Source: Prochlorococcus marinus str. MIT 0918 (GTDB lineage: Bacteria; Cyanobacteriota; Cyanobacteriia; PCC-6307; Cyanobiaceae). Taken from it: DNA of 64,000 bases. The position numbers and the translations under genes were made by a program. This document shows positions 1 through 64,000 of the stretch, in pieces. Location: positions 1,262,764 through 1,326,763 of the forward strand of contig NZ_CP114780.1 in assembly GCF_027359415.1 (NCBI RefSeq), read 5' to 3'. The notes beneath the pieces are model-generated. The model worked only from the letters and a program-made list of their open reading frames with translations. It searched no databases and was not told where the DNA came from. How positions within the stretch are numbered: position 1 is the first letter of the stretch; each line of letters begins with the position of its first letter.

Positions 1-1
1 A

Positions 2-874
2 TTTAGTAATATTCATCGACGCAATGTGCAATTGGTTGCAGATCTTGTAGGTGTAGCAATTGAATATGATTTGCTGTTTCAACAGATTAAATATTATGAA
101 AGTGTTGAGAGGCAGGTAAGTATTGGTGGAGAAATTCAATCTCAATTATTACCTGATCATTGTCCAGTAATTAAGGGAGTTGAATTAGCAGCTCATTGTC
201 GCCCTGCTTTTCAAGTGGGAGGAGATTATTATGATTTCATGCCTACCAAGCCTGAATTAACAGGTAAAGCAAAAGAAGGTGGCCGTTGGGCATTAGTTGT
301 CGGAGATGTTATGGGAAAAGGTATTCCTGCTTGTTTGTTAATGACAATGCTTAGAGGTATGTTAAGAGCTGAGGTTTTGACTGGGTTGCCGCCAGATCGT
401 ATTCTTCATGATTTAAATCAATTAGCTTTAGATGATTTATCTCAATCTCACCGATTTGTTACACTTTTCTATTCTGATTTTGACCCAGAATCACGGAAAT
501 TAAGGTTTGCAAATGCAGCTCATAATCCACCTTTGTTATGGCGTTCAAAACAAAAAGAAATTATACGTTTAGATTCTCTTGGTTTATTAATTGGATTGGA
601 ATCAGAGGCGGAATATGTTTGTGGGGAAGTTTTACTTGATTATGGAGATGTAATTCTTTATTACACTGATGGCGTTACAGAAGCAATGGGACTGACGGGA
701 GAACGGTTTAATGAAAAACGTTTAATTGCTTTACTTGATGAATCTGCAAGAAAATTTTCAAAATCTCAAGAAATCTTAGATAATCTTTTTTATCGATTAG
801 ACAGATTTGTTGGTATTAATCATCATCTTGAAGATGATGCGTCAATGGTGGTTTTGAAGGTACAAAATCAATAG
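2..874 (+). CDS. SpoIIE/RsbU-type PP2C serine phosphatase, 5' partial
   Basis: Phosphatase of the SpoIIE/RsbU (PPM) family, which in bacteria typically dephosphorylates anti-sigma antagonists; the partner here is unknown. The frame is open to the left edge, so the true start lies outside the window; a GTG at 26 is only an internal codon. The first visible residues (FSNIHRRNVQLVAD) look like the end of a GAF sensor domain. Seen, counting from the GTG: GGDYYDF at about 65, GDVMGKGIPA near 92, YTDGVTEA near 211 and DDASMVVL at the end, which carry the metal-binding acidic residues. Family proteins of this kind usually have GAF plus PP2C, so the N-terminal part is missing. argH follows on the same strand after 82 bases. 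Confidence 0.85.
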   Translation, partial: FSNIHRRNVQLVADLVGVAIEYDLLFQQIKYYESVERQVSIGGEIQSQLLPDHCPVIKGVELAAHCRPAFQVGGDYYDFMPTKPELTGKAKEGGRWALVVGDVMGKGIPACLLMTMLRGMLRAEVLTGLPPDRILHDLNQLALDDLSQSHRFVTLFYSDFDPESRKLRFANAAHNPPLLWRSKQKEIIRLDSLGLLIGLESEAEYVCGEVLLDYGDVILYYTDGVTEAMGLTGERFNEKRLIALLDESARKFSKSQEILDNLFYRLDRFVGINHHLEDDASMVVLKVQNQ

Positions 875-956
875 CCGCCTCTTCATTTAAATAATTCAAG
901 TTCCTGACAAGAGCATTACAAACTGCTTAATTAGGTAAAAGTATCTTTTTAATTAA

Positions 957-2345
957 TTGGGCAAAACTTGGAGCGATAGATTCGAAGAAGGATTAAATCC
1001 TTTTATAGATTCCTTTAATGCCTCTATTGAATTTGATTTTGTTCTTTTGCAAGAGGATCTTGATGGTTCTATAGCCCATGCAAGAATGCTTGCTAAGACA
1101 GGAATTATTTCATCAAAAGAAGCTTCAGATATTGAATTAGGATTAGAAAAAATTCGTTTGGAAGCTTCTAAGGGAACTTATAAGCCTGACAGTCAAGATG
1201 AAGATATTCATATGTTTGTAGAAAGGAGATTAATAAGTCTTCTTGGAGAAGTTGGAAAAAAACTGCATACAGGTCGTAGCAGAAATGATCAAGTTGGTAC
1301 TGACTTGCGTTTATGGCTAAGACGACGTATTGATGATTTAGATCTTGATTTAACGTCTTTTCAACTTGCTCTATTGAAACATGCAGAGAATAATTTATTT
1401 ACTTTAATTCCTGGATATACCCATTTACAGAGAGCACAGCCATTATCTTTGGCTCATCATTTGCTTGCTTATATTGAAATGATTAATAGAGATAGAGAAA
1501 GGTTAAAAGATGTTCGCAAGCGTGTAGATATATGCCCTTTAGGTTCCGCAGCTTTGGCTGGAACTTCCTTGCCAATTGATAGAGAGTTTACAGCAAATGA
1601 ATTAGGGTTTTCTTCTATTTATTCTAATAGCTTAGATGCAGTAAGTGATAGAGATTTTGCAGTTGAATTCACTTCTGCAGCAGCATTAATCATGACACAT
1701 TTAAGCCGTTTTTCTGAAGAAATAATTTTTTGGGCATCTGATGAATTTGCTTTTGTTTTATTAACAGATAGGTGTTCTACTGGAAGTAGTTTAATGCCAC
1801 AAAAAAAGAATCCTGATGTGCCTGAGTTAATAAGGGGTAAGACCGGAAGAGTATTTGGACATTTGCAAGGTTTATTGACTATGATTAAGGGCCTTCCTTT
1901 GGCATATAATAAGGACTTTCAAGAAGATAAAGAAGCAATATTTGATACTGTTAAAACAGTTAGAGATTCTGTTAAGGCTATGACTATTCTTTTAGAAGAA
2001 GGATTAGAATTTTCTATAGAGAGATTAAATGAAACAGTAGGTTCTGACTTCTCTAATGCCACTGATGTTGCTGATTATTTAGTTTCTAAAAATGTGCCAT
2101 TTCGTGAAGCCTATCAAGTTGTTGGTAGAGCCGTTAAATTTTGCATAAAAGAAAAGATTTTACTTAAAGATTTAACACTTAATCAATGGCAAAATTTTAA
2201 CTCGATTATTCAAGAAGAGATATATGAAAAATTAATACCAGAAAAAGTTGTTGCTTCAAGAGTTAGTGTTGGTGGTACTGGTTTTACCCGTGTTCGTGAA
2301 CAGTTGGAGAAGTGGAAAAATTCTCTGATATCACCAAAAGAATAA
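957..2345 (+). CDS. argH: Argininosuccinate lyase
   Basis: Last step of arginine synthesis: splits argininosuccinate into arginine and fumarate. 462 residues is the normal family length. Seen: [11 protein letters not shown] at the N-terminus, HTGRSRNDQ near residue 103, and the fumarase/aspartase signature [12 protein letters not shown] near 278, whose serine is the catalytic acid in the family. The start is TTG: an in-frame stop (TAA at 954) directly precedes it and no ATG or GTG is available before the conserved KTWSDRF. Cytoplasmic homotetramer in characterised relatives. An AT-rich hairpin (AATGATT/AATCATT, about 2391-2414) follows the stop and may be a weak terminator. Confidence 0.96.
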
Positions 2346-2467
2346 TTATTCTTCTTTTTTTAGGCTATTAGGTATTAATATTGTTTTGTTAATGATTTTT
2401 ATTTGGAATCATTAATTTAGGCTTTTAAGCCTTTTAGGTCCATTTTATTTTTCAGTCCAATTTTCAA

Positions 2468-3199
2468 GTGAGTATTTTTGTTGGCAACTTGCCCTTCCGC
2501 GCTGAGCAGGAAGATGTTATTCAATTGTTTGCGCCTTATGGAGAGGTTGCAAACTGTTCTTTGCCTTTAGAACGCGATACAGGTCGCAAAAGAGGTTTTG
2601 CATTTATTGAAATGGCTGATGAGGCAGCAGAAGCTGCGGCTATTGAAGCTCTTCAAGGTGCCGAATTAATGGGACGTCCTTTGAGAATTAACAAAGCTGA
2701 ACCACGTGGCGGCGGCGGCGGCGGTCGAGGCGGTTACGGCGGCGGCGGCGGTCGAGGCGGCTACGGCGGCGGCGGCGGCTACGGCGGCGGTGGCGGTTAC
2801 GGCGGCGGCGGCTACGGCGGCGGTGGTCAAGGCGGCTACGGCGGCGGTGGTCAAGGCGGCTACGGTGGTGGTGGTCAAGGCGGCTACGGCGGCGGTGGTC
2901 AAGGCGGCTACGGCGGCGGTGGTCAAGGCGGCTATGGTGGCGGTGGCGGCTACGGCGGCGGTCAAGGCGGCTACGGTGGCGGTGGTCAAGGCGGCTACGG
3001 TGGCGGTGGTCAAGGCGGCTACGGCGGTGACCAAGCTGATTCAAATTCTGATCAAAGATCTTCTGGCGCTAAAGGTTGGGAAGATCGCAGTTATGGTTCT
3101 TCCGAATCTGTTGAGAGAGATGAAACTAGAAGTAAAAGAAGAAGAGGAGCTTCTGCGGATGGAGATCAGAATGCTGATTATGGAGGAGCTGAGGGTTAG
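2468..3199 (+). CDS. Glycine-rich RNA-binding protein (RRM)
   Basis: Cyanobacterial Rbp-type RNA-binding protein. Residues 1-78 form one RRM: SIFVGNLPF is RNP2 and KRGFAFIEM is RNP1, with the aromatic residues that stack on RNA. Residues about 80-187 are almost only glycine with regular tyrosines and glutamines (GGYGGGGQ units), then comes an acidic/basic tail containing RSKRRRG. Start is GTG at 2468; SIFVGNLP begins immediately after, as in relatives. The glycine tract uses GGC/GGT almost exclusively and makes a sharp GC-rich island in AT-rich DNA. That composition also opens long meaningless frames on both strands. Single-RRM cyanobacterial Rbps are often cold-induced; no regulation is visible here. 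Confidence 0.93.
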   Translation: MSIFVGNLPFRAEQEDVIQLFAPYGEVANCSLPLERDTGRKRGFAFIEMADEAAEAAAIEALQGAELMGRPLRINKAEPRGGGGGGRGGYGGGGGRGGYGGGGGYGGGGGYGGGGYGGGGQGGYGGGGQGGYGGGGQGGYGGGGQGGYGGGGQGGYGGGGGYGGGQGGYGGGGQGGYGGGGQGGYGGDQADSNSDQRSSGAKGWEDRSYGSSESVERDETRSKRRRGASADGDQNADYGGAEG

Positions 3200-3205
3200 A
3201 TCCTT

Positions 3206-4207
3206 TTAAAGCCCAGCCTCTTCAAGTTGCTGGGCAGCTTTTTCTAGAATATTTAAATTTGCTTTTGCCTTTTGAGCTTTTGTACTTAGTTCGTTTCTCC
3301 ATTTACGAGCCCCAGGAGTTCCTTGTACTAATTGCAAAGTATGTTTGCAAATATCCCATAAACGCCCATTTTGACTTAAATGATTTTCGGCGTAAGGAAT
3401 TAAGTTTTTAATTACATGCGATGCTTTGGTGATTTTAGGTTTTTCTCCATATAATTTTTCATCAATGTTTTTCCAATTTAGAGGGTTTGAATAGATTGCT
3501 CTGCCTACCATTACTCCATCAAATGTTTGTAGTCCATGAATACATTCTTCTAAATTTGTAAGTCCTCCATTTAATTCGATTTTTAAATTTGGACGATCTT
3601 TTTTAATTTGAGCAACTTTTTCATATTCAAGAGGAGGTATAGATCGATTCTGTTTAGGATTTAAACCTTGCAACAATGCTTTTCTTGCATGAATTGAAAA
3701 GCGTTCTACTCCTGCATCATTAACTATATCTATAAATGAAAGAAGATAATCGTATGTATCGAGATTATCTACCCCAGTTCTGTGTTTGATTGTTATTGGA
3801 AGATTGCATGCTTTTTTCATTGCCTCTACGCATTTAGCTACTTTGCTTGGCTGGGCCATTAAACATGCCCCAAAGTTTCCTGATTGGACTCGAGGGCTTG
3901 GACAACCAAGATTTAAATTAATTTCGTCATAACCCCAAATTTCTCCAAGCTGAGCAGCCTCTGATAGCAGTTGAGGATCTTCTCCTCCGATCTGTAAAGC
4001 AATAGGATGTTCAATTGAGTCATAATCCAATAGCTTACTTTTATTTTTATATTGCAAAGCTTGGGCGACAATCATTTCTGTATATAGCAAAGTTTTTTTA
4101 CTGATTTGTCTCATAAGAACTCTAAAATGTCTATCTGTGCAATCCAGCATTGGGGCGATGCTGAATTGATATGCTTCTGTAATTATTGGTTTTGATTTTG
4201 TCACCAT
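3206..4207 (-). CDS. dusA: tRNA-dihydrouridine synthase A
   Basis: FMN-dependent enzyme that reduces uridine in the tRNA D-loop to dihydrouridine. 333 residues, as expected for DusA. Seen: SIAPMLDCTDRHFR at the N-terminus, the substrate-loop motif LGCPSPRVQSGNFGACLM with the catalytic cysteine near residue 115, IKHRTGVD, ELNGG and DGVMVGRAIY (FMN phosphate binding). The start at 4207 is ATG. It is convergent with the RRM gene (6-base gap) and divergent from msrB (44 bases), so that short gap must hold both promoters. Confidence 0.94.
   Translation of the reverse strand: MVTKSKPIITEAYQFSIAPMLDCTDRHFRVLMRQISKKTLLYTEMIVAQALQYKNKSKLLDYDSIEHPIALQIGGEDPQLLSEAAQLGEIWGYDEINLNLGCPSPRVQSGNFGACLMAQPSKVAKCVEAMKKACNLPITIKHRTGVDNLDTYDYLLSFIDIVNDAGVERFSIHARKALLQGLNPKQNRSIPPLEYEKVAQIKKDRPNLKIELNGGLTNLEECIHGLQTFDGVMVGRAIYSNPLNWKNIDEKLYGEKPKITKASHVIKNLIPYAENHLSQNGRLWDICKHTLQLVQGTPGARKWRNELSTKAQKAKANLNILEKAAQQLEEAGL
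3211..3243 (+). terminator. Rho-independent terminator of the RRM gene
   Basis: Perfect 7-bp stem GCCCAGC (3211-3217) / GCTGGGC (3229-3235) with an 11-base loop, followed by AGC and five T at 3239-3243. It sits 12 bases after the RRM stop codon and inside the last codons of the convergent dusA gene, so it may also shape the dusA 3' end. Confidence 0.7.
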
Positions 4208-4251
4208 GATTTTGCTCTACATCTTTTTTCAATAAAATTTTCATTTATTCT

Positions 4252-4758
4252 ATGAATAGAAACTTTTTATTATCTAGTCGCAGGAGTTTTCTGATGGGAT
4301 TAGTTTCCATTTTTTTGAGTTCTTTTACAAGGGCTAAAAAAGTTTTTGCAGCTTCAAAAGCAGGAGATTCCTCTTGGGAGTTGACCAAGGAAGAATGGAA
4401 ACAAAGATTATCTTCAGAGGCTTATCAAGTTCTAAGGGAAGAAGGAACTGAAAGACCTTTTTCTAGTCAGTTGAATAATGAGAAAAGAAAAGGTATTTTT
4501 GCATGTGCAGCCTGTAACTTGCCATTATTTGATTCATCCAAAAAATTTGATAGTGGCACTGGATGGCCCAGCTTTTTTGAAGCATTACCAAATTCTATAG
4601 AAACGAAGACAGATTTTAAATTGATAGTTCCTCGAACTGAATATCATTGCAAGAGATGTGGTGGGCATCAAGGTCATGTCTTTAATGATGGGCCCCGTCC
4701 TACAGGAAAAAGATATTGTAATAATGGTGTCGCCTTAGTTTTTAAAGCTGATACTTGA
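4252..4758 (+). CDS. msrB: Methionine-R-sulfoxide reductase MsrB with Tat-type signal
   Basis: Repairs oxidised methionine (R-sulfoxide) in proteins. Zinc ligands CAAC (85-88) and CKRC (133-136) and the catalytic RYC (Cys156) are all present, with GTGWPSF between them. The first 35 residues are an extra N-terminal extension with SRRSFLMG followed by a hydrophobic stretch and AxA-like residues (VFAASKAG). This fits a twin-arginine signal, so the enzyme is probably exported to the thylakoid lumen or periplasm in folded, metal-loaded form. The ATG at 4252 includes that signal. The export is inference; many MsrB proteins are cytoplasmic. Confidence 0.93.
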   Translation: MNRNFLLSSRRSFLMGLVSIFLSSFTRAKKVFAASKAGDSSWELTKEEWKQRLSSEAYQVLREEGTERPFSSQLNNEKRKGIFACAACNLPLFDSSKKFDSGTGWPSFFEALPNSIETKTDFKLIVPRTEYHCKRCGGHQGHVFNDGPRPTGKRYCNNGVALVFKADT

Positions 4759-4851
4759 ATAACTTTTATCTTGTGGTGAGGGCTTCCGTATCTTGTTAGA
4801 TCTTTGGTTCTTGCTCCAACATTAGTTTATTAGATTTTTTAATGCATTCAT

Positions 4852-5595
4852 ATGATTGAAGAAGTTCCAACATCTGATCAAGAAGATCTCCAAGCTAAAT
4901 CTAATGATGAGCAATCAGATTCCATAAAGGATTCTGCTGTGCAAGACTCTGAAACTGTAGATTTAAAAAATGATGTCAATGAAAATCAAGAGGGTAATGC
5001 TGATTCTGAGCAAAAGAAAATTTTAGATAATGATGCTCGGTTAGAACAATTAGAAAAGGAACATGAAACTCTGAAAAGTCAATATATGAGGATTGCAGCA
5101 GATTTTGATAATTTTCGGAAGCGTCAAAGCCGTGATCAAGATGACTTAAAAATGCAACTCACATGTAATACTCTTAGTGAAATTTTGCCAGTTGTGGATA
5201 ATTTTGAAAGGGCAAGGCAGCAATTACAGCCTGAAGGTGAGGAAGCTTTAGCTTTACATAGAAGTTATCAAGGACTTTATAAACAACTTGTAGATGTTCT
5301 TAAACAACTAGGTGTTGCTCCGATGAGAGTTGTTGGCCAGTCTTTTGACCCCTCTCTTCATGAAGCTGTTTTAAGAGAACCTAGTGAAATAGGTGTGGAA
5401 GATGAGATTTTAGAAGAATTGCAGAGGGGATACCATTTAAATGGACGCGTTTTGAGACATGCACTGGTTAAAGTTTCAATGGGTCCAGGCCCAGATGTTA
5501 ATTCTGAAAATCAATCAACTGATGAAGATAAACCAATTGATGAAGATAAGCCAATTGATAAAGATTCAGCATCTTCTGAAGAGTTGGTGAAGTAA
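4852..5595 (+). CDS. grpE: Nucleotide exchange factor GrpE
   Basis: Exchanges ADP for ATP on DnaK. Acidic, disordered N-terminus (about residues 1-60), then a long helix ([26 protein letters not shown]) and the C-terminal beta-wing ([31 protein letters not shown]), all diagnostic. The C-terminal tail holds a near-perfect 18-base tandem repeat coding DEDKPI twice (about 5521-5556), absent from ordinary GrpE. dnaJ follows 41 bases downstream on the same strand, the usual chaperone pair. Confidence 0.95.
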
Positions 5596-5636
5596 ATGAT
5601 TGGTAATTTTTTTTTAAAATTTGTATTTAAGAACTA

Positions 5637-6770
5637 ATGGCAGATCTTTATGACCTATTAGGAGTTAGTAGAGATGCTGATGCTGACACCTTAAAAAGAG
5701 CTTATAGACGTTTGGCACGTCAATATCATCCTGACATTAATAAAGAAGCAGGAGCTGAGGATCGTTTTAAGGAAATTGGACGAGCTTATGAAATTCTGGG
5801 AGATCCGCAGAAACGAGCTCGATACGATCAGTTTGGCGAGGCTGGTGTTGGAGGTGCTGCAGGAATGCCTGATATGGGAGACATGGGTGGCTTTGCAGAT
5901 ATTTTTGAAACTTTTTTTAGTGGTTTTGGAGGGGCTGGACCATCGGGATCTAGGCCACAGCGTAGGGGGCCTCAACAAGGTGATGATTTACGTTATGACT
6001 TAACTATTGATTTTAACCAAGCTGTTTTTGGTCAAGAGAGAGAAATTAAAATTCCTCATTTAGAAACTTGTGATGTTTGTCGAGGAAGTGGTTCCAAGCC
6101 AGGAACTGGCCCTATTCAATGTTCCACATGTGGAGGAGCAGGACAAGTTAGAAGAGCAACAAGAACACCATTTGGAAGTTTTACACAGGTTTCAGATTGT
6201 CCTGCCTGTGGCGGTTCAGGCAAAGTTATTTCAGACCCTTGTTTGACTTGTGGTGGCAAAGGAGTAAAGCAAGTGCGAAAGAAACTTCGTATTAATATTC
6301 CTGCTGGTGTTGATACTGGTACAAGATTGCGTGTTTCTGGAGAAGGTAATGCTGGCGATAGGGGTGGTCCTTCAGGCGATTTATATGTTTTTCTTAAAGT
6401 AAAAAGCCATCCTCGTTTGAAACGAGAAGGATTGAATGTTATTTCTGAAGTGAATTTGAGTTATTTACAGGCAATTCTTGGAGATACCATAGAAATTGAA
6501 ACAGTGGATGGACCTACTAAATTAAATATTCCTGCTGGGACTCAACCAACTTCAGTATTAATATTAGAAAATAAAGGCATCCCTAAACTTGGGAACCCTG
6601 TGGCTAGAGGTAATCACTGTGTCTCTATCAATATTCAAATCCCTAATCGATTAACTCAAGATGAGAAAGATCTTTTAGAAAAGTTAGCAACCCATTACTC
6701 TGCTAAAGGCCCTCAGAATCAGCATCATAATAGTGGCTTATTTAGTAGATTATTTAGAAATAATGCATAA
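5637..6770 (+). CDS. dnaJ: Chaperone DnaJ (class A)
   Basis: Co-chaperone that delivers substrate to DnaK and stimulates its ATPase. J-domain at residues 1-66 with HPD at 31-33, then a Gly/Phe/Met-rich linker (about 70-115). Four zinc-binding CxxCxGxG repeats follow ([32 protein letters not shown]), then the C-terminal substrate domains. 377 residues, complete. The ATG at 5637 gives the canonical N-terminus [10 protein letters not shown]. The last 8 bases overlap the start of the TusA-like gene, so the two are probably translationally coupled. Confidence 0.97.
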
Positions 6771-6990
6771 AAATATTGATCTCCGTGGAACGCCTTGCCC
6801 TGTTAACTTTGTACGATGTCGTTTAGAACTCCAGCAATTAAATCATAGCGACTCCTTACAAGTAGATCTTGATAGAGGTGAGCCTGAGGAAATGGTTATT
6901 CCTGGATTAATTAATGATGGTTTTAATGTCAAAATTGTTTCTAAAGAGGATGATTTTATAAGGTTTATTGTGATAATTAATGATAAATAA
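6763..6990 (+). CDS. TusA/SirA-like sulfur carrier protein
   Basis: 75-residue protein of the TusA (SirA/YeeD) fold. The N-terminal [18 protein letters not shown] contains the conserved sulfur-carrying cysteine (Cys12) of the CPxP-type motif; here the usual second proline is replaced (CPVN). Family members pass persulfide sulfur, for example to tRNA thiolation. The ATG at 6763 lies inside the dnaJ stop region (8-base overlap) and places the motif at the normal position; the upstream in-frame codons belong to dnaJ in another frame. It overlaps rsgA by 11 bases. Exact sulfur acceptor unknown. Confidence 0.85.
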
Positions 6991-7867
6991 AAGCAATAAA
7001 TATAATGGTACTGTTATTGCTATAAAGGCAAATTTTTTAATCGTTGAATTAGACTATTCTGAGAAAATTCGCCTTCTTTGTACCAAAAGAAGGCGGTTGG
7101 AATATGAAGGTTTAATAGTTAGTGTAGGAGATCATGTGTATGTAGAAGATATTTCTTGGAATAACCTTACTGGAGTAATTACTAAAGTTGATCCCAGAGA
7201 AAGTTTTATTAATAGACCTCAAATAGCAAACTTTACTGATATTCTTGTTGTGGTTTCGCTTTTAGATCCGCAATTTGATTCATTGCTGACTACCCGATTT
7301 TTATTAAAAGCTGAAGAAACGGGGAAGAAAATAATATTAATTTTGTCAAAGAGTGATCTTGTAGAGGAAAGTGATTTGGAGACTTTTAAAAATCGATTGA
7401 TTCAATGGGGATATGAGACTTTTGTTATTTCTATTATTAACGATTTAGGCAAAAAAAATTTCTTAACTCGCTTGCATCAAGTTAAACTCGGGGTTCTTTG
7501 TGGTCCATCTGGTTCAGGTAAAAGTAGCTTAATTAATTATTTACTTCCAAAGACTTTCATACCTACTGGGGAATTGTCTAAAAAACTAAGAAGGGGTAGA
7601 CATACGACTAGAAATGTAGAACTTTTTTCTTTTGGTAATAATACTTTTTTGGCTGATACACCGGGATTTAATAAGCCACAGTTGAATGTAGATCAATATG
7701 AACTTGCTTCTTTATTCCCTGAATTAAGAAAACAAATAGAAAAGAGACAATGTAAGTTTAGAAATTGCTTGCATTTAGATGAGCCAGGCTGTGTAATCAA
7801 TAAAAATTGGGAAAGATATGAAAATTATAAGAGTCTCTTAAAAGAAATTATTCATTTGAATCGCTAA
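6980..7867 (+). CDS. rsgA: Ribosome small-subunit biogenesis GTPase RsgA
   Basis: Circularly permuted GTPase that helps mature the 30S subunit. N-terminal OB fold (about 5-70), then G4 LSKSDLV, G1 [12 protein letters not shown] and G3 DTPGF in permuted order, and a C-terminal zinc knuckle (CKFRNC ... EPGC). 295 residues, complete. ATG at 6980 overlaps the previous stop, so dnaJ, the TusA-like gene and rsgA form a coupled run. The 3' end overlaps the convergent YbaB gene by 20 bases. Confidence 0.95.
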
Positions 7868-8198
7868 GACCTGGTAGGTTCAAATTTAAACCACCTGTTA
7901 GCTCTTGCATTTTTGTTTTCATATTACTTGTGGAATTCTCGTGAGCTACTTTCATTGCTTCAAGAATGGCATTTTCTATCTGATCATTTGTTTCAGTAAG
8001 CAGTGAATTATCTATTTTTACTCTTAGAGGTAATTGGTTTCCAGATAACCATATTTTCACTCGGCCATCTTCATTAGCCCCTTCGATTTCTAAACTGTCT
8101 AATTCTTCTTGGAGTTTTTGAGCATCTTGTTGAATTTGTTGGGCTTTTTTAAATGCCTCTGTGATTTGTCCAAAGTTTGGGAGTCCGAATCCTGCCAT
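7848..8198 (-). CDS. YbaB/EbfC nucleoid-associated protein
   Basis: Small DNA-binding protein of the YbaB/EbfC family, a homodimer associated with the nucleoid. 116 residues. N-terminal [11 protein letters not shown], a coiled helix ([22 protein letters not shown]), then the beta segment [24 protein letters not shown] and a C-terminal helix. The final residues [15 protein letters not shown] resemble the family tail GGLNLPGL. It overlaps the rsgA 3' end and lies 33 bases downstream of murB on the same strand. Confidence 0.9.
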
Positions 8199-8231
8199 GT
8201 TTTTAGATGATTATTTATCAGATTAGAAGAT

Positions 8232-9131
8232 TTAGTTAAATCCTAGTTTTTTTATTTCTGGTTGAAGTAAAAAGCCATGTTTTGTCTGAATTTTTTTTTG
8301 GATAATTTCTATTAGCTCTAATACATCTTTAGCCGTGGCTTGATTTGAATTAATAATAAAATTGGCATGTATCGATGAGATTTCTGCACCTCCGTGTCTA
8401 AGACCTTTTAATCCAAGTTGTTCAATTAGCTTACCTGCTTTGAATTTTTCTGGATTACGAAAAATACTTCCGCAATTTGGTAGATGATAAGGTTGGGTTT
8501 TTAAACGATGAGCTAGGTTTTGATTAGTTATATTTATTAGTTTTTCCTTATCATGTCCTGGATCAAGTTGAAAACGTGCAGATATAACAATTAAAGATTT
8601 CTCTTGAAGAATACTTTGTCGATAAGAAAAATTTAAATCTTGGTTGCTAATTTCAAATTCTTTTCCATTTTTAATTGAAATGGCTTTAAGTGATATTAGC
8701 CGATCTGCAATGCAACTTCCCTGAGCCCCTGCATTCATTACAGCTGCACCTCCTATTGTTCCTGGTATTCCTACTGCCCATTCGAGACCATGTAGTCCAT
8801 GACGTGCGACTTTTCTTGATAAATTTGGAATGAATTCGCCTCCTAAAACTTCAATAATCCCAGTTGATGGATCTATTTGATGTCCTTGTAATTTTTTCAA
8901 GCATATTGTTAGACCTTCTATTCCATTGTCACTAATCAGAAGGTTCGACCCGGCTCCAAAGGCATTACAAGAAAGATTCTTATTTTTAGCCCATAATATT
9001 AATTCAGATAGTTCATTAATTGTTCTCGGCTCTGCTAACCATTGGGCATTCCCTCCAATCCTCAAAGTTGTTAACTTTGACAAGGGAGTTAATGCTTTTA
9101 TTGGAAGTTTGAGCAAATTATTATTTTGCAT
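8232..9131 (-). CDS. murB: UDP-N-acetylenolpyruvoylglucosamine reductase
   Basis: FAD/NADPH enzyme making UDP-N-acetylmuramic acid for peptidoglycan. FAD domain motifs [45 protein letters not shown]; catalytic CGSIFRNP (serine proton donor) near residue 222; C-terminal LQPEIKKLG with the conserved glutamate. 299 residues. ATG start at 9131 overlaps the murC stop by 11 bases, a typical murC-murB pair transcribed leftward. Confidence 0.95.
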
Positions 9132-10557
9132 AACTTCTATTTAATTGATTAGCTGTTAATTTTTCTGAAACTTTATTTATATTGCCAGCTCCCATTACAA
9201 CTATTAAATCATTTTTTTTAGTTTCTTTTTCTAAAATATTCTTGATATTATCTAATTCTTTTAATTCTACAATAGTTAACTTTGGATAATTACTCAGAAT
9301 CTTAGACTTTAATGTTTGAAGATTTATCTTTTCAATAGGCTTTTCTCCAGCACTATATATAGGAGCAAGTATAAGCACATCAACTTTTCCAAGCTCTTCA
9401 GCGAATTCTTTCATTAAATCTTTTGTTCTACTATATCTATGAGGTTGGAAGAGTAATACTAAACGATTTGAATTAAGGGGGAGTATACTTTTTTTGCTTT
9501 CAACAATCAATCTAGCCATTTTAATTGTCTCTCTAATTTCACTGGGATGATGTCCATAGTCATCTACAATTTGTCGATTTTTCCATATTCCCTTAAATTC
9601 AAATCTTCTGTTAGGAGATTCTAGTTTTTTTAGATATTGATTTACCTTTGTAAACTCAATTCCAGAGATTCTGCATGCAGCAATTGCACTTAAAGCATTA
9701 CTAAGATTATGTAGACCTGGTAATGGTATTGTTATTTGATTAATAAATCTTCCTTCTTCATAATATTTTGCGATTGTTTCGTATCCAGTTATTTTTATAG
9801 GTATTGCTGAAAAATTCACTTCTTTTATATATTTTGTTGAGCACCACTTTGGATTCACTAAATTACATTTCCTTACATTATTGCAATCGTAATTTGCTAG
9901 TACTTGCTCTGAGTTTTGCCCAAATATTGTCATTTTTTTAATTAAATCATTGATGTTTTTGTATAGATCTGTATGATCAAGTTCAAGATTCGTTATTATT
10001 GCTAAGGTTCCTTTGTATTTAATCAAACTACCATCTGATTCATCTGCTTCGGCAATAAGAAATTCCCCATCCCCTGCATTTGCATTAGAATTGTAATAAG
10101 GAACGATCCCTCCAATTATTGCTGTCGGTTTTTGATTATTCAGGGCAAAAAGAGTTGTAATCAAAGTACTAGTTGTTGTTTTCCCATGGCTGCCAGCGAC
10201 TAATATTGTTGATTGATTGTCTATTAAATTGGACAGAATGTCAGAACGATGTAAAATCTTTATTTGATTTTCTTTGGCGGCTTTTAGCTCATCATTTTCG
10301 TCAGGAATTGCTGAACTAACTATTATGATTACCTCTTGTTTTTTTATTTTTAAAATCTCTTTAATATTGTTTTTTGATTGATTATCAAAAATAGTTATTC
10401 CTAGTGCTTTTAATTTGGTAATTGCTTGATTATTGTTTTTGTCTGATCCTGAGATTGAATAACCACGTTTGAATAAAATTAGCGCTAATCCTGACATTCC
10501 AATTCCACCAACACCAATAAAGTGGAAATGGCATTGATGGTAGTAATTTTTGGTCAA
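9121..10557 (-). CDS. murC: UDP-N-acetylmuramate--L-alanine ligase
   Basis: Adds the first amino acid of the peptidoglycan stem peptide. Rossmann motif [15 protein letters not shown] near residue 12, ATP loop GSHGKTTTS near 121, EADESDGSL and [10 protein letters not shown], all Mur-ligase hallmarks. 478 residues. The start must be TTG at 10557: an in-frame stop lies 12 bases upstream and no ATG or GTG occurs before the Rossmann motif. Lysine-, asparagine- and isoleucine-rich, matching the AT bias. Divergent from gap2. Confidence 0.95.
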
Positions 10558-10738
10558 ATAAATTTTTTAGATGAATGAACGATAACCATGTCTTTCTGTA
10601 ACGGCATGTTTTTTAATTTTTCTGCTTTATCAGTGCTTTTTAGTTGGTTTTTCATGAAAAATCAGAAAAAGTTGGGTAAATGCGCAACTTTTCTGTATGA
10701 TCACAGGCCATTTCCTTTCCGATTTAACGGCTTTTAAA

Positions 10739-11761
10739 ATGACTTTGCGTGTTGCGATTAATGGATTCGGCCGAATTGGTCGCAACTTCATGAGATGTTG
10801 GTTAAGTAGAGGGGCCAATACAGGTTTAGATCTTGTTGGCATTAACGTCACTTCAGACCCCAAGACGAATGCTCACTTATTGAAGTACGACTCAATTCTT
10901 GGTCAAATTAAAGATGCAGAAATTGATTACACAGACGATACTTTTATTATTAATGGCAAAACGATCAAATGTTATTCAGATAGAAATCCAATGAATCTTC
11001 CCTGGAAAGATTGGGGAATAGATTTAGTTATCGAATCAACAGGTGTATTTAATACCTTTGAGGGTGCTAGTAAGCATTTGCAAGTAGGAGCAAAAAAAGT
11101 CATTCTTACGGCTCCTGGTAAAGGAGATGGTGTAGGTACTTTTGTAGTTGGAGTAAATGCTGATGAGTATCGTCACGAAGACTTTGATGTTCTTAGTAAT
11201 GCAAGTTGTACAACTAACTGCCTTGCTCCCATAGTTAAAGTTTTAGATCAGTCTTTTGGAATTAACAAAGGTTTGATGACAACGATTCATAGTTACACAG
11301 GTGATCAAAGAATCCTTGATAACAGTCATCGAGATTTAAGAAGGGCTAGAGCAGCTGCAATGAATATTGTTCCTACTTCTACAGGTGCAGCTAAAGCCGT
11401 TGCTTTGGTTTATCCCCAAATGAAGGGAAAACTAACAGGAATTGCAATGAGAGTTCCAACTCCTAATGTTTCTGCTGTAGATTTAGTTTTTGAGTCTGGA
11501 AAATCAATAACAGCTGATTCAATTAATGCTGCTTTAAAGACAGCTTCAGAAGGAGCTATGAAGGGAATTATTAAATATGGAGATATACCGCTTGTATCTA
11601 GTGATTATGCTGGCACCAATGATTCTACAATTGTTGATACTGCTTTGACTATGGCTATTGGAGATAATTTAGGTAAGGTTGTAGCTTGGTACGATAATGA
11701 ATGGGGCTATAGTCAACGAGTTGTTGATTTGGCTGAAGTAGTTGCTAAGAATTGGAAATAA
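10739..11761 (+). CDS. gap2: Glyceraldehyde-3-phosphate dehydrogenase, NADP-type Gap2
   Basis: Calvin-cycle GAPDH, reducing 1,3-bisphosphoglycerate. 340 residues. [11 protein letters not shown] binds the dinucleotide; the strand end [12 protein letters not shown] lacks the aspartate that selects NAD, consistent with use of NADPH. The catalytic Cys is in [12 protein letters not shown] near residue 155. The ATG at 10739 is preferred over the one at 10697 because [14 protein letters not shown] is the family N-terminus and the extra 14 residues are unlike it. A long divergent gap to murC (about 180 bases) probably holds both promoters. Confidence 0.96.
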
Positions 11762-11768
11762 TTTTCCT

Positions 11769-12770
11769 CTAAAAATGATGAAATTCTATATTTGATTTTC
11801 TATTAATTGCTGTACCATTTCCCCAAATAATTTCTGGCAAACCTTTTTCAATTGTTCCAATACACTTACTTAAAGGGATCTCTTGGAGCCATTCTTTGGC
11901 CCATTCAGAGGGCAGGCTAAGGACTAGTTCAAAGTCTTCTCCACCGTATAAACACCATTCATCCCATTCTTTGCCTAATGGCCAATTTTCAAATTTAGGT
12001 AGATTGTTTGGTTCAAGGATTGCTTTGCATTGACTGCTTGTACAGAGGTTTTCTACTGCATTGATGAGCCCATCACTACTATCTGTTCCTGCAGCTCTCC
12101 AAGGAAGATGAGGTGGTTTGCAATGAACCAATTTTTTCAAAGAATCTATAGGAGGATAGGGTTTTTGATGTGCTTTTATTGCTTTATTCTTTAATGATTC
12201 AGGTATCTCAACTGTATTAGTTAGTTTGTCTGATTGTAATAATCCCAGCCCTAGTCTACTTAAACCATGTGGGCCACTAGTAACTAGCAAATCTCCAGGT
12301 TGTGCATTCGATCGATGAAGATGAAGAGGACCTTTTTGGCCGATTGCTGTAATTGAGATTATTTTTTGCTTCCCACTAGAACAATCACCTCCTATTAATT
12401 TACCTCCAAATTCTTCTAAGGCATTTTTGATACCTTGATATGCGTCATCTACCCATTTCCATTCAGTGGATGGAGGAGCTACTAAGCCTACTGTTATTGC
12501 TATTACATCATCCACTCCACTTGAGGCAAGGTCAGATAAATTTGCTACTACTGCCTTCCATCCAACATTTATTGCTGATGTGGTTGATTCACTAAAATGA
12601 ATGTCTTCTACAAATATATCTGTATTGATAAGTAAATCTTTAGAAGAAGATCTGATTAATGCTGTGTCATCATCTATTTGCCCTTCATCCATAAACTTCT
12701 TTAGTCTATTAAGAACCCCTTTTTCACCAATTTGTCTGAGAGTTTCTTTTGAGAATGATGGGCTAGGCAT
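11769..12770 (-). CDS. thiL: Thiamine-monophosphate kinase
   Basis: Phosphorylates thiamine monophosphate to the active cofactor. 333 residues. Seen: DDTALI near residue 35, TDIFVEDIHF (metal/ATP site), NLSDLASSG, GGDCSSGK, TSGPHGLSRLGL, and AGTDSSDGL in the C-terminal half, all ThiL features. The ATG at 12770 overlaps the stop of the upstream cyclophilin gene by 8 bases, so they are likely co-transcribed leftward. 7 bases separate its end from gap2, which is convergent. Confidence 0.93.
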   Translation of the reverse strand: MPSPSFSKETLRQIGEKGVLNRLKKFMDEGQIDDDTALIRSSSKDLLINTDIFVEDIHFSESTTSAINVGWKAVVANLSDLASSGVDDVIAITVGLVAPPSTEWKWVDDAYQGIKNALEEFGGKLIGGDCSSGKQKIISITAIGQKGPLHLHRSNAQPGDLLVTSGPHGLSRLGLGLLQSDKLTNTVEIPESLKNKAIKAHQKPYPPIDSLKKLVHCKPPHLPWRAAGTDSSDGLINAVENLCTSSQCKAILEPNNLPKFENWPLGKEWDEWCLYGGEDFELVLSLPSEWAKEWLQEIPLSKCIGTIEKGLPEIIWGNGTAINRKSNIEFHHF

Positions 12771-13839
12771 GAGACAGGAGTTTGTCTAGTCCTTCTAGAA
12801 TTTTTATAGAGATAATTTGATCATTTACCCCTAAATCATTAAGGATTTCTTCTCCTTCAACTACATAACCAAACGCCGCATTTCTTCCATCGATTAAGTT
12901 TCTACCGGCAGGATTTAGCTCTGCTTCATAAAGAAAAAAGAAAAATTGAGATGAACCGTCATCGAGAGCTTCATCAGAATGAGCCCAACCAAGTGTTCCA
13001 AGCGTTGCAAAAGGAAGCACCGGAGTTTCTGTATATAGGCCTAAATCTTCAAATGTTTTGTTATAGGCAGTTTCTGTTTGACCAGGAATTCTAATTTCAA
13101 GAGGTACATGTCTTTCTTGCTTAGTGTTTGGGTCTATATAACCAATTTCAGGACCTTTGGGATCTCCTGTTTGTAGCACAAAAAATTCTTCTGCTCTATT
13201 CATAGGGAGACCATCATAGAAGCCTTTTGATGCTAAATCTATAAATGCACCAGCAGTTAATGGAGCATTGTATCCGTCGATAATTGCATACATATCGCCT
13301 TTAGAGGTTTGAATATTTACTTTTGCTCTTCCAAGAAGTCTAGGTAGATCATCAAATTCATTAGGAATATTGTATGGGAAGGCTTCGGGTAAGAATAGGC
13401 TTTCAAGATCACCTACTTCCTTAAGAGATTTTCGTCTTATTTTTATAAAATTATTTTTATTTTTGTTACTTGCTTCTTCATTAAGATTTTGTAGATTTTC
13501 TTTTAATTCAGCAAGAATTTTTTCCGCTTTACTTTGATCTTTATCAGGTATTAACTTAAGTATTTCACTAGTACGAGTATTTAATAAAAATTGGCTTCTT
13601 GAAGCAGCTTGATTGATTGCTGGCCAACGATTCCCTCTAACGAGGTCACTAGTGTCTTCAAGTGTGTGTTGGATTTCTCGTAAACCTTTTTCTTCAATAG
13701 GGAGTGCATTCCTTAAAATCGCATATGGGTCTTTTATACGGTTTCCTCTAGGTAATGCTGCTATTGCAGATTCCATAGGTATAAAATCTATACTTATGAA
13801 TAGTGTTAGAAGAATCAGGAGGAAAAGTTTTTTTGTCAT
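12763..13839 (-). CDS. Exported cyclophilin-type peptidyl-prolyl isomerase (TLP40-like)
   Basis: 358 residues. An N-terminal signal peptide (KKLFLLILLTLFISIDF ... ESAIAALP) is followed by a helical N-domain (about 35-150) and a C-terminal cyclophilin-like domain (about 170-355: TSKGDMYAIIDGYNAPLTAGAFIDL, SSQFFFFLYEAELNPAGRNLIDGRNAAFGYV). The arrangement resembles the plant and cyanobacterial thylakoid-lumen TLP38/40 proteins, which act on photosystem assembly. The standard active-site residues are divergent, so isomerase activity is not certain. Upstream partner of thiL with an 8-base overlap. Confidence 0.85.
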   Translation of the reverse strand: MTKKLFLLILLTLFISIDFIPMESAIAALPRGNRIKDPYAILRNALPIEEKGLREIQHTLEDTSDLVRGNRWPAINQAASRSQFLLNTRTSEILKLIPDKDQSKAEKILAELKENLQNLNEEASNKNKNNFIKIRRKSLKEVGDLESLFLPEAFPYNIPNEFDDLPRLLGRAKVNIQTSKGDMYAIIDGYNAPLTAGAFIDLASKGFYDGLPMNRAEEFFVLQTGDPKGPEIGYIDPNTKQERHVPLEIRIPGQTETAYNKTFEDLGLYTETPVLPFATLGTLGWAHSDEALDDGSSQFFFFLYEAELNPAGRNLIDGRNAAFGYVVEGEEILNDLGVNDQIISIKILEGLDKLLSHA

Positions 13840-13902
13840 GTGTTTGTCATCTCATGCACAACTTTGGCACAGTCTTATGATCGATTTGTATGGTAAGCGG
13901 AA

Positions 13903-14463
13903 ATGATTTCAAGTAACGACTTCCGTACAGGCACAACTATTGAATTAGATGGTGCTGTTTGGCGAGTAATAGAATTCTTACATGTTAAGCCAGGTAAGGG
14001 TTCCGCCTTCGTTCGAACTAAATTAAAATCTGTGCAAGCTGGAAATGTTGTAGAGAAAACTTTCCGCGCAGGTGAGATGGTGCCTCAGGCTTTATTAGAA
14101 AAAGCTACACTGCAGCATACGTATATGGATTCAGGCGAATATGTATTTATGGATATGAGTAGTTATGAAGAAACTAGATTGACTGCTAAACAAATTGGTG
14201 AAAGCAGAAAATATCTTAAAGAAGGCATGGAAGTTAATGTAGTCTCTTGGAATGAGAGTCCTTTAGAGGTTGAATTGCCAAACTCTGTTGTTTTACAAGT
14301 AAAGGAAACAGATCCTGGAGTCAAAGGAGATACTGCTACTGGTGGTACAAAACCTGCAATTCTAGAAACTGGGGCACAAATTATGGTTCCTTTATTTATT
14401 TCAGTAGGTGAGAAGATCAAAGTAGATACACGTAATGATAGTTATCTAGGTCGGGAGAACTAA
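13903..14463 (+). CDS. efp: Translation elongation factor P
   Basis: Rescues ribosomes stalled at polyproline. 186 residues, three domains. The loop [14 protein letters not shown] places lysine at position 32, the residue modified in EpmA-type systems (arginine in EarP types); no modification enzyme is seen in the window. The ATG at 13903 gives the normal N-terminus [17 protein letters not shown]. Only 5 bases separate it from accB, the conserved efp-accB pair. Confidence 0.96.
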
Positions 14464-14468
14464 TCATT

Positions 14469-14981
14469 ATGAATCTTGATCACGAACAGTTAGATCATCT
14501 TTTGGCTACTTTGGCTGATAGTGACATTCAAGAATTTTGCTTGGAGGGAAAGGGTTTTCGTCTAGAAATTAAGAGAAATCTAGGTCCCCAGGCTTATTCA
14601 TCTTCACCTCAGACTGCGGCTCCATCTTATGAGGTTCTTAAACCCGACTCTTCTAATTTTCCTATAGAAGATTCAACAGTTACTTCCCCTGTTGCAACAT
14701 CAAGCAACCCTCCTCCAGCTGTTGCTTCTTCTAGAGGAGAATTTCTTGAAATAACTGCACCTATGGTAGGCACTTTTTATACAGCGCCTGCGCCTGGAGA
14801 ACCTGTTTTTGTTGAAGTAGGTTCACGAATAACTGTTGGTAAAACAGTATGTATTTTAGAGGCAATGAAGTTAATGAATGAATTGGAATCTGAGGTTAAT
14901 GGAGAAGTTATTGAAATTCTTGTTGAAAACGGTACACCAGTTGAATTTGGTCAGGTTTTGATGAAAGTCAAACCTATATAA
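14469..14981 (+). CDS. accB: Biotin carboxyl carrier protein of acetyl-CoA carboxylase
   Basis: Carries biotin between carboxylase and transferase in fatty-acid synthesis. 170 residues: an N-terminal helical region, a Pro/Ala/Ser-rich linker (about 42-85) and the C-terminal biotinyl domain with APMVGTFYTAPAPGEPVFVEVG and the biotinylation motif EAMKLMNE (lysine near 138). In operon with efp. It is convergent with pdxA, only 7 bases away. Confidence 0.96.
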   Translation: MNLDHEQLDHLLATLADSDIQEFCLEGKGFRLEIKRNLGPQAYSSSPQTAAPSYEVLKPDSSNFPIEDSTVTSPVATSSNPPPAVASSRGEFLEITAPMVGTFYTAPAPGEPVFVEVGSRITVGKTVCILEAMKLMNELESEVNGEVIEILVENGTPVEFGQVLMKVKPI

Positions 14982-14988
14982 CGTCTTT

Positions 14989-16014
14989 TTAAGCAGAGAG
15001 TTCCCAGGCTGTGTTGATTGCAGCGATCATACTTTCAGGCCTTGCAACGCCTTTGCCAGCTATATCAAATCCTGTGCCATGATCTGGTGATGTTCTGATA
15101 AACGGAAGTCCTAATGTTGTATTTACGGCTGAATCAAATGCAATAACTTTGATTGGAATTAAACCTTGATCATGATACAAAGCCAGTATTCCGTCAGGAC
15201 AATTGAAATTTTGATTGTTTATCCACGAATAGGCTGTTGAGAGCCAGCAAGTATCTGGAGAGACAGGTCCTTCAAGAGAGATTTCCGGATGTTTATGTCT
15301 CCATTTTTCAAGAGTTGGAGTTAGCCAATTAATTTCTTCGAATCCTAATTTCCCTTTTTCTCCAGCATGTGGGTTGAGACCAGCAACAGCTAACTTTGGG
15401 TTTCTTTTAAATTTTTTACAAAACGATAAAAGAATATCTAATTTTGATGTTACAAGTTCAGGTGTAAGCACATGCGCGATATCAATTAAAGGAATATGAG
15501 TAGTAGCAAGCAATGTGTTAATTCTCAATGAATTATGTGGAGAAACTGCTGTAAAAAGCATTGAAGCACTTTTTACATTTGCTATTTCTGCTAAGCGCTC
15601 TGTTTGTCCTGGATATCTATAGCCAGCTTCTTCCCATGCATATTTTGCAATTGGCGCCGTAACTAGAGCCCTTGCCTCTTTCTTCAGTACAAGTTCAGCA
15701 GCATGTGTTAACGCGTGAAAGCTTGCTTCACCTGTTTTTTCATTTGCTTCTCCATATATCAGTTTCTCAGTTAAAGGTATATCTATAATTTCAATTTTTT
15801 CTAAATTTTCTAAAGAAACAATGCCTTGTGCTTTTAGCTGAGAATATGTAAGTTCTATATTTTGTTTGCATCCAACTAGCAAAGGCTGCATATTTTTAGG
15901 TAGGTCTTTAGATCCAAGTGCTTTAAGGGTTACTTCAACTCCTATTCCTGCTGGATCGCCTAATGCTATTGCTATTCGGCTTTGACTTGCACATTGTTTT
16001 TGAATTTTTTGCAT
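14989..16014 (-). CDS. pdxA: 4-hydroxythreonine-4-phosphate dehydrogenase
   Basis: Pyridoxal phosphate synthesis; NAD-dependent oxidation of 4-phosphohydroxy-L-threonine. 341 residues. Seen: IALGDPAGIGVEV at the N-terminus, TAPIAKYAW, the metal histidine in GQTERLAE, NPHAGE, ALYHDQGLIPIK and the terminal RTSPDHGTGFDIAGKG. The start codon at 16014 shares CATG with the start of the divergent small gene, so the two genes begin almost back to back. Confidence 0.95.
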   Translation of the reverse strand: MQKIQKQCASQSRIAIALGDPAGIGVEVTLKALGSKDLPKNMQPLLVGCKQNIELTYSQLKAQGIVSLENLEKIEIIDIPLTEKLIYGEANEKTGEASFHALTHAAELVLKKEARALVTAPIAKYAWEEAGYRYPGQTERLAEIANVKSASMLFTAVSPHNSLRINTLLATTHIPLIDIAHVLTPELVTSKLDILLSFCKKFKRNPKLAVAGLNPHAGEKGKLGFEEINWLTPTLEKWRHKHPEISLEGPVSPDTCWLSTAYSWINNQNFNCPDGILALYHDQGLIPIKVIAFDSAVNTTLGLPFIRTSPDHGTGFDIAGKGVARPESMIAAINTAWELSA

Positions 16015-16210
16015 GTTGCGCTTTTTGTTTTTAGGTCTTGTGATTTATGGCATCGCCATTGGTCTTCGAGATGGTTGGCTGATTGTTAAATGGAGTCAGC
16101 TTTTTTATAACGTTGGATTTTCTCAGGTTGATCCTGAAAAACCCATGAATTGGTCTGAGTTTATTATTGACAGACTGACAGAAAATGAATCAAAACAAGA
16201 TAAAGATTAA
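16013..16210 (+). CDS. Small conserved membrane-anchored protein, function unknown
   Basis: 65 residues. One hydrophobic N-terminal segment (LRFLFLGLVIYGIAIGL) followed by a short basic and then charged tail. I recognise no domain; it has the look of the small conserved proteins of picocyanobacteria. The ATG overlaps the divergent pdxA start codon by two bases, so promoters for one gene must lie inside the other. No function is assigned. Confidence 0.6.
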   Translation: MLRFLFLGLVIYGIAIGLRDGWLIVKWSQLFYNVGFSQVDPEKPMNWSEFIIDRLTENESKQDKD

Positions 16211-16223
16211 GTTTAGATTGTTA

Positions 16224-17117
16224 TTATTTACTTAATTTTAAACAGTCTTCTAACCCTGATTTATAAGTAGGATGTATTAAGTCATACTTTAAGTCATTGG
16301 TTAAAACATGATTACTGATTCTACGATTTTCTTCCCAAAATGATATTGCCATAGGGCTCATATCTTTAGATGCATTTTCGAAAGACTCTAAAGGCGGTAA
16401 TGGTATTTTTAAAAGATTTGCTGCATAAGACATTACCTCAACATTAGTAGCTGGTAAGTTATCTGATAAATTTATAATCTTAGGTCTAACATTATTAGAA
16501 AATAAATTTATTAAATGCATTATTGAACCTGCAATATCATCAATATGTATTCTTGAAAAAACCTGATCAGATTTAAAAACCATTTTGCTGTTTTTTCTTT
16601 TTACAGCTTCTAATGAAGATCTGCCTGGCCCATATATTCCTGGAAGTCGTAAAATTTGTAATGGTATATTCATTGCCTCCCAAGCTTTTTCACATGAAAG
16701 TCTTCTAATGCTTCTTGCTTGTTTTGGATTGGTTGAATTATTTTCTGTTACCCATTCACCTTTGTAATCACCATATACTCCTGTAGTAGATAAATATCCA
16801 GCCCACTGAAGAGGTATTTTTTTCAACTCTTCTCCAAAAGTATTTAATACTGGATCAAGTCCATTCTTGGAGGGAGGGATGCAGCTTATTAAATGCGTAA
16901 CATTTTCAAAAATGCAACTTGAAGGAACAACACTGTCTGTGCTGTCAAAAACAAAATCAGCCCCTTCGCTTTGTATTGTACGTCGGCTGCACATGACTTG
17001 TGCGCCTAGCTCTCTTGCTGCTTTGGCAATGTGCTGACCGCTAAAACCGCCTCCAAAGATAAGAACCTTTGAATTTGAAGGAAAACAGGTTGAACGCTTG
17101 ACAACTTCTTCTAGCAT
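16224..17117 (-). CDS. NAD(P)-dependent epimerase/dehydratase-like SDR protein
   Basis: Extended short-chain dehydrogenase-like fold, 297 residues. Rossmann motif LIFGGGFSGQHIAKAA near residue 19 and STTGVYGDYKGEWVTE, LRLPGIYGPGRSSLE, RIHIDDIAG in the usual order. This resembles the YeeZ/YbjT-like group of uncharacterised cyanobacterial SDRs. The canonical YxxxK is not obvious (RRLSCEKAWE occupies its region), so activity is uncertain. Substrate unknown. Divergent from the next small gene with overlapping ATG codons at 17115-17118. Confidence 0.75.
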   Translation of the reverse strand: MLEEVVKRSTCFPSNSKVLIFGGGFSGQHIAKAARELGAQVMCSRRTIQSEGADFVFDSTDSVVPSSCIFENVTHLISCIPPSKNGLDPVLNTFGEELKKIPLQWAGYLSTTGVYGDYKGEWVTENNSTNPKQARSIRRLSCEKAWEAMNIPLQILRLPGIYGPGRSSLEAVKRKNSKMVFKSDQVFSRIHIDDIAGSIMHLINLFSNNVRPKIINLSDNLPATNVEVMSYAANLLKIPLPPLESFENASKDMSPMAISFWEENRRISNHVLTNDLKYDLIHPTYKSGLEDCLKLSK

Positions 17118-17370
17118 GAGTACAAATGTATTAGCGCATGATTTTTTGATGGCAAGCTCTACTCTTCATATCTATCCAGTAGATGATCATTCTGCTAAAA
17201 AGGTAGATCAAAGCGATTTAAGTTCTGATGAACGAAATTGCTTCCAATTCATTTTAGGCATAGTTATTTGCTCAATAGGAATTACTATTTTATTGGCTCC
17301 TGAGCAGCCAAAGCAATTTGCTTCTATTTGCGAAAAATATAATGCTGTAAATGCGTGTTCTGTATGGTGA
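17116..17370 (+). CDS. Small single-pass membrane protein, function unknown
   Basis: 84 residues from the ATG at 17116 (an in-frame upstream codon at 17098 lies inside the divergent SDR gene and is less likely). Polar N-terminus, then a hydrophobic segment FQFILGIVICSIGITILLA and a short tail with two cysteines (ICEKYNAVNACSVW). No domain recognised. It is convergent with the HNH gene, 4 bases away. Supported by tight packing between real genes and ordinary codon use. Confidence 0.55.
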   Translation: MSTNVLAHDFLMASSTLHIYPVDDHSAKKVDQSDLSSDERNCFQFILGIVICSIGITILLAPEQPKQFASICEKYNAVNACSVW

Positions 17371-17374
17371 TTTT

Positions 17375-17785
17375 TTACGCAGCTTTTATATTCCAATCTT
17401 TGGTTTCACTGTCGTGTTGATATTGATCGTTTTTCATTTTCTTAGGTTTTGCCCATTCTATCAATCTCATTGCTAGACGCAGATCTCCATCGATCCATGC
17501 TCTTATTGCCATAGCTCTTCTTGGATCATAAAAACGCTGCCTTCTGTACCATGTAAAAGCTTCATAATCAGATTTGCTTCCATTACAAGGTAAACATGCT
17601 GGTACGCAGTTTTCTGTAATGCTTAGCCCTCCCTTGCTACGAGGCACAACGTGATCAATTGATTCAGAGTGGTTTCCACAATATATACAATGTTTCTCAG
17701 TAAAATTATGTATGGACTGTCTCCATCTTCTGTCACCTAATTTAGGGCAAAGATCCTCTAGGAATACAGCATTCCTGTTTTGCAT
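17375..17785 (-). CDS. HNH endonuclease family protein
   Basis: 136 residues. HNH core with two zinc-type CxxC pairs: CIYCG near residue 34, then IDHVVPRSKGGLSITENCVPACLPCNGSKSD. Followed by a basic segment (WYRRQRFYDPRRAMAIRAW). Metal-dependent nuclease by family; no intein, intron or phage context is present here, and homologues are resident genes in picocyanobacteria as far as I remember. Cellular role unknown. Confidence 0.85.
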   Translation of the reverse strand: MQNRNAVFLEDLCPKLGDRRWRQSIHNFTEKHCIYCGNHSESIDHVVPRSKGGLSITENCVPACLPCNGSKSDYEAFTWYRRQRFYDPRRAMAIRAWIDGDLRLAMRLIEWAKPKKMKNDQYQHDSETKDWNIKAA

Positions 17786-17902
17786 CTGAGCTTTTTAGTT
17801 ACTAATATATTTACTTATTTTTTGTTTTAGTCAATGTATCAATTACTTCATTTTAAGTAGGTTATTACAATTCTATATTTCTTTATTATTTCACTTATTC
17901 AA

Positions 17903-18286
17903 TTAGTAGCTATAGCGATCTTCAATATATCCTTTATTTCTATTTATTTTCTCTTTATTATTGTTTTTTGGTTCTTTTATATTTTTTGGATAGAGTTCTC
18001 CAAGATATTGTATGCAGTCTTGATATCTATCTGGACTTCCAACCACTTGTTGAACAATTATTGTTGCCGCTTGTTTTGGAGAAATTTTAAATAAACCGCT
18101 GCGTTCGTTTTTAAGTGCTGTATATGCTGCTTTCCAGCTAGACTCGTGATCATTCCCTCCATTACGCATGACACAGTAAATATCGACTCCTTGAGCTGAT
18201 GCATTGGCAAATGATCCAACGACTGTTGATGTTATAAAAGCTAAACTTGATACTGTAGCTAAAAACAAATTTTTTCTTTTCAACAT
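17903..18286 (-). CDS. Exported small protein, function unknown
   Basis: 127 residues. Clear signal peptide (KRKNLFLATVSSLAFITSTVVGSFANASAQG), then a compact domain with two cysteines (DIYCVMRNGG ... YQDCIQYLG), and a basic, low-complexity tail (KEPKNNNKEKINRNK). The two cysteines could form a disulfide after export. I do not recognise the family with certainty; proteins of this layout recur in marine picocyanobacteria. Confidence 0.65.
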   Translation of the reverse strand: MLKRKNLFLATVSSLAFITSTVVGSFANASAQGVDIYCVMRNGGNDHESSWKAAYTALKNERSGLFKISPKQAATIIVQQVVGSPDRYQDCIQYLGELYPKNIKEPKNNNKEKINRNKGYIEDRYSY

Positions 18287-18974
18287 TGATCAGATGAATA
18301 ATATTTTATTAACGATATCTATTCATCTAGAAATGTCTAGTTAATTTTATTGATTTAAAATTGTAATTTTATCTAAGAAATCGATTGCTAAAGGAAGAAT
18401 GAATAACACGCTATTAATCTATCGGTTTTTAAAAGGGATAAAGCTGCCACCTCACCCAATCGTTAACCAACTATATTCGTCACGTTAACCTAGTGAAGGC
18501 AAAAGAAGTGACATAATTATCTATCTCGAAAAAATCTTGACCACAGGTTTATGTTTATGGCTAGTACTGGTTAGATTATTCAGGTATTTGGATTAGTCTA
18601 GGTTTTCAAAGTGTTAATAGAAGTTTAAGAAAGCTTTTAGAACAGATGTGCCAATCTCAATGTCCATAAAACTTTTAGGAATTTCTTCCTGTCTTATTGG
18701 CTATTGGCCAATTTCTATTTCCAGTGATATTGACTAATCCAGTTCTTCAGAGTGAATTAGCTCCCTGGTTTATGGAGTTGCTGTTGTTATTATGATTAAT
18801 CGAAAGATAGCTCATCCTAGTTGTTGGGCTCTTAAAAATTTAATAGTGAATAACTTAATATTAACTTTGCTTTGAGATTGAATATTTATATGCGGTTTTT
18901 TTCTTTTGGAAGAATGGAGACTTGAGAATCTTTATTAAATGTGTTGTTATCAGTTTAGGCATAATGTTTTTTAA
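18287..18974. other. Long non-genic gap with possible decayed coding remnants
   Basis: About 690 bases without a convincing gene. I see a 29-codon frame at 18399-18488 and two open stretches without a proper start. One (about 18577-18669) reads WLDYSGIWISLGFQSVNRS and ends in a TAA; another (about 18682-18795) reads LPVLLAIGQFLFPVILTNP and is strongly hydrophobic. They lie in different frames, as expected for a frameshifted relic of a small membrane protein, but this is not proven. No tRNA or recognised ncRNA found. The promoter of the next gene should lie in the last 100 bases. Confidence 0.3.
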
Positions 18975-19268
18975 ATGGAATCTTCTTGTTCATTTCGAAT
19001 AACTCGCACAACCGAAGATCTTGCACAAACTGTCACTGCTATTTCTCAGAGATTGATAAAGCTTGAACAGCAAATGGAAGCGTTGGAACTTAAAGTAACC
19101 CAACCTAAGGAAGTACAATCTGATGAAGAGTTAGTTATGCTTGATGGGGTTGATCAGCTTTTACAAGAGTGTAAAGGTCTTTTAAATACATCTTCAACCA
19201 ATCTAGATTCAGATGAATTTTGGACGGAGACTCAAAATGAAACTAATGAAGAAAATATGGCCGCTTAA
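18975..19268 (+). CDS. Small coiled-coil protein, function unknown
   Basis: 97 residues. Residues about 12-45 (TEDLAQTVTAISQRLIKLEQQMEALELKV) have heptad-like hydrophobic spacing typical of a coiled coil; the rest is acidic. No catalytic motif or signal. ATG at 18975; convergent with the aminotransferase gene downstream. Likely a resident small gene by codon use. Confidence 0.6.
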   Translation: MESSCSFRITRTTEDLAQTVTAISQRLIKLEQQMEALELKVTQPKEVQSDEELVMLDGVDQLLQECKGLLNTSSTNLDSDEFWTETQNETNEENMAA

Positions 19269-19322
19269 TTCTCATTACACAAAATTATTTATTAAATATA
19301 ATTGAATTGATTAAGTATAAAT

Positions 19323-20471
19323 TTATTCTTGATTGAGTATTTTTGTTGCTGTTGCAACCCCTGTTCCAAGAGGGGATTTAAGTTTTCCGATTTGATCTAA
19401 TGATGCTTCTATAGCAGCTATTGCTGTGAGAATATCTCTATTATTAATAAAACCTAAATGCCCAATTCTAAAAATTTTACCTTTTAAATGATCTTGTCCA
19501 CCAGCGAGTAATATATCAAAGTTATTTTTTACAGCTTTTCTTATCGCTTCTGCATCAATATTATCTGTCAAAACAGAAGTAATTGAAGGACTGCCAAAAC
19601 CAGGTGAAGCAAATAATTTTAGTCCAATCGAATCTATAGCTCTTTGTGTTGCTTCCATATGTTTTTTATGTCTGTTAAAGATAGAGTTAAGACCTTCTTC
19701 TTGCATCATTTTTAAAGCTTCTTCTAGTGCAAAATAAAGATTTACGCTAGGTGTAAAAGGATTACTATCTTTATCTGCAGTTTTTTTATAGGCTTTTAGA
19801 TCTAGGTAAAATTTTGGCAAATTAGATTTTTCAGATGCTTCCCATGCCTTTGCATTCATAGCAATGAAACTTAGTCCAGGTGGTATCATGTAACCTTTTT
19901 GAGAACCCGATGCAATGACATCTATTCCCCATTCATCCATGGGTACATTGCATGCACCAATACTGGTTACACAATCAGCAATTGTTATGGCTTTTTTGTG
20001 TAACTTTGTATAGGAAGCTATTTCTTTTAAATTATTTATTACCCCGGTAGATGTCTCTGAATGAGTTAAAATAACAGCTCGAATATCTTCATCATTATCT
20101 AATAGCTTTTTAAATTGATTTGGATCTAAAGGCTCTCCCCACTTAGCTGTTACTGTTTCTACATTTAGGCCATATGCTTTAGCAACTTTTACCCATCGCT
20201 CACCAAACTTTCCGTTTTCTCCGCAAATGACTTTATCTCCTTTGCTAAGAGTGTTAATTATTCCTGCTTCCATAGCGGCTGTACCACTACCAGTAATTGT
20301 TAATACATCTGAGTCAGTCTGATGAAGCCATTTGAGCGATTCAGTGGTTTTTTTGACAATGCTTTGGAATTCAGGACTTCTATGTCCAATTGGATGCTTA
20401 CTCAGAGCATTCAGTACTCTTTCAGGAACAGGTGTTGGTCCTGGGATCATTAATGTAAGTTTTTCTTTCAT
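19323..20471 (-). CDS. Class V aminotransferase (alanine/serine--glyoxylate type)
   Basis: PLP enzyme converting glyoxylate to glycine, important in photorespiration. 382 residues. Seen: MIPGPTPVPERVLNAL and GHRSPEF at the N-terminus, GSGTAAMEA, HSETSTGV, ADCVTSIG, the PLP lysine in ASGSQKGYMIPPGL near residue 195, and RIGHLGF at the end. Donor amino acid (alanine or serine) cannot be decided. The ATG at 20471 lies 51 bases from the divergent cbiD start. Confidence 0.92.
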   Translation of the reverse strand: MKEKLTLMIPGPTPVPERVLNALSKHPIGHRSPEFQSIVKKTTESLKWLHQTDSDVLTITGSGTAAMEAGIINTLSKGDKVICGENGKFGERWVKVAKAYGLNVETVTAKWGEPLDPNQFKKLLDNDEDIRAVILTHSETSTGVINNLKEIASYTKLHKKAITIADCVTSIGACNVPMDEWGIDVIASGSQKGYMIPPGLSFIAMNAKAWEASEKSNLPKFYLDLKAYKKTADKDSNPFTPSVNLYFALEEALKMMQEEGLNSIFNRHKKHMEATQRAIDSIGLKLFASPGFGSPSITSVLTDNIDAEAIRKAVKNNFDILLAGGQDHLKGKIFRIGHLGFINNRDILTAIAAIEASLDQIGKLKSPLGTGVATATKILNQE

Positions 20472-20522
20472 GGACTGAACATTTCTAAAAGTTAGTTTAA
20501 AAAACTATCAAAGGAATTACTT

Positions 20523-21713
20523 TTGTTTTGCACTCTTTTTTTTGATTTGAGAGGTTTTACTCTGCCAGTTTGGGTTGTTGCTGCGGCTAAAGCTGCTGCA
20601 TTTGTTTTGAATGGAGACTCTTTCAATTCATCTCAGATTATAGATTTCTCTGATAATGAAGACTCAATTCAGGTTCCTGTAAGATCTGCTGCATTACTTC
20701 ACAGAGGTCATCAGGCACTTGGAATTAGTTTTTGTGATCCAGGCAATTGCCTCGATTTAACAATCGATCTGGAAATCTGGACACTATTGAAATATGTCGA
20801 AGCTAACAAAACATTTAATAGTGATTCGTTATCTGGCTCTTCAGAGTCATGGTTAAAGGTTATTCCAGGATTTGGAGTTGGAAAATTACAGACATCTAAT
20901 GCTATTTCTATTTCTGATTTTGCTCAGAATTTATTGGAATATAATCTTCGTTCATTTAAAAAAAATGGATATATATTGGAGTTGGAAATAATTTTTCCAG
21001 AAGGTAAAAAGCTAGCCGATCGCACCAGTAATCATGCTTTTGGAGTTGTAGATGGACTTGCTTTAATTGGTACACAAGCAAATGTTCAAATTAGTGCTTC
21101 ACCAGATCAACTTCAATATACAATTGATGATTTGCGTAAGAAGTGTGCCAGCAAAGATTTTCTAGGGGATTTAACTTTTGTTATTGGTGAAAATGGATTA
21201 AACTTAGCTTTGCAATCTGGTTTGCCAAGTAAACAAATTATTAAAACAGGTAATTGGATAGGACCTTTGCTTGTTGCTTCGGCTGAGGAAAAAGTTAAGA
21301 AACTAATCCTTTTTGGGTATCACGGCAAATTAATAAAATTAGCTGGTGGTATTTTTCATACACATCATCATTTAGCTGATAGCCGCCTAGAAATTTTAAT
21401 AGCCTTAGCTGTTAAGGAGGGTATTCCTTACCCTTTAATTCAATCTTTACAAGACGCATCGTCTATAGAAGCTGCGCTATTAATATTAGAAAATAAGGAT
21501 ATTGTCAGTACTAACAAACTTTGGGAAAGGATTGCATTAGAAGTTGAAAAGAGAAGTATTGAGTATGTTAATCATTATTTCTCTTCTTCTATGGAAATAG
21601 GTGCGGTTTTATTTGATCGAAAAAGAAAATTACGTTGGGCTAGTCCTACTGCGTTTAAAAACATTGCTTCTTTTAATTTGAAATTAGAAGACGAGATAGA
21701 GAACTTCCTCTAA
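20523..21713 (+). CDS. cbiD: Cobalt-precorrin-5B C1-methyltransferase
   Basis: Corrin-ring methylation in anaerobic-type B12 synthesis, consistent with Prochlorococcus making pseudocobalamin. 396 residues. Seen: GFTLPVWVVAAAKAAAFVLNG at the N-terminus, IPGFGVGK, ADRTSNHAFGVVDGLALIGT, and the C-terminal GYHGKLIKLAGGIFHTHHHLADSRLE, all CbiD features. Start is uncertain: TTG at 20523 is the longest choice, and TTG at 20547 would begin just before RGFTLP. No ATG or GTG is available upstream of the conserved motif. Confidence 0.9.
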   Translation: MFCTLFFDLRGFTLPVWVVAAAKAAAFVLNGDSFNSSQIIDFSDNEDSIQVPVRSAALLHRGHQALGISFCDPGNCLDLTIDLEIWTLLKYVEANKTFNSDSLSGSSESWLKVIPGFGVGKLQTSNAISISDFAQNLLEYNLRSFKKNGYILELEIIFPEGKKLADRTSNHAFGVVDGLALIGTQANVQISASPDQLQYTIDDLRKKCASKDFLGDLTFVIGENGLNLALQSGLPSKQIIKTGNWIGPLLVASAEEKVKKLILFGYHGKLIKLAGGIFHTHHHLADSRLEILIALAVKEGIPYPLIQSLQDASSIEAALLILENKDIVSTNKLWERIALEVEKRSIEYVNHYFSSSMEIGAVLFDRKRKLRWASPTAFKNIASFNLKLEDEIENFL

Positions 21714-21749
21714 TCTAAATTTTTAATAGATCTAGGCTTTTTTGGAGAT

Positions 21750-23336
21750 ATGCTTGATTCTCAGCTTGAAATCCAACGTAAACCAGCAATTGTTATTCTT
21801 GATTTTGGCTCTCAGTACTCTGAGTTAATAGCAAGACGAATACGGGAGATTGAAGTTTATTCTGTTGTGCTTGGATATAACACATCTGTAGATGAGCTTC
21901 GTGAATTAGCTCCTAGTGGAATTATTTTGAGTGGTGGCCCCAGTTCTGTTTATGACAAGGGCGCACCTTTGTCTGATCCTGCTATTTGGAATTTGAATAT
22001 ACCTGTGTTGGGAGTTTGTTATGGTATGCAAGTTATGGTTCAACAGTTAGGTGGTCTTGTCGGAGCAGCTGTTGGAAAGGCGGAATATGGTAAAGCACCT
22101 TTACATGTTGATGATCCTACCGAACTATTAACTAATGTCGAAAATGGTTCGACTATGTGGATGAGTCATGGAGATTCAGTACAGCAGCTTCCAGATGGCT
22201 TTGTTCGATTAGCACACACTTCTAATACGCCGGATGCAGCAATAGCTTTTCATGATCGAAATTTTTATGGTGTTCAGTTTCATCCTGAGGTTGTTCACTC
22301 GACTCATGGCATGAGAATGCTAAGAAATTTTGTATATAACATTTGTCATTGTCAGCCTGAGTGGACTACCGATGCTTTTATTGATGAAGCTATTCAGAAA
22401 GTACAAGATCAAGTAGGTAAGAAAAGAGTATTACTGGCTTTATCAGGTGGGGTTGATTCTTCTGCTTTAGCTTTTCTTTTAAAGAAAGCTATTGGTGACC
22501 AACTGACATGTATGTTTATTGATCAAGGTTTCATGCGTAAAGGCGAGCCAGAGTTTTTAATGGATTTTTTTGATAAAAAGTTTCATATTAATGTTCAATA
22601 TATTAATGCAAGAGAACGCTTTGTTTCTAAGTTAAAAGGAATTATAGACCCTGAGGTAAAAAGAAAGATTATAGGAACTGAATTTATACGAGTTTTTGAA
22701 GAAGAAAGTTTGCGTTTAGGACCTTTTGATTATTTAGCGCAAGGTACTTTGTATCCTGATGTTATAGAAAGTTCTGGTACAAACATTGACCCAAAGACAG
22801 GTGAAAGAATTGCAGTAAAAATTAAGAGTCATCATAATGTTGGTGGTTTACCTAAAGATTTGCAATTTAAATTAGTTGAACCATTGAGAACATTATTTAA
22901 AGATGAAGTTAGAAAAGTAGGTAGAAGTTTAGGTTTGCCAGAAGAGATTGTACGCCGTCACCCTTTTCCTGGGCCAGGATTAGCAATACGTATTTTAGGA
23001 GAAGTAACGGATGAAAAACTGAACTGCCTTCGAGATGCCGATTTTATTGTAAGAGAGGAAATTACGAATGCTGGTTTATATCATGATATATGGCAAGCTT
23101 TTGCTGTTTTATTACCTGTTCGTTCAGTTGGAGTGATGGGTGATCAACGAACTTATGCATGGCCAATTGTTTTAAGATGTGTTTCCAGTGAAGATGGAAT
23201 GACGGCAGATTGGTCTCGTTTACCTAATATTCTATTAGAAAAAATTTCTAATAGAATTGTTAATGAAGTGAAAGGGGTAAACAGAGTTGTTTTAGATATT
23301 ACTAGTAAACCTCCTGGCACTATTGAGTGGGAATGA
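21750..23336 (+). CDS. guaA: GMP synthase (glutamine-hydrolysing)
   Basis: Converts XMP to GMP. Class I glutaminase domain (GVCYGMQVM with nucleophile cysteine; FHPEVVHS), ATP-pyrophosphatase loop [16 protein letters not shown] near residue 230, then the dimerisation domain with [19 protein letters not shown] and [15 protein letters not shown], ending PPGTIEWE. 528 residues, complete. Its last codons are part of an attachment-site repeat that recurs at 25977, so the 3' end of guaA has served as an integration site. Confidence 0.97.
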
Positions 23337-23478
23337 CAATGACTACTAAAAGGTAGTTATAGATTAAAAGAGTTACTTCACCGCGGAATCTTTTCAATTT
23401 TGAAGTGACAGAGTGACAATGGATTTCAGGTAGGCACTTCACCGTGACTTCACCGTGGGAAGGTTTGAGTGTCTCTAC
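23317..23478 (+). repeat. Attachment-type repeat, left copy (guaA 3' end)
   Basis: GCACTATTGAGTGGGA (23317-23332) is identical to 25977-25992. After eight diverged bases, GACTACTAAAAGGTAG (23341) matches 26001 and the alignment stays gapless to about 23446, then resumes after an 11-base offset to GAGTGTCTCTAC (23467; 26116). The first 20 bases encode the guaA C-terminus TIEWE and stop. The 11-base offset equals one extra ACTTCACCGTG unit in this copy. Confidence 0.85.
23375..23457 (+). repeat. ACTTCACCGTG 11-base repeats, left set
   Basis: ACTTCACCGCG at 23375 (one mismatch), then two perfect head-to-tail ACTTCACCGTG units at 23436-23446 and 23447-23457. The 61-base spacing from the first to the second repeat is identical in the right copy of the attachment region. 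Short direct repeats at fixed positions beside a core site are the pattern of integrase arm-type sites. A small CTACG/CGTAG hairpin follows at about 23475-23491. Confidence 0.75.
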
Positions 23479-23573
23479 GGAGAAATCGTAGATAGTCTGT
23501 TTTCTCTACACTTGTGATTTAATTTTGCAGATTCAGTTGCTATAAATTTACTAACGATTTCTCTACTTAAAAA

Positions 23574-23873
23574 TTACGCAGCATCGTCATTAATTTGATG
23601 TTCAACCAATTCCCATCCATTACTCAATAACTCAAACCAAGTTTCATTGGCATCTTCTAGTGCCATTGTTCGTGTGTTCTTGATCTGCGTGGGTATGCCT
23701 TCAGCGGTGGAATGCCAAAGTTGAGTAATGACTTTCGGCATCCGCATAAGGGACTTTGGATCTCTAATGAAAAACAACACCAACTTTTTCTCTGGATTAA
23801 TTAACCATCCTGATGGGGTAGGGACTGCTCTCCTGACTGGATCAACCATTCGTCTGCAAATAATTCTGGACAT
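23574..23873 (-). CDS. DUF1651-like small protein
   Basis: 99 residues. The pattern GWLINPEKKLVLFFIRDPKS ... GIPTQIKNTRTM ... ANETWFELLSNGWELVE matches what I remember of DUF1651, a family of small proteins in marine Synechococcus and Prochlorococcus: GWL, F.RDPKS, G.P, M..A...W..L...GW. Function unknown. ATG at 23873 lies only 2 bases after the U-tract of the first small RNA, so the RNA terminator sits in what would be its 5' leader. Cargo gene of unit A. Confidence 0.65.
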   Translation of the reverse strand: MSRIICRRMVDPVRRAVPTPSGWLINPEKKLVLFFIRDPKSLMRMPKVITQLWHSTAEGIPTQIKNTRTMALEDANETWFELLSNGWELVEHQINDDAA

Positions 23874-23874
23874 G

Positions 23875-23934
23875 AAAAAGCACCATGCTCACAGGTGCCT
23901 TATCAATTAGGACTAATTATGTGAAGAGTGTCCT
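23875..23934 (-). ncRNA. Small RNA with Yfr1/Yfr10-like motif, copy 1
   Basis: Minus-strand unit of about 60 nt, inferred from three related copies in this island. Read 5'-3' it has a hairpin AGGAC/GTCCT whose loop carries ACACTCTTCACAT (one mismatch from copies 2 and 3; 23919-23931 on the plus strand), then a terminator stem GGCACC/GGTGC (about 23880-23899) and a run of T. A TATATT box (23941-23946, plus strand AATATA) lies about 7 bases before the presumed start. The most diverged of the three copies. Start and end are estimates. Confidence 0.5.
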
Positions 23935-24016
23935 AATACAAATATACTACTGCTCAGTTTTTTATTGGTCAAGCGTTTGAGGATAATTTCTATTGAGGCA
24001 TTTCTCATCAAGACAC

Positions 24017-24107
24017 AAAAAAACCTGCCCGAAGCAGGTCCTTTTGGAGATCTTAAGCAAGTGTTTCCTAGTTTCCACTGCTGGAGGATCTCAACTCCTC
24101 ACAACGG
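24017..24107 (-). ncRNA. Yfr2-like small RNA, unit A
   Basis: Minus-strand RNA of about 90 nt. Read 5'-3': GTTGTGAGGAGTTGAGATCCTCC (a hairpin arm plus the GAGGAGT motif, plus-strand 24094-24100), GGAAACA (plus-strand TGTTTCC at 24062-24068), then terminator stem CCTGC/GCAGG with loop TTCGG (24024-24038) and seven T (24017-24023). As I remember the cyanobacterial Yfr2 family, it is defined by GGAAACA in a loop and by a segment complementary to Yfr1. A CATATT box precedes the estimated start. Conserved with unit B at 27128-27219. Confidence 0.65.
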
Positions 24108-24159
24108 AAATATGCCACATGTTCTTCAAAAGTGCGAGAAATTATCTAAAAGCACATAA

Positions 24160-24179
24160 AACTGTCACATGTGCCAGTT
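24160..24179. repeat. CACATGTG inverted repeat between the two RNA units, unit A
   Basis: AACTG (24160-24164) / CAGTT (24175-24179) enclose the palindrome CACATGTG (24166-24173). On the minus strand it is followed by TTTTATG, so it might act as a terminator or a binding site. Unit B has a longer, nearly perfect version at 27266-27299 in the same place, showing that the feature is maintained. Confidence 0.5.
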
Positions 24180-24200
24180 ATAGGTCCCGAAAAATTAGAC

Positions 24201-24260
24201 AAAAAAAAGAGCGCCCTTAACTAGCAGCGCTCTATTGGACAATGATGTGAGGAGTGTCCT
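24201..24260 (-). ncRNA. Small RNA with Yfr1/Yfr10-like motif, copy 2
   Basis: About 60 nt on the minus strand. 5' hairpin GGACA/TGTCC with loop carrying CTCCTCACAT (plus-strand ATGTGAGGAG at 24245-24254), then terminator stem AGAGCGC (24208-24214)/GCGCTCT (24227-24233) and eight T (24201-24208). A TAGAAA box (plus-strand TTTCTA at 24266-24271) lies about 7 bases upstream of the presumed start; copy 3 has TAGAAC at the same spacing. ACTCCTCACA is perfectly complementary over 10 bases to TGTGAGGAGT of the neighbouring Yfr2-like RNA. Confidence 0.6.
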
Positions 24261-24375
24261 TATCTTTTCTACTCCTGTTAAGTGTCTTTTGTCATTTTCA
24301 ATAAGACAAATGGTGATTTTGAAGCAAAATAAATTGATGATCAAATTGCCATAAAGACTTTTGGCGACTGCTGAG

Positions 24376-24454
24376 GGTATATAAAAGCACAATATTTTAT
24401 ACCTATGGAGATGGACTGATATAACTGGTATCTTAAGGTATAGAAACATGGTAT
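24376..24454 (+). promoter_or_regulatory. Repeated GGTAT sites upstream of the recombinase
   Basis: Direct GGTAT at 24376, 24427, 24437 and 24450 and an inverted ATACC at 24399-24403, most extended by A/T (GGTATATAAAA, GGTATAGAAA, GGTATAAAA). The first and the inverted copy make an imperfect dyad. The cluster ends 42 bases before the recombinase ATG. Resolvase-family genes often have their crossover and operator subsites directly upstream, so this is a candidate recombination and autoregulatory site. No promoter is assigned with confidence. Confidence 0.45.
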
Positions 24455-24496
24455 AAAAATGATTTATTATACGGTCATAGATTTGGAGGCAAACCA

Positions 24497-25078
24497 ATGG
24501 CGTTATATGGATATTGGAGGTGCTCAACCAACCTTCAGGATCAAGAGCGTCAGGTGCTTGGTCTTAAGGAAGAGGGTGTTCCTGCAAAAAATATTTTTGG
24601 AGACAAGATCACGGGGACAAGCAACTATGGAGATAGGGAAGAACTATCAAAGTGTCTAGATTTACTTGAACCGAACGATCTTTTGATCCTTGAGGACATG
24701 ACCCGTCTTGGGAGAACAATGGTCACGATGTTGGTTGAGGTGAATAACCTTATTGAGAGAGGCGTTTATATAAAAACGCTTGATGGTCGTCTTGATACCT
24801 CACTTATGAATGATGAGATTGTGAGGCTGATCGTTGGAGTTATGGGATATGCAGCAGAGTGCGAACTAAGGAATATCAAACACAGAACTTCAGAAGGAAG
24901 AGCAGTTGCAAAAAGTAGAGGAGTGAAGTTTGGAAGAAAGCGTCAGTACGACAAATTCCAGATTGAAGAAATTATGGATAAGCGAAAACAAGGACTTGGG
25001 TATGGTTCTATTGCCAAGTCATTGGGCATGAAGAAATCTACAGTACAGATGATTGTTCAAAGGGAGGTAGCAGCATGA
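24497..25078 (+). CDS. Serine recombinase (resolvase/invertase family)
   Basis: 193 residues. N-terminal catalytic domain with YGYWRCSTNLQDQERQ (nucleophile serine at 10, preceding arginine at 8), LEDMTRLGRT (conserved R..R), and the E-helix region LIVGVMGYAAECELRNIKHRTSEGRAVAKSRG. The C-terminal helix-turn-helix is YGSIAKSLGMKKSTVQMIVQR. It is the small resolvase/invertase class, not a large phage-type integrase. The ATG at 24497 has a good GGAGG at 24485-24489. It overlaps the next gene by ATGA, starting a five-gene operon. Whether it mobilises this element is inference. Confidence 0.9.
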   Translation: MALYGYWRCSTNLQDQERQVLGLKEEGVPAKNIFGDKITGTSNYGDREELSKCLDLLEPNDLLILEDMTRLGRTMVTMLVEVNNLIERGVYIKTLDGRLDTSLMNDEIVRLIVGVMGYAAECELRNIKHRTSEGRAVAKSRGVKFGRKRQYDKFQIEEIMDKRKQGLGYGSIAKSLGMKKSTVQMIVQREVAA

Positions 25079-25278
25079 CTAGAAAAAATAATTATTCAGG
25101 TGGATTATCTAATTACATTGTTTTGAAGGAAGAGAAGGAAGTTATTTTTTATTTGCATAATCCCTATCCAGATTGCTTGGAAATTCCAGCAATAATGAAG
25201 CAAAGGTTTCCTGATGATTACAAGAGCATCGTTACAAGCGACTTAGATGAATTTAAGAAGTATGGGGAGAAAGCGTGA
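25075..25278 (+). CDS. Small protein of the recombinase operon, function unknown
   Basis: 67 residues, beginning MTRKNNYSGGLSNYIVLKEE and ending DLDEFKKYGEKA. No known domain seen; mixed charged and aromatic composition, no membrane segment. ATG shares ATGA with the recombinase stop, and its own stop shares GTGA with the next start, which argues strongly for translation. No copy of this gene is visible in unit B. Confidence 0.6.
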   Translation: MTRKNNYSGGLSNYIVLKEEKEVIFYLHNPYPDCLEIPAIMKQRFPDDYKSIVTSDLDEFKKYGEKA

Positions 25279-25451
25279 GTACTGATTGGCAAGACACCTC
25301 ATGGCAAGAAGAGTTCTTAGACATGAAGGCACATAAACCAGAAGACGTGAAATTGCTCATGGAGGGACCAAGAGGTTTTTTGGATGCAATGAAACTTGGT
25401 TCTCTTCATGAGGAATACATACGATTGAAAAAGAGGCAAAGCAATGAATGA
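25275..25451 (+). CDS. Small WQDTSWQEEF protein, copy A
   Basis: 58 residues from GTG at 25275, overlapping the previous stop by 4 bases. It begins MSTDWQDTSWQEEFLD and contains EDVKLLMEGPRGFLDA and LHEEYIRLKKR. A close paralogue lies in unit B at 27524-27694; most differences are conservative, so both copies have been under protein-level selection. No known family recognised. It overlaps the next gene by 8 bases. Confidence 0.65.
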   Translation: MSTDWQDTSWQEEFLDMKAHKPEDVKLLMEGPRGFLDAMKLGSLHEEYIRLKKRQSNE

Positions 25452-25707
25452 AATCAATTGGAGAGAAGAATTATTGGATTCGGCAAAGTTCAATAAGAAG
25501 GAAGAAAACTTGTTGAGACATGGTGCAAAGTCATTGGCACAGAGTTGGCACTTAGGTGCTCTGTACATACGCTGGAAGAAGTTGAAAGGGTATAGAGAAT
25601 CTCCGACTCCTAATTGCCAAAGTTCATTTCTTGAATGGGAGCATCGACTTGCCAAGGGCGACTTTTATATCCTTAATGAAAAGGACTTCTCTTATCCAGA
25701 CTGGTAA
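25444..25707 (+). CDS. Small protein of the recombinase operon, function unknown
   Basis: 87 residues, starting MNEINWREELLDSAKF, with HGAKSLAQSWHLGALYIRWKKLKGY in the middle. Rich in Trp, Lys and Glu; no signal, membrane segment or known motif seen. ATG at 25444 overlaps the preceding gene by 8 bases. A decayed copy with stop codons and deletions follows the paralogous gene in unit B (27703-27853), so the gene order was duplicated with it. Confidence 0.6.
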   Translation: MNEINWREELLDSAKFNKKEENLLRHGAKSLAQSWHLGALYIRWKKLKGYRESPTPNCQSSFLEWEHRLAKGDFYILNEKDFSYPDW

Positions 25708-25713
25708 AAACGT

Positions 25714-25857
25714 ATGCAGTTAATTGAACAGCACAAGAAATTTATTGCTTGGTACCAAGAGAAACTTGGTTTGTCCGATTATGGATTGCTTTGGTTTGTG
25801 TTTTTTAAAGGCGTTGTTCTCACTCTGATCATTGAGCGATTACTCTTTCATTCTTGA
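25714..25857 (+). CDS. Tiny membrane-anchored protein closing the operon
   Basis: 47 residues: a charged N-terminus (MQLIEQHKKFIAWYQEKLG) and a C-terminal hydrophobic helix (YGLLWFVFFKGVVLTLIIERLLF). ATG at 25714, six bases after the previous stop, so probably the last gene of the same operon. Tail-anchored layout. No homology recognised. Small membrane proteins of this size are common in phage and island DNA, but no function can be assigned. Confidence 0.5.
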   Translation: MQLIEQHKKFIAWYQEKLGLSDYGLLWFVFFKGVVLTLIIERLLFHS

Positions 25858-25895
25858 GGTTGCTATAACTATTGATTGGAATGCTGCCAGAAAGC

Positions 25896-25917
25896 ACTTC
25901 ACCGTGACTTCACCGTG
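25896..25917 (+). repeat. ACTTCACCGTG tandem pair near the right end of unit A
   Basis: Two perfect head-to-tail 11-base units, at 25896-25906 and 25907-25917, the same tandem arrangement as at 23436-23457. They lie about 60 bases before the second guaA-derived repeat (25977). Together with the copies on its other side (26035, 26096), the core site is flanked by repeats on both sides, as at an integrase attachment site. Confidence 0.75.
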
Positions 25918-25976
25918 CTATTATTAAAGAAATAAACCCTGTTTATGACTGCGTTTTTGCCCCCTATTATTACCAA

Positions 25977-26127
25977 GCACTATTGAGTGGGAGTAGTATT
26001 GACTACTAAAAGGTAGGTATAGATTAAAATATATACTTCACCGTGAGACCTTTTCAAAATTGAAGTGACAGATTGACAAGAGATCTCAGGTAGGTACTTC
26101 ACCGTGGAACGTTGTGAGTGTCTCTAC
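25977..26127 (+). repeat. Attachment-type repeat, second guaA 3' end
   Basis: Same sequence as at 23317 with the features described there: GCACTATTGAGTGGGA, then GACTACTAAAAGGTAG at 26001. It still reads TIEWE followed by a stop in the guaA frame, but with GAG TAG instead of GAA TGA. ACTTCACCGTG stands at 26035-26045 and 26096-26106. The synonymous change suggests that the two copies came from different guaA genes. Confidence 0.85.
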
Positions 26128-26311
26128 AGAGAAACCTTAGAAAGAATCTTGCTTTTTTCATTTTCTTAGTAGCTTTTTAGTTGATAATTGTTCTATGAGT
26201 AATGTTCGAGTATAAATATGATATTCCTTGTCATAAGTCTCATTGAGTAATCGTAAAAATTCACCACAAGTTATTTTACTTGTGACTCTCCTATGTTTCA
26301 GCTTTTAGGTA
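26128..26311 (+). other. Leader region of the K+ channel gene
   Basis: No gene. Contains a hairpin CACAAGT (26265-26271)/ACTTGTG (26278-26284) about 30 bases before the channel start; its function is unknown. The stretch has no counterpart in unit A, so it travels with the channel cargo. Confidence 0.35.
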
Positions 26312-26314
26312 GTG

Positions 26315-27118
26315 ATGAATGAATTTCGTCTACGAATCTATGAGCAGATAATTAATAAAACGCCTGGTGGTAGAACCTCCTTTTTTAACAAAGTCTGTGG
26401 GGTTACTATTTTTATTTCGATTTGCTTTGCAGTCATAGTTACTGAAAATTCAATCGATTATCAATTTGGTGATCAGATAGACCTATTAGATTGGATTGTT
26501 GGGGCTTTATTTTGTGTTGAATATCTTTGTCGTTTATGGGTTGCTCCTCTTGAAGGGAAATATGGCAAAGGTTGGAAAGGGATTTTGCGTTACATGGTTT
26601 CGCCAATGGCAATTATTGACATCATTGCCATTATTCCATCGTTTATAGGCGTTAGAGCAGAATTAAAAATTTTGAGGATTATTCGTCTGTTGAGAATTTT
26701 GAAAATTGGCCGAAGTGAAAAATTCAAACAAAGTATCTTTCATTTTAATTATGCACTTCGCTCAAAGAGTCAGGAACTACAAATATCCACCTTGTATACA
26801 GTTTTGCTTTTGTTGATAAGCAGTACTTTTATGTATCTTGCTGAATCATCAGTTCAACCTGAATTATTGGGGTCAATCCCTAGATGTCTTTGGTGGTCAA
26901 TTACGACTGTTAGTGCGGTTGGTTATGGAGATTCAATTCCAGTTACAGCGATTGGAAAAACTATTGCATCGATAACTTCACTTATGGGTATTGCTGCAAT
27001 AGCAATACCTACTGGAATACTTGCATCAGGATTTAGTGAATCAATTGGTGTACAAGATAAGAATCAAAAGGAATTAAATCAAAATGATGTTCCAATGACT
27101 GAATTTAATTCCAATTAA
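26315..27118 (+). CDS. Voltage-gated potassium channel (Kv type)
   Basis: 267 residues, six membrane helices and a pore. S1-S3 occupy about 25-120; S4 is RAELKILRIIRLLRILKIGR with arginines every third residue, a voltage sensor. The pore reads WWSITTVSAVGYGDSIPVT: the filter is AVGYGD where most K+ channels have TVGYGD. A short polar C-terminus follows and no cytoplasmic RCK domain is seen. ATG at 26315 is chosen over the GTG at 26312. As island cargo it may affect membrane potential or K+ balance; homologues exist as resident genes elsewhere. Confidence 0.9.
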   Translation: MNEFRLRIYEQIINKTPGGRTSFFNKVCGVTIFISICFAVIVTENSIDYQFGDQIDLLDWIVGALFCVEYLCRLWVAPLEGKYGKGWKGILRYMVSPMAIIDIIAIIPSFIGVRAELKILRIIRLLRILKIGRSEKFKQSIFHFNYALRSKSQELQISTLYTVLLLLISSTFMYLAESSVQPELLGSIPRCLWWSITTVSAVGYGDSIPVTAIGKTIASITSLMGIAAIAIPTGILASGFSESIGVQDKNQKELNQNDVPMTEFNSN

Positions 27119-27127
27119 ATAAAGCAT

Positions 27128-27219
27128 AAAAAAGCCTTCCTAAAAGAAAGGTCCTTTTGGAGATCTTGAGTAAGTGTTTCTTTGTTTCGACGGTTAGAGG
27201 ATCACAACTCCTCGCAGGG
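27128..27219 (-). ncRNA. Yfr2-like small RNA, unit B
   Basis: Minus-strand RNA of about 92 nt, homologous to 24017-24107. Read 5'-3': TGCGAGGAGTTGTGATCCTC, then CGAAACAAAGAAACACTTACTC (the GGAAACA of unit A has become AGAAACA), AAGATCTCCAAAAGGA, and a terminator CCTTTC/GGAAGG (27135-27140, 27146-27151) with six T. The terminator stem differs from unit A but is restored by paired changes, which supports a real RNA structure. CATAGT precedes the estimated start. It also lies where the plus-strand channel transcript should end. Confidence 0.6.
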
Positions 27220-27265
27220 AGAGACTATGCCACATGGATATTTAAAAGCTAGGAATTAGACAAAA

Positions 27266-27299
27266 CAAGCAAAATTCTCACATGTGACAGTTTTGCTTG
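27266..27299. repeat. Long CACATGTG inverted repeat, unit B
   Basis: CAAGCAAAA at the left pairs with TTTTGCTTG at the right, and the arms continue inward to the palindrome TCACATGTGA with one mismatch and one G-T pair: about 16 paired bases with almost no loop. On the minus strand it is followed by TTTTG. Same position as the shorter repeat at 24160-24179. Confidence 0.6.
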
Positions 27300-27314
27300 C
27301 TAAGTAATTTAGAT

Positions 27315-27373
27315 AAAAAAAGAGCGCCCTCAATGAGTAGCGCTCGATAGGATAATTGTGTGAGGAGTGTCCT
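27315..27373 (-). ncRNA. Small RNA with Yfr1/Yfr10-like motif, copy 3
   Basis: About 59 nt, homologous to copy 2. Read 5'-3': AGGACACTCCTCACACAATT, with ACTCCTCACAC matching the Yfr1 ultraconserved motif as I remember it (plus-strand GTGTGAGGAGT at 27358-27368); a closing stem AGGACA/TATCCT; then terminator GAGCGC (27322-27327)/GCGCTC (27340-27345) and seven T. TAGAAC box at plus-strand 27380-27385, with the same spacing as copy 2. Confidence 0.6.
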
Positions 27374-27523
27374 ATTTCTGTTCTACTCCTTCCAAGGTTT
27401 ATTTGTCACATGTTTAATGAAAAACTCATTTTTATGTTTGATTTGACTTGCTTTTACTTTGGTGAGCTGTAGAAATAAAAGATCTATTCTTCTTAAGATT
27501 ATGGACAGGAAGGCATTCGAAGC

Positions 27524-27694
27524 ATGAGTACAAATTGGCAAGACACTTCGTGGCAAGAAGAGTTTTTAGATATGAAGGCTCATACCCCTGAGGACGTGAA
27601 ATTGTTAATTGAAGGACCAAAAGGTTTTATGGATGCATGGAAACTGGGTTTTCTTCATCAGGAATACAAGCGTTTAAAAAAAGAGGTTTTTTAA
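27524..27694 (+). CDS. Small WQDTSWQEEF protein, copy B
   Basis: 56 residues from ATG at 27524, starting MSTNWQDTSWQEEFLD; EDVKLLIEGPKGFMDAWKLGFLHQEYKRLKK aligns without gaps to the copy at 25275. It is the only intact survivor of the operon in unit B. Function unknown. AGGA precedes the start by about 14 bases, so ribosome binding is unclear. Confidence 0.55.
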   Translation: MSTNWQDTSWQEEFLDMKAHTPEDVKLLIEGPKGFMDAWKLGFLHQEYKRLKKEVF

Positions 27695-27702
27695 TTAAAA
27701 AA

Positions 27703-27853
27703 ATGACTTGGCAGCAAGAATGATTGGACTCGGAAAAGCGCAATCAAAAAGAAGCAAAGTTGTTGAGTTGATATTAATTCATTTTTATAGAGTTGGGATT
27801 TAGGCTTTTTCTGCATACCTTGGAAGAAGTTGTAATGGTATAGATAATTATCA
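27703..27853 (+). pseudogene. Decayed copy of the 25444-type gene
   Basis: Recognisable at the DNA level as the 25444-25707 gene: ATGACTTGG ... GAATGATTGGACTCGG (in-frame TGA after six codons), AAAGTTGTTGAG, AGTTGGGATTTAGG, CCTTGGAAGAAGTTG and GGTATAGA all line up in order with small deletions and frame changes. Position directly after the paralogous 27524 gene matches unit A. Not translatable as one protein. Confidence 0.65.
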
Positions 27854-27934
27854 ATTCCTATAGTGTTAATGCACACAATATTGCAAAAGCTATCAGTCCA
27901 GAAGTAAAATATTCTTTGCTAAGTAGATTTACTA

Positions 27935-28141
27935 ATGCTTGATAACTATACTATTGAGCAATGTAAAAAAGATAAGGGAATTCTCCAATTAAAAATTAAG
28001 AACCTAGAACATGGCATTAAGCAAGTAGAAGAAATGATATCCGAGTCGCATATGGGTGAGGATATATTGATTAGTTTAAGAAGAAAAATTGCTGAATCTA
28101 CTCAGGATTTAGCAATTTTATATTTACTCAAAGACAGTTAA
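27935..28141 (+). CDS. Small coiled-coil-like protein, function unknown
   Basis: 68 residues from ATG at 27935. Mostly helix-forming and charged (QLKIKNLEHGIKQVEEMISES, ISLRRKIAESTQDLAILYLLKDS). No domain recognised. It lies just beyond the last recognisable part of unit B, so it may be host or island DNA. Only moderate support: length and codon use are compatible with a gene, but no upstream coupling. Confidence 0.4.
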   Translation: MLDNYTIEQCKKDKGILQLKIKNLEHGIKQVEEMISESHMGEDILISLRRKIAESTQDLAILYLLKDS

Positions 28142-28423
28142 TTCTTTATTGATACTCTTAATACTTAGATTACAAAAACCTCGTCGAAACTTTACTCTTT
28201 GAAAAAACATGTTCCAAAGTTCTTCATATCAATAGATTTTCCATAGAGGGACGAAAGAAATGTACTTCAGTAATGTTTATGAAACTTATTTAATTTATAG
28301 CCAATCATTTTTTTGTTGAATATTTGCACTCCCCTTTCACTAAGACTGCTTTTCTATAAAAATATTTGTTGGGTTGGTCAAATAGCATTTAATAGCTATT
28401 TTAGATTAGCTGCTTAAATAGCA

Positions 28424-29038
28424 TTGACAGTTGCTAATCAATCTAAAGTACACGTGGATCGTAGGCTTCATCATGACAGTATTATATTGTCAGGAAAAAC
28501 TATTTTTCTTAACCCTTTTCTTTATTGGCGTAGATTTGATAGCAATACAGATAGGTGGTTAAGAGAGCCTGGTCAAATAGGTGAAGATCAAATTGCGATA
28601 AATCGTTCACGTTTTTATCCAGAAACAGATTGGAATTCTTTAGATGAGGAAGAGCGAAACATTAAAGATGCAGCTATAGAGATGTTTCTTAAAAGTCTTG
28701 ACTTGGTTAGCACTTTTCACCCTGAATTAAGTGCTGGTCAGTTATTGGAAGTAGAACGTAAGATGGCTGTAACAAAAAAACGTGCCTTTGAGCGTTGGGT
28801 TGAAAAATCGTTCAGACGTCGTTTTAGAGAAGAGTCTAAAGTTAAACAACGTCTTGCCAGAGAACGTTTTCTAAGGGAATGGAAGGAATGGCTTCTCTTA
28901 GAAACAACCCAAAAAGCTATTCTTCCATTTGTAGCAGTTTGTTTTCTTGCGGTTTTTGGTGGTTGGTCATTAGGTTTTTCAAGTAATAGTTGTAACCCTT
29001 ATTTTTCCTCTACGAATCAAACTAATATTAAACAATGA
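28424..29038 (+). CDS. Conserved protein with one C-terminal membrane helix
   Basis: 204 residues. Long soluble part rich in Arg, Glu and Trp (FLNPFLYWRRFDSNTDRWLREP, WVEKSFRRRFREESKVKQRLARERFLREW), then one hydrophobic segment (ILPFVAVCFLAVFGGWSLGF) near the C-terminus. Start is TTG at 28424 or possibly the GTG eleven codons in; no ATG is suitable. 282 bases upstream are without genes. No enzymatic motif; I recognise it only as a picocyanobacterial conserved hypothetical. Seven bases precede the next gene. Confidence 0.65.
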   Translation: MTVANQSKVHVDRRLHHDSIILSGKTIFLNPFLYWRRFDSNTDRWLREPGQIGEDQIAINRSRFYPETDWNSLDEEERNIKDAAIEMFLKSLDLVSTFHPELSAGQLLEVERKMAVTKKRAFERWVEKSFRRRFREESKVKQRLARERFLREWKEWLLLETTQKAILPFVAVCFLAVFGGWSLGFSSNSCNPYFSSTNQTNIKQ

Positions 29039-29045
29039 TATCTTG

Positions 29046-29411
29046 ATGTCAGATAATAAATTTGAAAATTTTCGACTTTCACTGATGCAAGACTTACTTC
29101 CAGTAGGTTTTGCAATATTAGATAGAGCTAAGGAAGGAGGTGCTGGAAAAGTAATAGAAGTTTTTCGATCTTCTGATTTTCCGATTAAAAATCTTCAAGT
29201 AGAAGGTTCTGAGTCTGCACGATTATTTAGGGAGAAATTAGATCAGATCAGCCCAGGTTTGGGAAATCCTGTTCAAGAGGTAAAAATTACTGTAGAACCC
29301 CAAGAAAAAGATGTTTTGGAGGATAAGTCATTAATTGATCTTTTGAATAGGATAGAACACAGGATAGATTTGATTAATACTTACTTAGAGAGACGTAAAT
29401 TAGACAATTAA
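29046..29411 (+). CDS. Conserved protein, function unknown
   Basis: 121 residues from ATG at 29046 (TTG at 29043 is possible). N-terminal MSDNKFENFRLSLMQDLLPVGFAILDRAKEGGAGKVIEVF, then charged helices; C-terminal LLNRIEHRIDLINTYLERR is likely coiled. No signal. The layout AILDRAKEGG...KVIEVF recurs in small cyanobacterial proteins, but I cannot name the family. Co-directional with PBP2, 22 bases upstream of it. Confidence 0.65.
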   Translation: MSDNKFENFRLSLMQDLLPVGFAILDRAKEGGAGKVIEVFRSSDFPIKNLQVEGSESARLFREKLDQISPGLGNPVQEVKITVEPQEKDVLEDKSLIDLLNRIEHRIDLINTYLERRKLDN

Positions 29412-29433
29412 GGAAAAGGTTTATTTTATATAA

Positions 29434-31224
29434 GTGAAAAAGCATAAGACTAGAATTATTTCTTATAGAAGACAAAGTAATACCTTGATCTTGTTTATTC
29501 TCATATTATTTTCTGCGATTGGCACTAGACTTTTTTGGATGCAAATAATTAGGAGTTCTTTTTATCGAACTTTATCCGAAGAAAATCGAATTAAATTAGT
29601 TTCTACTCCTCCTATTCGCGGTAGAATAATTTCCTCCAACGGTAATTTATTAGCAGATAATAGGCTCAGATATTCGTTGTTTGTCAACCCACATCTTATT
29701 AGTGCAGAAAATTGGCCATTACTTGCTTTAAAACTATCTAAATTATTTAATATTGATATTAATTTATTTAATATAGCCTATAAGAATGGTTTGAAAAATA
29801 GGGATTTAGCTATTACTTTGATCCCTAAAATGACTAGTTTACAAGTTTTAAAGTTTCAAGAACAAGAAGTAAATCTTCAGGGAGCAAATGTCAAAGTTGA
29901 ATCTATACGTTTTTATCCTTATAAGAAATTTGCTGCGCATGTTCTTGGTTATACCCAATTAATAACTTATGATGAATATAAACAACTGTCTAAGAAAGGC
30001 TATAAGCTTCAAGATTATATTGGGAGGACTGGTTTAGAAGCAGCTTTCGAGCAGCATTTACGAGGTCAATGGGGAGGTGAAATGTTGGAGGTTGATGCAG
30101 GTGGCAATATTCAACGTAGCCTTGGTTATCGATCTCCCAAAGCCGGACAAGATTTATCTTTAACATTAGACTTTGATTTGCAAGTTGTTGCAGAAAAGGT
30201 ATTAGCTGATAAACAAGCTGGAGCCATTGTTGTGCTCGATCCAAGGACTGGAGCAATTAAAGCAATGGCTAGTAAACCTAGTTTCGATCTCAATTTTTTT
30301 ACTAAAGCATTTACTACTCAAAAAGAATATGAAAAGATCTTTTTATCGGACAAAATGCCACTTTTAAGCCGTGCAATTAATCCTTATGACCCAGGTAGCA
30401 CCTGGAAGATTGTTACAGGCATGGCTGGTATGGAAAGTGGACAATTTGGATCAGATATTGCTTTAGAAACAGCCCCTTGCCTTAAATATGGAGATCATTG
30501 TTTTCCTGAACATAATCGTAAAGGTTGGGGGAAAATAGGTTATGTTGATGCATTTAGAGTTTCTAGCAATACATTCTTTTATCAAATTGGAGTTCAAGTT
30601 GGCATAAAAAAATTATATGATACGGCACTTCAATTAGGTTTTTATAAAAAAACTGGAATAGAGATTTCGCAAGAGGAAAGCAAAGGTTTTATAGGTAATG
30701 AAGAATGGGCAGCTAGAGGCAGAGGTTGGGGTAAGCCCGGAACGACACCTTGGATACCAGAAGATATAGCTAGTGCTTCAATAGGTCAGTCTGTTGTTCA
30801 AGTCACTCCTTTACAGTTAGCCAGAGCGTATGCTGTATTTGCAAATGGGGGTTATTTAATTACCCCTCATTTAGTCGACGGGGATATTGATTGGATGTCA
30901 TCTAAATATCGACAAAAAGTAGATATAGATCCTATAACATTATCTACAATTCGCCAAGGCCTGAAGAAAGTAGTAGAATCGGGTACTGGCAGAGATTTGG
31001 CTTGGGATTTACCAACATTACCACCAACAGCTGGTAAAACAGGTACAGCCGAAGATAGTAGTGGAGGTACAGACCATGCCTGGTTTGCATGTTTTGCACC
31101 TTATCAAGCGGGTGAAATTGTAGTGGTAGCTTTTGCAGAGAATACACCTGGAGGTGGTTCAGTACATGCGTTGCCTATGGCTAAGGAAATTTTAAAAGCT
31201 TGGCATAAGAATCATTCTCAATAG
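29434..31224 (+). CDS. Penicillin-binding protein 2-type transpeptidase
   Basis: Class B PBP cross-linking peptidoglycan, probably PBP2/MrdA (cell elongation). 596 residues. Membrane anchor LILFILILFSAIGTRLFWMQI near residue 15-35, dimerisation domain (about 50-230), then the transpeptidase: SxxK in PGSTWKIV near 314, SxN in VSSNTF near 377, KTG in AGKTGTAED near 535. GTG start at 29434. Periplasmic catalytic domain. FtsI (PBP3) is the alternative assignment. Confidence 0.92.
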   Translation: MKKHKTRIISYRRQSNTLILFILILFSAIGTRLFWMQIIRSSFYRTLSEENRIKLVSTPPIRGRIISSNGNLLADNRLRYSLFVNPHLISAENWPLLALKLSKLFNIDINLFNIAYKNGLKNRDLAITLIPKMTSLQVLKFQEQEVNLQGANVKVESIRFYPYKKFAAHVLGYTQLITYDEYKQLSKKGYKLQDYIGRTGLEAAFEQHLRGQWGGEMLEVDAGGNIQRSLGYRSPKAGQDLSLTLDFDLQVVAEKVLADKQAGAIVVLDPRTGAIKAMASKPSFDLNFFTKAFTTQKEYEKIFLSDKMPLLSRAINPYDPGSTWKIVTGMAGMESGQFGSDIALETAPCLKYGDHCFPEHNRKGWGKIGYVDAFRVSSNTFFYQIGVQVGIKKLYDTALQLGFYKKTGIEISQEESKGFIGNEEWAARGRGWGKPGTTPWIPEDIASASIGQSVVQVTPLQLARAYAVFANGGYLITPHLVDGDIDWMSSKYRQKVDIDPITLSTIRQGLKKVVESGTGRDLAWDLPTLPPTAGKTGTAEDSSGGTDHAWFACFAPYQAGEIVVVAFAENTPGGGSVHALPMAKEILKAWHKNHSQ

Positions 31225-31239
31225 TAGAGAGGTAATAGT

Positions 31240-31467
31240 TTAAGCTACTTGTAAGTTTCTTGTTATTGAAGAGAGCTTTTTATCTAATATTATTTTTGCT
31301 TCTTCTAATGAGCAAATAGCAGTTCGAAATGGCAGTAAAAGCAGTGGACTTTTTTCAGGTCTAATCAACCAACTTTGATTACATTGTTTTATTAGAAGAA
31401 AGCCCTTATAACGAAAAGAAGTATTTGAGGCTGAAAAATAATCTTTTTTAGAAAGCAGGAATGGCAT
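31240..31467 (-). CDS. Small conserved cyanobacterial protein, function unknown
   Basis: 75 residues from ATG at 31467 (a GTG at 31473 is the alternative). Contains NQSWLIRPEKSPLLLLPFRTAICSLEEAKIILDKKL, a compact pattern I associate with a conserved picocyanobacterial hypothetical protein. No membrane or catalytic motif. Convergent with PBP2. The following 190 bases to the next gene show only AT-rich sequence. Confidence 0.55.
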   Translation of the reverse strand: MPFLLSKKDYFSASNTSFRYKGFLLIKQCNQSWLIRPEKSPLLLLPFRTAICSLEEAKIILDKKLSSITRNLQVA

Positions 31468-31664
31468 GATCACTCCGAAATTTCTATACGCTATATATAG
31501 TGTATCATTAGATTGACCTAGTTCCTTATTGTTCGAAAATAAACAATTGAATTTATTTGCAGTTACTGTATTTTCAGCTTAATTAGAGCTTTACATGTTT
31601 ATGTGCTGGAATGACAAAAACTTTTGCATCCTTCCTATATATAGCAATTGACTACTTAAGTTTT

Positions 31665-32192
31665 TTATACTTCTAGTGGCTTCATTTGAATTAATCTGCG
31701 AAGAATATCTTCGATTGATTCATCTTTGGCGAGGTTTTTGCTGTTGCTGGCTAATTGACGACCTACAACTTGTGCTCCAAGGTGAGTAAGTTGTATTCGC
31801 ATTGAGAGTAATAATTCCATGCAGCCACCACCTGAGACACTTGCCATGGCTATAGGCCTACCATTAAATAAATGACGAAAGTCTTTTTCCTGAACTGATA
31901 ACCATGCAATTAGATTTGATAGTAATGGGGGAATTGATCCATTGTATTCAGGAGCACAAATCACCCAATAAGGGATGGATGACATTTGTTCATAAATTGA
32001 TTTTATGTTATGTGCAATATCTATCTCGGCTTGTTTTCGTGGGTTATACACAGGGAAATCTAGAGTAGTTAGATCTAATAGCTCACCATCTATTTGAAGC
32101 TTTGCACCTAGAGATATAAATCGTTTAGCAAGTGATAGGTTCTCTCCATTACTTGCAGTAATAACCAGTAATTGCTTTTTAGAAGAATTCAT
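31665..32192 (-). CDS. NADPH-dependent FMN reductase-like flavoprotein
   Basis: 175 residues, flavodoxin-like fold. LLVITASNGENLSLAKRF at the N-terminus binds the FMN phosphate; the family motif PEYNGSIPPLLSNLIAWLS near residue 83-101 contacts the flavin. C-terminal half ASVSGGGCMELLLSMRIQLTHLGA is also typical. Downstream of flv1 on the same strand (47-base gap), so it may supply reduced flavin to, or be regulated with, the flavodiiron proteins. That link is inference. Confidence 0.85.
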   Translation of the reverse strand: MNSSKKQLLVITASNGENLSLAKRFISLGAKLQIDGELLDLTTLDFPVYNPRKQAEIDIAHNIKSIYEQMSSIPYWVICAPEYNGSIPPLLSNLIAWLSVQEKDFRHLFNGRPIAMASVSGGGCMELLLSMRIQLTHLGAQVVGRQLASNSKNLAKDESIEDILRRLIQMKPLEV

Positions 32193-32239
32193 TGCAGTGA
32201 GTTTGACAGGATGTGATTAGAGATTAAGAGGTGACCAGA

Positions 32240-34039
32240 CTAATAATTTGCTCCTGTGCGTCGATGGTGCACAGCTGTAATTCCATTTGGATTTAGAACT
32301 TTGCCATATTTTATTTCAGCATAAATCAGCCAATGATCACCACATTCCATGCGTTGTTTTACACAGCCTTCTATCCAAGCCAGTGCTTCAGGAAGGATAG
32401 GTTGGCTTGATGGAGTATAAAGAAGTTCAAGCCCTGATAATCGATCAGCTCCTGGCGCAAAAGGTTGCAAAAACTGCTTTAAAAGTTTTTGATAATTTTG
32501 TTCATTCAAAATATTTAGTGCAAAAAAATTGCCAGTGTGAAGCAGATTTTCTACAGCTCGATCTTTAGCTACAGCAACAGTAATTCCTGGAGGAGAGAAA
32601 CTGGCCTGACTTATCCAACTGGCAACCATTGCACTATTGACTTTAGTTTCTTCTTCTAATTTTTCTGCTGTTAAAATGGACAAAGATCCGACTACTTTTC
32701 CTAGTGCCAATAATGCGGGATCACTTTTTGTGGCATTTATACCTCCACCTAGGAGACGTTCTTGTCGACGGCCTTCTTTGATCAGCTTGCGTCCAAATTT
32801 AGTTCCTGTTTCTTCAAGAGTTTTTAGCATCTCAGCATTGGGACTAAATTTAATTTTTATTGGGTTAAAACCAAAGTCAAAGCCTCCATCACGTAATTTA
32901 TTTTCTAATAGATCCAAAGCTTCTCCGCTCCACCCATAACTACCAAATATACCTACCGGTTTCGTTGGATCTCCTTCTGCAAGTAAGGTTCCTAAGGCTG
33001 AAACAATAGGTGTAGGTGCATGTCCCCCAAGGGTGGGTGAACCAATTAGATAACCATCTGCTTTTGATATTGCGTTAACTAATTCATTTGTTGTGGTGAA
33101 TTCGCAATTGAGACTTTCTACGTGAACCCCTGTTGAGCTAATTCCTTTAGCTAGTGCATCTGCAATAGATGCGGTATTTCCATATGCGCTAGCGAATAAT
33201 AAAACAATATTGATAGATCCTTTGCTTTGCTGATCTCCCCATCTTTGATAATCATTTAGTAGGCTTCGCCAACTGCTTTCTATTGCTGGGCCATGACTGG
33301 GTGCAATAGAAGAGATATTTAGGAGTTCAAGTTTTTCAACAATTCTGTGAACTTGATTTATCATAGGCGTCATCAGACAATCGAAATAATGTCGACGCTC
33401 TTCTTCTGTACTGCTTCTATTACGCTCTGCCCATTCATCAGTACAAATATGCGCACCAAACAGTTTATCGCTCATTAATAAGCCCGTTTTTTCTTCAAAT
33501 GTGATTAGCCCTCCAGGCCAACGAGCTGTAGGTGATGGTATTAATGTCAAGAGATATTCATCAAAGATAGAAATAGTTTCTTCTTGCTTTATTAACTTTA
33601 TTTCTGGGATTGGAGGTATCACTAATTTATTTGCTTCATTTACACTCTCTTTTGAAGGTTTAATTTGTGTCCAAAGATCTTCGATTAGTTTTTTACCTGG
33701 GTTAGAACAGATGATTTTGAGGTTTTTGTATTCATTAGATAGATGTCTAAGAAGATGTACTCGATTTGGATTGATATGTCCAATTACAACTAATAATTCT
33801 TCAATATCTTTTGGTATGATTCTTTGGATGCTTGGTATAAAAACTTCTTCAAAATTTGCTCCAGGAGGATTTATTAGAACGGCACTTTGAATATTGTTTT
33901 TAAAAAATAGAAAACTATTCGATGTAGTACCTTTTCCCAAGGCATATTCGATTTCAAATCTTAATTTTTTTGGACTCAGACATCTAAGAGATAAGAATCC
34001 ATCATCGATAGTTAGATTTTTTACTTGTTTATTTGACAT
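32240..34039 (-). CDS. flv1: Flavodiiron protein, Flv1-type
   Basis: 599 residues: metallo-beta-lactamase-like domain (1-260), flavodoxin domain (about 280-420) and C-terminal flavin reductase domain (about 450-590). In cyanobacteria Flv1/Flv3 pass electrons from photosystem I to oxygen, making water. The diiron ligands are altered: GHINPNRVH replaces HxExDH, and ARWPGG replaces the HWPD seen in the partner gene. This is the non-canonical pattern of Flv1. Its ATG overlaps the flv3 stop by one base. Confidence 0.88.
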   Translation of the reverse strand: MSNKQVKNLTIDDGFLSLRCLSPKKLRFEIEYALGKGTTSNSFLFFKNNIQSAVLINPPGANFEEVFIPSIQRIIPKDIEELLVVIGHINPNRVHLLRHLSNEYKNLKIICSNPGKKLIEDLWTQIKPSKESVNEANKLVIPPIPEIKLIKQEETISIFDEYLLTLIPSPTARWPGGLITFEEKTGLLMSDKLFGAHICTDEWAERNRSSTEEERRHYFDCLMTPMINQVHRIVEKLELLNISSIAPSHGPAIESSWRSLLNDYQRWGDQQSKGSINIVLLFASAYGNTASIADALAKGISSTGVHVESLNCEFTTTNELVNAISKADGYLIGSPTLGGHAPTPIVSALGTLLAEGDPTKPVGIFGSYGWSGEALDLLENKLRDGGFDFGFNPIKIKFSPNAEMLKTLEETGTKFGRKLIKEGRRQERLLGGGINATKSDPALLALGKVVGSLSILTAEKLEEETKVNSAMVASWISQASFSPPGITVAVAKDRAVENLLHTGNFFALNILNEQNYQKLLKQFLQPFAPGADRLSGLELLYTPSSQPILPEALAWIEGCVKQRMECGDHWLIYAEIKYGKVLNPNGITAVHHRRTGANY

Positions 34040-35811
34040 TAATAAGAAGTACCTACTTTACGATGGTGCACAGCTGTTTTTGCTTCTGTATTAGAAATAT
34101 TCCCATGCTCTACTAATGCATAAATTACCCAGTGATCGGATGTTTCTAGTCGTTGTTTTACAAAGCAATCCAAATATGCAAGAGCATCACTTAAAACAGG
34201 ACCACCTTTTGCAACATTGTTCATTATGTTAATACCTTTAAAGCGATCAGCTCCAGGTGGAAATCTTTTTAAAAATTGCCGAAATAGTTTTTGATAGTTA
34301 TTTTCTTCTAGGACATTTAAGACAAATCGATCTCCTACGTGCATCAATGTTTCAATAGCACGATCTTTGGCAACTGCAACAGTGAGACCAGGAGGATTAA
34401 AACTCGCTTGACTGACCCAACTAGCTACCATTGCACCACGACGATTCTCTGATCCTTCGCCTTGACTAGCAGTGACTACATAGAGCCCTCCACTAATACG
34501 TCCAATTGCTTTCATCAAGTCACCATCAAAGCTTTTAATAGTCGCAATATTTTTTTTACGATTCAATAATTGCCCTAAATCAGTTCCAGCTTCTTCAAAT
34601 CGTTGAAAAGTATTTGCATCAGGTGTGTCGCGTATTCTTAAAGGTGAAAATACTTCTTTTTGCCCTAGACCCCTCAATTGATTGGCAATTACATCAATTG
34701 GCTCATCGCTATCACCATAGCTTTCATAGACACCTATCCATTGTTTTGGTTTCAGTGCAGCGAGAAGGGTGCCTAAAGAACTTTGCAATTCAGAATTTGC
34801 ATTATTTGGCCAGGTTGGGACAATAATTGCTTTTGCATCTCCGATAAGAGCACTAAGCTCTTGAGCATCAGTTGCTCTTATATCTATTAGTTGTACTTGT
34901 GCATCTGCTTTATTAGCTCCTAATGCAATAGATTGACTTAGCCGATCACAAAATCCATATTGACTGATATAACAAATAGCAGCATATTCTTCACCTGTAT
35001 TAAGTTGATTACTCCATTCATAATAATTTTTTAACCATAGGTCAATATTGTGATGTAAAAGGGGGCCGTGACCTACAGCAATTGTTTTTATGTCAGGTAA
35101 TTTTTTTATTCTTTTAAGTGCTTGAATGACACTACGAGCATTGGGTCCCATTAAGCAGTCATAGTAGTAGCGAAAATCTGGTTCAATTACTTCAGGTTTA
35201 ACGTCTAATAGGTCTTCTGTGCAGTAATGAAGACCAAATGCATCACATGTGTATAAAATATTTGTTCCATAATCAAAGGAAAAAATTGTATCTGGCCAGT
35301 GAAGATTAGGAGCACTAATAAATTCTAGTTTGTGGTGTATTCCATTTGATTCATTCCTTCCTAAATCTAGTTCATCACCAGTTTTAATTGCTTTTGATTT
35401 GAATGGTTTATGAACTTGATTTTCTAAAAATTGGATGGCTACTTTTGAACCATAAATTTCAATCTCACTATTGAGTTCCAGAATGTCACTGATTAAGCCT
35501 GAATGATCTGGTTCTGTATGGCTAACAATTAAATAATTAATATTTTTAGGATCTACTTTCTTCCTAAGAACTTTTAACCATAGCTCTTGAAATTTTTCAT
35601 GACTTGTATCTATTAAAGCTATTTGCTTTCCTTCGATAATAAAACTGTTATAGGTTGTACCATTCCTTAAACCAAATTCAATATCAAAACGACTACGTTC
35701 CCAGTCTAGTGATCGAAAAGTAGTAGTGTTTTTTGCAATCACCTTGCATTGCAAAGACAGCTTTGGATTGTCTTGTGAATCATCGGTGTCAGTTTCAGAG
35801 TTATTGCTCAT
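34039..35811 (-). CDS. flv3: Flavodiiron protein, Flv3-type
   Basis: 590 residues with the same three domains as its neighbour. Canonical diiron ligands are present: SHTEPDHSG (HxExDH), HWPDTIFSF and the GHGP segment near residue 260, so this is the catalytically typical partner and most likely Flv3. First gene of the flv3-flv1-flavoreductase run, leftward. The heterodimer protects photosystem I under changing light in studied cyanobacteria. 124 bases separate it from the SWIM gene. Confidence 0.88.
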   Translation of the reverse strand: MSNNSETDTDDSQDNPKLSLQCKVIAKNTTTFRSLDWERSRFDIEFGLRNGTTYNSFIIEGKQIALIDTSHEKFQELWLKVLRKKVDPKNINYLIVSHTEPDHSGLISDILELNSEIEIYGSKVAIQFLENQVHKPFKSKAIKTGDELDLGRNESNGIHHKLEFISAPNLHWPDTIFSFDYGTNILYTCDAFGLHYCTEDLLDVKPEVIEPDFRYYYDCLMGPNARSVIQALKRIKKLPDIKTIAVGHGPLLHHNIDLWLKNYYEWSNQLNTGEEYAAICYISQYGFCDRLSQSIALGANKADAQVQLIDIRATDAQELSALIGDAKAIIVPTWPNNANSELQSSLGTLLAALKPKQWIGVYESYGDSDEPIDVIANQLRGLGQKEVFSPLRIRDTPDANTFQRFEEAGTDLGQLLNRKKNIATIKSFDGDLMKAIGRISGGLYVVTASQGEGSENRRGAMVASWVSQASFNPPGLTVAVAKDRAIETLMHVGDRFVLNVLEENNYQKLFRQFLKRFPPGADRFKGINIMNNVAKGGPVLSDALAYLDCFVKQRLETSDHWVIYALVEHGNISNTEAKTAVHHRKVGTSY

Positions 35812-35935
35812 AGATTTTACGGATCATGTTGAACATTTTAAATGGCATATGACCTATCCGAGAGTTCTTCTAATGAATAGATACCATTGATCGCCCAGAA
35901 CTTTTTACTTTTCTAGAGATTAGAATGCTTTTTAT

Positions 35936-36793
35936 TCAATTTTGGATGGACATTGCTTTGATCATCGCTTGCTGGGCTTTTGTTTGACCATGTGAAATTA
36001 AATTTTTAATAAATGTATTGTGTGAATTAGGAAATTTTGGATTTTGTGCCAAAGGAAATTCTTCTGTTGTAAATGTTTCCAATGTTTCTTCTGTAAGAGG
36101 AGTTATAACAACTAGATCATCATCTAATGTTTCTTGATATGACCACCAAAGCTCAGGATCCCTTTTCAAACTCTTTGAATCAGAAGTCTTTTTGTTATTT
36201 CTTATATAATTATTCTGTAATTCTGTTTGATTGAGCAAACTTCTTTTTTTAATTAGATTTGATAATAAAGTATTTTTATCTCTTCCACGCAATTGAAATA
36301 GTATGAAAGGATCTTCTTTGAATTGATCTCCCATTAAATAATAAATAGCACTTATATGTTTGCAGGGATTGGCTTTATCTGGACAACTACATTCACTTTT
36401 TACTTCTTGAAGATTGAAGGGGAAGAGCCGTTTTCCTGTAGTAGCAAAGGCTTTTTCGATGTCTTTTGGCATCGTTCCAGCCAATAATAATGCTGACCAT
36501 TTGGCTTTTTTAGCTAAGGCTTCTATTACATACGCCCAATCTTCATCATCAAGGATATCGAGCCAAAGCTTAACTTTGTATGGATCTTTTTCTGTCCCTT
36601 GCACTCGTGCATGAACTCTACGGCCTTCAAATCGTATTGAGGAAACATTCCCTTCTCTTGCATAGATCCAAGCACGCTCTAAACGTTTTTTAAATCGATA
36701 AGTATTGATTAGTTGCATCCATTGCTCTACCCACCATGATTGTTCTCCAAGACCTTCTTTTCCTATTGCCGTTGTTAATTTTTCGTTTTTCAT
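35936..36793 (-). CDS. SWIM zinc-finger protein
   Basis: 285 residues. The SWIM finger CSCPDKANPCKHISAIYYL (CxCx...CxH) sits near residue 136-155; an N-terminal part includes WWVEQWMQLINTYRFKKRLERAW. SWIM fingers bind DNA or protein. Directly downstream of the SNF2 helicase gene (19 bases), an arrangement common across bacteria, implying a two-component chromatin-like or repair machine of unknown role. Confidence 0.87.
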   Translation of the reverse strand: MKNEKLTTAIGKEGLGEQSWWVEQWMQLINTYRFKKRLERAWIYAREGNVSSIRFEGRRVHARVQGTEKDPYKVKLWLDILDDEDWAYVIEALAKKAKWSALLLAGTMPKDIEKAFATTGKRLFPFNLQEVKSECSCPDKANPCKHISAIYYLMGDQFKEDPFILFQLRGRDKNTLLSNLIKKRSLLNQTELQNNYIRNNKKTSDSKSLKRDPELWWSYQETLDDDLVVITPLTEETLETFTTEEFPLAQNPKFPNSHNTFIKNLISHGQTKAQQAMIKAMSIQN

Positions 36794-36812
36794 AGTTTGT
36801 TAATGAGGAGCA

Positions 36813-39800
36813 TCAAGTAGGATCTAAGGCAACTAATTGACTTAACTCATCAATACTTAGATCACTTAACCAATTCTCACTTGAGCCTACTATTTCTTCA
36901 GCTAGTTGGGCTTTTTGACTAATCATTTGATTCACTTTTTCTTCAATTGAGCCTTTAGTAATGAATTTATGGACTACAACCCTTTTGCTTTGACCAATTC
37001 GATATGCACGGTCTGTCGCTTGATTTTCAACTGCTGGATTCCACCATCGATCAATATGAAATACATGACTTGCTCTAGTTAAGTTAACCCCTACTCCTCC
37101 TGCTTTTAAGGAAAGTAAAAAAATATTGGGTCCTCTTGGATCTTCTTGAAAACGATCTATCATTTCTTGTCGACTTTTCTTAGATGTAGCCCCATAAAGA
37201 AATGGGACCTCAAAGTCTAACTTTTTCTCAAAGTATGATTTTAGCAAATTTCCCCATTCAGCAAATTGAGTAAATAATATACCTCTCTCATTAGATTCAA
37301 TCACCTCATATATTATTTCTACAAGTCTTTGAAGTTTTGAGGAGCGCTCTAAAAAGTCGTCATTAATATTTTTTTCTTTCAAAAATAATGCTGGGTGATT
37401 ACAAATTTGCTTGAGATGTGTAAGAAGGCCTAGTGCTTTACCTTGCCGCTGACCAATAGGGGATGAAGCTATTTCTTTTAAACTATTTTCTACAGCGTTC
37501 TTGTATAGCATTTCTTGTTCGATGGTTAAATTAATCCATTCATTTACTTCGATTTTTTTTGGTAAATCTGAGATAATAGATTCATCTGTTTTTACTCGTC
37601 TAAGAATAAATGGATTTACTTGTGCTTGTAGAGTTTTTAGAGAAGATCTATCTCCATAATGTTCAATCGGTAATTTATATCTTTGATTAAAGAACTCTTC
37701 TTCACCAAGAATTGCTGGATTTAAAAAATTCATTAGCGCCCATAGTTCACTAATACGGTTCTCTATAGGGGTGCCGGTTAGAGCAATTTTTAATGGATTA
37801 CCTTTAAGAGCTTGACTCATTTCTCTAATAAGAATACTTTGTTTTCCTTTTGGATTTTTTATCGCTTGAGCTTCATCAATAACAATTCCTTGCCAGTCAA
37901 TTTTGCGTAATAGATCATTATCTCTATACAGCAGACCATAACTAGTCATAAAGATATCTATATCATTGAGAGATTTTTGTAATTGCTTTATATTGGAGCA
38001 TCTGTTAGGGCCATAGTGCTCTTGTAGTGATAGGCCTGGAGTAAAAGTTAAAGATTCTCTTTTCCAATTTGTAAGAATTGAAGTAGGCGTAATCAGTAAT
38101 ATTGGTCCCTTAAGTTTAGATTGATTTTTTAGGTATTGAATAAAAGCTAGTAATTGAACAGTTTTACCAAGTCCCATGTCATCTGCTAAACATGCGCCCT
38201 GATTAAAACGATGGAGAAATGATAGCCAGCCTAAACCCCTTTCTTGATACGGTCTTAATTGTCCATGGAATCCTTCTGGAGCAGCTAAAGGCTCGGGTGC
38301 TTCGTTATGATGGTATTGATTTAAAACTTGTTTGAGTCTAGGTCCAGCAATAAATTGGTGCACCGGAATTTTTGAAAGCGTATTTCCTGCATTTGCAGTC
38401 AGACGTAATGCCTCCTCGAGATTGAGAGTTGGTGGATTAGCCAAGAATTTTTCAACATTGTCTAAGTCGTTAGGACGTAGTTGAAACCATGTTCCTTTAT
38501 GGTTAAAAAGAGTGCTGTTTTTTTGTGCAAAAATGTTTAACTTTTGCATGTTTAGTTTTATACCTCCTATCATGAGCTCCCAACTCCAATTAAGCTTTTC
38601 TCCTAATATTTTTCCTTGTGATCTATCTATTAGCTCGGCTTGAATAGCTATTCCAAGTCGACTGGCTAATCCTTTCGACAGACTTTTAGGGAGTATGATA
38701 CTAATTCCTATATCTCTAAGCTTTGCGGATGAGGTTTTAATCAGTAGCAATGCCTCATCAGCAGACAGTTGCATTGAATTAGGGTTTGGAACTTCAAGGC
38801 CCCTTTCAATTGTAGGGAAAACATGTATAGCTCTACCTAGACCTTCAAGAAGTATTTCACTAGGACGTTGAATATTGATTGAACCAATTTGTATGGATTC
38901 TGAGCCTATTTTCCATATTTTTTCTGCAGAAATTTTTAGGCTTGGATCTGTTTCTGCTTGTAAGAAAAAGTTGAGGTTCCAAAGATCATCATCATTAATA
39001 GGTGCGCTTAGCTCTAGACATGTTTTTGCTGAGTTCCAAGTATTTGATATTCCCCCTTTCCAATTCGTCGATGCTTTTACTAATCGATTTGTGTCTTCAT
39101 CGCTTAAATTCAAGGCCCCGTCTTTTGATCCAAGTGCCTTTTGCCACGCTATTAATAATGGATCAAGATCTTTTGTTGGTGCTTCAAAGTCTTGGCGCAG
39201 TTGTGCATCAATAATTTCTTCTAGAAGATTGTATAGCTCAATCCGATTATTACTTTGGCGAATTGATGCCAGGGGATTCAGTTGTGATATGTAATTCGAA
39301 TTTGCAGGTTTATCAGATTTGCTTCTTAGTTGTGTAACTTCTAACCATTGAGTTCCACAAGTTGTGATTAATGGCATTCTTTTTAGAAACTCTTCCAATC
39401 GTCTTCTTTCTGTTTCTTGATTGAGTAATGGAACCCAGCGAGCTCTATAGGAGGAAGATTGAGTTTGATGTAATTCCACTTTGGGTAGCCATAAACCGCG
39501 TGCAATAAGACTTAAGGACCAGCGGTTTATATGAGTCCACCAAAGGATTTCATCACTAATTTCGAAATCATTATTTGATAAAGGTAAGTTTGACAGCCAT
39601 GTTGATGCTTCTAATGGGGAGAGAGCTAATCCATCTATTTTCCATGGCCATGATTCGTACTCTGTTGAGATTGTTTCTCCAGCTTGTATTGGTAAAAAAG
39701 CGTCTTGTTGGCCATAGTTTTTACCTTTTTTTTCTTTTATTAACTTGCTGGGTAGAGTCAAAGATGCTTTTCTGTCTAATATTTCATTAGGCAATAATTT

Positions 39801-39983
39801 TTTCTGATTCAGCCAAGCTCTTAATTGTTGTGAAGAAAGAGTAAATGGATGGTCAGAAGGTTCAATAGTTGGTTTTACTGGTGTTACTGAACGCCATGTA
39901 TCTGCCCACAGGAATAGAACTGGTTTGTTTTTATCTGAGGAACCTGTCGAGATGGTTAACCATGTAGCATGTAGCAAGCTCAT
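36813..39983 (-). CDS. SNF2/Rad54-family helicase
   Basis: 1,056 residues. A long N-terminal region (1-560) of the bacterial SNF2-associated type precedes the motor: LADDMGLGKTVQLLAF (I), LLITPTSILTNWKRE (Ia), VIDEAQAIKNPKGKQS (II), LTGTPIENRISELWALMNFL (III), then ILFTQFAEWGN, LSLKAGGVGVNLTRASHVFHIDRWWNPAVENQATDRAYRIGQ (V-VI). ATP-driven DNA translocase; cellular function in cyanobacteria unknown. First gene of a pair with the SWIM protein. Long divergent gap (190 bases) to alaS. Confidence 0.93.
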   Translation of the reverse strand: MSLLHATWLTISTGSSDKNKPVLFLWADTWRSVTPVKPTIEPSDHPFTLSSQQLRAWLNQKKLLPNEILDRKASLTLPSKLIKEKKGKNYGQQDAFLPIQAGETISTEYESWPWKIDGLALSPLEASTWLSNLPLSNNDFEISDEILWWTHINRWSLSLIARGLWLPKVELHQTQSSSYRARWVPLLNQETERRRLEEFLKRMPLITTCGTQWLEVTQLRSKSDKPANSNYISQLNPLASIRQSNNRIELYNLLEEIIDAQLRQDFEAPTKDLDPLLIAWQKALGSKDGALNLSDEDTNRLVKASTNWKGGISNTWNSAKTCLELSAPINDDDLWNLNFFLQAETDPSLKISAEKIWKIGSESIQIGSINIQRPSEILLEGLGRAIHVFPTIERGLEVPNPNSMQLSADEALLLIKTSSAKLRDIGISIILPKSLSKGLASRLGIAIQAELIDRSQGKILGEKLNWSWELMIGGIKLNMQKLNIFAQKNSTLFNHKGTWFQLRPNDLDNVEKFLANPPTLNLEEALRLTANAGNTLSKIPVHQFIAGPRLKQVLNQYHHNEAPEPLAAPEGFHGQLRPYQERGLGWLSFLHRFNQGACLADDMGLGKTVQLLAFIQYLKNQSKLKGPILLITPTSILTNWKRESLTFTPGLSLQEHYGPNRCSNIKQLQKSLNDIDIFMTSYGLLYRDNDLLRKIDWQGIVIDEAQAIKNPKGKQSILIREMSQALKGNPLKIALTGTPIENRISELWALMNFLNPAILGEEEFFNQRYKLPIEHYGDRSSLKTLQAQVNPFILRRVKTDESIISDLPKKIEVNEWINLTIEQEMLYKNAVENSLKEIASSPIGQRQGKALGLLTHLKQICNHPALFLKEKNINDDFLERSSKLQRLVEIIYEVIESNERGILFTQFAEWGNLLKSYFEKKLDFEVPFLYGATSKKSRQEMIDRFQEDPRGPNIFLLSLKAGGVGVNLTRASHVFHIDRWWNPAVENQATDRAYRIGQSKRVVVHKFITKGSIEEKVNQMISQKAQLAEEIVGSSENWLSDLSIDELSQLVALDPT

Positions 39984-40133
39984 AAGAGGGATATATTAAA
40001 CATCAATTGTTTTCTTCTTTCTTTTTAGCAAGGAATAACAATAATGATTTTGAGAAATGTCTCAGCTCAATAATGACAGTTAATTGGTTAGATTCTATGA
40101 GAAGCAAATTTTTTGTTTGTTTTTTGAATTTGT

Positions 40134-40150
40134 ATCATGCTTCGCATGAT
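40134..40150. promoter_or_regulatory. Hairpin in the alaS leader
   Basis: Perfect inverted repeat ATCATGC (40134-40140) / GCATGAT (40144-40150) with a TTC loop, ending 23 bases before the alaS ATG. It is not followed by a T-tract, so it is not a classical terminator; it could be a leader structure or a binding site. Function is not shown. Confidence 0.35.
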
Positions 40151-40173
40151 TTCCCCAAACCCTTAAATTTGTT

Positions 40174-42852
40174 ATGGCGGTTGAACGAGTGTCGTCAAAT
40201 TATCAAATGAAATCTCTTACAGGAGAAGAGATAAGAGCAGCATTTTTAAATTTTTATGAGAAGCGTGCGCATAAAGTTTTGCCTAGTGCTTCTTTAGTTC
40301 CTGATGACCCCACAGTTTTGCTAACCATCGCTGGGATGCTTCCTTTCAAACCTGTTTTTCTTGGCCATGTAGATAGACCATCGAAGAGAGCAACTACTAG
40401 TCAAAAATGTATTAGAACAAATGACATAGATAATGTTGGCAAAACAGCAAGGCATCATACTTTTTTTGAGATGTTAGGAAACTTCTCCTTTGGTGATTAT
40501 TTTAAAAAGGAAGCAATCCAATGGGCTTGGGAGCTCAGTACTCAAGTTTTTGGCTTAGACCCAAAAAATTTAGTGGTTAGTGTATTTCGTGAAGATACTG
40601 AAGCCGAAGAGATATGGAGGGATGAAGTTGGGGTAGACCCTAGCCGTATTATTCGAATGGATGAGTCAGATAATTTTTGGTCCTCAGGCCCAACTGGTCC
40701 GTGTGGACCATGTTCTGAACTTTATTATGATTTTCACCCTGAACTTGGTGATCTGAACATTGATTTGGAAGATGATAATCGATTTATAGAATTCTATAAT
40801 TTGGTTTTCATGCAATACAACCGTAATGCAGATGGAGGTTTAACACCTTTAGCTAATTGCAATATTGACACAGGTATGGGACTGGAGAGAATGGCGCAAA
40901 TATTACAGGGTGTTCCTAACAATTATGAAACAGATCTCATATTCCCTCTTTTGGAAAAAGTTGCCTCATTGATTGAGGTGGATTATCAGGCGTTGGAAGA
41001 AAAAAAGAAAATATCTCTGAAGATTATAGGGGACCATACTCGAGCATGTGTTCAATTGATCAGTGATGGTGTTTCTGCTAGTAATTTGGGTCGAGGCTAT
41101 GTATTAAGAAGACTATTAAGACGTGTTGTGAGGCATGGCCGCTTGCTTGGAATTAACAAGCCTTTTTTGATTGACATTGCTGAAGTAGCCATTGAACTTG
41201 TAAAGGCTTCCTACCCTCAAGTTCTTGAAAGGCAAGAATATATTTTAAAAGAGCTTCAAAGAGAAGAAGTTCGCTTTCTTGAGACCCTAGAAAGAGGAGA
41301 GAAATTATTAAATGATTTGTTGGCTTCTAAACCAAAACAAATATCCGGGGAGCAGGCATTTGAGTTATATGATACATATGGCTTTCCTGTTGAATTAACT
41401 GAAGAGATTGCAGATGAACACTCGTTAAAAGTTGATTTGAAGGGTTTTCAAAATGCTATGAATCAACAGCGTCAAAGAGCTAAAGATGCTGTTAATACTA
41501 TTGATTTAACGCTGCAGGATGCTATTGAGAAAGTGGTTGATGAAATAGGTGAAACAAGCTTTTGTGGATATAATAAATTAGATCAACAAGGTAAGATTAA
41601 AGCGATAGTTGTAAATGGAGTGTCTGCAAGTAAATGTAATGTTGGGGATAAAATTGATTTGGTTCTTGATGCTACTCCTTTTTATGGAGAAGGTGGTGGC
41701 CAAATAGGAGATGCAGGAATTATTACAGGCATAACATCAGATAGTTTAGATACTATTGTCGAAGTCGATAATGTACGTCGAATAAAAGGAGCTTTTGTTC
41801 ATTCAGGAGTTGTTCAGTCTGGAAAATTACATTTAGGCGATGTTGTGGAAGCCAAGGTTAACAGGTTTAACCGCAAGTGTGCCCAATCAAACCATACTGC
41901 TACACATTTATTACAGGCTGCTTTAAAGCAGATTGTTGATTCAGAAATTAGTCAAGCAGGATCTTTAGTAGGTGTAAATAGATTACGCTTTGATTTTCAT
42001 GCATCTGAACCGGTTTCATCTACTCAATTAGAGCAAGTAGAAAATTTAATTAATTCTTGGATCACAGAGGCCCATTCATTGATAGTTAGTGAAATGAAGA
42101 TAGATGAAGCAAAGTCTGCTGGTGCAGTTGCGATGTTTGGAGAAAAATACGGAGAAACAGTACGAGTTGTTGATGTTCCAGGAGTCTCAATGGAACTCTG
42201 TGGCGGTACTCATGTTGCTAATACAGCTGAAATAGGTGTTTTTAAAATAATTAGTGAATCTGGTATTGCTTCAGGTATTCGCAGAATAGAAGCTATTGCC
42301 GGACAGGGAGTATTAAATTATTTAAATGAAAGAGAGTCTGTGGTAAAAAGGCTAACAAGCCTATTTAAGGCTCAATCTAATGAAGTTGTTGATCGTGTAA
42401 TTGCTTTACAAACTGAAGTGAAAGCTTTAAATAAATTACTTATCAAAGCTCAAAATGATGTTATTGCTTCTAGAGCTTTAACATTAGTTGATCAAGTTAT
42501 TTCGATTAGAAATAGTCAATATTTAATTAAACGTCTAGATGGTATGAAAGGTGATTCATTGCAATCGATGGCAACTCGTTTATTAGATCACTTAGGGAGC
42601 CAATCAGCTATATTGTTGGGAGGTACACCTGACCCGAAAGATAGTAAGAAAGTAATTTTAGTAGCTGCTTTTGGAAAAGATCTTATTGAAAAAGGATTAC
42701 ATGCTGGAAAGTTTCTTGCCCCAATAGCGAAGCTGTGTGGAGGAGGAGGAGGAGGTCGCCCTGATTTAGCTCAAGCTGGTGGACGAGATGCTAAGACATT
42801 AGATTCTGCTTTGGAATTCGCAAATAAGAAGTTAATTGAATTATTGAGTTAA
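40174..42852 (+). CDS. alaS: Alanyl-tRNA synthetase
   Basis: Charges tRNA-Ala. 892 residues. Class II catalytic core (FLNFYEKRAHKVLPSASLVP, TSQKCIRTNDIDNVG, FWSSGPTGPCGPCSELYYD, GMGLERMAQILQG), then the editing domain (NHTATHLLQAALKQ, CGGTHVANTAE, four zinc-binding residues) and the C-Ala domain ending in CGGGGGGRPDLAQAGGRD. ATG at 40174; a later ATG eleven codons in (before SLTGEEIR) is possible. Convergent with speA, one base apart. Confidence 0.97.
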   Translation: MAVERVSSNYQMKSLTGEEIRAAFLNFYEKRAHKVLPSASLVPDDPTVLLTIAGMLPFKPVFLGHVDRPSKRATTSQKCIRTNDIDNVGKTARHHTFFEMLGNFSFGDYFKKEAIQWAWELSTQVFGLDPKNLVVSVFREDTEAEEIWRDEVGVDPSRIIRMDESDNFWSSGPTGPCGPCSELYYDFHPELGDLNIDLEDDNRFIEFYNLVFMQYNRNADGGLTPLANCNIDTGMGLERMAQILQGVPNNYETDLIFPLLEKVASLIEVDYQALEEKKKISLKIIGDHTRACVQLISDGVSASNLGRGYVLRRLLRRVVRHGRLLGINKPFLIDIAEVAIELVKASYPQVLERQEYILKELQREEVRFLETLERGEKLLNDLLASKPKQISGEQAFELYDTYGFPVELTEEIADEHSLKVDLKGFQNAMNQQRQRAKDAVNTIDLTLQDAIEKVVDEIGETSFCGYNKLDQQGKIKAIVVNGVSASKCNVGDKIDLVLDATPFYGEGGGQIGDAGIITGITSDSLDTIVEVDNVRRIKGAFVHSGVVQSGKLHLGDVVEAKVNRFNRKCAQSNHTATHLLQAALKQIVDSEISQAGSLVGVNRLRFDFHASEPVSSTQLEQVENLINSWITEAHSLIVSEMKIDEAKSAGAVAMFGEKYGETVRVVDVPGVSMELCGGTHVANTAEIGVFKIISESGIASGIRRIEAIAGQGVLNYLNERESVVKRLTSLFKAQSNEVVDRVIALQTEVKALNKLLIKAQNDVIASRALTLVDQVISIRNSQYLIKRLDGMKGDSLQSMATRLLDHLGSQSAILLGGTPDPKDSKKVILVAAFGKDLIEKGLHAGKFLAPIAKLCGGGGGGRPDLAQAGGRDAKTLDSALEFANKKLIELLS

Positions 42853-42853
42853 T

Positions 42854-44800
42854 CTATTCTTGGAGGTAAGTACTTTTTCTGAGACTAGTTTCTATATGCT
42901 CTATTAGATTTTGAGCATCTTTTATTTTTAGGTTTCCTTTTTGAATACCTATTTCACTAGCCATTCTTAATCTCTCTAGTAATTGTTCAGAGTCATGCTC
43001 CATTGCAAGTAGCACATCGCTTTTAGTATTTCCTCGAACTACATGGTCAAGTTTATATTTTCCATTATTAATGAGACGTATATTGACTGCATTTATACTT
43101 CCAAATAAATTGTGGAGGTTGCCCATTACTTCTTGATAAGCTCCACTAAGGAACATGCCTATTAAGTAATCGTCATTTGGGTGTAAAGTATGTAATTCAA
43201 GTAATGGTTTAACCTTTCCATTGTGAATAAATTGTGCGAGTTTACCATCTGAGTCGCATGTAAGATCAGCAAAATGTCCTAACTGACTGGGCTTTTCATC
43301 AAGACGGTGAATAGGCATAATTGGAAATAGTTGATTGATAGCCCATGTATCTGGAGCAGAACGAAAGATAGAAATGTTGGCGTAATAAGTTTCAGATAGT
43401 TCTGCATTGAGTACTTGTACTTCTTCAGGTATTATCGGATGATTAGTTAATAGATTTGCAAGTTTTTTTGCGCATGATTTTGTGAGTTGTTCAGCTATAG
43501 CACGTTCTGTCAGATCTATGAAGCCAAGTCGAAAAGCAGCCAGAGCATCTTCTTTGAATTTAACTGCATCATTCCATGATTCTTGAAGTTTTGATGTTTC
43601 TATTGAATTATTTTTACTATAGTCTTCGATACCTTTTAGTGTTGTTCTGAGATTTTTAACAGACAAGCATTCATTATTTGTTTTAGTTGGAATTTCTTCT
43701 TCTACAGAACTGGTTCCTAAAATATTAAAGATAAGGATTGAAAAATGGCTACACAGAGCACGTCCACTTTCACTAATTAATGTAGGAACTTTAATTTTGT
43801 TGCTGTGACAGCATTCTTGAATAGTTGCGACAACGTCATTTGCATAATTTTGTAATGAGTAATTAGTTGAAGCAGGCGTAGCAGTACGACTTCCATCATA
43901 GTCGACTCCTAAACCTCCTCCTACGTCTAGTTGCCCCATAGGAGCACCTAGTCGATGTAATTCCACATAAATTTGACTTGCTTCCTGTAAAGCATTTTTT
44001 AATACACCTATATCATTTATTTGACTTCCTATATGAAAATGGAGAAGAGATAATTCTTCTAGGAGCCCTGCAGATTTTAATTGTTTGACTGCTCGCAAGA
44101 TTTCTGGTATTGATAATCCAAATTTTGCTTTTTCCCCTATTGAATCTCCCCACCGACCACTACTTTGACTTGACAGTTTGGCTCTAATACCAATAAGAGG
44201 AGCTGCCCCTAGTTTTTTGCTTGATTTAATAATACGTTCTACTTCATCTGATTGCTCAATAACGACGACTGGTTGCCTACCTAGTTTACGTGCAAGAATA
44301 GCCGTTTCGATATATTGCATGTCTTTATAGCCATTACAAATAAGAAATGCTTCTGGGTCATTAATAAGAGATAAAGCAATAAGAAGTTCAGCTTTACTCC
44401 CTGCTTCCAAACCAAAGTGCCATTTTTGTCCAATGGATACTATCTCTTCTACAACATGACGTTGTTGATTACATTTAATCGGGAATACGCCTTTATATTT
44501 GTTGTCATAGCCATAGTTATTAATGGCATTTTCAAATGCTTGATGTAGGTGTCTCATTCTGTCTTCAAGAATATCGTCAAAACGGATTAATAATGGAGGT
44601 TTTAAATTGCGACCTTTTAATTCATCTAAAAAAACTTTTAGGTCCAGTTTGATGCCTTCTTTGCCATGAGGACTGACGTCAATATTTCCAGAGTGGTTGA
44701 TAGAGAAGTAGCGTTCTCCCCAGCGATCTATTCCATACAAGGAGATGCTGTTTTGAACAGACCATGCTTTTTCTTCATGTTTAATTTTGGATTTAGTCAA
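42854..44800 (-). CDS. speA: Biosynthetic arginine decarboxylase
   Basis: Makes agmatine, first step of polyamine synthesis. 648 residues, PLP fold III. Seen: FPIKCNQQRHVVEE (PLP lysine near residue 102), GLEAGSKAELL, LHFHIGSQINDIG, DVGGGLGVDYDGS and ESGRALCSHFS. Start is TTG at 44800: no ATG or GTG lies before the conserved SLYGIDRWGERYF. Convergent with alaS with one base between stops. Confidence 0.95.
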   Translation of the reverse strand: MTKSKIKHEEKAWSVQNSISLYGIDRWGERYFSINHSGNIDVSPHGKEGIKLDLKVFLDELKGRNLKPPLLIRFDDILEDRMRHLHQAFENAINNYGYDNKYKGVFPIKCNQQRHVVEEIVSIGQKWHFGLEAGSKAELLIALSLINDPEAFLICNGYKDMQYIETAILARKLGRQPVVVIEQSDEVERIIKSSKKLGAAPLIGIRAKLSSQSSGRWGDSIGEKAKFGLSIPEILRAVKQLKSAGLLEELSLLHFHIGSQINDIGVLKNALQEASQIYVELHRLGAPMGQLDVGGGLGVDYDGSRTATPASTNYSLQNYANDVVATIQECCHSNKIKVPTLISESGRALCSHFSILIFNILGTSSVEEEIPTKTNNECLSVKNLRTTLKGIEDYSKNNSIETSKLQESWNDAVKFKEDALAAFRLGFIDLTERAIAEQLTKSCAKKLANLLTNHPIIPEEVQVLNAELSETYYANISIFRSAPDTWAINQLFPIMPIHRLDEKPSQLGHFADLTCDSDGKLAQFIHNGKVKPLLELHTLHPNDDYLIGMFLSGAYQEVMGNLHNLFGSINAVNIRLINNGKYKLDHVVRGNTKSDVLLAMEHDSEQLLERLRMASEIGIQKGNLKIKDAQNLIEHIETSLRKSTYLQE

Positions 44801-44946
44801 GTTCTCAAAAGAAGAAAGAATACAATCTAGAGATTTCTGATTTTATAGTTCAATCTTAGGCAAGTTTTGTTTAATCCTATTGTTTTACTTGCCAAGAGGG
44901 TACTTTGCAGAAGACGATATCTCCATGATTTGTTTATTTTGCTTTT

Positions 44947-45402
44947 ATGAGTGCTGAAAGAACTTTCCTTGCGATCAAGCCTGATGGTGTCCAAAGAGGT
45001 TTGGTTGGTGAGATTTTGGGGAGATTTGAACGTAAGGGGTTTAAGTTAGTTGCCCTTAAGCAGTTAATACCAAGTAGAGAATTGGCTGAACAACATTATG
45101 GCGTACATAAGGAAAGACCTTTCTTTCGAGGTTTGGTTGATTTCATAACCAGTGGTCCTGTTGTTGCAATGGTATGGGAAGGCGAAGGTGTTATTGCAAG
45201 TGCAAGGAAGTTAATAGGATCAACAAAGCCTCTTGAGGCAGAACCAGGGACGATTAGAGGGGATTTGGCTGTCAATATTGGCCGTAATGTAATCCATGGA
45301 TCTGATGGCCATGAAACAGCTTCATTCGAGATTGGTTTATGGTTTGACATTGCTGAATTAAACGATTGGTCTCTTTCAGATAATGCTTGGCGAATAGAAT
45401 AA
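44947..45402 (+). CDS. ndk: Nucleoside diphosphate kinase
   Basis: Balances NTP pools. 151 residues, complete. [25 protein letters not shown] at the start, the phosphorylated histidine in [14 protein letters not shown] near residue 118, and [21 protein letters not shown] in the middle. A 146-base upstream gap holds the promoters shared with divergent speA. Confidence 0.97.
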
Positions 45403-45453
45403 GACGAAATTTTTTACAGGTTAGAAAAAACTTTGATTATGTATTTGGGTTGA

Positions 45454-46563
45454 TTAGAGAGTAAAACGTTGCCAGTTAAAGACTTTCAGAAAATTACTTT
45501 CTTGTTTTGTCAAAACTTCTTGGTTAATTTCTTTTGCTAATAAATCACTTGTAATAGCAGCTAATAACACTCCGTTTCGGTGATGACCTGTTGCTAGCCA
45601 GAGTCCTTTTATTGAAGAACCACCAAGGATTGGCGATTCGTCAGGAGTACAAGGCCTAAACCCCCACCATCGCTCCATATGTGGCCATTGACTTGCCATA
45701 GGGAGTAATGAATTTAACCCTGCTTGCAAGTCTGATTGTCCTTTAGGTGTTAACCCTTCATTAAAACCCGCACTTTTTTCACTTGTTGCGCCAACCACTA
45801 TGAGTCCATCTTCTCTTGGAACTAAATAAATGCCTGGTCCAAATAGAATGCTTTTAAGAGAATCTTTAGGACCTTGAATTGAAAACATTTGACCTTTGAC
45901 TGGATAAATAGGTAGTTCATTCAATAGATAATTACTCCAAGCCCCACAACATAAAATTGCTTGATGGGAAACGATTCTTTTTGTTTTACCTTCTGCTGTT
46001 TGAATATTCACACCTTCAAAAACATCTTTTTGCTTAATAATATTCAAAACCTCAATGCCTTCTTGAAAGTGGACTCCTAACTCAACACATGCTTTTTCTA
46101 AAGCTCGCATTAATCTTCTTCGGTTATCTATTTGTCCATCTTGTTTGAAAAGTAATCCTGCTTGCCATTGAGATGCTATTCCTGGGATTTTTTTTTGTAA
46201 TTCATTTTGGTTTAGTTTTTGTCCTAGATCAGCTGTTGGATATAAATCTCGATCTTGATTATTGATAAAAGGAACAATTACTCCACATTCTCTTAAACCA
46301 CATGAAATGCCACTATCTTCTTCTATGGTTTTCACCCAATTAGGAATTTTGGTAAGACTAGCTTGACCAAGTTTGAGAAGAGTTCCTTTGAGTCCTTCTG
46401 CATGTGGAGCAAGCATTCCTGCTGCTACAAAGCCAGCAGCTTCATTTCTTCTTCTACTTAATACTTCTACAGAGTGACCTTTTCTGGCTAGTGAATGAGC
46501 TAATGATAAACCAATTAAACCTCCGCCAAGGATTAGTAAGGGATTAGAGCTTGTTTGAGCCAT
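45454..46563 (-). CDS. thiO: FAD-dependent glycine oxidase-like protein ThiO
   Basis: 369 residues, DAO family. N-terminal LLILGGGLIGLSLAHSLARKGHSVEVLSRR binds FAD; GFVAAGMLAPHAEG follows; C-terminal WWGFRPCTPDESPILG and LATGHHRNGVLLA close the FAD site. In cyanobacteria this type supplies iminoglycine for thiamine thiazole synthesis, fitting a thiL gene elsewhere in the window. Other glycine- or amino-acid-oxidising roles are possible. Divergent from gatB. Confidence 0.88.
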   Translation of the reverse strand: MAQTSSNPLLILGGGLIGLSLAHSLARKGHSVEVLSRRRNEAAGFVAAGMLAPHAEGLKGTLLKLGQASLTKIPNWVKTIEEDSGISCGLRECGVIVPFINNQDRDLYPTADLGQKLNQNELQKKIPGIASQWQAGLLFKQDGQIDNRRRLMRALEKACVELGVHFQEGIEVLNIIKQKDVFEGVNIQTAEGKTKRIVSHQAILCCGAWSNYLLNELPIYPVKGQMFSIQGPKDSLKSILFGPGIYLVPREDGLIVVGATSEKSAGFNEGLTPKGQSDLQAGLNSLLPMASQWPHMERWWGFRPCTPDESPILGGSSIKGLWLATGHHRNGVLLAAITSDLLAKEINQEVLTKQESNFLKVFNWQRFTL

Positions 46564-46671
46564 TACTTTGGCTTTCCTTTTTTTAAGTTTGAGTTTTTTG
46601 CTCAGGATGTCTATTCAACTAGAGCATTTTTTCCATAAGATGAAAATACATTATGATTTTTTATATACGCA

Positions 46672-48147
46672 ATGACTACAGTGCAAGCTGATTGGGAACC
46701 AGTTATTGGATTAGAAACACATGTTCAATTAGGGACAAATAGCAAAATATTTACTGCAGCCTCGACAAATTTTGGTGATGAGCCGAATACACATATTGAT
46801 CCTGTGGTATGTGGTCTGCCAGGAACACTTCCAGTTTTAAATAAAAAAGTTCTTGAATATGCTGTGAAGGCGGCTATGGCTTTAAATTTAAAAATAGCTA
46901 AACATTCGAAATTTGATAGAAAACAATACTTTTACCCTGATCTTCCAAAAAATTATCAAATTTCACAATTCGATGAACCAATAGCAGAGGATGGCTGGAT
47001 AGAAGTAGAAGTAGCAGAAAAGGGGAAGGAAACTTATTTAAAGAAGATAGGAATTGAAAGATTACATATGGAAGAAGATGCTGGGAAATTAGTTCATGGA
47101 GGCAGTGACCGTTTAGCAGGTTCTAAATATTCTTTAGTTGATTACAATCGAGCTGGCGTTGCATTAGCTGAAATTGTTAGCAAGCCAGATTTACGCTCTG
47201 GCCGTGAAGCATCAGAGTATGCTTCTGAGATACGAAGGATAGTCCGATACTTAGGAGTATCGGATGGAAATATGCAGGAAGGTTCATTGAGGTGTGATGT
47301 CAATATTTCTGTTAGACGAGGACCTAATGCACCATTTGGGACAAAAGTTGAAATTAAAAATATGAATTCTTTTTCAGCTATTCAAAAAGCGTGTGAATAC
47401 GAGATTAAACGTCAAATCGAGCTCTATGAAAGAGGAGGAACTGTATATCAAGAAACAAGATTGTGGGATGAGAGCAAGCAACTGACCAAAAGCATGCGAT
47501 CTAAGGAAGGGAGTAGTGATTATAGATATTTCCCTGATCCTGATTTGGGACCAATTGAAGTAAGTGTTGAACTTAAGGAAAGATGGAGAGATGAGTTGCC
47601 AGAATTGCCTTCTGCCAAGCGTCATAGGTATGCAGAAGACTTTGGCCTGTCTATGTATGATTCACGTGTTTTAACTGATGATCATCAGATGGCTCGATAT
47701 TTTGAAATTGTTGTTTCTGCAGGTTCTGATAGTAAGCAAGCTGCTAATTGGATTACAGGGGACATAGCAGCTTATGTAAAGGCAAACAAAATATGTTTTG
47801 ATGATTTAATTTTTACTCCGAATGAATTAGCCGAAATGATTAAATTAATTGATGAGGGGAAAATAAGTGGAAAAATAGCCAAAGAAATCTTACCCGAACT
47901 ACTTGCAAATGGAGGGTCCCCAAAAGTCTTGGTTGATGAGAAAGGGTTAGGAATGATTAGCGATCCAGCAATTTTGCAAGAAATAATTGATGAATTGTTA
48001 ACTAAGCATCCAAAAGAGGTTGATTCTTATAGAGCAGGTAAAACAAAACTCCAAGGGTTTTTCGTTGGTCAGTTAATGAAGAAAACTAGTGGTAAGGCTG
48101 ATCCCAAGTTGGCTAATCAAATTTTGAAAAAGAAATTAAACGGTTAA
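46672..48147 (+). CDS. gatB: Aspartyl/glutamyl-tRNA amidotransferase subunit B
   Basis: Part of GatCAB, which converts Glu-tRNA-Gln to Gln-tRNA-Gln. 491 residues: EPVIGLETHVQLGTNSKIFT at the start, DRKQYFYPDLPKNYQISQ, the zinc/ATP domain, LVDYNRAGVALAEIVSKPD, SDYRYFPDPDLGPI and the C-terminal GatB/YqeY tail ending PKLANQILKKKL. Complete. The coaE gene is convergent, 8 bases away. Confidence 0.97.
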   Translation: MTTVQADWEPVIGLETHVQLGTNSKIFTAASTNFGDEPNTHIDPVVCGLPGTLPVLNKKVLEYAVKAAMALNLKIAKHSKFDRKQYFYPDLPKNYQISQFDEPIAEDGWIEVEVAEKGKETYLKKIGIERLHMEEDAGKLVHGGSDRLAGSKYSLVDYNRAGVALAEIVSKPDLRSGREASEYASEIRRIVRYLGVSDGNMQEGSLRCDVNISVRRGPNAPFGTKVEIKNMNSFSAIQKACEYEIKRQIELYERGGTVYQETRLWDESKQLTKSMRSKEGSSDYRYFPDPDLGPIEVSVELKERWRDELPELPSAKRHRYAEDFGLSMYDSRVLTDDHQMARYFEIVVSAGSDSKQAANWITGDIAAYVKANKICFDDLIFTPNELAEMIKLIDEGKISGKIAKEILPELLANGGSPKVLVDEKGLGMISDPAILQEIIDELLTKHPKEVDSYRAGKTKLQGFFVGQLMKKTSGKADPKLANQILKKKLNG

Positions 48148-48155
48148 ATATTTCA

Positions 48156-48797
48156 TTACAGTAATTCTTCGGTTTTTTTATATAAGGAATCCATCGTACC
48201 ATGATTATTTATAATTTTATCAGCTAGATTTTTTTTATAGTCTAAAGAAAATTGCGATTCAATTCTTTCTTTTGCTTGATTATAGGTAAGGTTATTCCTT
48301 TTAATTAAACGAGTATATTGTTCTTGAAGAGTACAGTATACAACCCATATTTCACTACATAAATATGTGAGATTTGCTTCAAAAAGTAATGGTATAATCA
48401 ATGCAATAGTTTGATAACTTTTGTGTTTTGTTAGTTCTTTTTTAATTTTCTCTTCGACAAGAGGGTGTAATAAATTTTCAAGCCAGATTCTTTCCTTCTT
48501 ATTAGAAAAAATAATTTTACCAAGCTCTAATCTATTAATTACCTGTAAACCATTTTCTTTTTGAATTACTAGATTACCATATCTGTTGATCACTTTTTGG
48601 GTTGGATAACTTCCTGAACCTAAAAGTTCTTTTGAGTAAAGATCTGCATCTAAAATAGGTATATTTTTAGAATTAACTAAAAATTTTGCAACAGTACTTT
48701 TACCACTAGCAATACCGCCAGTTATCCCAATACGACGTTGAACTCCATTCCAACGTTTTGAAGCTGATAGCTTGGAAACTTTTTCAAAATAGCGCAG
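48156..48797 (-). CDS. coaE: Dephospho-CoA kinase, no standard start codon
   Basis: Last step of CoA synthesis. The open frame encodes the whole enzyme: RRIGITGGIASGKSTVAKFL (P-loop, about residues 24-43), PILDADLYSKELLG, LENLLHPLVEEKIKKEL and VVYCTLQEQYTRLIKRNNLTYNQAKERI. The P-loop is essential, so a shorter protein from the GTG at 48593 cannot be right. Upstream of it the frame stays open to a TGA at about 48819-48821 but contains no ATG, GTG or TTG. I place the start at CTG 48797 provisionally; ATT at 48803 is the other option. A frameshift in an A-run near 48780 could instead recruit a TTG. 33 bases separate it from divergent argJ. Confidence 0.75.
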   Translation of the reverse strand: MRYFEKVSKLSASKRWNGVQRRIGITGGIASGKSTVAKFLVNSKNIPILDADLYSKELLGSGSYPTQKVINRYGNLVIQKENGLQVINRLELGKIIFSNKKERIWLENLLHPLVEEKIKKELTKHKSYQTIALIIPLLFEANLTYLCSEIWVVYCTLQEQYTRLIKRNNLTYNQAKERIESQFSLDYKKNLADKIINNHGTMDSLYKKTEELL

Positions 48798-48830
48798 GAT
48801 AATAAAGAGCTTACTTTCTCAGAGATCAAC

Positions 48831-50084
48831 TTGAGTCTTTTTCAATCATCTAAATGGTCTTTGATACCTGGGGGTGGCGGAATAACAGCGCCTTCTGGTT
48901 ATAAGGCTGCTGGTATTAAGGCAGGACTTAAATCTTCTGAGAAGTTGGATTTGGCTTTAATACTTGCACCTCCAGATGCTTTATGTGCAGGTGCTTTTAC
49001 AAAATCATTAGTCCGAGCAAAATGTATTGATGTTTGTATAGAACGTTTATCTCAGGAGAATGGCAAAGTTAGAGCAATTCTTATTAATTCAGGTCAGGCA
49101 AATGCTTGTACAGGAAGTCGAGGATTAGAAGATAGCTTAATTGCTACAAAGGGTGTTGCAGACAGATTAGGGGTTTCTGTAAATGAGGTGTTGATTTGTT
49201 CCACAGGAGTTATAGGGCAACCAATTCCTATCAATAATCTTTTGAATGGTTTAGACCCTCTTGTTAATGCTTTAAATAAAACAGGTGGTGCAGATGCTGC
49301 AAAGGCAATTTTAACTACTGATTTATCAACTAAAGAGATTGCTATTGAAGCTTTTCTTGGGGGTAAATGTGTGCGTATTGGAGGCATGGCAAAAGGCTCA
49401 GGTATGATTCACCCTGACATGGCAACAATGCTTGGTTTTTTGACATGTGATATTGCAATTCCAAAAGTTGATTGGGATTCCATGATTAAGCGAGTAGTCG
49501 ATGATTCATTTAATTTAATTACTGTCGATGGCGATACAAGTACAAATGATTCTGTTTTGGCTTTTTCAGGAGGTGCACCTCTTGATAAACAATATTTTGA
49601 AGAAATCGAAATAGGTTTGAAACTAGTATCTACTTACCTTGCTAAGTCAATTGTAAGAGATGGTGAGGGTGCAAATTGTGTAATTGAAGTAAAGGTTGAA
49701 GGAGCAAAAAACAAGTTTGATGCTGGCCTTATTGCTCGTACGATATGTAGTTCTTCCTTAGTAAAAACAGCAGTTCATGGGTGTGATCCAAATTGGGGAC
49801 GTATAATTGCAGCAGCAGGAAGATCAGGGGTTCCTTTTCAACTTGACAATACTTCTCTTTGGATAGGACCTTTTCAATTAATGGGTATGGGATTACCTTT
49901 GGAATTTAACTCAGTTCTTATTAGGAATTATATGAGAACTAAAATAAAAGGAAAAAATGTTAAATTAGAGGACAAAACTGTGCCTATTAAATTAGTAATA
50001 GGAGAAGGTAGTCAGCAAGCAATTGCTTGGGGATGTGATTTGTCAGATGAGTATATTCGTATTAATGCCGACTATACTACGTAA
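48831..50084 (+). CDS. argJ: Bifunctional ornithine acetyltransferase/N-acetylglutamate synthase
   Basis: Recycles acetyl groups in arginine synthesis, pairing with argH in this window. 417 residues. The autocleavage and active site is KGSGMIHPDMATML near residue 190-203, where the threonine becomes the nucleophile of the beta chain; GDTSTNDS and DPNWGRIIAAAGRSG follow. Start TTG at 48831, just before LFQSSKWSLIPGGGGITAPSGY. Its final codons (INADYTT, stop) recur as a relic about 205 bases downstream. Confidence 0.95.
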   Translation: MSLFQSSKWSLIPGGGGITAPSGYKAAGIKAGLKSSEKLDLALILAPPDALCAGAFTKSLVRAKCIDVCIERLSQENGKVRAILINSGQANACTGSRGLEDSLIATKGVADRLGVSVNEVLICSTGVIGQPIPINNLLNGLDPLVNALNKTGGADAAKAILTTDLSTKEIAIEAFLGGKCVRIGGMAKGSGMIHPDMATMLGFLTCDIAIPKVDWDSMIKRVVDDSFNLITVDGDTSTNDSVLAFSGGAPLDKQYFEEIEIGLKLVSTYLAKSIVRDGEGANCVIEVKVEGAKNKFDAGLIARTICSSSLVKTAVHGCDPNWGRIIAAAGRSGVPFQLDNTSLWIGPFQLMGMGLPLEFNSVLIRNYMRTKIKGKNVKLEDKTVPIKLVIGEGSQQAIAWGCDLSDEYIRINADYTT

Positions 50085-50132
50085 CCTAAGATAGACTGCA
50101 CTGGAAGGGATTTAAGAGTGCAATTGTTTTAG

Positions 50133-50214
50133 TATACAACTTTTATACCGGTAGTAACTCCACGACTGGATTTTCAGCGACTGAAATCACGATATACCAC
50201 CAATATACCGATAA
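50133..50214 (+). repeat. Paired 11-base TATACC repeats
   Basis: TATACAACTTT followed at exactly 11 bases by TATACCGGTAG (50133, 50144), and TATACCACCAA followed at exactly 11 bases by TATACCGATAA (50193, 50204). A further TATACA lies at 50227. Two head-to-tail 11-base units per site is the same geometry as the ACTTCACCGTG pairs at guaA, but with another sequence. Confidence 0.55.
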
Positions 50215-50265
50215 TTAACTTCTTGATATACATTGCTATCACTGGGTTTTGCTGCCTGTATCAAC

Positions 50266-50289
50266 ATCAATGCCGATTGTACTACTTAG
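50266..50289 (+). repeat. Relic of the argJ 3' end
   Basis: ATCAATGCCGATTGTACTACTTAG reads INADCTT and stop in the argJ frame; argJ itself ends INADYTT and stop at 50061-50084. Differences are mostly third-position or conservative, and the similarity weakly extends upstream (TGTATCAAC for TATATTCGT). This is what remains of a second copy of the argJ 3' end, as left when an element integrates there. Confidence 0.65.
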
Positions 50290-50519
50290 CTAATAATCTA
50301 AGTTTTAATAATATATTTTATTCGATAGGTTTACTTTGTAAGGATCAACATAACATATTTTAAGTCATATTTTTGAAATTTTGTAGGTTCCCAGCTGCTC
50401 TTTAGAGACTTGCAGTGTTCTTGATGCACCAATCTTATATTTGCAAGAAGCCATTCCAATCAAGGAAATATGCAGACATGTTTAATTACTACAGAAGATC
50501 TTTTGATAGCATCGATTTA

Positions 50520-51572
50520 TTAAGAATCTTGAGCATTGAAAGGTCTTTTTGTTATTTCTTCGTCTAGTTCTAATTTGAAATTTTTTAACAGGAGCCAATC
50601 ACTATTAGTTATTTCTTTGAAAAGTATATTTTTATTGTAGTTCTTCCACCGCTCTTCTAAATGTGAATATTTAGGCCAGAAGAAATCTAATGCACTACTA
50701 TCTATAATTATAAATCTTTCACGTAATATTTTCCAGTAATCATCTAATCTCCAAGTTATTTGATGCCCATTTCTTTTTAAGAATTCTGTCATAAAGTAAC
50801 ATTCATATATTCTTTGCTCTGACCATTCTTTTTGCGTTTGAATTTCTAAATCCATTTCTTTAAATATTCTCTTGTCATAATCAGAATCCCAATAATTATG
50901 AACATCATTTGACAATCCAAATAAAAACATATCACTTAGACCATATATACGATATAAAAAAGTATTAAAACTTAGTCCTATTAGCCTTTTAATCTGTAAA
51001 TCTTTTTCATTATTATCATTTGAATAATCATCAAATAATGCATGTATTTCTTTTAAATATTTTAAAACATTATATGAATAAAATCTCTGGTCTGTTCTTG
51101 TGGTTAGTGTATATTTGATATTATGCTTTATAATATTTACCATTCCATTTTTATTCCCAATAATTTGTAAGTTCATATTTCCAAAACCAGTAGATGGCTT
51201 ACGATATTGTGAAGATATGATATTGATATTTATTTTTTTTAAACTCTGCAAATTGTTTTGCAAACAGTGATCCCATGTTGAAAGATATATAGGTGCTTCT
51301 GGATAAATACTCCTATAATATTTTAGTGTATTTATTGTGAAATCATCCTCTTCTACAATAGGTCCTCTCATTAAAATTGCTACATCGTTTGTTTTGTCGT
51401 TTATAGATGATTTGTTTATGTGAGGCTTTGCAATTCGATATCTTTCTGTTATATATAAACCCTTAGAATTCAACCTCTGTTTCATCCATTTAATAATATA
51501 AATTAATTGTTGTTTTCTAGAATTGTTCAGTGGAACATTGATTATTCTCTTTAAAATTTTATTTATAGTCAT
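50520..51572 (-). CDS. WavE-like polysaccharide synthesis protein
   Basis: 350 residues. Motifs of the WavE family: VAILMRGPIV near residue 64, YLSTWDHCLQNNLQ, STGFGNMNLQIIGNKNGM and YTLTTRTDQRFYS. Family members act in lipopolysaccharide core or capsule synthesis, probably as glycosyltransferases; donor and acceptor unknown. Last gene of a leftward run with the GDPD-like and HAD-nucleotidyltransferase genes (31-base gap). Very AT-rich, Asn/Ile/Lys-rich. Confidence 0.75.
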   Translation of the reverse strand: MTINKILKRIINVPLNNSRKQQLIYIIKWMKQRLNSKGLYITERYRIAKPHINKSSINDKTNDVAILMRGPIVEEDDFTINTLKYYRSIYPEAPIYLSTWDHCLQNNLQSLKKININIISSQYRKPSTGFGNMNLQIIGNKNGMVNIIKHNIKYTLTTRTDQRFYSYNVLKYLKEIHALFDDYSNDNNEKDLQIKRLIGLSFNTFLYRIYGLSDMFLFGLSNDVHNYWDSDYDKRIFKEMDLEIQTQKEWSEQRIYECYFMTEFLKRNGHQITWRLDDYWKILRERFIIIDSSALDFFWPKYSHLEERWKNYNKNILFKEITNSDWLLLKNFKLELDEEITKRPFNAQDS

Positions 51573-51603
51573 ATCTATTTAAATACTGTAAATTCCTTAT
51601 ATA

Positions 51604-52077
51604 TTACCTAATTATATTAGGGTAATCAGTACAGCAACCTGCAATATTAGAGTATGAATTATAAAAACTCATTAGCTTTTCACTTCCTATTATCATTTCT
51701 GGGAGAACATAAATGCATCTTGTTGAGATAGCTGATCCCGGATATGACCATATATAACCTTTACTTGTAAGTGTATAAGAATCTTTTTGATGCCAGAAAT
51801 AATTTATTTCTTGACTAAGAATCTTATCAGCAGAAAACATATTTAAAACTTCTATATTTTTACAATGAACCCATAAGTTATCCTTTAAACTTAATAATTT
51901 TTCTTTGCTTATCTTATTTAAAGGTTCATCATGACCTAGAAATAATTGATCATCAATGAGTCTAAGATCTATCTCTACATCATATCCAAATGATATACAC
52001 TTATCTATTTGAATTAACGTATTTTCAGTATTTTTATTAGAGCCGTTAATATTTGCTCTATGAGCTATGATTTTCAT
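51604..52077 (-). CDS. Glycerophosphodiester phosphodiesterase-like protein
   Basis: 157 residues. MKIIAHRANINGSNKNTENTL carries the GDPD histidine-arginine and glutamate-asparagine (HR ... EN), then DVEIDLRLIDDQLFLGHD gives the metal-binding ExD and catalytic HD. It is shorter than typical GDPD enzymes (about 240), so it is a trimmed type seen in polysaccharide clusters. ATG at 52077 overlaps the preceding stop as ATGA; the earlier in-frame ATG lies inside that gene. Perhaps it handles a phosphoglycerol-like sugar modification, which is inference. Confidence 0.75.
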   Translation of the reverse strand: MKIIAHRANINGSNKNTENTLIQIDKCISFGYDVEIDLRLIDDQLFLGHDEPLNKISKEKLLSLKDNLWVHCKNIEVLNMFSADKILSQEINYFWHQKDSYTLTSKGYIWSYPGSAISTRCIYVLPEMIIGSEKLMSFYNSYSNIAGCCTDYPNIIR

Positions 52078-53438
52078 GTAATACCTTCTTCTAAGAAGAC
52101 TTTTAAATCTTCTGGAGTGCCTATTCCCCACATTTTATCAACCTCAAAAATTTTTACATTTAATCCATCTTCAATAGCTTCATTAAATACAGGACAGACA
52201 TAGAATTCATTATTAGTTCTAATATTTTTTTGAATCATTTTTTCAGCATATTTCACATAATCAGAACCCCTTTTCCAATAATAAATACCTACTGTTGCAT
52301 TTTTACTTATTGGCTTCTTCTCTGCTACTTCTTTGACTAGGCCATCATCGTTGACTCTTGCATATGACCACTTAGGGTGAGTAGCTTTAAATGTAAGGAT
52401 CCCTGCATCTATAGATGGATCAGAGAAGTAATACATACACTCTTGAGAATCCCATTCAATATATTGATCACTATTAGCTATTAATAATGGATTTTCATTG
52501 TTAATTAAGTCCTTTGCTAATAATGTGGTACATGCAGCGCCTTCTGTTTTTTCTTTAACTTGTACTATATTACAACCTGGTGATATCAACTCCATAAGAT
52601 AATTCAGGTTATATTTTTTATAATGATCTTCTTTTACTATGTATGTAAATTGACCATTTATAGCTAAATTTTCTGTGACTATTTGAATCATAGGTTTGTT
52701 ATTTACTTCTATTAATGGTTTCGGAAATGTATATCCAGCATTGGAAAATCTTGATCCTTCCCCAGCCATAGGGATTAATATATTCAATTTTGGATCTATC
52801 CATGGTAAAGATGGAATTGAGTCTAATAAGTTAAATGCTGTTTTAACCAATTCTAAATTCAGCTTCTTTCTACTTTCTACAGGAATTAAATGTGATTTAC
52901 TTTTTTTTGCAGCTTGTCTGCCCACATGGCTGTCTTCAAAGATTACAGTAGAAGAAGGAATCGAATTGCATGCAACCATACATTTCCAATAACATTCAGG
53001 AAATGGTTTCTTTCTATAAACATCTTCACTACTCACAATATAATCAATATGTTCAATGATACCTATTCTTAACAGTGCTATTTGCACTGATTTGCGAATG
53101 CAATTACTAGCAACGGCAATTTTAATACCCCTATTTTTTATATTAACGCATAATTCTTTAAGGAGGTTATCTTCTTTGAGCATTGAGAATTCGTTAAATG
53201 TATACTCTTGCTTTTCTTCAAATATCTTTTGATGAGAGTCTATGGGCAAATTAATAGTTGAGCTTAATATTGCCAGCTTTTCCATCGTAGGAAGACCATC
53301 AAACTTTTTAATATGTGACTCTCTATCAATAACATATTTTTGATCTATATCTGATAAGGCTTTATTTAGAGAATTATAATGAATATCCTTACTATCTATA
53401 AGTACACCGTCTAGATCAAATATAATTAGATTGTTCAA
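52074..53438 (-). CDS. HAD phosphatase - sugar nucleotidyltransferase fusion
   Basis: 454 residues, two enzymes in one chain. Residues 1-210: HAD hydrolase of the beta-phosphoglucomutase type (IFDLDGVLID at 5-14, ASNCIRKS, KKPFPECY, FEDSHVGRQAA). Residues about 220-450: nucleotidyltransferase (NILIPMAGEGSRFSNAGYTFPKPLIEV, ANSDQYIEW, EVAEKKPISKNATVGIYYW). Together they would dephosphorylate and/or activate a sugar or glycerol-like unit. Coupled to the GDPD-like gene by a 4-base overlap. Product not known. Confidence 0.85.
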   Translation of the reverse strand: MNNLIIFDLDGVLIDSKDIHYNSLNKALSDIDQKYVIDRESHIKKFDGLPTMEKLAILSSTINLPIDSHQKIFEEKQEYTFNEFSMLKEDNLLKELCVNIKNRGIKIAVASNCIRKSVQIALLRIGIIEHIDYIVSSEDVYRKKPFPECYWKCMVACNSIPSSTVIFEDSHVGRQAAKKSKSHLIPVESRKKLNLELVKTAFNLLDSIPSLPWIDPKLNILIPMAGEGSRFSNAGYTFPKPLIEVNNKPMIQIVTENLAINGQFTYIVKEDHYKKYNLNYLMELISPGCNIVQVKEKTEGAACTTLLAKDLINNENPLLIANSDQYIEWDSQECMYYFSDPSIDAGILTFKATHPKWSYARVNDDGLVKEVAEKKPISKNATVGIYYWKRGSDYVKYAEKMIQKNIRTNNEFYVCPVFNEAIEDGLNVKIFEVDKMWGIGTPEDLKVFLEEGIT

Positions 53439-53543
53439 TGGTTTTACAACAACTTTTTATATACTAGCTAATAGGATGGAAATAGTAAATTCCTTCTGAT
53501 GCCATATCAACTTTCTATGGATTTTTTTATTATTTCGGGATTA

Positions 53544-55397
53544 TTAGACTAAATAATTCTCTTCTTTACTGGATTGGCTAGAGTTTTTAACTGGTTTTGT
53601 TAATTCCCTAAATGTTTCAGAAATATTGATTAGTTGATCAAACTTACCAGAGGCTTTTATTCTACCTTTCTCAAATTCACATATTGAATCACATTTCATT
53701 ACAGTAGAAATTCTATGGGCAATAATTATTATTGTACATCTTCTACCAATTAATTCTATAGCTTCCATTACTTTACTTTCGGTTTGATTATCTAGTGCGC
53801 TTGTTGCTTCATCTAAAATAAGGAAACTTGATTTTCTATAAAGTGCTCTAGCTAAAGCAATCCTTTGTCGTTGTCCTCCTGATAATTTTATGCCATTTTC
53901 ACCTATTTTTGTATATAAGCCCATTGGTAAATCTGCTATAAACTCTTCTAATTGAGCAGCTTGTAAAGAATCCCAAACTAGACTTTCGTCTATTTTAGAT
54001 TTAGGTTGACCAAAAGCTATATTTTCTATGACATTAGTGTTTAGTAAATTAAATGATTGTGATACATAAGAACAGCATGCTTGCCATGCTGGAACTTCAT
54101 TATCAGTAAGATCTATTCCATCTAATTGAAGACTACCTAAAGTTGGACGGATTAAACATAAAAGTTGATTAGCGGTAGTTGTTTTACCACTTCCTGTTTT
54201 GCCGACAAAAGCAATTCTGCTACCTACAGGAATTGTTAAATTAATTCCATCTAGAACATATTTATCACTAAAAGGATATTTATACTTTATATTATTTAAT
54301 TTGATATTCTCTCTAGGATTAATACCTTTAACTGATGGAACTCCTGGTGAATATATTGTTAATTTATTATTAGGAAGCTCTATTATTTTAAGTGTTTCTT
54401 CAAGATCTGGCAAAGATGATCTTAATAAAGTTAATGCTCTAAAAGTATCTTGAAGAGGGGGGGTAAGCTTTAAAGAAGCAACAGCAATAGTTGCTACAAA
54501 AGGAACAATCTCTACAAAAGAAGTAGCTTGTTGATTGGTAATAAGTGGTATCAAACCTATACAGAAAATTAATGTTATTCCAAATGGTTCTACCAAAGCC
54601 CTTGGGAATTCTGGGAGTACCTCAGCTTTCCAAATAGGAGAATATGCTTTTTTGCCAGAATCATTATATTTTTTCTGAAAAAATGATTCAGATCCTGTTA
54701 GTTGAACATCAACAATTGTTTTTAAGGATTCATTCAGAATACTATTAGTTTCTTTTTCAAGTTCTATTCTTCTTCGTGTAGCGAATCTTACATATGGAGT
54801 AACTATTCCAGAAATCAATACGTAAAATGCTATTAACCCTATAATTAAATATATTGCTACTGCTCTTTCTATTGCAACAATAGCTATACATATAAATGAA
54901 ACAACAAAAATACCACAAGTTAAAGCTAATAAAGGGTTAACCATTCTTTCAGATACTCTAACAATATTCAGTAGAACTTTACTTGTAATATCAGAGTTAT
55001 TTTTCCCTATAAAGAATTCATAGGGTTGAGATAATATTTTTTTCAAAGCTAGTTCAGATAGATCTCTCCAAATTGAAACTCTTAATCTCTCTTGTGCTGC
55101 ACGAAGAGTTAGTTTTAAAAAAGATGCTATCCAATTCATTGAGATATATAAAACGACCAGACCTATAATTCTTAATCTATGGTCATCAGGTACAAATATC
55201 GAAATAGGTAAGGATGGTCTATTTTCACCACCAACTACAACTGTAAACAACCTTGAAACTAATCCAACTACAAATACATCAGCCAATCCAGTTAGGACAG
55301 CAATTGGCAAGATGAAAAAGAGTGATCGCTTCCTTTTTTTTGGTAATGCCTGATAGAGACGTCCCAGCAGTTCAATTGTCTTGCTTTTCTTAGCCAT
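53544..55397 (-). CDS. ABC exporter, fused membrane and ATPase domains
   Basis: 617 residues. Six membrane helices (about 25-330), then the nucleotide-binding domain: Walker A FVGKTGSGKTTTANQLL, Q-loop YVSQSFNLL, signature KLSGGQRQRIALARAL, Walker B SFLILDEATSALDN and the switch histidine in IIAHRIST. Of the MsbA/PglK type, which flip lipids or lipid-linked sugars. Given the neighbours it probably exports a polysaccharide intermediate or glycolipid. Substrate unknown. Confidence 0.9.
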   Translation of the reverse strand: MAKKSKTIELLGRLYQALPKKRKRSLFFILPIAVLTGLADVFVVGLVSRLFTVVVGGENRPSLPISIFVPDDHRLRIIGLVVLYISMNWIASFLKLTLRAAQERLRVSIWRDLSELALKKILSQPYEFFIGKNNSDITSKVLLNIVRVSERMVNPLLALTCGIFVVSFICIAIVAIERAVAIYLIIGLIAFYVLISGIVTPYVRFATRRRIELEKETNSILNESLKTIVDVQLTGSESFFQKKYNDSGKKAYSPIWKAEVLPEFPRALVEPFGITLIFCIGLIPLITNQQATSFVEIVPFVATIAVASLKLTPPLQDTFRALTLLRSSLPDLEETLKIIELPNNKLTIYSPGVPSVKGINPRENIKLNNIKYKYPFSDKYVLDGINLTIPVGSRIAFVGKTGSGKTTTANQLLCLIRPTLGSLQLDGIDLTDNEVPAWQACCSYVSQSFNLLNTNVIENIAFGQPKSKIDESLVWDSLQAAQLEEFIADLPMGLYTKIGENGIKLSGGQRQRIALARALYRKSSFLILDEATSALDNQTESKVMEAIELIGRRCTIIIIAHRISTVMKCDSICEFEKGRIKASGKFDQLINISETFRELTKPVKNSSQSSKEENYLV

Positions 55398-55546
55398 ACT
55401 TAAAATTAAACATGATTATTCCTTCTTAGACAGCAGGCAGGCCAGTTCTTTGGCTGTTCTTATAATTTCAATTTTTACTGAATTATTTTTTGTAGTACAA
55501 TTTTATTAGAAAAATTATACTTATTTTTTTTAATTTCGATATAATT

Positions 55547-56440
55547 TTAGATTGTAAAATCACAATTTTTTAAATCGTTTAATATTTTTTGATTATCTTC
55601 TTGATTCTTAAACCATGTACTTGGAAGTATTAGAGATGGTCTTTCCTCTTTTTGATTATAGCTTTTTAACCAGGATAACATTCCAGCACATAATGAAAAT
55701 GTTGAATTAGTTCCAATAATATGTCGAAATGAAGCCATTTCTTTTAAATCGTCAATAGCATTATTAGTTGGCATGATTTCAAATAAATCTTTAATTTTTT
55801 CATATTTTTTCTTTTTTAGATATTCAGTTACGATCTCATTAGAATCAGTAAATATAAATACTTTACTTTTTGAGTTTATTAAATTATGATACTCGATAGC
55901 TTTATTTAATTGCATATCTATTGATTGGAAACCATAAATAGATTTATTTTGAGATTTGATATAGTCTCCATTTCTTATATGTAAAGCAATCATATCTTCA
56001 GATTTGAAAGGGATTAAATTTAAAGATATTTCATTGAATACAAATTGCCAAAAGGTAATAGCATTTTTACTAAAAGCTTCTTTTCTTTGAAAATAACCAT
56101 ATATCCAGACATTATCTTCTTTTTTTACAATTGATAGCTTCTGGCATATATTTTCATTATTCATTGTATCAGTAATTATATTATTGTTTGATTTTTGCTT
56201 GTAAAATCTAATTAAATCAGGAATTTGTTTATAAGCTTTCCTTTCTATAAAGTACTTTTGTATAATTGAGCAATATTTTCTATAAGTCGTCTTTCTAACT
56301 AAAGAAAGATATCTATTGAATAAGATAGGGTTAATTTCTACATTTCTTTTGCTATAAATACTTAGGGTTTCACAATATGCACATTGAATTAGTTGATTGC
56401 CTAAGCCTCCTTGCAAAAGTAAAATGCATTTATTTGCCAT
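55547..56440 (-). CDS. Glycosyltransferase family 11-like (fucosyltransferase type)
   Basis: 297 residues. GT11 features: LLLQGGLGNQLIQCAYCETL at the start, IALHIRNGDYI near residue 152, VFIFTDSNEIV, and NSTFSLCAGMLSWL near 245. Characterised GT11 enzymes transfer fucose in alpha-1,2 linkage from GDP-fucose; the gmd gene at the right edge could feed GDP-fucose synthesis. Sugar specificity is inference. 149 bases without a gene separate it from the ABC exporter. Confidence 0.8.
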   Translation of the reverse strand: MANKCILLLQGGLGNQLIQCAYCETLSIYSKRNVEINPILFNRYLSLVRKTTYRKYCSIIQKYFIERKAYKQIPDLIRFYKQKSNNNIITDTMNNENICQKLSIVKKEDNVWIYGYFQRKEAFSKNAITFWQFVFNEISLNLIPFKSEDMIALHIRNGDYIKSQNKSIYGFQSIDMQLNKAIEYHNLINSKSKVFIFTDSNEIVTEYLKKKKYEKIKDLFEIMPTNNAIDDLKEMASFRHIIGTNSTFSLCAGMLSWLKSYNQKEERPSLILPSTWFKNQEDNQKILNDLKNCDFTI

Positions 56441-56511
56441 TTTAAAAGGTTGTTTAGGAAATTCTACTATTTTCCCATATTACATAGATATCATTGATCT
56501 TTTTTCAAAAG

Positions 56512-58095
56512 ATGGATTTTAATAAAAAAAACTACTTTTTACATTTATTAGACAAGATAACTTTAAAATTTTTATTCTATATCGGATTACTATTTCCCAT
56601 ATTATTTTACTTTAAAGAAAGAAGTTATATTGCTCAAGATGAAGGTTATTATGCACTTCAAGCTAAATGGATAATAGATAGTGGAAATTGGATAGCACCT
56701 ATGTGGTGGGATAGTATTATTTATGATAGAACAATTGGTATACAATGGTTGATCGCATTTTCTCAAAAGTTATTTGGTGATAGTATATTTGCTGCGCATT
56801 TACCATCATTAATAGCTGGAATTATAACTTTATTTTTTAGCTATAAAATAGCCTATATTATTAAAGGAAAAAACAATGCAATTATAACAATTTTTATTTT
56901 AGCAACAACTTTTCTATGGGTAGATAATTTACATTTAGCAACGCAAGATATGTCATTATTAGCGTTTGAACTATTCGGGATATTTTCACTATTAAAATAT
57001 CAAAATACATCTAAAGCTATTTGGACCTTTTTTGCAGGGTTGTCAATAGGACCTGCAATTATGTTGAAAAGCTTTATGATAATTTTACCTATACTAGCTA
57101 TATTACCATACATTATTGTATGTCAGAGAAAGATTTTATCTTCATTATCTTTATGGTTGGGAGTTCTTTTAGGAATAATACCATTTGCTAGTTGGTTAAT
57201 TTTAAGTATTCAAGAATATGGATTGTCTAATGTTTCAGGATTAGTTAATAAAGTCTATTACCTTTCATATTCAGATTCTTATAGTGGCTCTTTTCTTTAT
57301 TATTTTTGGAACTTTCCTGCGAATACATTTCCTTGGATTATATTTTGTATTATAGGTTTGATTACGAATCAGAAAATATCTAACCATTCAGCAAGACTAT
57401 TATTAACTTCATACCCCCTAATCTTATTCTTACTCTTATCATTATTTAAAACTAAAACATCTTATTATTCACTTCAGATGGTACCTTTTATGGCAATTAA
57501 TGCGAGTATAGGAATTCAATATGTGTTTTCCAGTGAATTTAAATACAAAAAGTGCTTATCAATCCTCTTTATATCATTTGGCTTGATCTTTATTTTAGCC
57601 AGCTTATTTATTTTAATTAATACCTTTATTCATGCTTTTAATTTTCATTATATAGATACTAAAATAGTAATCCTTTTATTGAATTGCTTAGGTTTCCCAT
57701 TTTTATTATTTTCAATAAAAAATCTTAGTAGCAAGAGAATCTTTTTACTACTATTAGCTCCATATTTAGCATATAGCATAATAGTACAAAATGGTTTTCT
57801 GACTAATCGAGACCCTCAAATCAAACTTGACCTTGTAAATAGTCTTGTTGTTAATAACCATACAATTAACTTTATACTTCCATCGCAATTTGATGAAGAT
57901 TCCTTTAAAAAATTAGTTAAAGTAGCTTTATATACTCCCACTCATGGATTGGCTTTAAGAACAGTTGATTCAATTAATAGAAATCAGTATGCATGGGTTC
58001 ACTATAATTCTCTTATTGCAGAAGATATGAGTGACATTGATATTATTTATAGGAGTGAGTCTATAAGGCCTTGGATATTGATTCAAAAAAGATAA
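56512..58095 (+). CDS. PMT/ArnT-type membrane glycosyltransferase
   Basis: 527 residues from ATG at 56512 (a TTG 18 bases earlier is possible). About ten membrane helices. YIAQDEGYYALQAKWIIDSGNWIAPMWWDS matches the DEGYYA-type acidic motif of the ArnT/PMT (GT83/39) family, which uses lipid-linked sugars outside the cytoplasmic membrane. Target could be lipid A or a lipid-linked glycan. First gene of the rightward run. Confidence 0.85.
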   Translation: MDFNKKNYFLHLLDKITLKFLFYIGLLFPILFYFKERSYIAQDEGYYALQAKWIIDSGNWIAPMWWDSIIYDRTIGIQWLIAFSQKLFGDSIFAAHLPSLIAGIITLFFSYKIAYIIKGKNNAIITIFILATTFLWVDNLHLATQDMSLLAFELFGIFSLLKYQNTSKAIWTFFAGLSIGPAIMLKSFMIILPILAILPYIIVCQRKILSSLSLWLGVLLGIIPFASWLILSIQEYGLSNVSGLVNKVYYLSYSDSYSGSFLYYFWNFPANTFPWIIFCIIGLITNQKISNHSARLLLTSYPLILFLLLSLFKTKTSYYSLQMVPFMAINASIGIQYVFSSEFKYKKCLSILFISFGLIFILASLFILINTFIHAFNFHYIDTKIVILLLNCLGFPFLLFSIKNLSSKRIFLLLLAPYLAYSIIVQNGFLTNRDPQIKLDLVNSLVVNNHTINFILPSQFDEDSFKKLVKVALYTPTHGLALRTVDSINRNQYAWVHYNSLIAEDMSDIDIIYRSESIRPWILIQKR

Positions 58096-58178
58096 CATCT
58101 TTGAAAAAGTGATAAGTAGTCCTTGATTTCGTCTCATCAATAATCTATGATATTTAATAGGTAAAGATATCTTCTGAT

Positions 58179-59567
58179 ATGTCTAGAGACAAACGAGATT
58201 ATAAGAGGATAAATAGAATATATTATAGAGATCTACAACAAATCCATCAATTACTCGTACCCTCAGGGTTAAGAGTTTTAGAAATTGGTAGTAGATATGG
58301 CGATACACTCGCTTCCTTTGATCCCATTTATGGAGTGGGGGTAGAGCTTGACACATATAAATATCAAAGAGCTAAAGAACAATATGAAAAGCTTAATTTC
58401 TTTAATTTAAGTCCGGATAATTTGACCCCAGAATCAATAGAATGTTTAGAACCTTTTGATATAATTATTTTAAATAATGTTTTAAATACAGCTAAGGATG
58501 TTCATACATTATTAGAAAATATACATAAGTTTAGTCATTCTCGTACTCGCTTGATTATCAATTTTCATAATTGGCTTTGGCAACCTTTTTTGAAGATTGC
58601 AGAAAAGATTGGACAAAGGGAGCCCCAACCTCCAGAAAGTTGGCTTACACCTGGCGATGTCAAAAATCTTTTAGATTTGTCTGGTTGGCAATTATTTAAG
58701 CAAGGGCATAGATTTATTATCCCTAGGCAAATCCCTTTGGTCACTTCTTTTTTTAACCAGTATATAAGTCAATTACCATTTATAGAGCATTTAGGATTAA
58801 CTCATTGGATGGTAGCGAAACCAAACCCTAAGCCTATAGAAAAGCCTTCAGTTAGTGTGATTATTCCAGCACGTAATGAAGAAGGAAATATTACATCTGC
58901 GATATCAAGATTATCAGAATTAGGGAAATTTACTGAGGTTATTTTTGTAGAAGGGCATTCTACAGATAATACTTGGTCTGCTATTAGCAATTTAATAGAT
59001 AATTATAGGGGTCCTTTGAGGCTTTCTAAATATCAACAAACAGGTCGTGGGAAAGCAGATGCTGTATGGCTTGGTTTTGAAAAGGCTAAAGGTGAAATAC
59101 TTATCATTTTAGATGCTGATTTGACAGTGAGGCCTGAGGACCTTTCTAGGTTTGTTCAAGCTTTGTCTGAAGGTACTGGAGACTTTATTAATGGTTGCCG
59201 ATTGGTTTATCCTAGAAGTAAGATAGCAATGCCATATTTGAATACTTTTGCTAATAGGTTTTTTGCAGCTATTTTTTCTTGGTTGTTAAGGCAACGCATT
59301 AAGGATACTTTATGCGGAACAAAGGTGTTGTGGAATAGTGATTATCAACTTATTAAACAGGGAAGAAGTTATTTTGGAAATTTTGATCCTTTTGGTGATT
59401 TTGATTTGTTATTTGGAGCAAGTAAATTAAATTTAAAAATTGTAGAGCTTCCAATAAGGTATCAAGAAAGAATTTATGGGGATTCAAATATTGCTCATTT
59501 AAAGGAAGGTTTGATTCTTGGAAAAATGTGTTTAATTGCGGCTAAGAAACTTAGATTTACACCTTAA
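58179..59567 (+). CDS. Methyltransferase - family 2 glycosyltransferase fusion
   Basis: 462 residues. Residues 1-215: SAM methyltransferase fold (VLEIGSRYGDTLASF as the glycine motif, GVGVELD, DIIILNNVLN). Residues about 222-460: GT2 (SVIIPARNEEGNITSAI, EVIFVEGHSTDNTW, GRGKADAVWLGFEKAKGEILIILDADLTV with the DAD metal motif). Resembles enzymes that make dolichyl/undecaprenyl-phosphate sugars fused to a methylase. Product unknown. ATG at 58179; codon use is somewhat less AT-biased than its neighbours. Confidence 0.87.
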   Translation: MSRDKRDYKRINRIYYRDLQQIHQLLVPSGLRVLEIGSRYGDTLASFDPIYGVGVELDTYKYQRAKEQYEKLNFFNLSPDNLTPESIECLEPFDIIILNNVLNTAKDVHTLLENIHKFSHSRTRLIINFHNWLWQPFLKIAEKIGQREPQPPESWLTPGDVKNLLDLSGWQLFKQGHRFIIPRQIPLVTSFFNQYISQLPFIEHLGLTHWMVAKPNPKPIEKPSVSVIIPARNEEGNITSAISRLSELGKFTEVIFVEGHSTDNTWSAISNLIDNYRGPLRLSKYQQTGRGKADAVWLGFEKAKGEILIILDADLTVRPEDLSRFVQALSEGTGDFINGCRLVYPRSKIAMPYLNTFANRFFAAIFSWLLRQRIKDTLCGTKVLWNSDYQLIKQGRSYFGNFDPFGDFDLLFGASKLNLKIVELPIRYQERIYGDSNIAHLKEGLILGKMCLIAAKKLRFTP

Positions 59568-59571
59568 ATTG

Positions 59572-60522
59572 ATGCGTCTTAGTAATATATTTAGAATAAC
59601 TATTTTAGCAATAATACTTTATACCTTGGCAGCTTTCATTTTTGGTTTTATTGAAATCCAAAATTCAATGTCATTGATTCCTGTTTCTTGGTGGTTCTCT
59701 TTTTTATCTCTTCCTTTATTTACCCATGTAGTCTTAGCATTCCGATGGCATTATCTACTTTTATTTTTATCTTCAAGATTATCCTTTTTTCAATCATGTA
59801 ATATATATATATCAGGATTAGCCTTAATGGCAGCTCCAGGGAGAACAGGAGAACTTATTAGAGCGCTTTGGTTAAATAAAAATTATCATATGTCTAAATC
59901 AGTAGGTTTAGCAGCTACGTTCTCTGAACGTCTTTCAGATTTGATTAGTGCACTATTAATTATGTTCCTTCTTTTATCCAGTAACAAACAAATATTTATT
60001 TTTATCACCCTACTCATGTTAATTTTTTTATTTTCAAGACCATGTAAAGATATTTTCAAAAAAATTATTTTAACACTATCTCAACTCAGCATATTTTCTT
60101 TTCTGAATAATAAATTGGTTCCTAGCTATACTAATATGTTTTTGAACTTTAGGAATGTATTATCTTTGCGAATACTCCCTTTAACTATTTTATTTGGGAT
60201 TATTATTTGGTTATTTGAGTCTTTATTTGTATATTATTTATTTATAAAATTAGGCGTCAACATTGATTTTAGGGAATCTGTAATTATCAGAACTGGAATG
60301 GGGCTAGGAGGAGCACTATCTTTTCTTCCAGCAGGACTAATTACGAGTGAAGCCTCAGCTCTTGCAATTTCTTTGGCTTATGGATCTGGCAGAAGTGAAG
60401 CTATCGTTGTTACATTAATTATTCGATTATATACTTTATTTGTTCCTTTTTTAATTGGTTTGATAGTTTTGAATTTAAATAAGCAACTAAGTCTTGAAAT
60501 CCCTAACATCTCTTCTAGATAA
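59572..60522 (+). CDS. Flippase-like integral membrane protein (LPG synthase TM family)
   Basis: 316 residues from ATG at 59572, five bases after the previous stop (the codons before it overlap that gene). Eight or so hydrophobic segments. GLALMAAPGRTGELIRALWL near residue 80 and AYGSGRSEAIVVTLIIRLYT near 265 are the marks of the UPF0104 / lysylphosphatidylglycerol-synthetase membrane family, often beside glycosyltransferases. Probably moves or binds a lipid-linked sugar; not shown. Confidence 0.78.
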   Translation: MRLSNIFRITILAIILYTLAAFIFGFIEIQNSMSLIPVSWWFSFLSLPLFTHVVLAFRWHYLLLFLSSRLSFFQSCNIYISGLALMAAPGRTGELIRALWLNKNYHMSKSVGLAATFSERLSDLISALLIMFLLLSSNKQIFIFITLLMLIFLFSRPCKDIFKKIILTLSQLSIFSFLNNKLVPSYTNMFLNFRNVLSLRILPLTILFGIIIWLFESLFVYYLFIKLGVNIDFRESVIIRTGMGLGGALSFLPAGLITSEASALAISLAYGSGRSEAIVVTLIIRLYTLFVPFLIGLIVLNLNKQLSLEIPNISSR

Positions 60523-60540
60523 AAAATTAATCACAAATCA

Positions 60541-62970
60541 ATGAATAGATATTTTTATATTAAATCATCTGATTTCTTAATCTTATTATTCATTTTAACT
60601 TTTTCTTTTTTAATTGACTATACCTGGTCTTCTTTACATGTAGCTCCTCCTGCTTGGGACCAAGGGTTTCATTTAAGCCAATTATATAGAATGGCATATT
60701 TATTTAATGATTTCAACCTTTTAGATTCTGATTGGTGGCAAAAAATTTGGTCTATTTCTACAACATATAGAGGCCCTTTAACTTATATGATATCTGCTAT
60801 ATTCTTACAATTTTTTGAATTTAGTTATCGTAATGCCATTCTTTCAAACTTTTTTTTTAATGTAGTATTTATTTTTTCTATTTTTTATTTAGGAAGATTA
60901 ATTAAAGATAGATCCACAGGTTTATGGTCATCTTTTTTGTGTTCTTTTACCCCTGCTTTGTTAACTCAAAGAACTGATTATTTAATCGACTTTAGTTTAA
61001 CTTCAATTATCACCTTCACTTGGCTAATAGCATGTATTTGGTATTTAAATAAGGATAATTATAATTATATTTATTCTATTTTATTAGGAACTTCTATAGC
61101 TGCTATCTTCCTTATAAGGCCGACTTCTATTTTCTTTTTTTGGATTCCAGCTTTAATCACTATTGTCCTGGTTGGAAAATCCTTGCTTAGATTGCATCTA
61201 AATTATATTTTTCAGATATTATTAGCATCTTATTTTTTTCATATAATAACTCACCCTTGGCTGTCTAAAAATTGGTTGACTATTTTGACTAGTTTAAATA
61301 ATGCTCGAAGATGGGGAGTGTTATATCAGGAAGGGTTAGAGGCCAACTCTTTAGATGGGTGGTTATTTTATCCAAATCTAATTCCAAGAATGTTTGGAAT
61401 CAGTGCATTTTTATTTTTAATAGCCTTTACTTTAGTTTATTTATTCACTAATAAACGATCCAAAAGAATTATTTTTAAATATTCGCATTTGACTTATTTA
61501 TGGTTTCTAAGCTTTCCAATAGGAGGACTGCTAATAGCTATTATTATGACTACAAAGGATTACAGGTTTATTTTACCTATATTTCCTCAGATATGTATTT
61601 TATTGTCCATACTCCTAACTACTATTAGTTCTTACTCTTATTTCAATATTTATTCAAGAATAATATTTATTTCTTTAATTATTCAAGGGTTGATTTGGAA
61701 TCAGTTTGGCGTGGGAATTCCATTAACAGGATTTCCAAAGCATTCACCAGACAAGATTAATTATTGGCCTTTAGACCAAATTGTAAATTCAATTAGGACA
61801 GCTAATCCTTACCAAGATTCAACCCTAGCTGTTTTACCAGATAGTATTGGTTTAAATGCGTTTAACCTAGAAGCTGAAGGTATTAATCAAAAGCCTTTTG
61901 TTTATTCAAGACAAATAGTTAGCAATGAAAAATCTATTTATAATGATCTAATGAACTTTGATTGGTTTATTATCAAATCAGGTGATCAAGGTACTATGAG
62001 TAATCATATTCAAGAAGAACTAAAAAATAAGCTATTAGATTCGTCTGATTTCTTTCTTTTTGACCAATGGGATTTACCAGATTTAAGTCAAGCATTTTTA
62101 TATAGAAGGCATCAGGCTTCTATTAATGTCTTGCCAATTGAATGTGACTCTTCTCAACCCAATGTAAAATTTGAAGCTCTCAAAGGAGGATCTAAAACTA
62201 TTGTTAGTGGATTAATTTCTAAATTAGATAGAAGTAATCTAATTGTTACTCTAAAAGGTCAAAATGATTCATGGAGAGCTGATCAACCAATTGGAGAAGG
62301 TACTCTGATAGATGATCCCACTTCCAACAATTGTGTTTCTATTATTCAACAATTTAAATTAGATTTGCCGGATGAAGCATATGATTCTAGCCTTATTCCT
62401 TCGATAAGCTTATTAGCTAGGAATAATAATAAAATCATCCTAGATAATATAGAATTAGATTTAGTTCAGTTAGAGAAAACCAATGATAAACTTAATCAAT
62501 ATAAGTTAGCTAATAATCATATTGCAACTTTATATTATATGGGTAAGCTCTTAAAATTAGGGAGGTTTGATGAGTTGTTTGATTTAGTAGGTCAAACTAA
62601 TCAAAGCGATGCTGATCAATCTTATTTAAGCAATGGTGAGTTAATTTTACTATATAGATTAAATAAGAATCAAACCTCACTCGATGATATATATGCCTTA
62701 GCTTTAGCACAAATACTACAAATTAAGATTCCAGAATCATTGAATACTTTAAGTCTTTTGACTAAAGAAGACCCAAATAATAAATTTGTTTTTATTGCCA
62801 AAGCTGTTGTAAATCTGTACCAATTTAAGCCTAAGCTCGCTATGACTTCCATTAATAGAGCAGAGAGCCTTGCTCAAGATTCTGAATCGCTAGAGATTCT
62901 AAAGTCTTTAAAAATTGTTTCATCACTTATGTCATTTGATCTAGTTAAACTATTTCATTTATCAAATTAA
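60541..62970 (+). CDS. Large membrane glycosyltransferase-like protein with C-terminal repeat region
   Basis: 809 residues. N-terminal half (about 1-410) has ten or more membrane helices and APPAWDQGFHLSQLYRMAYL, a loop like the acidic first loop of GT39-type enzymes. Central soluble part (about 420-650) and a helical C-terminus with TPR-like spacing (YYMGKLLKLGRFDELFDLVGQ, IAKAVVNLYQFKPKLAMTSINRAESLAQD). Predicted oligosaccharyl or sugar transferase at the membrane; donor unknown. Follows the flippase-like gene by 18 bases. Confidence 0.75.
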   Translation: MNRYFYIKSSDFLILLFILTFSFLIDYTWSSLHVAPPAWDQGFHLSQLYRMAYLFNDFNLLDSDWWQKIWSISTTYRGPLTYMISAIFLQFFEFSYRNAILSNFFFNVVFIFSIFYLGRLIKDRSTGLWSSFLCSFTPALLTQRTDYLIDFSLTSIITFTWLIACIWYLNKDNYNYIYSILLGTSIAAIFLIRPTSIFFFWIPALITIVLVGKSLLRLHLNYIFQILLASYFFHIITHPWLSKNWLTILTSLNNARRWGVLYQEGLEANSLDGWLFYPNLIPRMFGISAFLFLIAFTLVYLFTNKRSKRIIFKYSHLTYLWFLSFPIGGLLIAIIMTTKDYRFILPIFPQICILLSILLTTISSYSYFNIYSRIIFISLIIQGLIWNQFGVGIPLTGFPKHSPDKINYWPLDQIVNSIRTANPYQDSTLAVLPDSIGLNAFNLEAEGINQKPFVYSRQIVSNEKSIYNDLMNFDWFIIKSGDQGTMSNHIQEELKNKLLDSSDFFLFDQWDLPDLSQAFLYRRHQASINVLPIECDSSQPNVKFEALKGGSKTIVSGLISKLDRSNLIVTLKGQNDSWRADQPIGEGTLIDDPTSNNCVSIIQQFKLDLPDEAYDSSLIPSISLLARNNNKIILDNIELDLVQLEKTNDKLNQYKLANNHIATLYYMGKLLKLGRFDELFDLVGQTNQSDADQSYLSNGELILLYRLNKNQTSLDDIYALALAQILQIKIPESLNTLSLLTKEDPNNKFVFIAKAVVNLYQFKPKLAMTSINRAESLAQDSESLEILKSLKIVSSLMSFDLVKLFHLSN

Positions 62971-63015
62971 TTCTACTTAAACAAATATGATAAACTTAAT
63001 TTTACGATTTATTCA

Positions 63016-64000
63016 ATGAGTGATTTGAGTAAGAAAGCATTAATAACTGGTATTACAGGGCAAGATGGTAGTTATCTCGCAGAACTATTGTTAGAAAAAG
63101 GCTATGAGGTTCACGGACTAAAAAGACGATCTAGTAGTTTTAATACAAGTAGAATCGATCACTTATATCAAGATCCACATGATCTAGAACCTAGTTTAAT
63201 TCTTCATTATGGGGACTTAACTGACAGTACAAATCTGATTAGAATAATTCAGCAAATTGAACCTGATGAAATATATAATCTAGGAGCACAAAGTCATGTT
63301 GCAGTAAGTTTTGAAGCCCCTGAATATACAGCAAATTGCGATGGGTTAGGAACACTACGCATTCTCGAAGCCGTTCGCTTATTAGGTTTAAAAAATCATA
63401 CTAAGATTTATCAAGCTAGTACTAGTGAGTTATATGGTCAGGTTCAAGAAATTCCTCAAAGTGAAAAAACACCCTTCTATCCAAGAAGCCCTTATGCAGT
63501 AGCAAAATTATATGGATTTTGGATAACCGTAAATTATCGCGAAGCCTATGGTATGTATGCGTGTAATGGAATACTGTTTAATCATGAGTCTCCTAGAAGA
63601 GGGGAAACCTTTGTGACGCGTAAAATTACAAGAGGCTTATCTCGAATTGACGCTGGATTAGATAAATGTATTTATGTAGGAAATTTAGAATCCTTGAGAG
63701 ATTGGGGCCATGCTAGAGATTATGTTGAAATGCAATGGCTAATGCTTCAACAAGACCAACCTCAAGATTTTGTAATTGCTACTGGCCGTCAAGAAAGTGT
63801 TAGACATTTTATTGAATTAACTGCTAGAGAATTGGGATGGGGTAATCTTCAATGGATAGGAGAAGGACTTCAAGAAATTGGAAAACGTCAAGATAATAAT
63901 GAGATAGTAGTTCGGGTGGATCCACGATATTTTCGACCGGCCGAAGTAGAAACTCTTTTAGGTGACCCCACGAAGGCCCATGAAATTTTAGGGTGGAAAC
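63016..64000 (+). CDS. gmd: GDP-mannose 4,6-dehydratase, 3' partial
   Basis: First committed step from GDP-mannose to GDP-fucose, GDP-rhamnose and similar sugars. Frame open to the right edge. Seen in 328 codons: [27 protein letters not shown] (NADP site), [51 protein letters not shown] (YxxxK), [16 protein letters not shown] and [17 protein letters not shown]. About 20-40 residues should be missing. Fits the fucosyltransferase-like gene upstream. Confidence 0.95.

Follow-up and report, generated by a model that had tools for sequence, protein, structure and literature searches.

The 2.66-kb cassette that follows guaA in Prochlorococcus marinus str. MIT 0918, here called unit A, is probably a mobile element carrying a transcribed Yfr10-Yfr2 pair that raises the dose of the host's own pair of sponge RNAs. 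The host has a 1.79-Mb genome and belongs to the SS120-type low-light group of Prochlorococcus. Unit A lies in a stretch of 64,000 nucleotides that was analysed as a whole (the window), and is followed by a second cassette, unit B (Table 1). The evidence read from the DNA consists of family membership, predicted fold, terminators, promoter elements, a 10-nt complementarity between the two RNAs, and a variable cassette context. It suggests that unit A probably holds a real, functional copy of a known small RNA module. The Yfr10-Yfr2 pair itself is already known, and its carriage on a small, position-variable cassette is new within the literature searched.

Table 1. Features of the guaA island, numbered from the first letter of the window.
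Feature	Position	Strand	Evidence or remark
guaA (GMP synthase)	21750-23336	plus	ORF; its 3' end serves as attachment site
att core, left end of unit A (guaA C-terminus GTIEWE*)	23319-23336	plus	ACTATTGAGTGGGA; recurs at cassette junctions
Left arm repeat ACTTCACCGTG, two copies	23436-23457	plus	further 1-mismatch copy at 23375
DUF1651 gene	23574-23861	minus	Pfam PF07864, E 1.6e-23
Yfr10-like leader of DUF1651	23866-23943	minus	CTCTTCACA-loop hairpin and terminator-like hairpin; R1 E 9.4e-5
Yfr2 of unit A	24017-24108	minus	Rfam match and GC-rich terminator; alignment A2
Palindrome AACTGGCACATGTGACAGTT, candidate GntR (CGRE1) operator	24160-24179	minus	80 nt upstream of Yfr2 AGGAG, 0 mismatches
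Yfr10 of unit A	24197-24266	minus	R1 70.8 bits, E 1.3e-19
Yfr10 promoter block TGACAAAAG...GGAGTAGAAA	24267-24294	minus	common to chromosomal copies in other clades
Serine resolvase/invertase family recombinase, 193 aa	24497-25078	plus	PF00239, E 3.2e-23
Small ORF, 67 aa, no assigned function	25075-25278	plus	99% nt identical in G008
Small ORF, ~58 aa, no assigned function	25275-25451	plus	diverged copy at 27520-27681
Small ORF, 87 aa, no assigned function	25444-25707	plus	ORF list
Right arm repeat ACTTCACCGTG, two copies	25896-25917	plus	repeat search
att core, right end of unit A and left end of unit B	25979-25996	plus	repeat D2, 85% over 130 nt
Ion channel gene (Kch-like) of unit B	26315-27118	plus	PF00520, E 2.4e-22
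Degenerate Yfr2 of unit B	27127-27221	minus	under Rfam detection; conserved columns broken
Operator-like palindrome of unit B AACTGTCACATGTGAGAATT	27273-27292	minus	2 mismatches, same spacing
Yfr10 of unit B	27310-27379	minus	R1 83.1 bits, E 1.8e-23

The guaA cassette

Unit A (23319-25996) lies between copies of the guaA 3' end, has 11-bp repeats inside both ends, and contains the DUF1651 gene, the RNAs, a serine resolvase, and small ORFs. The guaA gene ends in ACTATTGAGTGGGAATGA, and its core is repeated at 25979; the same core marks cassette junctions in the MIT 0918 genome and in relatives. The gene end is restored at the insertion and duplicated at the far boundary, and occupancy varies among relatives, as expected of a site-specific element integrated at guaA. 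In G008, guaA is followed first by a different cassette, which has TTTGTCACGGG repeats and a TPR/methyltransferase-like gene, and then by a core, the unit A homologue, a second core, and another cassette. Unit A comes second behind guaA there, and first in MIT 0918 and G011. Other cassettes occupy guaA in SS120, G004, G016, and G029, several of them with other arm repeats and cargo. Only 375 nt separate guaA from the next gene in G012, and longer cassette arrays are present in single-cell genomes. The original prediction had called the element mobile, and these variable neighbours and positions at guaA support it.

The arm repeat ACTTCACCGTG has seven matches, all within the island, where 0.34 are expected. 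The paired repeat occurs in seven stretches among the genome contigs, all of them Prochlorococcus. The viral contigs searched contain neither this pair nor an LL-type Yfr2 core, and the RNA block and DUF1651 have no match among phage records; on these searches a phage origin of the cassette is rejected.

The serine resolvase of unit A is small, and it is absent or deleted in sister cassettes. The single tyrosine recombinase match of the MIT 0918 genome lies at G000:C1:1752153-1752569, far from guaA. Nearly every SS120-type genome has a weak-scoring tyrosine recombinase of ~390 aa elsewhere, and a role for it as helper of the guaA cassettes is speculation. An ORF of G013 (L044:11519-11992) resembles by eye the C-terminal fragment of a tyrosine recombinase, and adjoins a DUF1651-Yfr2-Yfr10 module at a site other than guaA. 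The low-light guaA arrays (23319-25996 of the window; L043, L136, L137, L139) consist of tandem cassettes of 1-3 kb with the same core and differing 11-bp arm repeats, in an integron-like layout. Their cargo includes TPR proteins and methyltransferase-like, HNH nuclease-like, and small lipoprotein-like products.

The tycheposons of Prochlorococcus, which use tRNA genes and tyrosine recombinases, are likewise cargo-bearing elements in genomic islands. Genomic islands and ICEs such as GIsul2 and ICERspD18B reportedly share guaA as integration site (PMC9376610, PMC7775301). In contrast, the guaA elements of Prochlorococcus are very small (1-3 kb) and tandem, have different arm repeats, and show no integrase in any guaA cassette read.

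The guaA gene of MIT 0918 is 78-80% identical in nucleotides to that of G008 or G011, whereas the ORFs in the right half of unit A are 96-100% identical to those of the same genomes. The exception is the resolvase gene, which is 98.8% identical in G008 and mostly deleted in G011. This difference in identity points to transfer between species. The left half of unit A is more divergent, and within it the three RNA blocks differ by ~4% between species, against ~13% for the neighbouring non-RNA sequence (Fisher p 8e-5 and 2.5e-5). The divergence relative to G008 changes sharply at 24323-24497, from 85-98% identity in the left half to 98-100% in the right-half ORFs. This step near 24.3-24.5 kb suggests recombination inside unit A.

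The Yfr2 RNAs

The Yfr2-like RNA proposed on the minus strand of unit A is real. It matches Rfam RF01701 (Cyano-1/Yfr2) at 24043-24108 with 53 bits and E 2.3e-6, above the curated cut-off of 41 bits, and agrees with the conserved columns in the GGAAAC(A)-type motifs of the first stem-loop and the 5' GAGGAG. RNAalifold gives a weak signal on the Yfr2 alignment, probably because the register shifts between high-light and low-light forms.

The corresponding stretch of unit B has CGAAACA and AGAAACA where GGAAACA is expected, and departs from otherwise conserved alignment columns. It escapes Rfam even at E<=5, lies outside RF01701 by score, and looks like a decaying copy. Its 5' end can pair with the Yfr1 motif with one mismatch (TGCGAGGAGT). 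Both units had been proposed to carry the RNA pair; this is correct for unit A and for the Yfr10 of unit B, which is intact and has a higher score than that of unit A, and fails for the degenerate Yfr2 of unit B. Unit B is probably an older, decaying cassette that kept a good Yfr10 and whose Yfr2 is broken. Kch-like ion-channel genes recur beside Yfr10-Yfr2 pairs at different loci of different genomes (26315-27118 of the window; L053, L057, L132), including G009 and G013.

The Yfr10 RNAs

The small RNA upstream of Yfr2 was originally described as a Yfr1-motif RNA. It carries the ACUCCUCACA motif of Yfr1, which in Yfr1 itself is single-stranded between two stem-loops. In the predicted fold of the unit A RNA, on the contrary, ACTCCTCACA lies inside a hairpin loop, followed by a strong terminator of its own, just upstream of Yfr2. 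This is the arrangement of Yfr10; Yfr1 is ruled out, and the RNA is reassigned to Yfr10 by structure and by the E value obtained with covariance model R1. Chance would give 0.10 occurrences of the motif ACTCCTCACA in the window; three are present, one of them being the complement of the 5' end of Yfr2.

The Rfam Yfr10 model (RF02362, cut-off 43 bits) gives 29.5 bits for unit B and 32.9 for the DUF1651 leader, and the unit A Yfr10 is not among the RF02362 matches listed. The Rfam comparison proposed earlier is thus positive for the Yfr2 model in unit A only, and below cut-off throughout for the Yfr10 model. The host's own conserved Yfr10 copy reaches only 24 bits, so the Rfam model fits this clade poorly, and R1 was therefore built. 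Its training set consisted of nine Yfr10 copies from outside the guaA island. Covariation was assessed with the structure given, in place of the RNAalifold approach used on Yfr2; 97.6% of the cells are paired in the training set, with 9 double-sided changes, and none of 500 shuffles is as high. The structural covariation that the original prediction called for is present among these Yfr10 copies.

The MIT 0918 genome contains three full Yfr10 genes by R1, two of them inside the guaA island, and an exact motif search finds no canonical Yfr1 in it. SS120 has been published as lacking a canonical Yfr1. A further exact ACTCCTCACA at G000:C1:902347-902356 (L061), near small ORFs resembling hli genes, has no Yfr10 fold by R1 and could be a target or a chance occurrence.

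Pairing between the RNAs

The unit A RNAs were said to pair over 10 contiguous bases, and the complementarity of TGTGAGGAGT and ACTCCTCACA is indeed exact. The duplex prediction that had been proposed gives a binding energy of -8.3 kcal/mol for Yfr10 and Yfr2 of unit A, against -2.3 for shuffles. For cross-pairs between the unit A RNAs and their host partners Yfr2 and Yfr10, the energies are -8.8 and -10.5 kcal/mol, and for the published MED4 pair -13.3 in the same calculation. The z-scores are modest (-2 to -3), and that of the MED4 pair is only -3.2. The element RNAs are thus predicted to pair with the host partners about as well as with each other.

The tandem arrangement in other genomes

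A Yfr1-type motif lies within 200 nt upstream on the same strand in 33 of 46 Yfr2 loci, downstream in 3, and antisense in none; the loci are mutually related, and the counts are not independent. The tandem order was published for high-light strains, and it is found in low-light clades as well, NATL-type genomes among them. It is the usual Prochlorococcus arrangement and not peculiar to the guaA element. An unpaired Yfr2 (61.8 bits) occurs in G016 at L049:7135-7224, flanked by the last att core and the gene that follows guaA. The comparison includes G002, which we take to be SS120, and G180, presumably MED4. The Yfr2 positions in G180 agree with the MED4 coordinates of PMC2518516.

MED4 has the tandems Yfr10-Yfr2, Yfr12-Yfr4, and Yfr18-Yfr5, with the Yfr1-motif RNA directly upstream (Steglich 2008, PMC2518516; Lambrecht 2019, PMC6778093). 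Its Yfr10-Yfr2 lies in a genomic island, like that of unit A, and has a common precursor (PMC2518516). Yfr2 binds Yfr1 and Yfr10 and lifts their action, and these RNAs are tied to hundreds of genes in MED4 (PMC6778093). The network on which the original prediction drew is correct. Like the MED4 tandems, unit A has its Yfr1-motif RNA immediately upstream of a same-strand Yfr2, with separate terminators and complementary motifs, and a palindrome, which in MED4 lies ~80 nt upstream of yfr2 and yfr4. It differs in belonging to a low-light SS120-type lineage, and in being a distinct cassette, bounded by guaA ends, that varies in position and has cargo of its own. In addition, the 5' end of its Yfr2 matches the Yfr1 motif over 10 nt, and the bulge described for MED4 is absent.

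Promoter elements and candidate operator

The palindrome AACTGKCACATGTGACAGTT recurs across clades in many Yfr2 copies, 77-84 nt upstream of their AGGAG. It has 0 mismatches at -80 in unit A, 2 at -80 in unit B, 1 at -81 in MED4 yfr2, and 2 at -83 in MED4 yfr4, scored with a consensus derived partly from the same sequences. Among the four MED4 Yfr2 genes, it is absent at yfr3 and yfr5. Its presence at exactly two of the four fits the report that two MED4 Yfr2 homologs are regulated by the GntR-family protein PMM1637 (PMC6778093). The MIT 0918 genome encodes one GntR-domain protein, at C1:1148436, and the host core Yfr2 has a palindrome relative shorter by one base, AACTGGCACTGTGCCAGTT, at the same place. 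By analogy with MED4, the host's GntR-family regulator may control the unit A Yfr2 through this candidate operator. The block TGACAAAAG...GGAGTAGAAA upstream of Yfr10 is common to both units, and is less exact in unit B.

Interpretation

Unit A would be a small mobile cassette that has no integrase and is inserted at the guaA 3' end; its minus strand provides a complete extra Yfr10-operator-Yfr2 module. We infer that both RNAs are transcribed, each from its own promoter, with Yfr2 controlled, as in MED4, by the host's GntR-family regulator. The exposed Yfr10 loop would pair with the 5' end of Yfr2 over 10 nt. Since the element and host versions share their motifs, the cassette would raise the dose of the sponge pair and shift the set-point of the network already present in the host; it would not act on a separate target. 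The original prediction left a choice between interfering with that network and plugging into it. Plugging in is better supported than interfering, because of the MED4-like palindrome spacing, the conservation above the flanks, and the predicted pairing with host partners.

As the same RNA pairs also occur outside guaA, the cassette may merely have picked one up. The pair would then be a passive passenger, captured when the cassette formed beside a chromosomal Yfr10-Yfr2 locus, with no particular role and with copies that decay. The broken Yfr2 of unit B agrees with this, as does the ease of capture of a pair common at many loci in relatives. However, the unit A RNAs and promoter blocks are kept while their flanks diverge, and the Yfr10 of unit B outscores that of unit A, so that a passenger is rather unlikely. 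It is very improbable that the main use of the repeated RNA modules is to provide homology for recombination between islands, and not to regulate the host. Near-identical copies do occur at different loci of one genome, such as two in G009, and the unequal divergence of the halves of unit A suggests recombination; yet homology needs neither a fixed operator spacing nor compensatory changes in hairpins.

The DUF1651 leader contains a third Yfr1-like motif, at 23867-23940, which the original prediction had missed. The start of DUF1651 is placed inside the listed ORF, because an upstream in-frame ATG meets a stop in relatives. The leader comprises a promoter-like sequence, a motif-loop hairpin, and a terminator-like hairpin, all kept in the unit A relatives. 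DUF1651 genes respond to phage infection (PMC5490813), and the leader is matched by R1, which together with the conserved CTCCTCAC-loop architecture suggests a possible Yfr2-responsive leader. An element-specific role would follow, in which Yfr2 binds the leader loop, relieves or imposes termination, and ties the host's light/nitrogen small RNA network to a gene from a phage-responsive family. This role is improbable. The motif CTCCTCAC is intact in G003, G008, G011, and G013, but is mutated (CTCTTCAC) in MIT 0918, whose leader with CTCTTCACA has a weakened pairing (-5.0 kcal/mol, z -1.6). Moreover, none of 25 other DUF1651 loci checked has a Yfr1-like motif upstream, and a general feature of DUF1651 leaders is ruled out.

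The set-point reading of unit A can be extended, tentatively and with considerable doubt, to guaA as an integron-like array of trans-mobilised cassettes in low-light Prochlorococcus. Some of these would deliver a host-type Yfr10-Yfr2 pair under the host GntR operator, together with DUF1651 behind a Yfr2-sensitive leader. The dose of a central small RNA network, and its wiring, would then be open to horizontal exchange in a lineage that has lost Yfr1.

Protein regulators are few in Prochlorococcus, which is also difficult to manipulate genetically. The cassette could have more weight in MIT 0918, where the guaA island holds two of the three full Yfr10 genes, than in MED4. If such cassettes carry working copies, the dose of regulatory RNA differs between strains through horizontal transfer, and these natural differences can be used for testing what the Yfr RNAs do. 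Movable DNA may thus alter the dose of one of the main RNA regulators of the cell.
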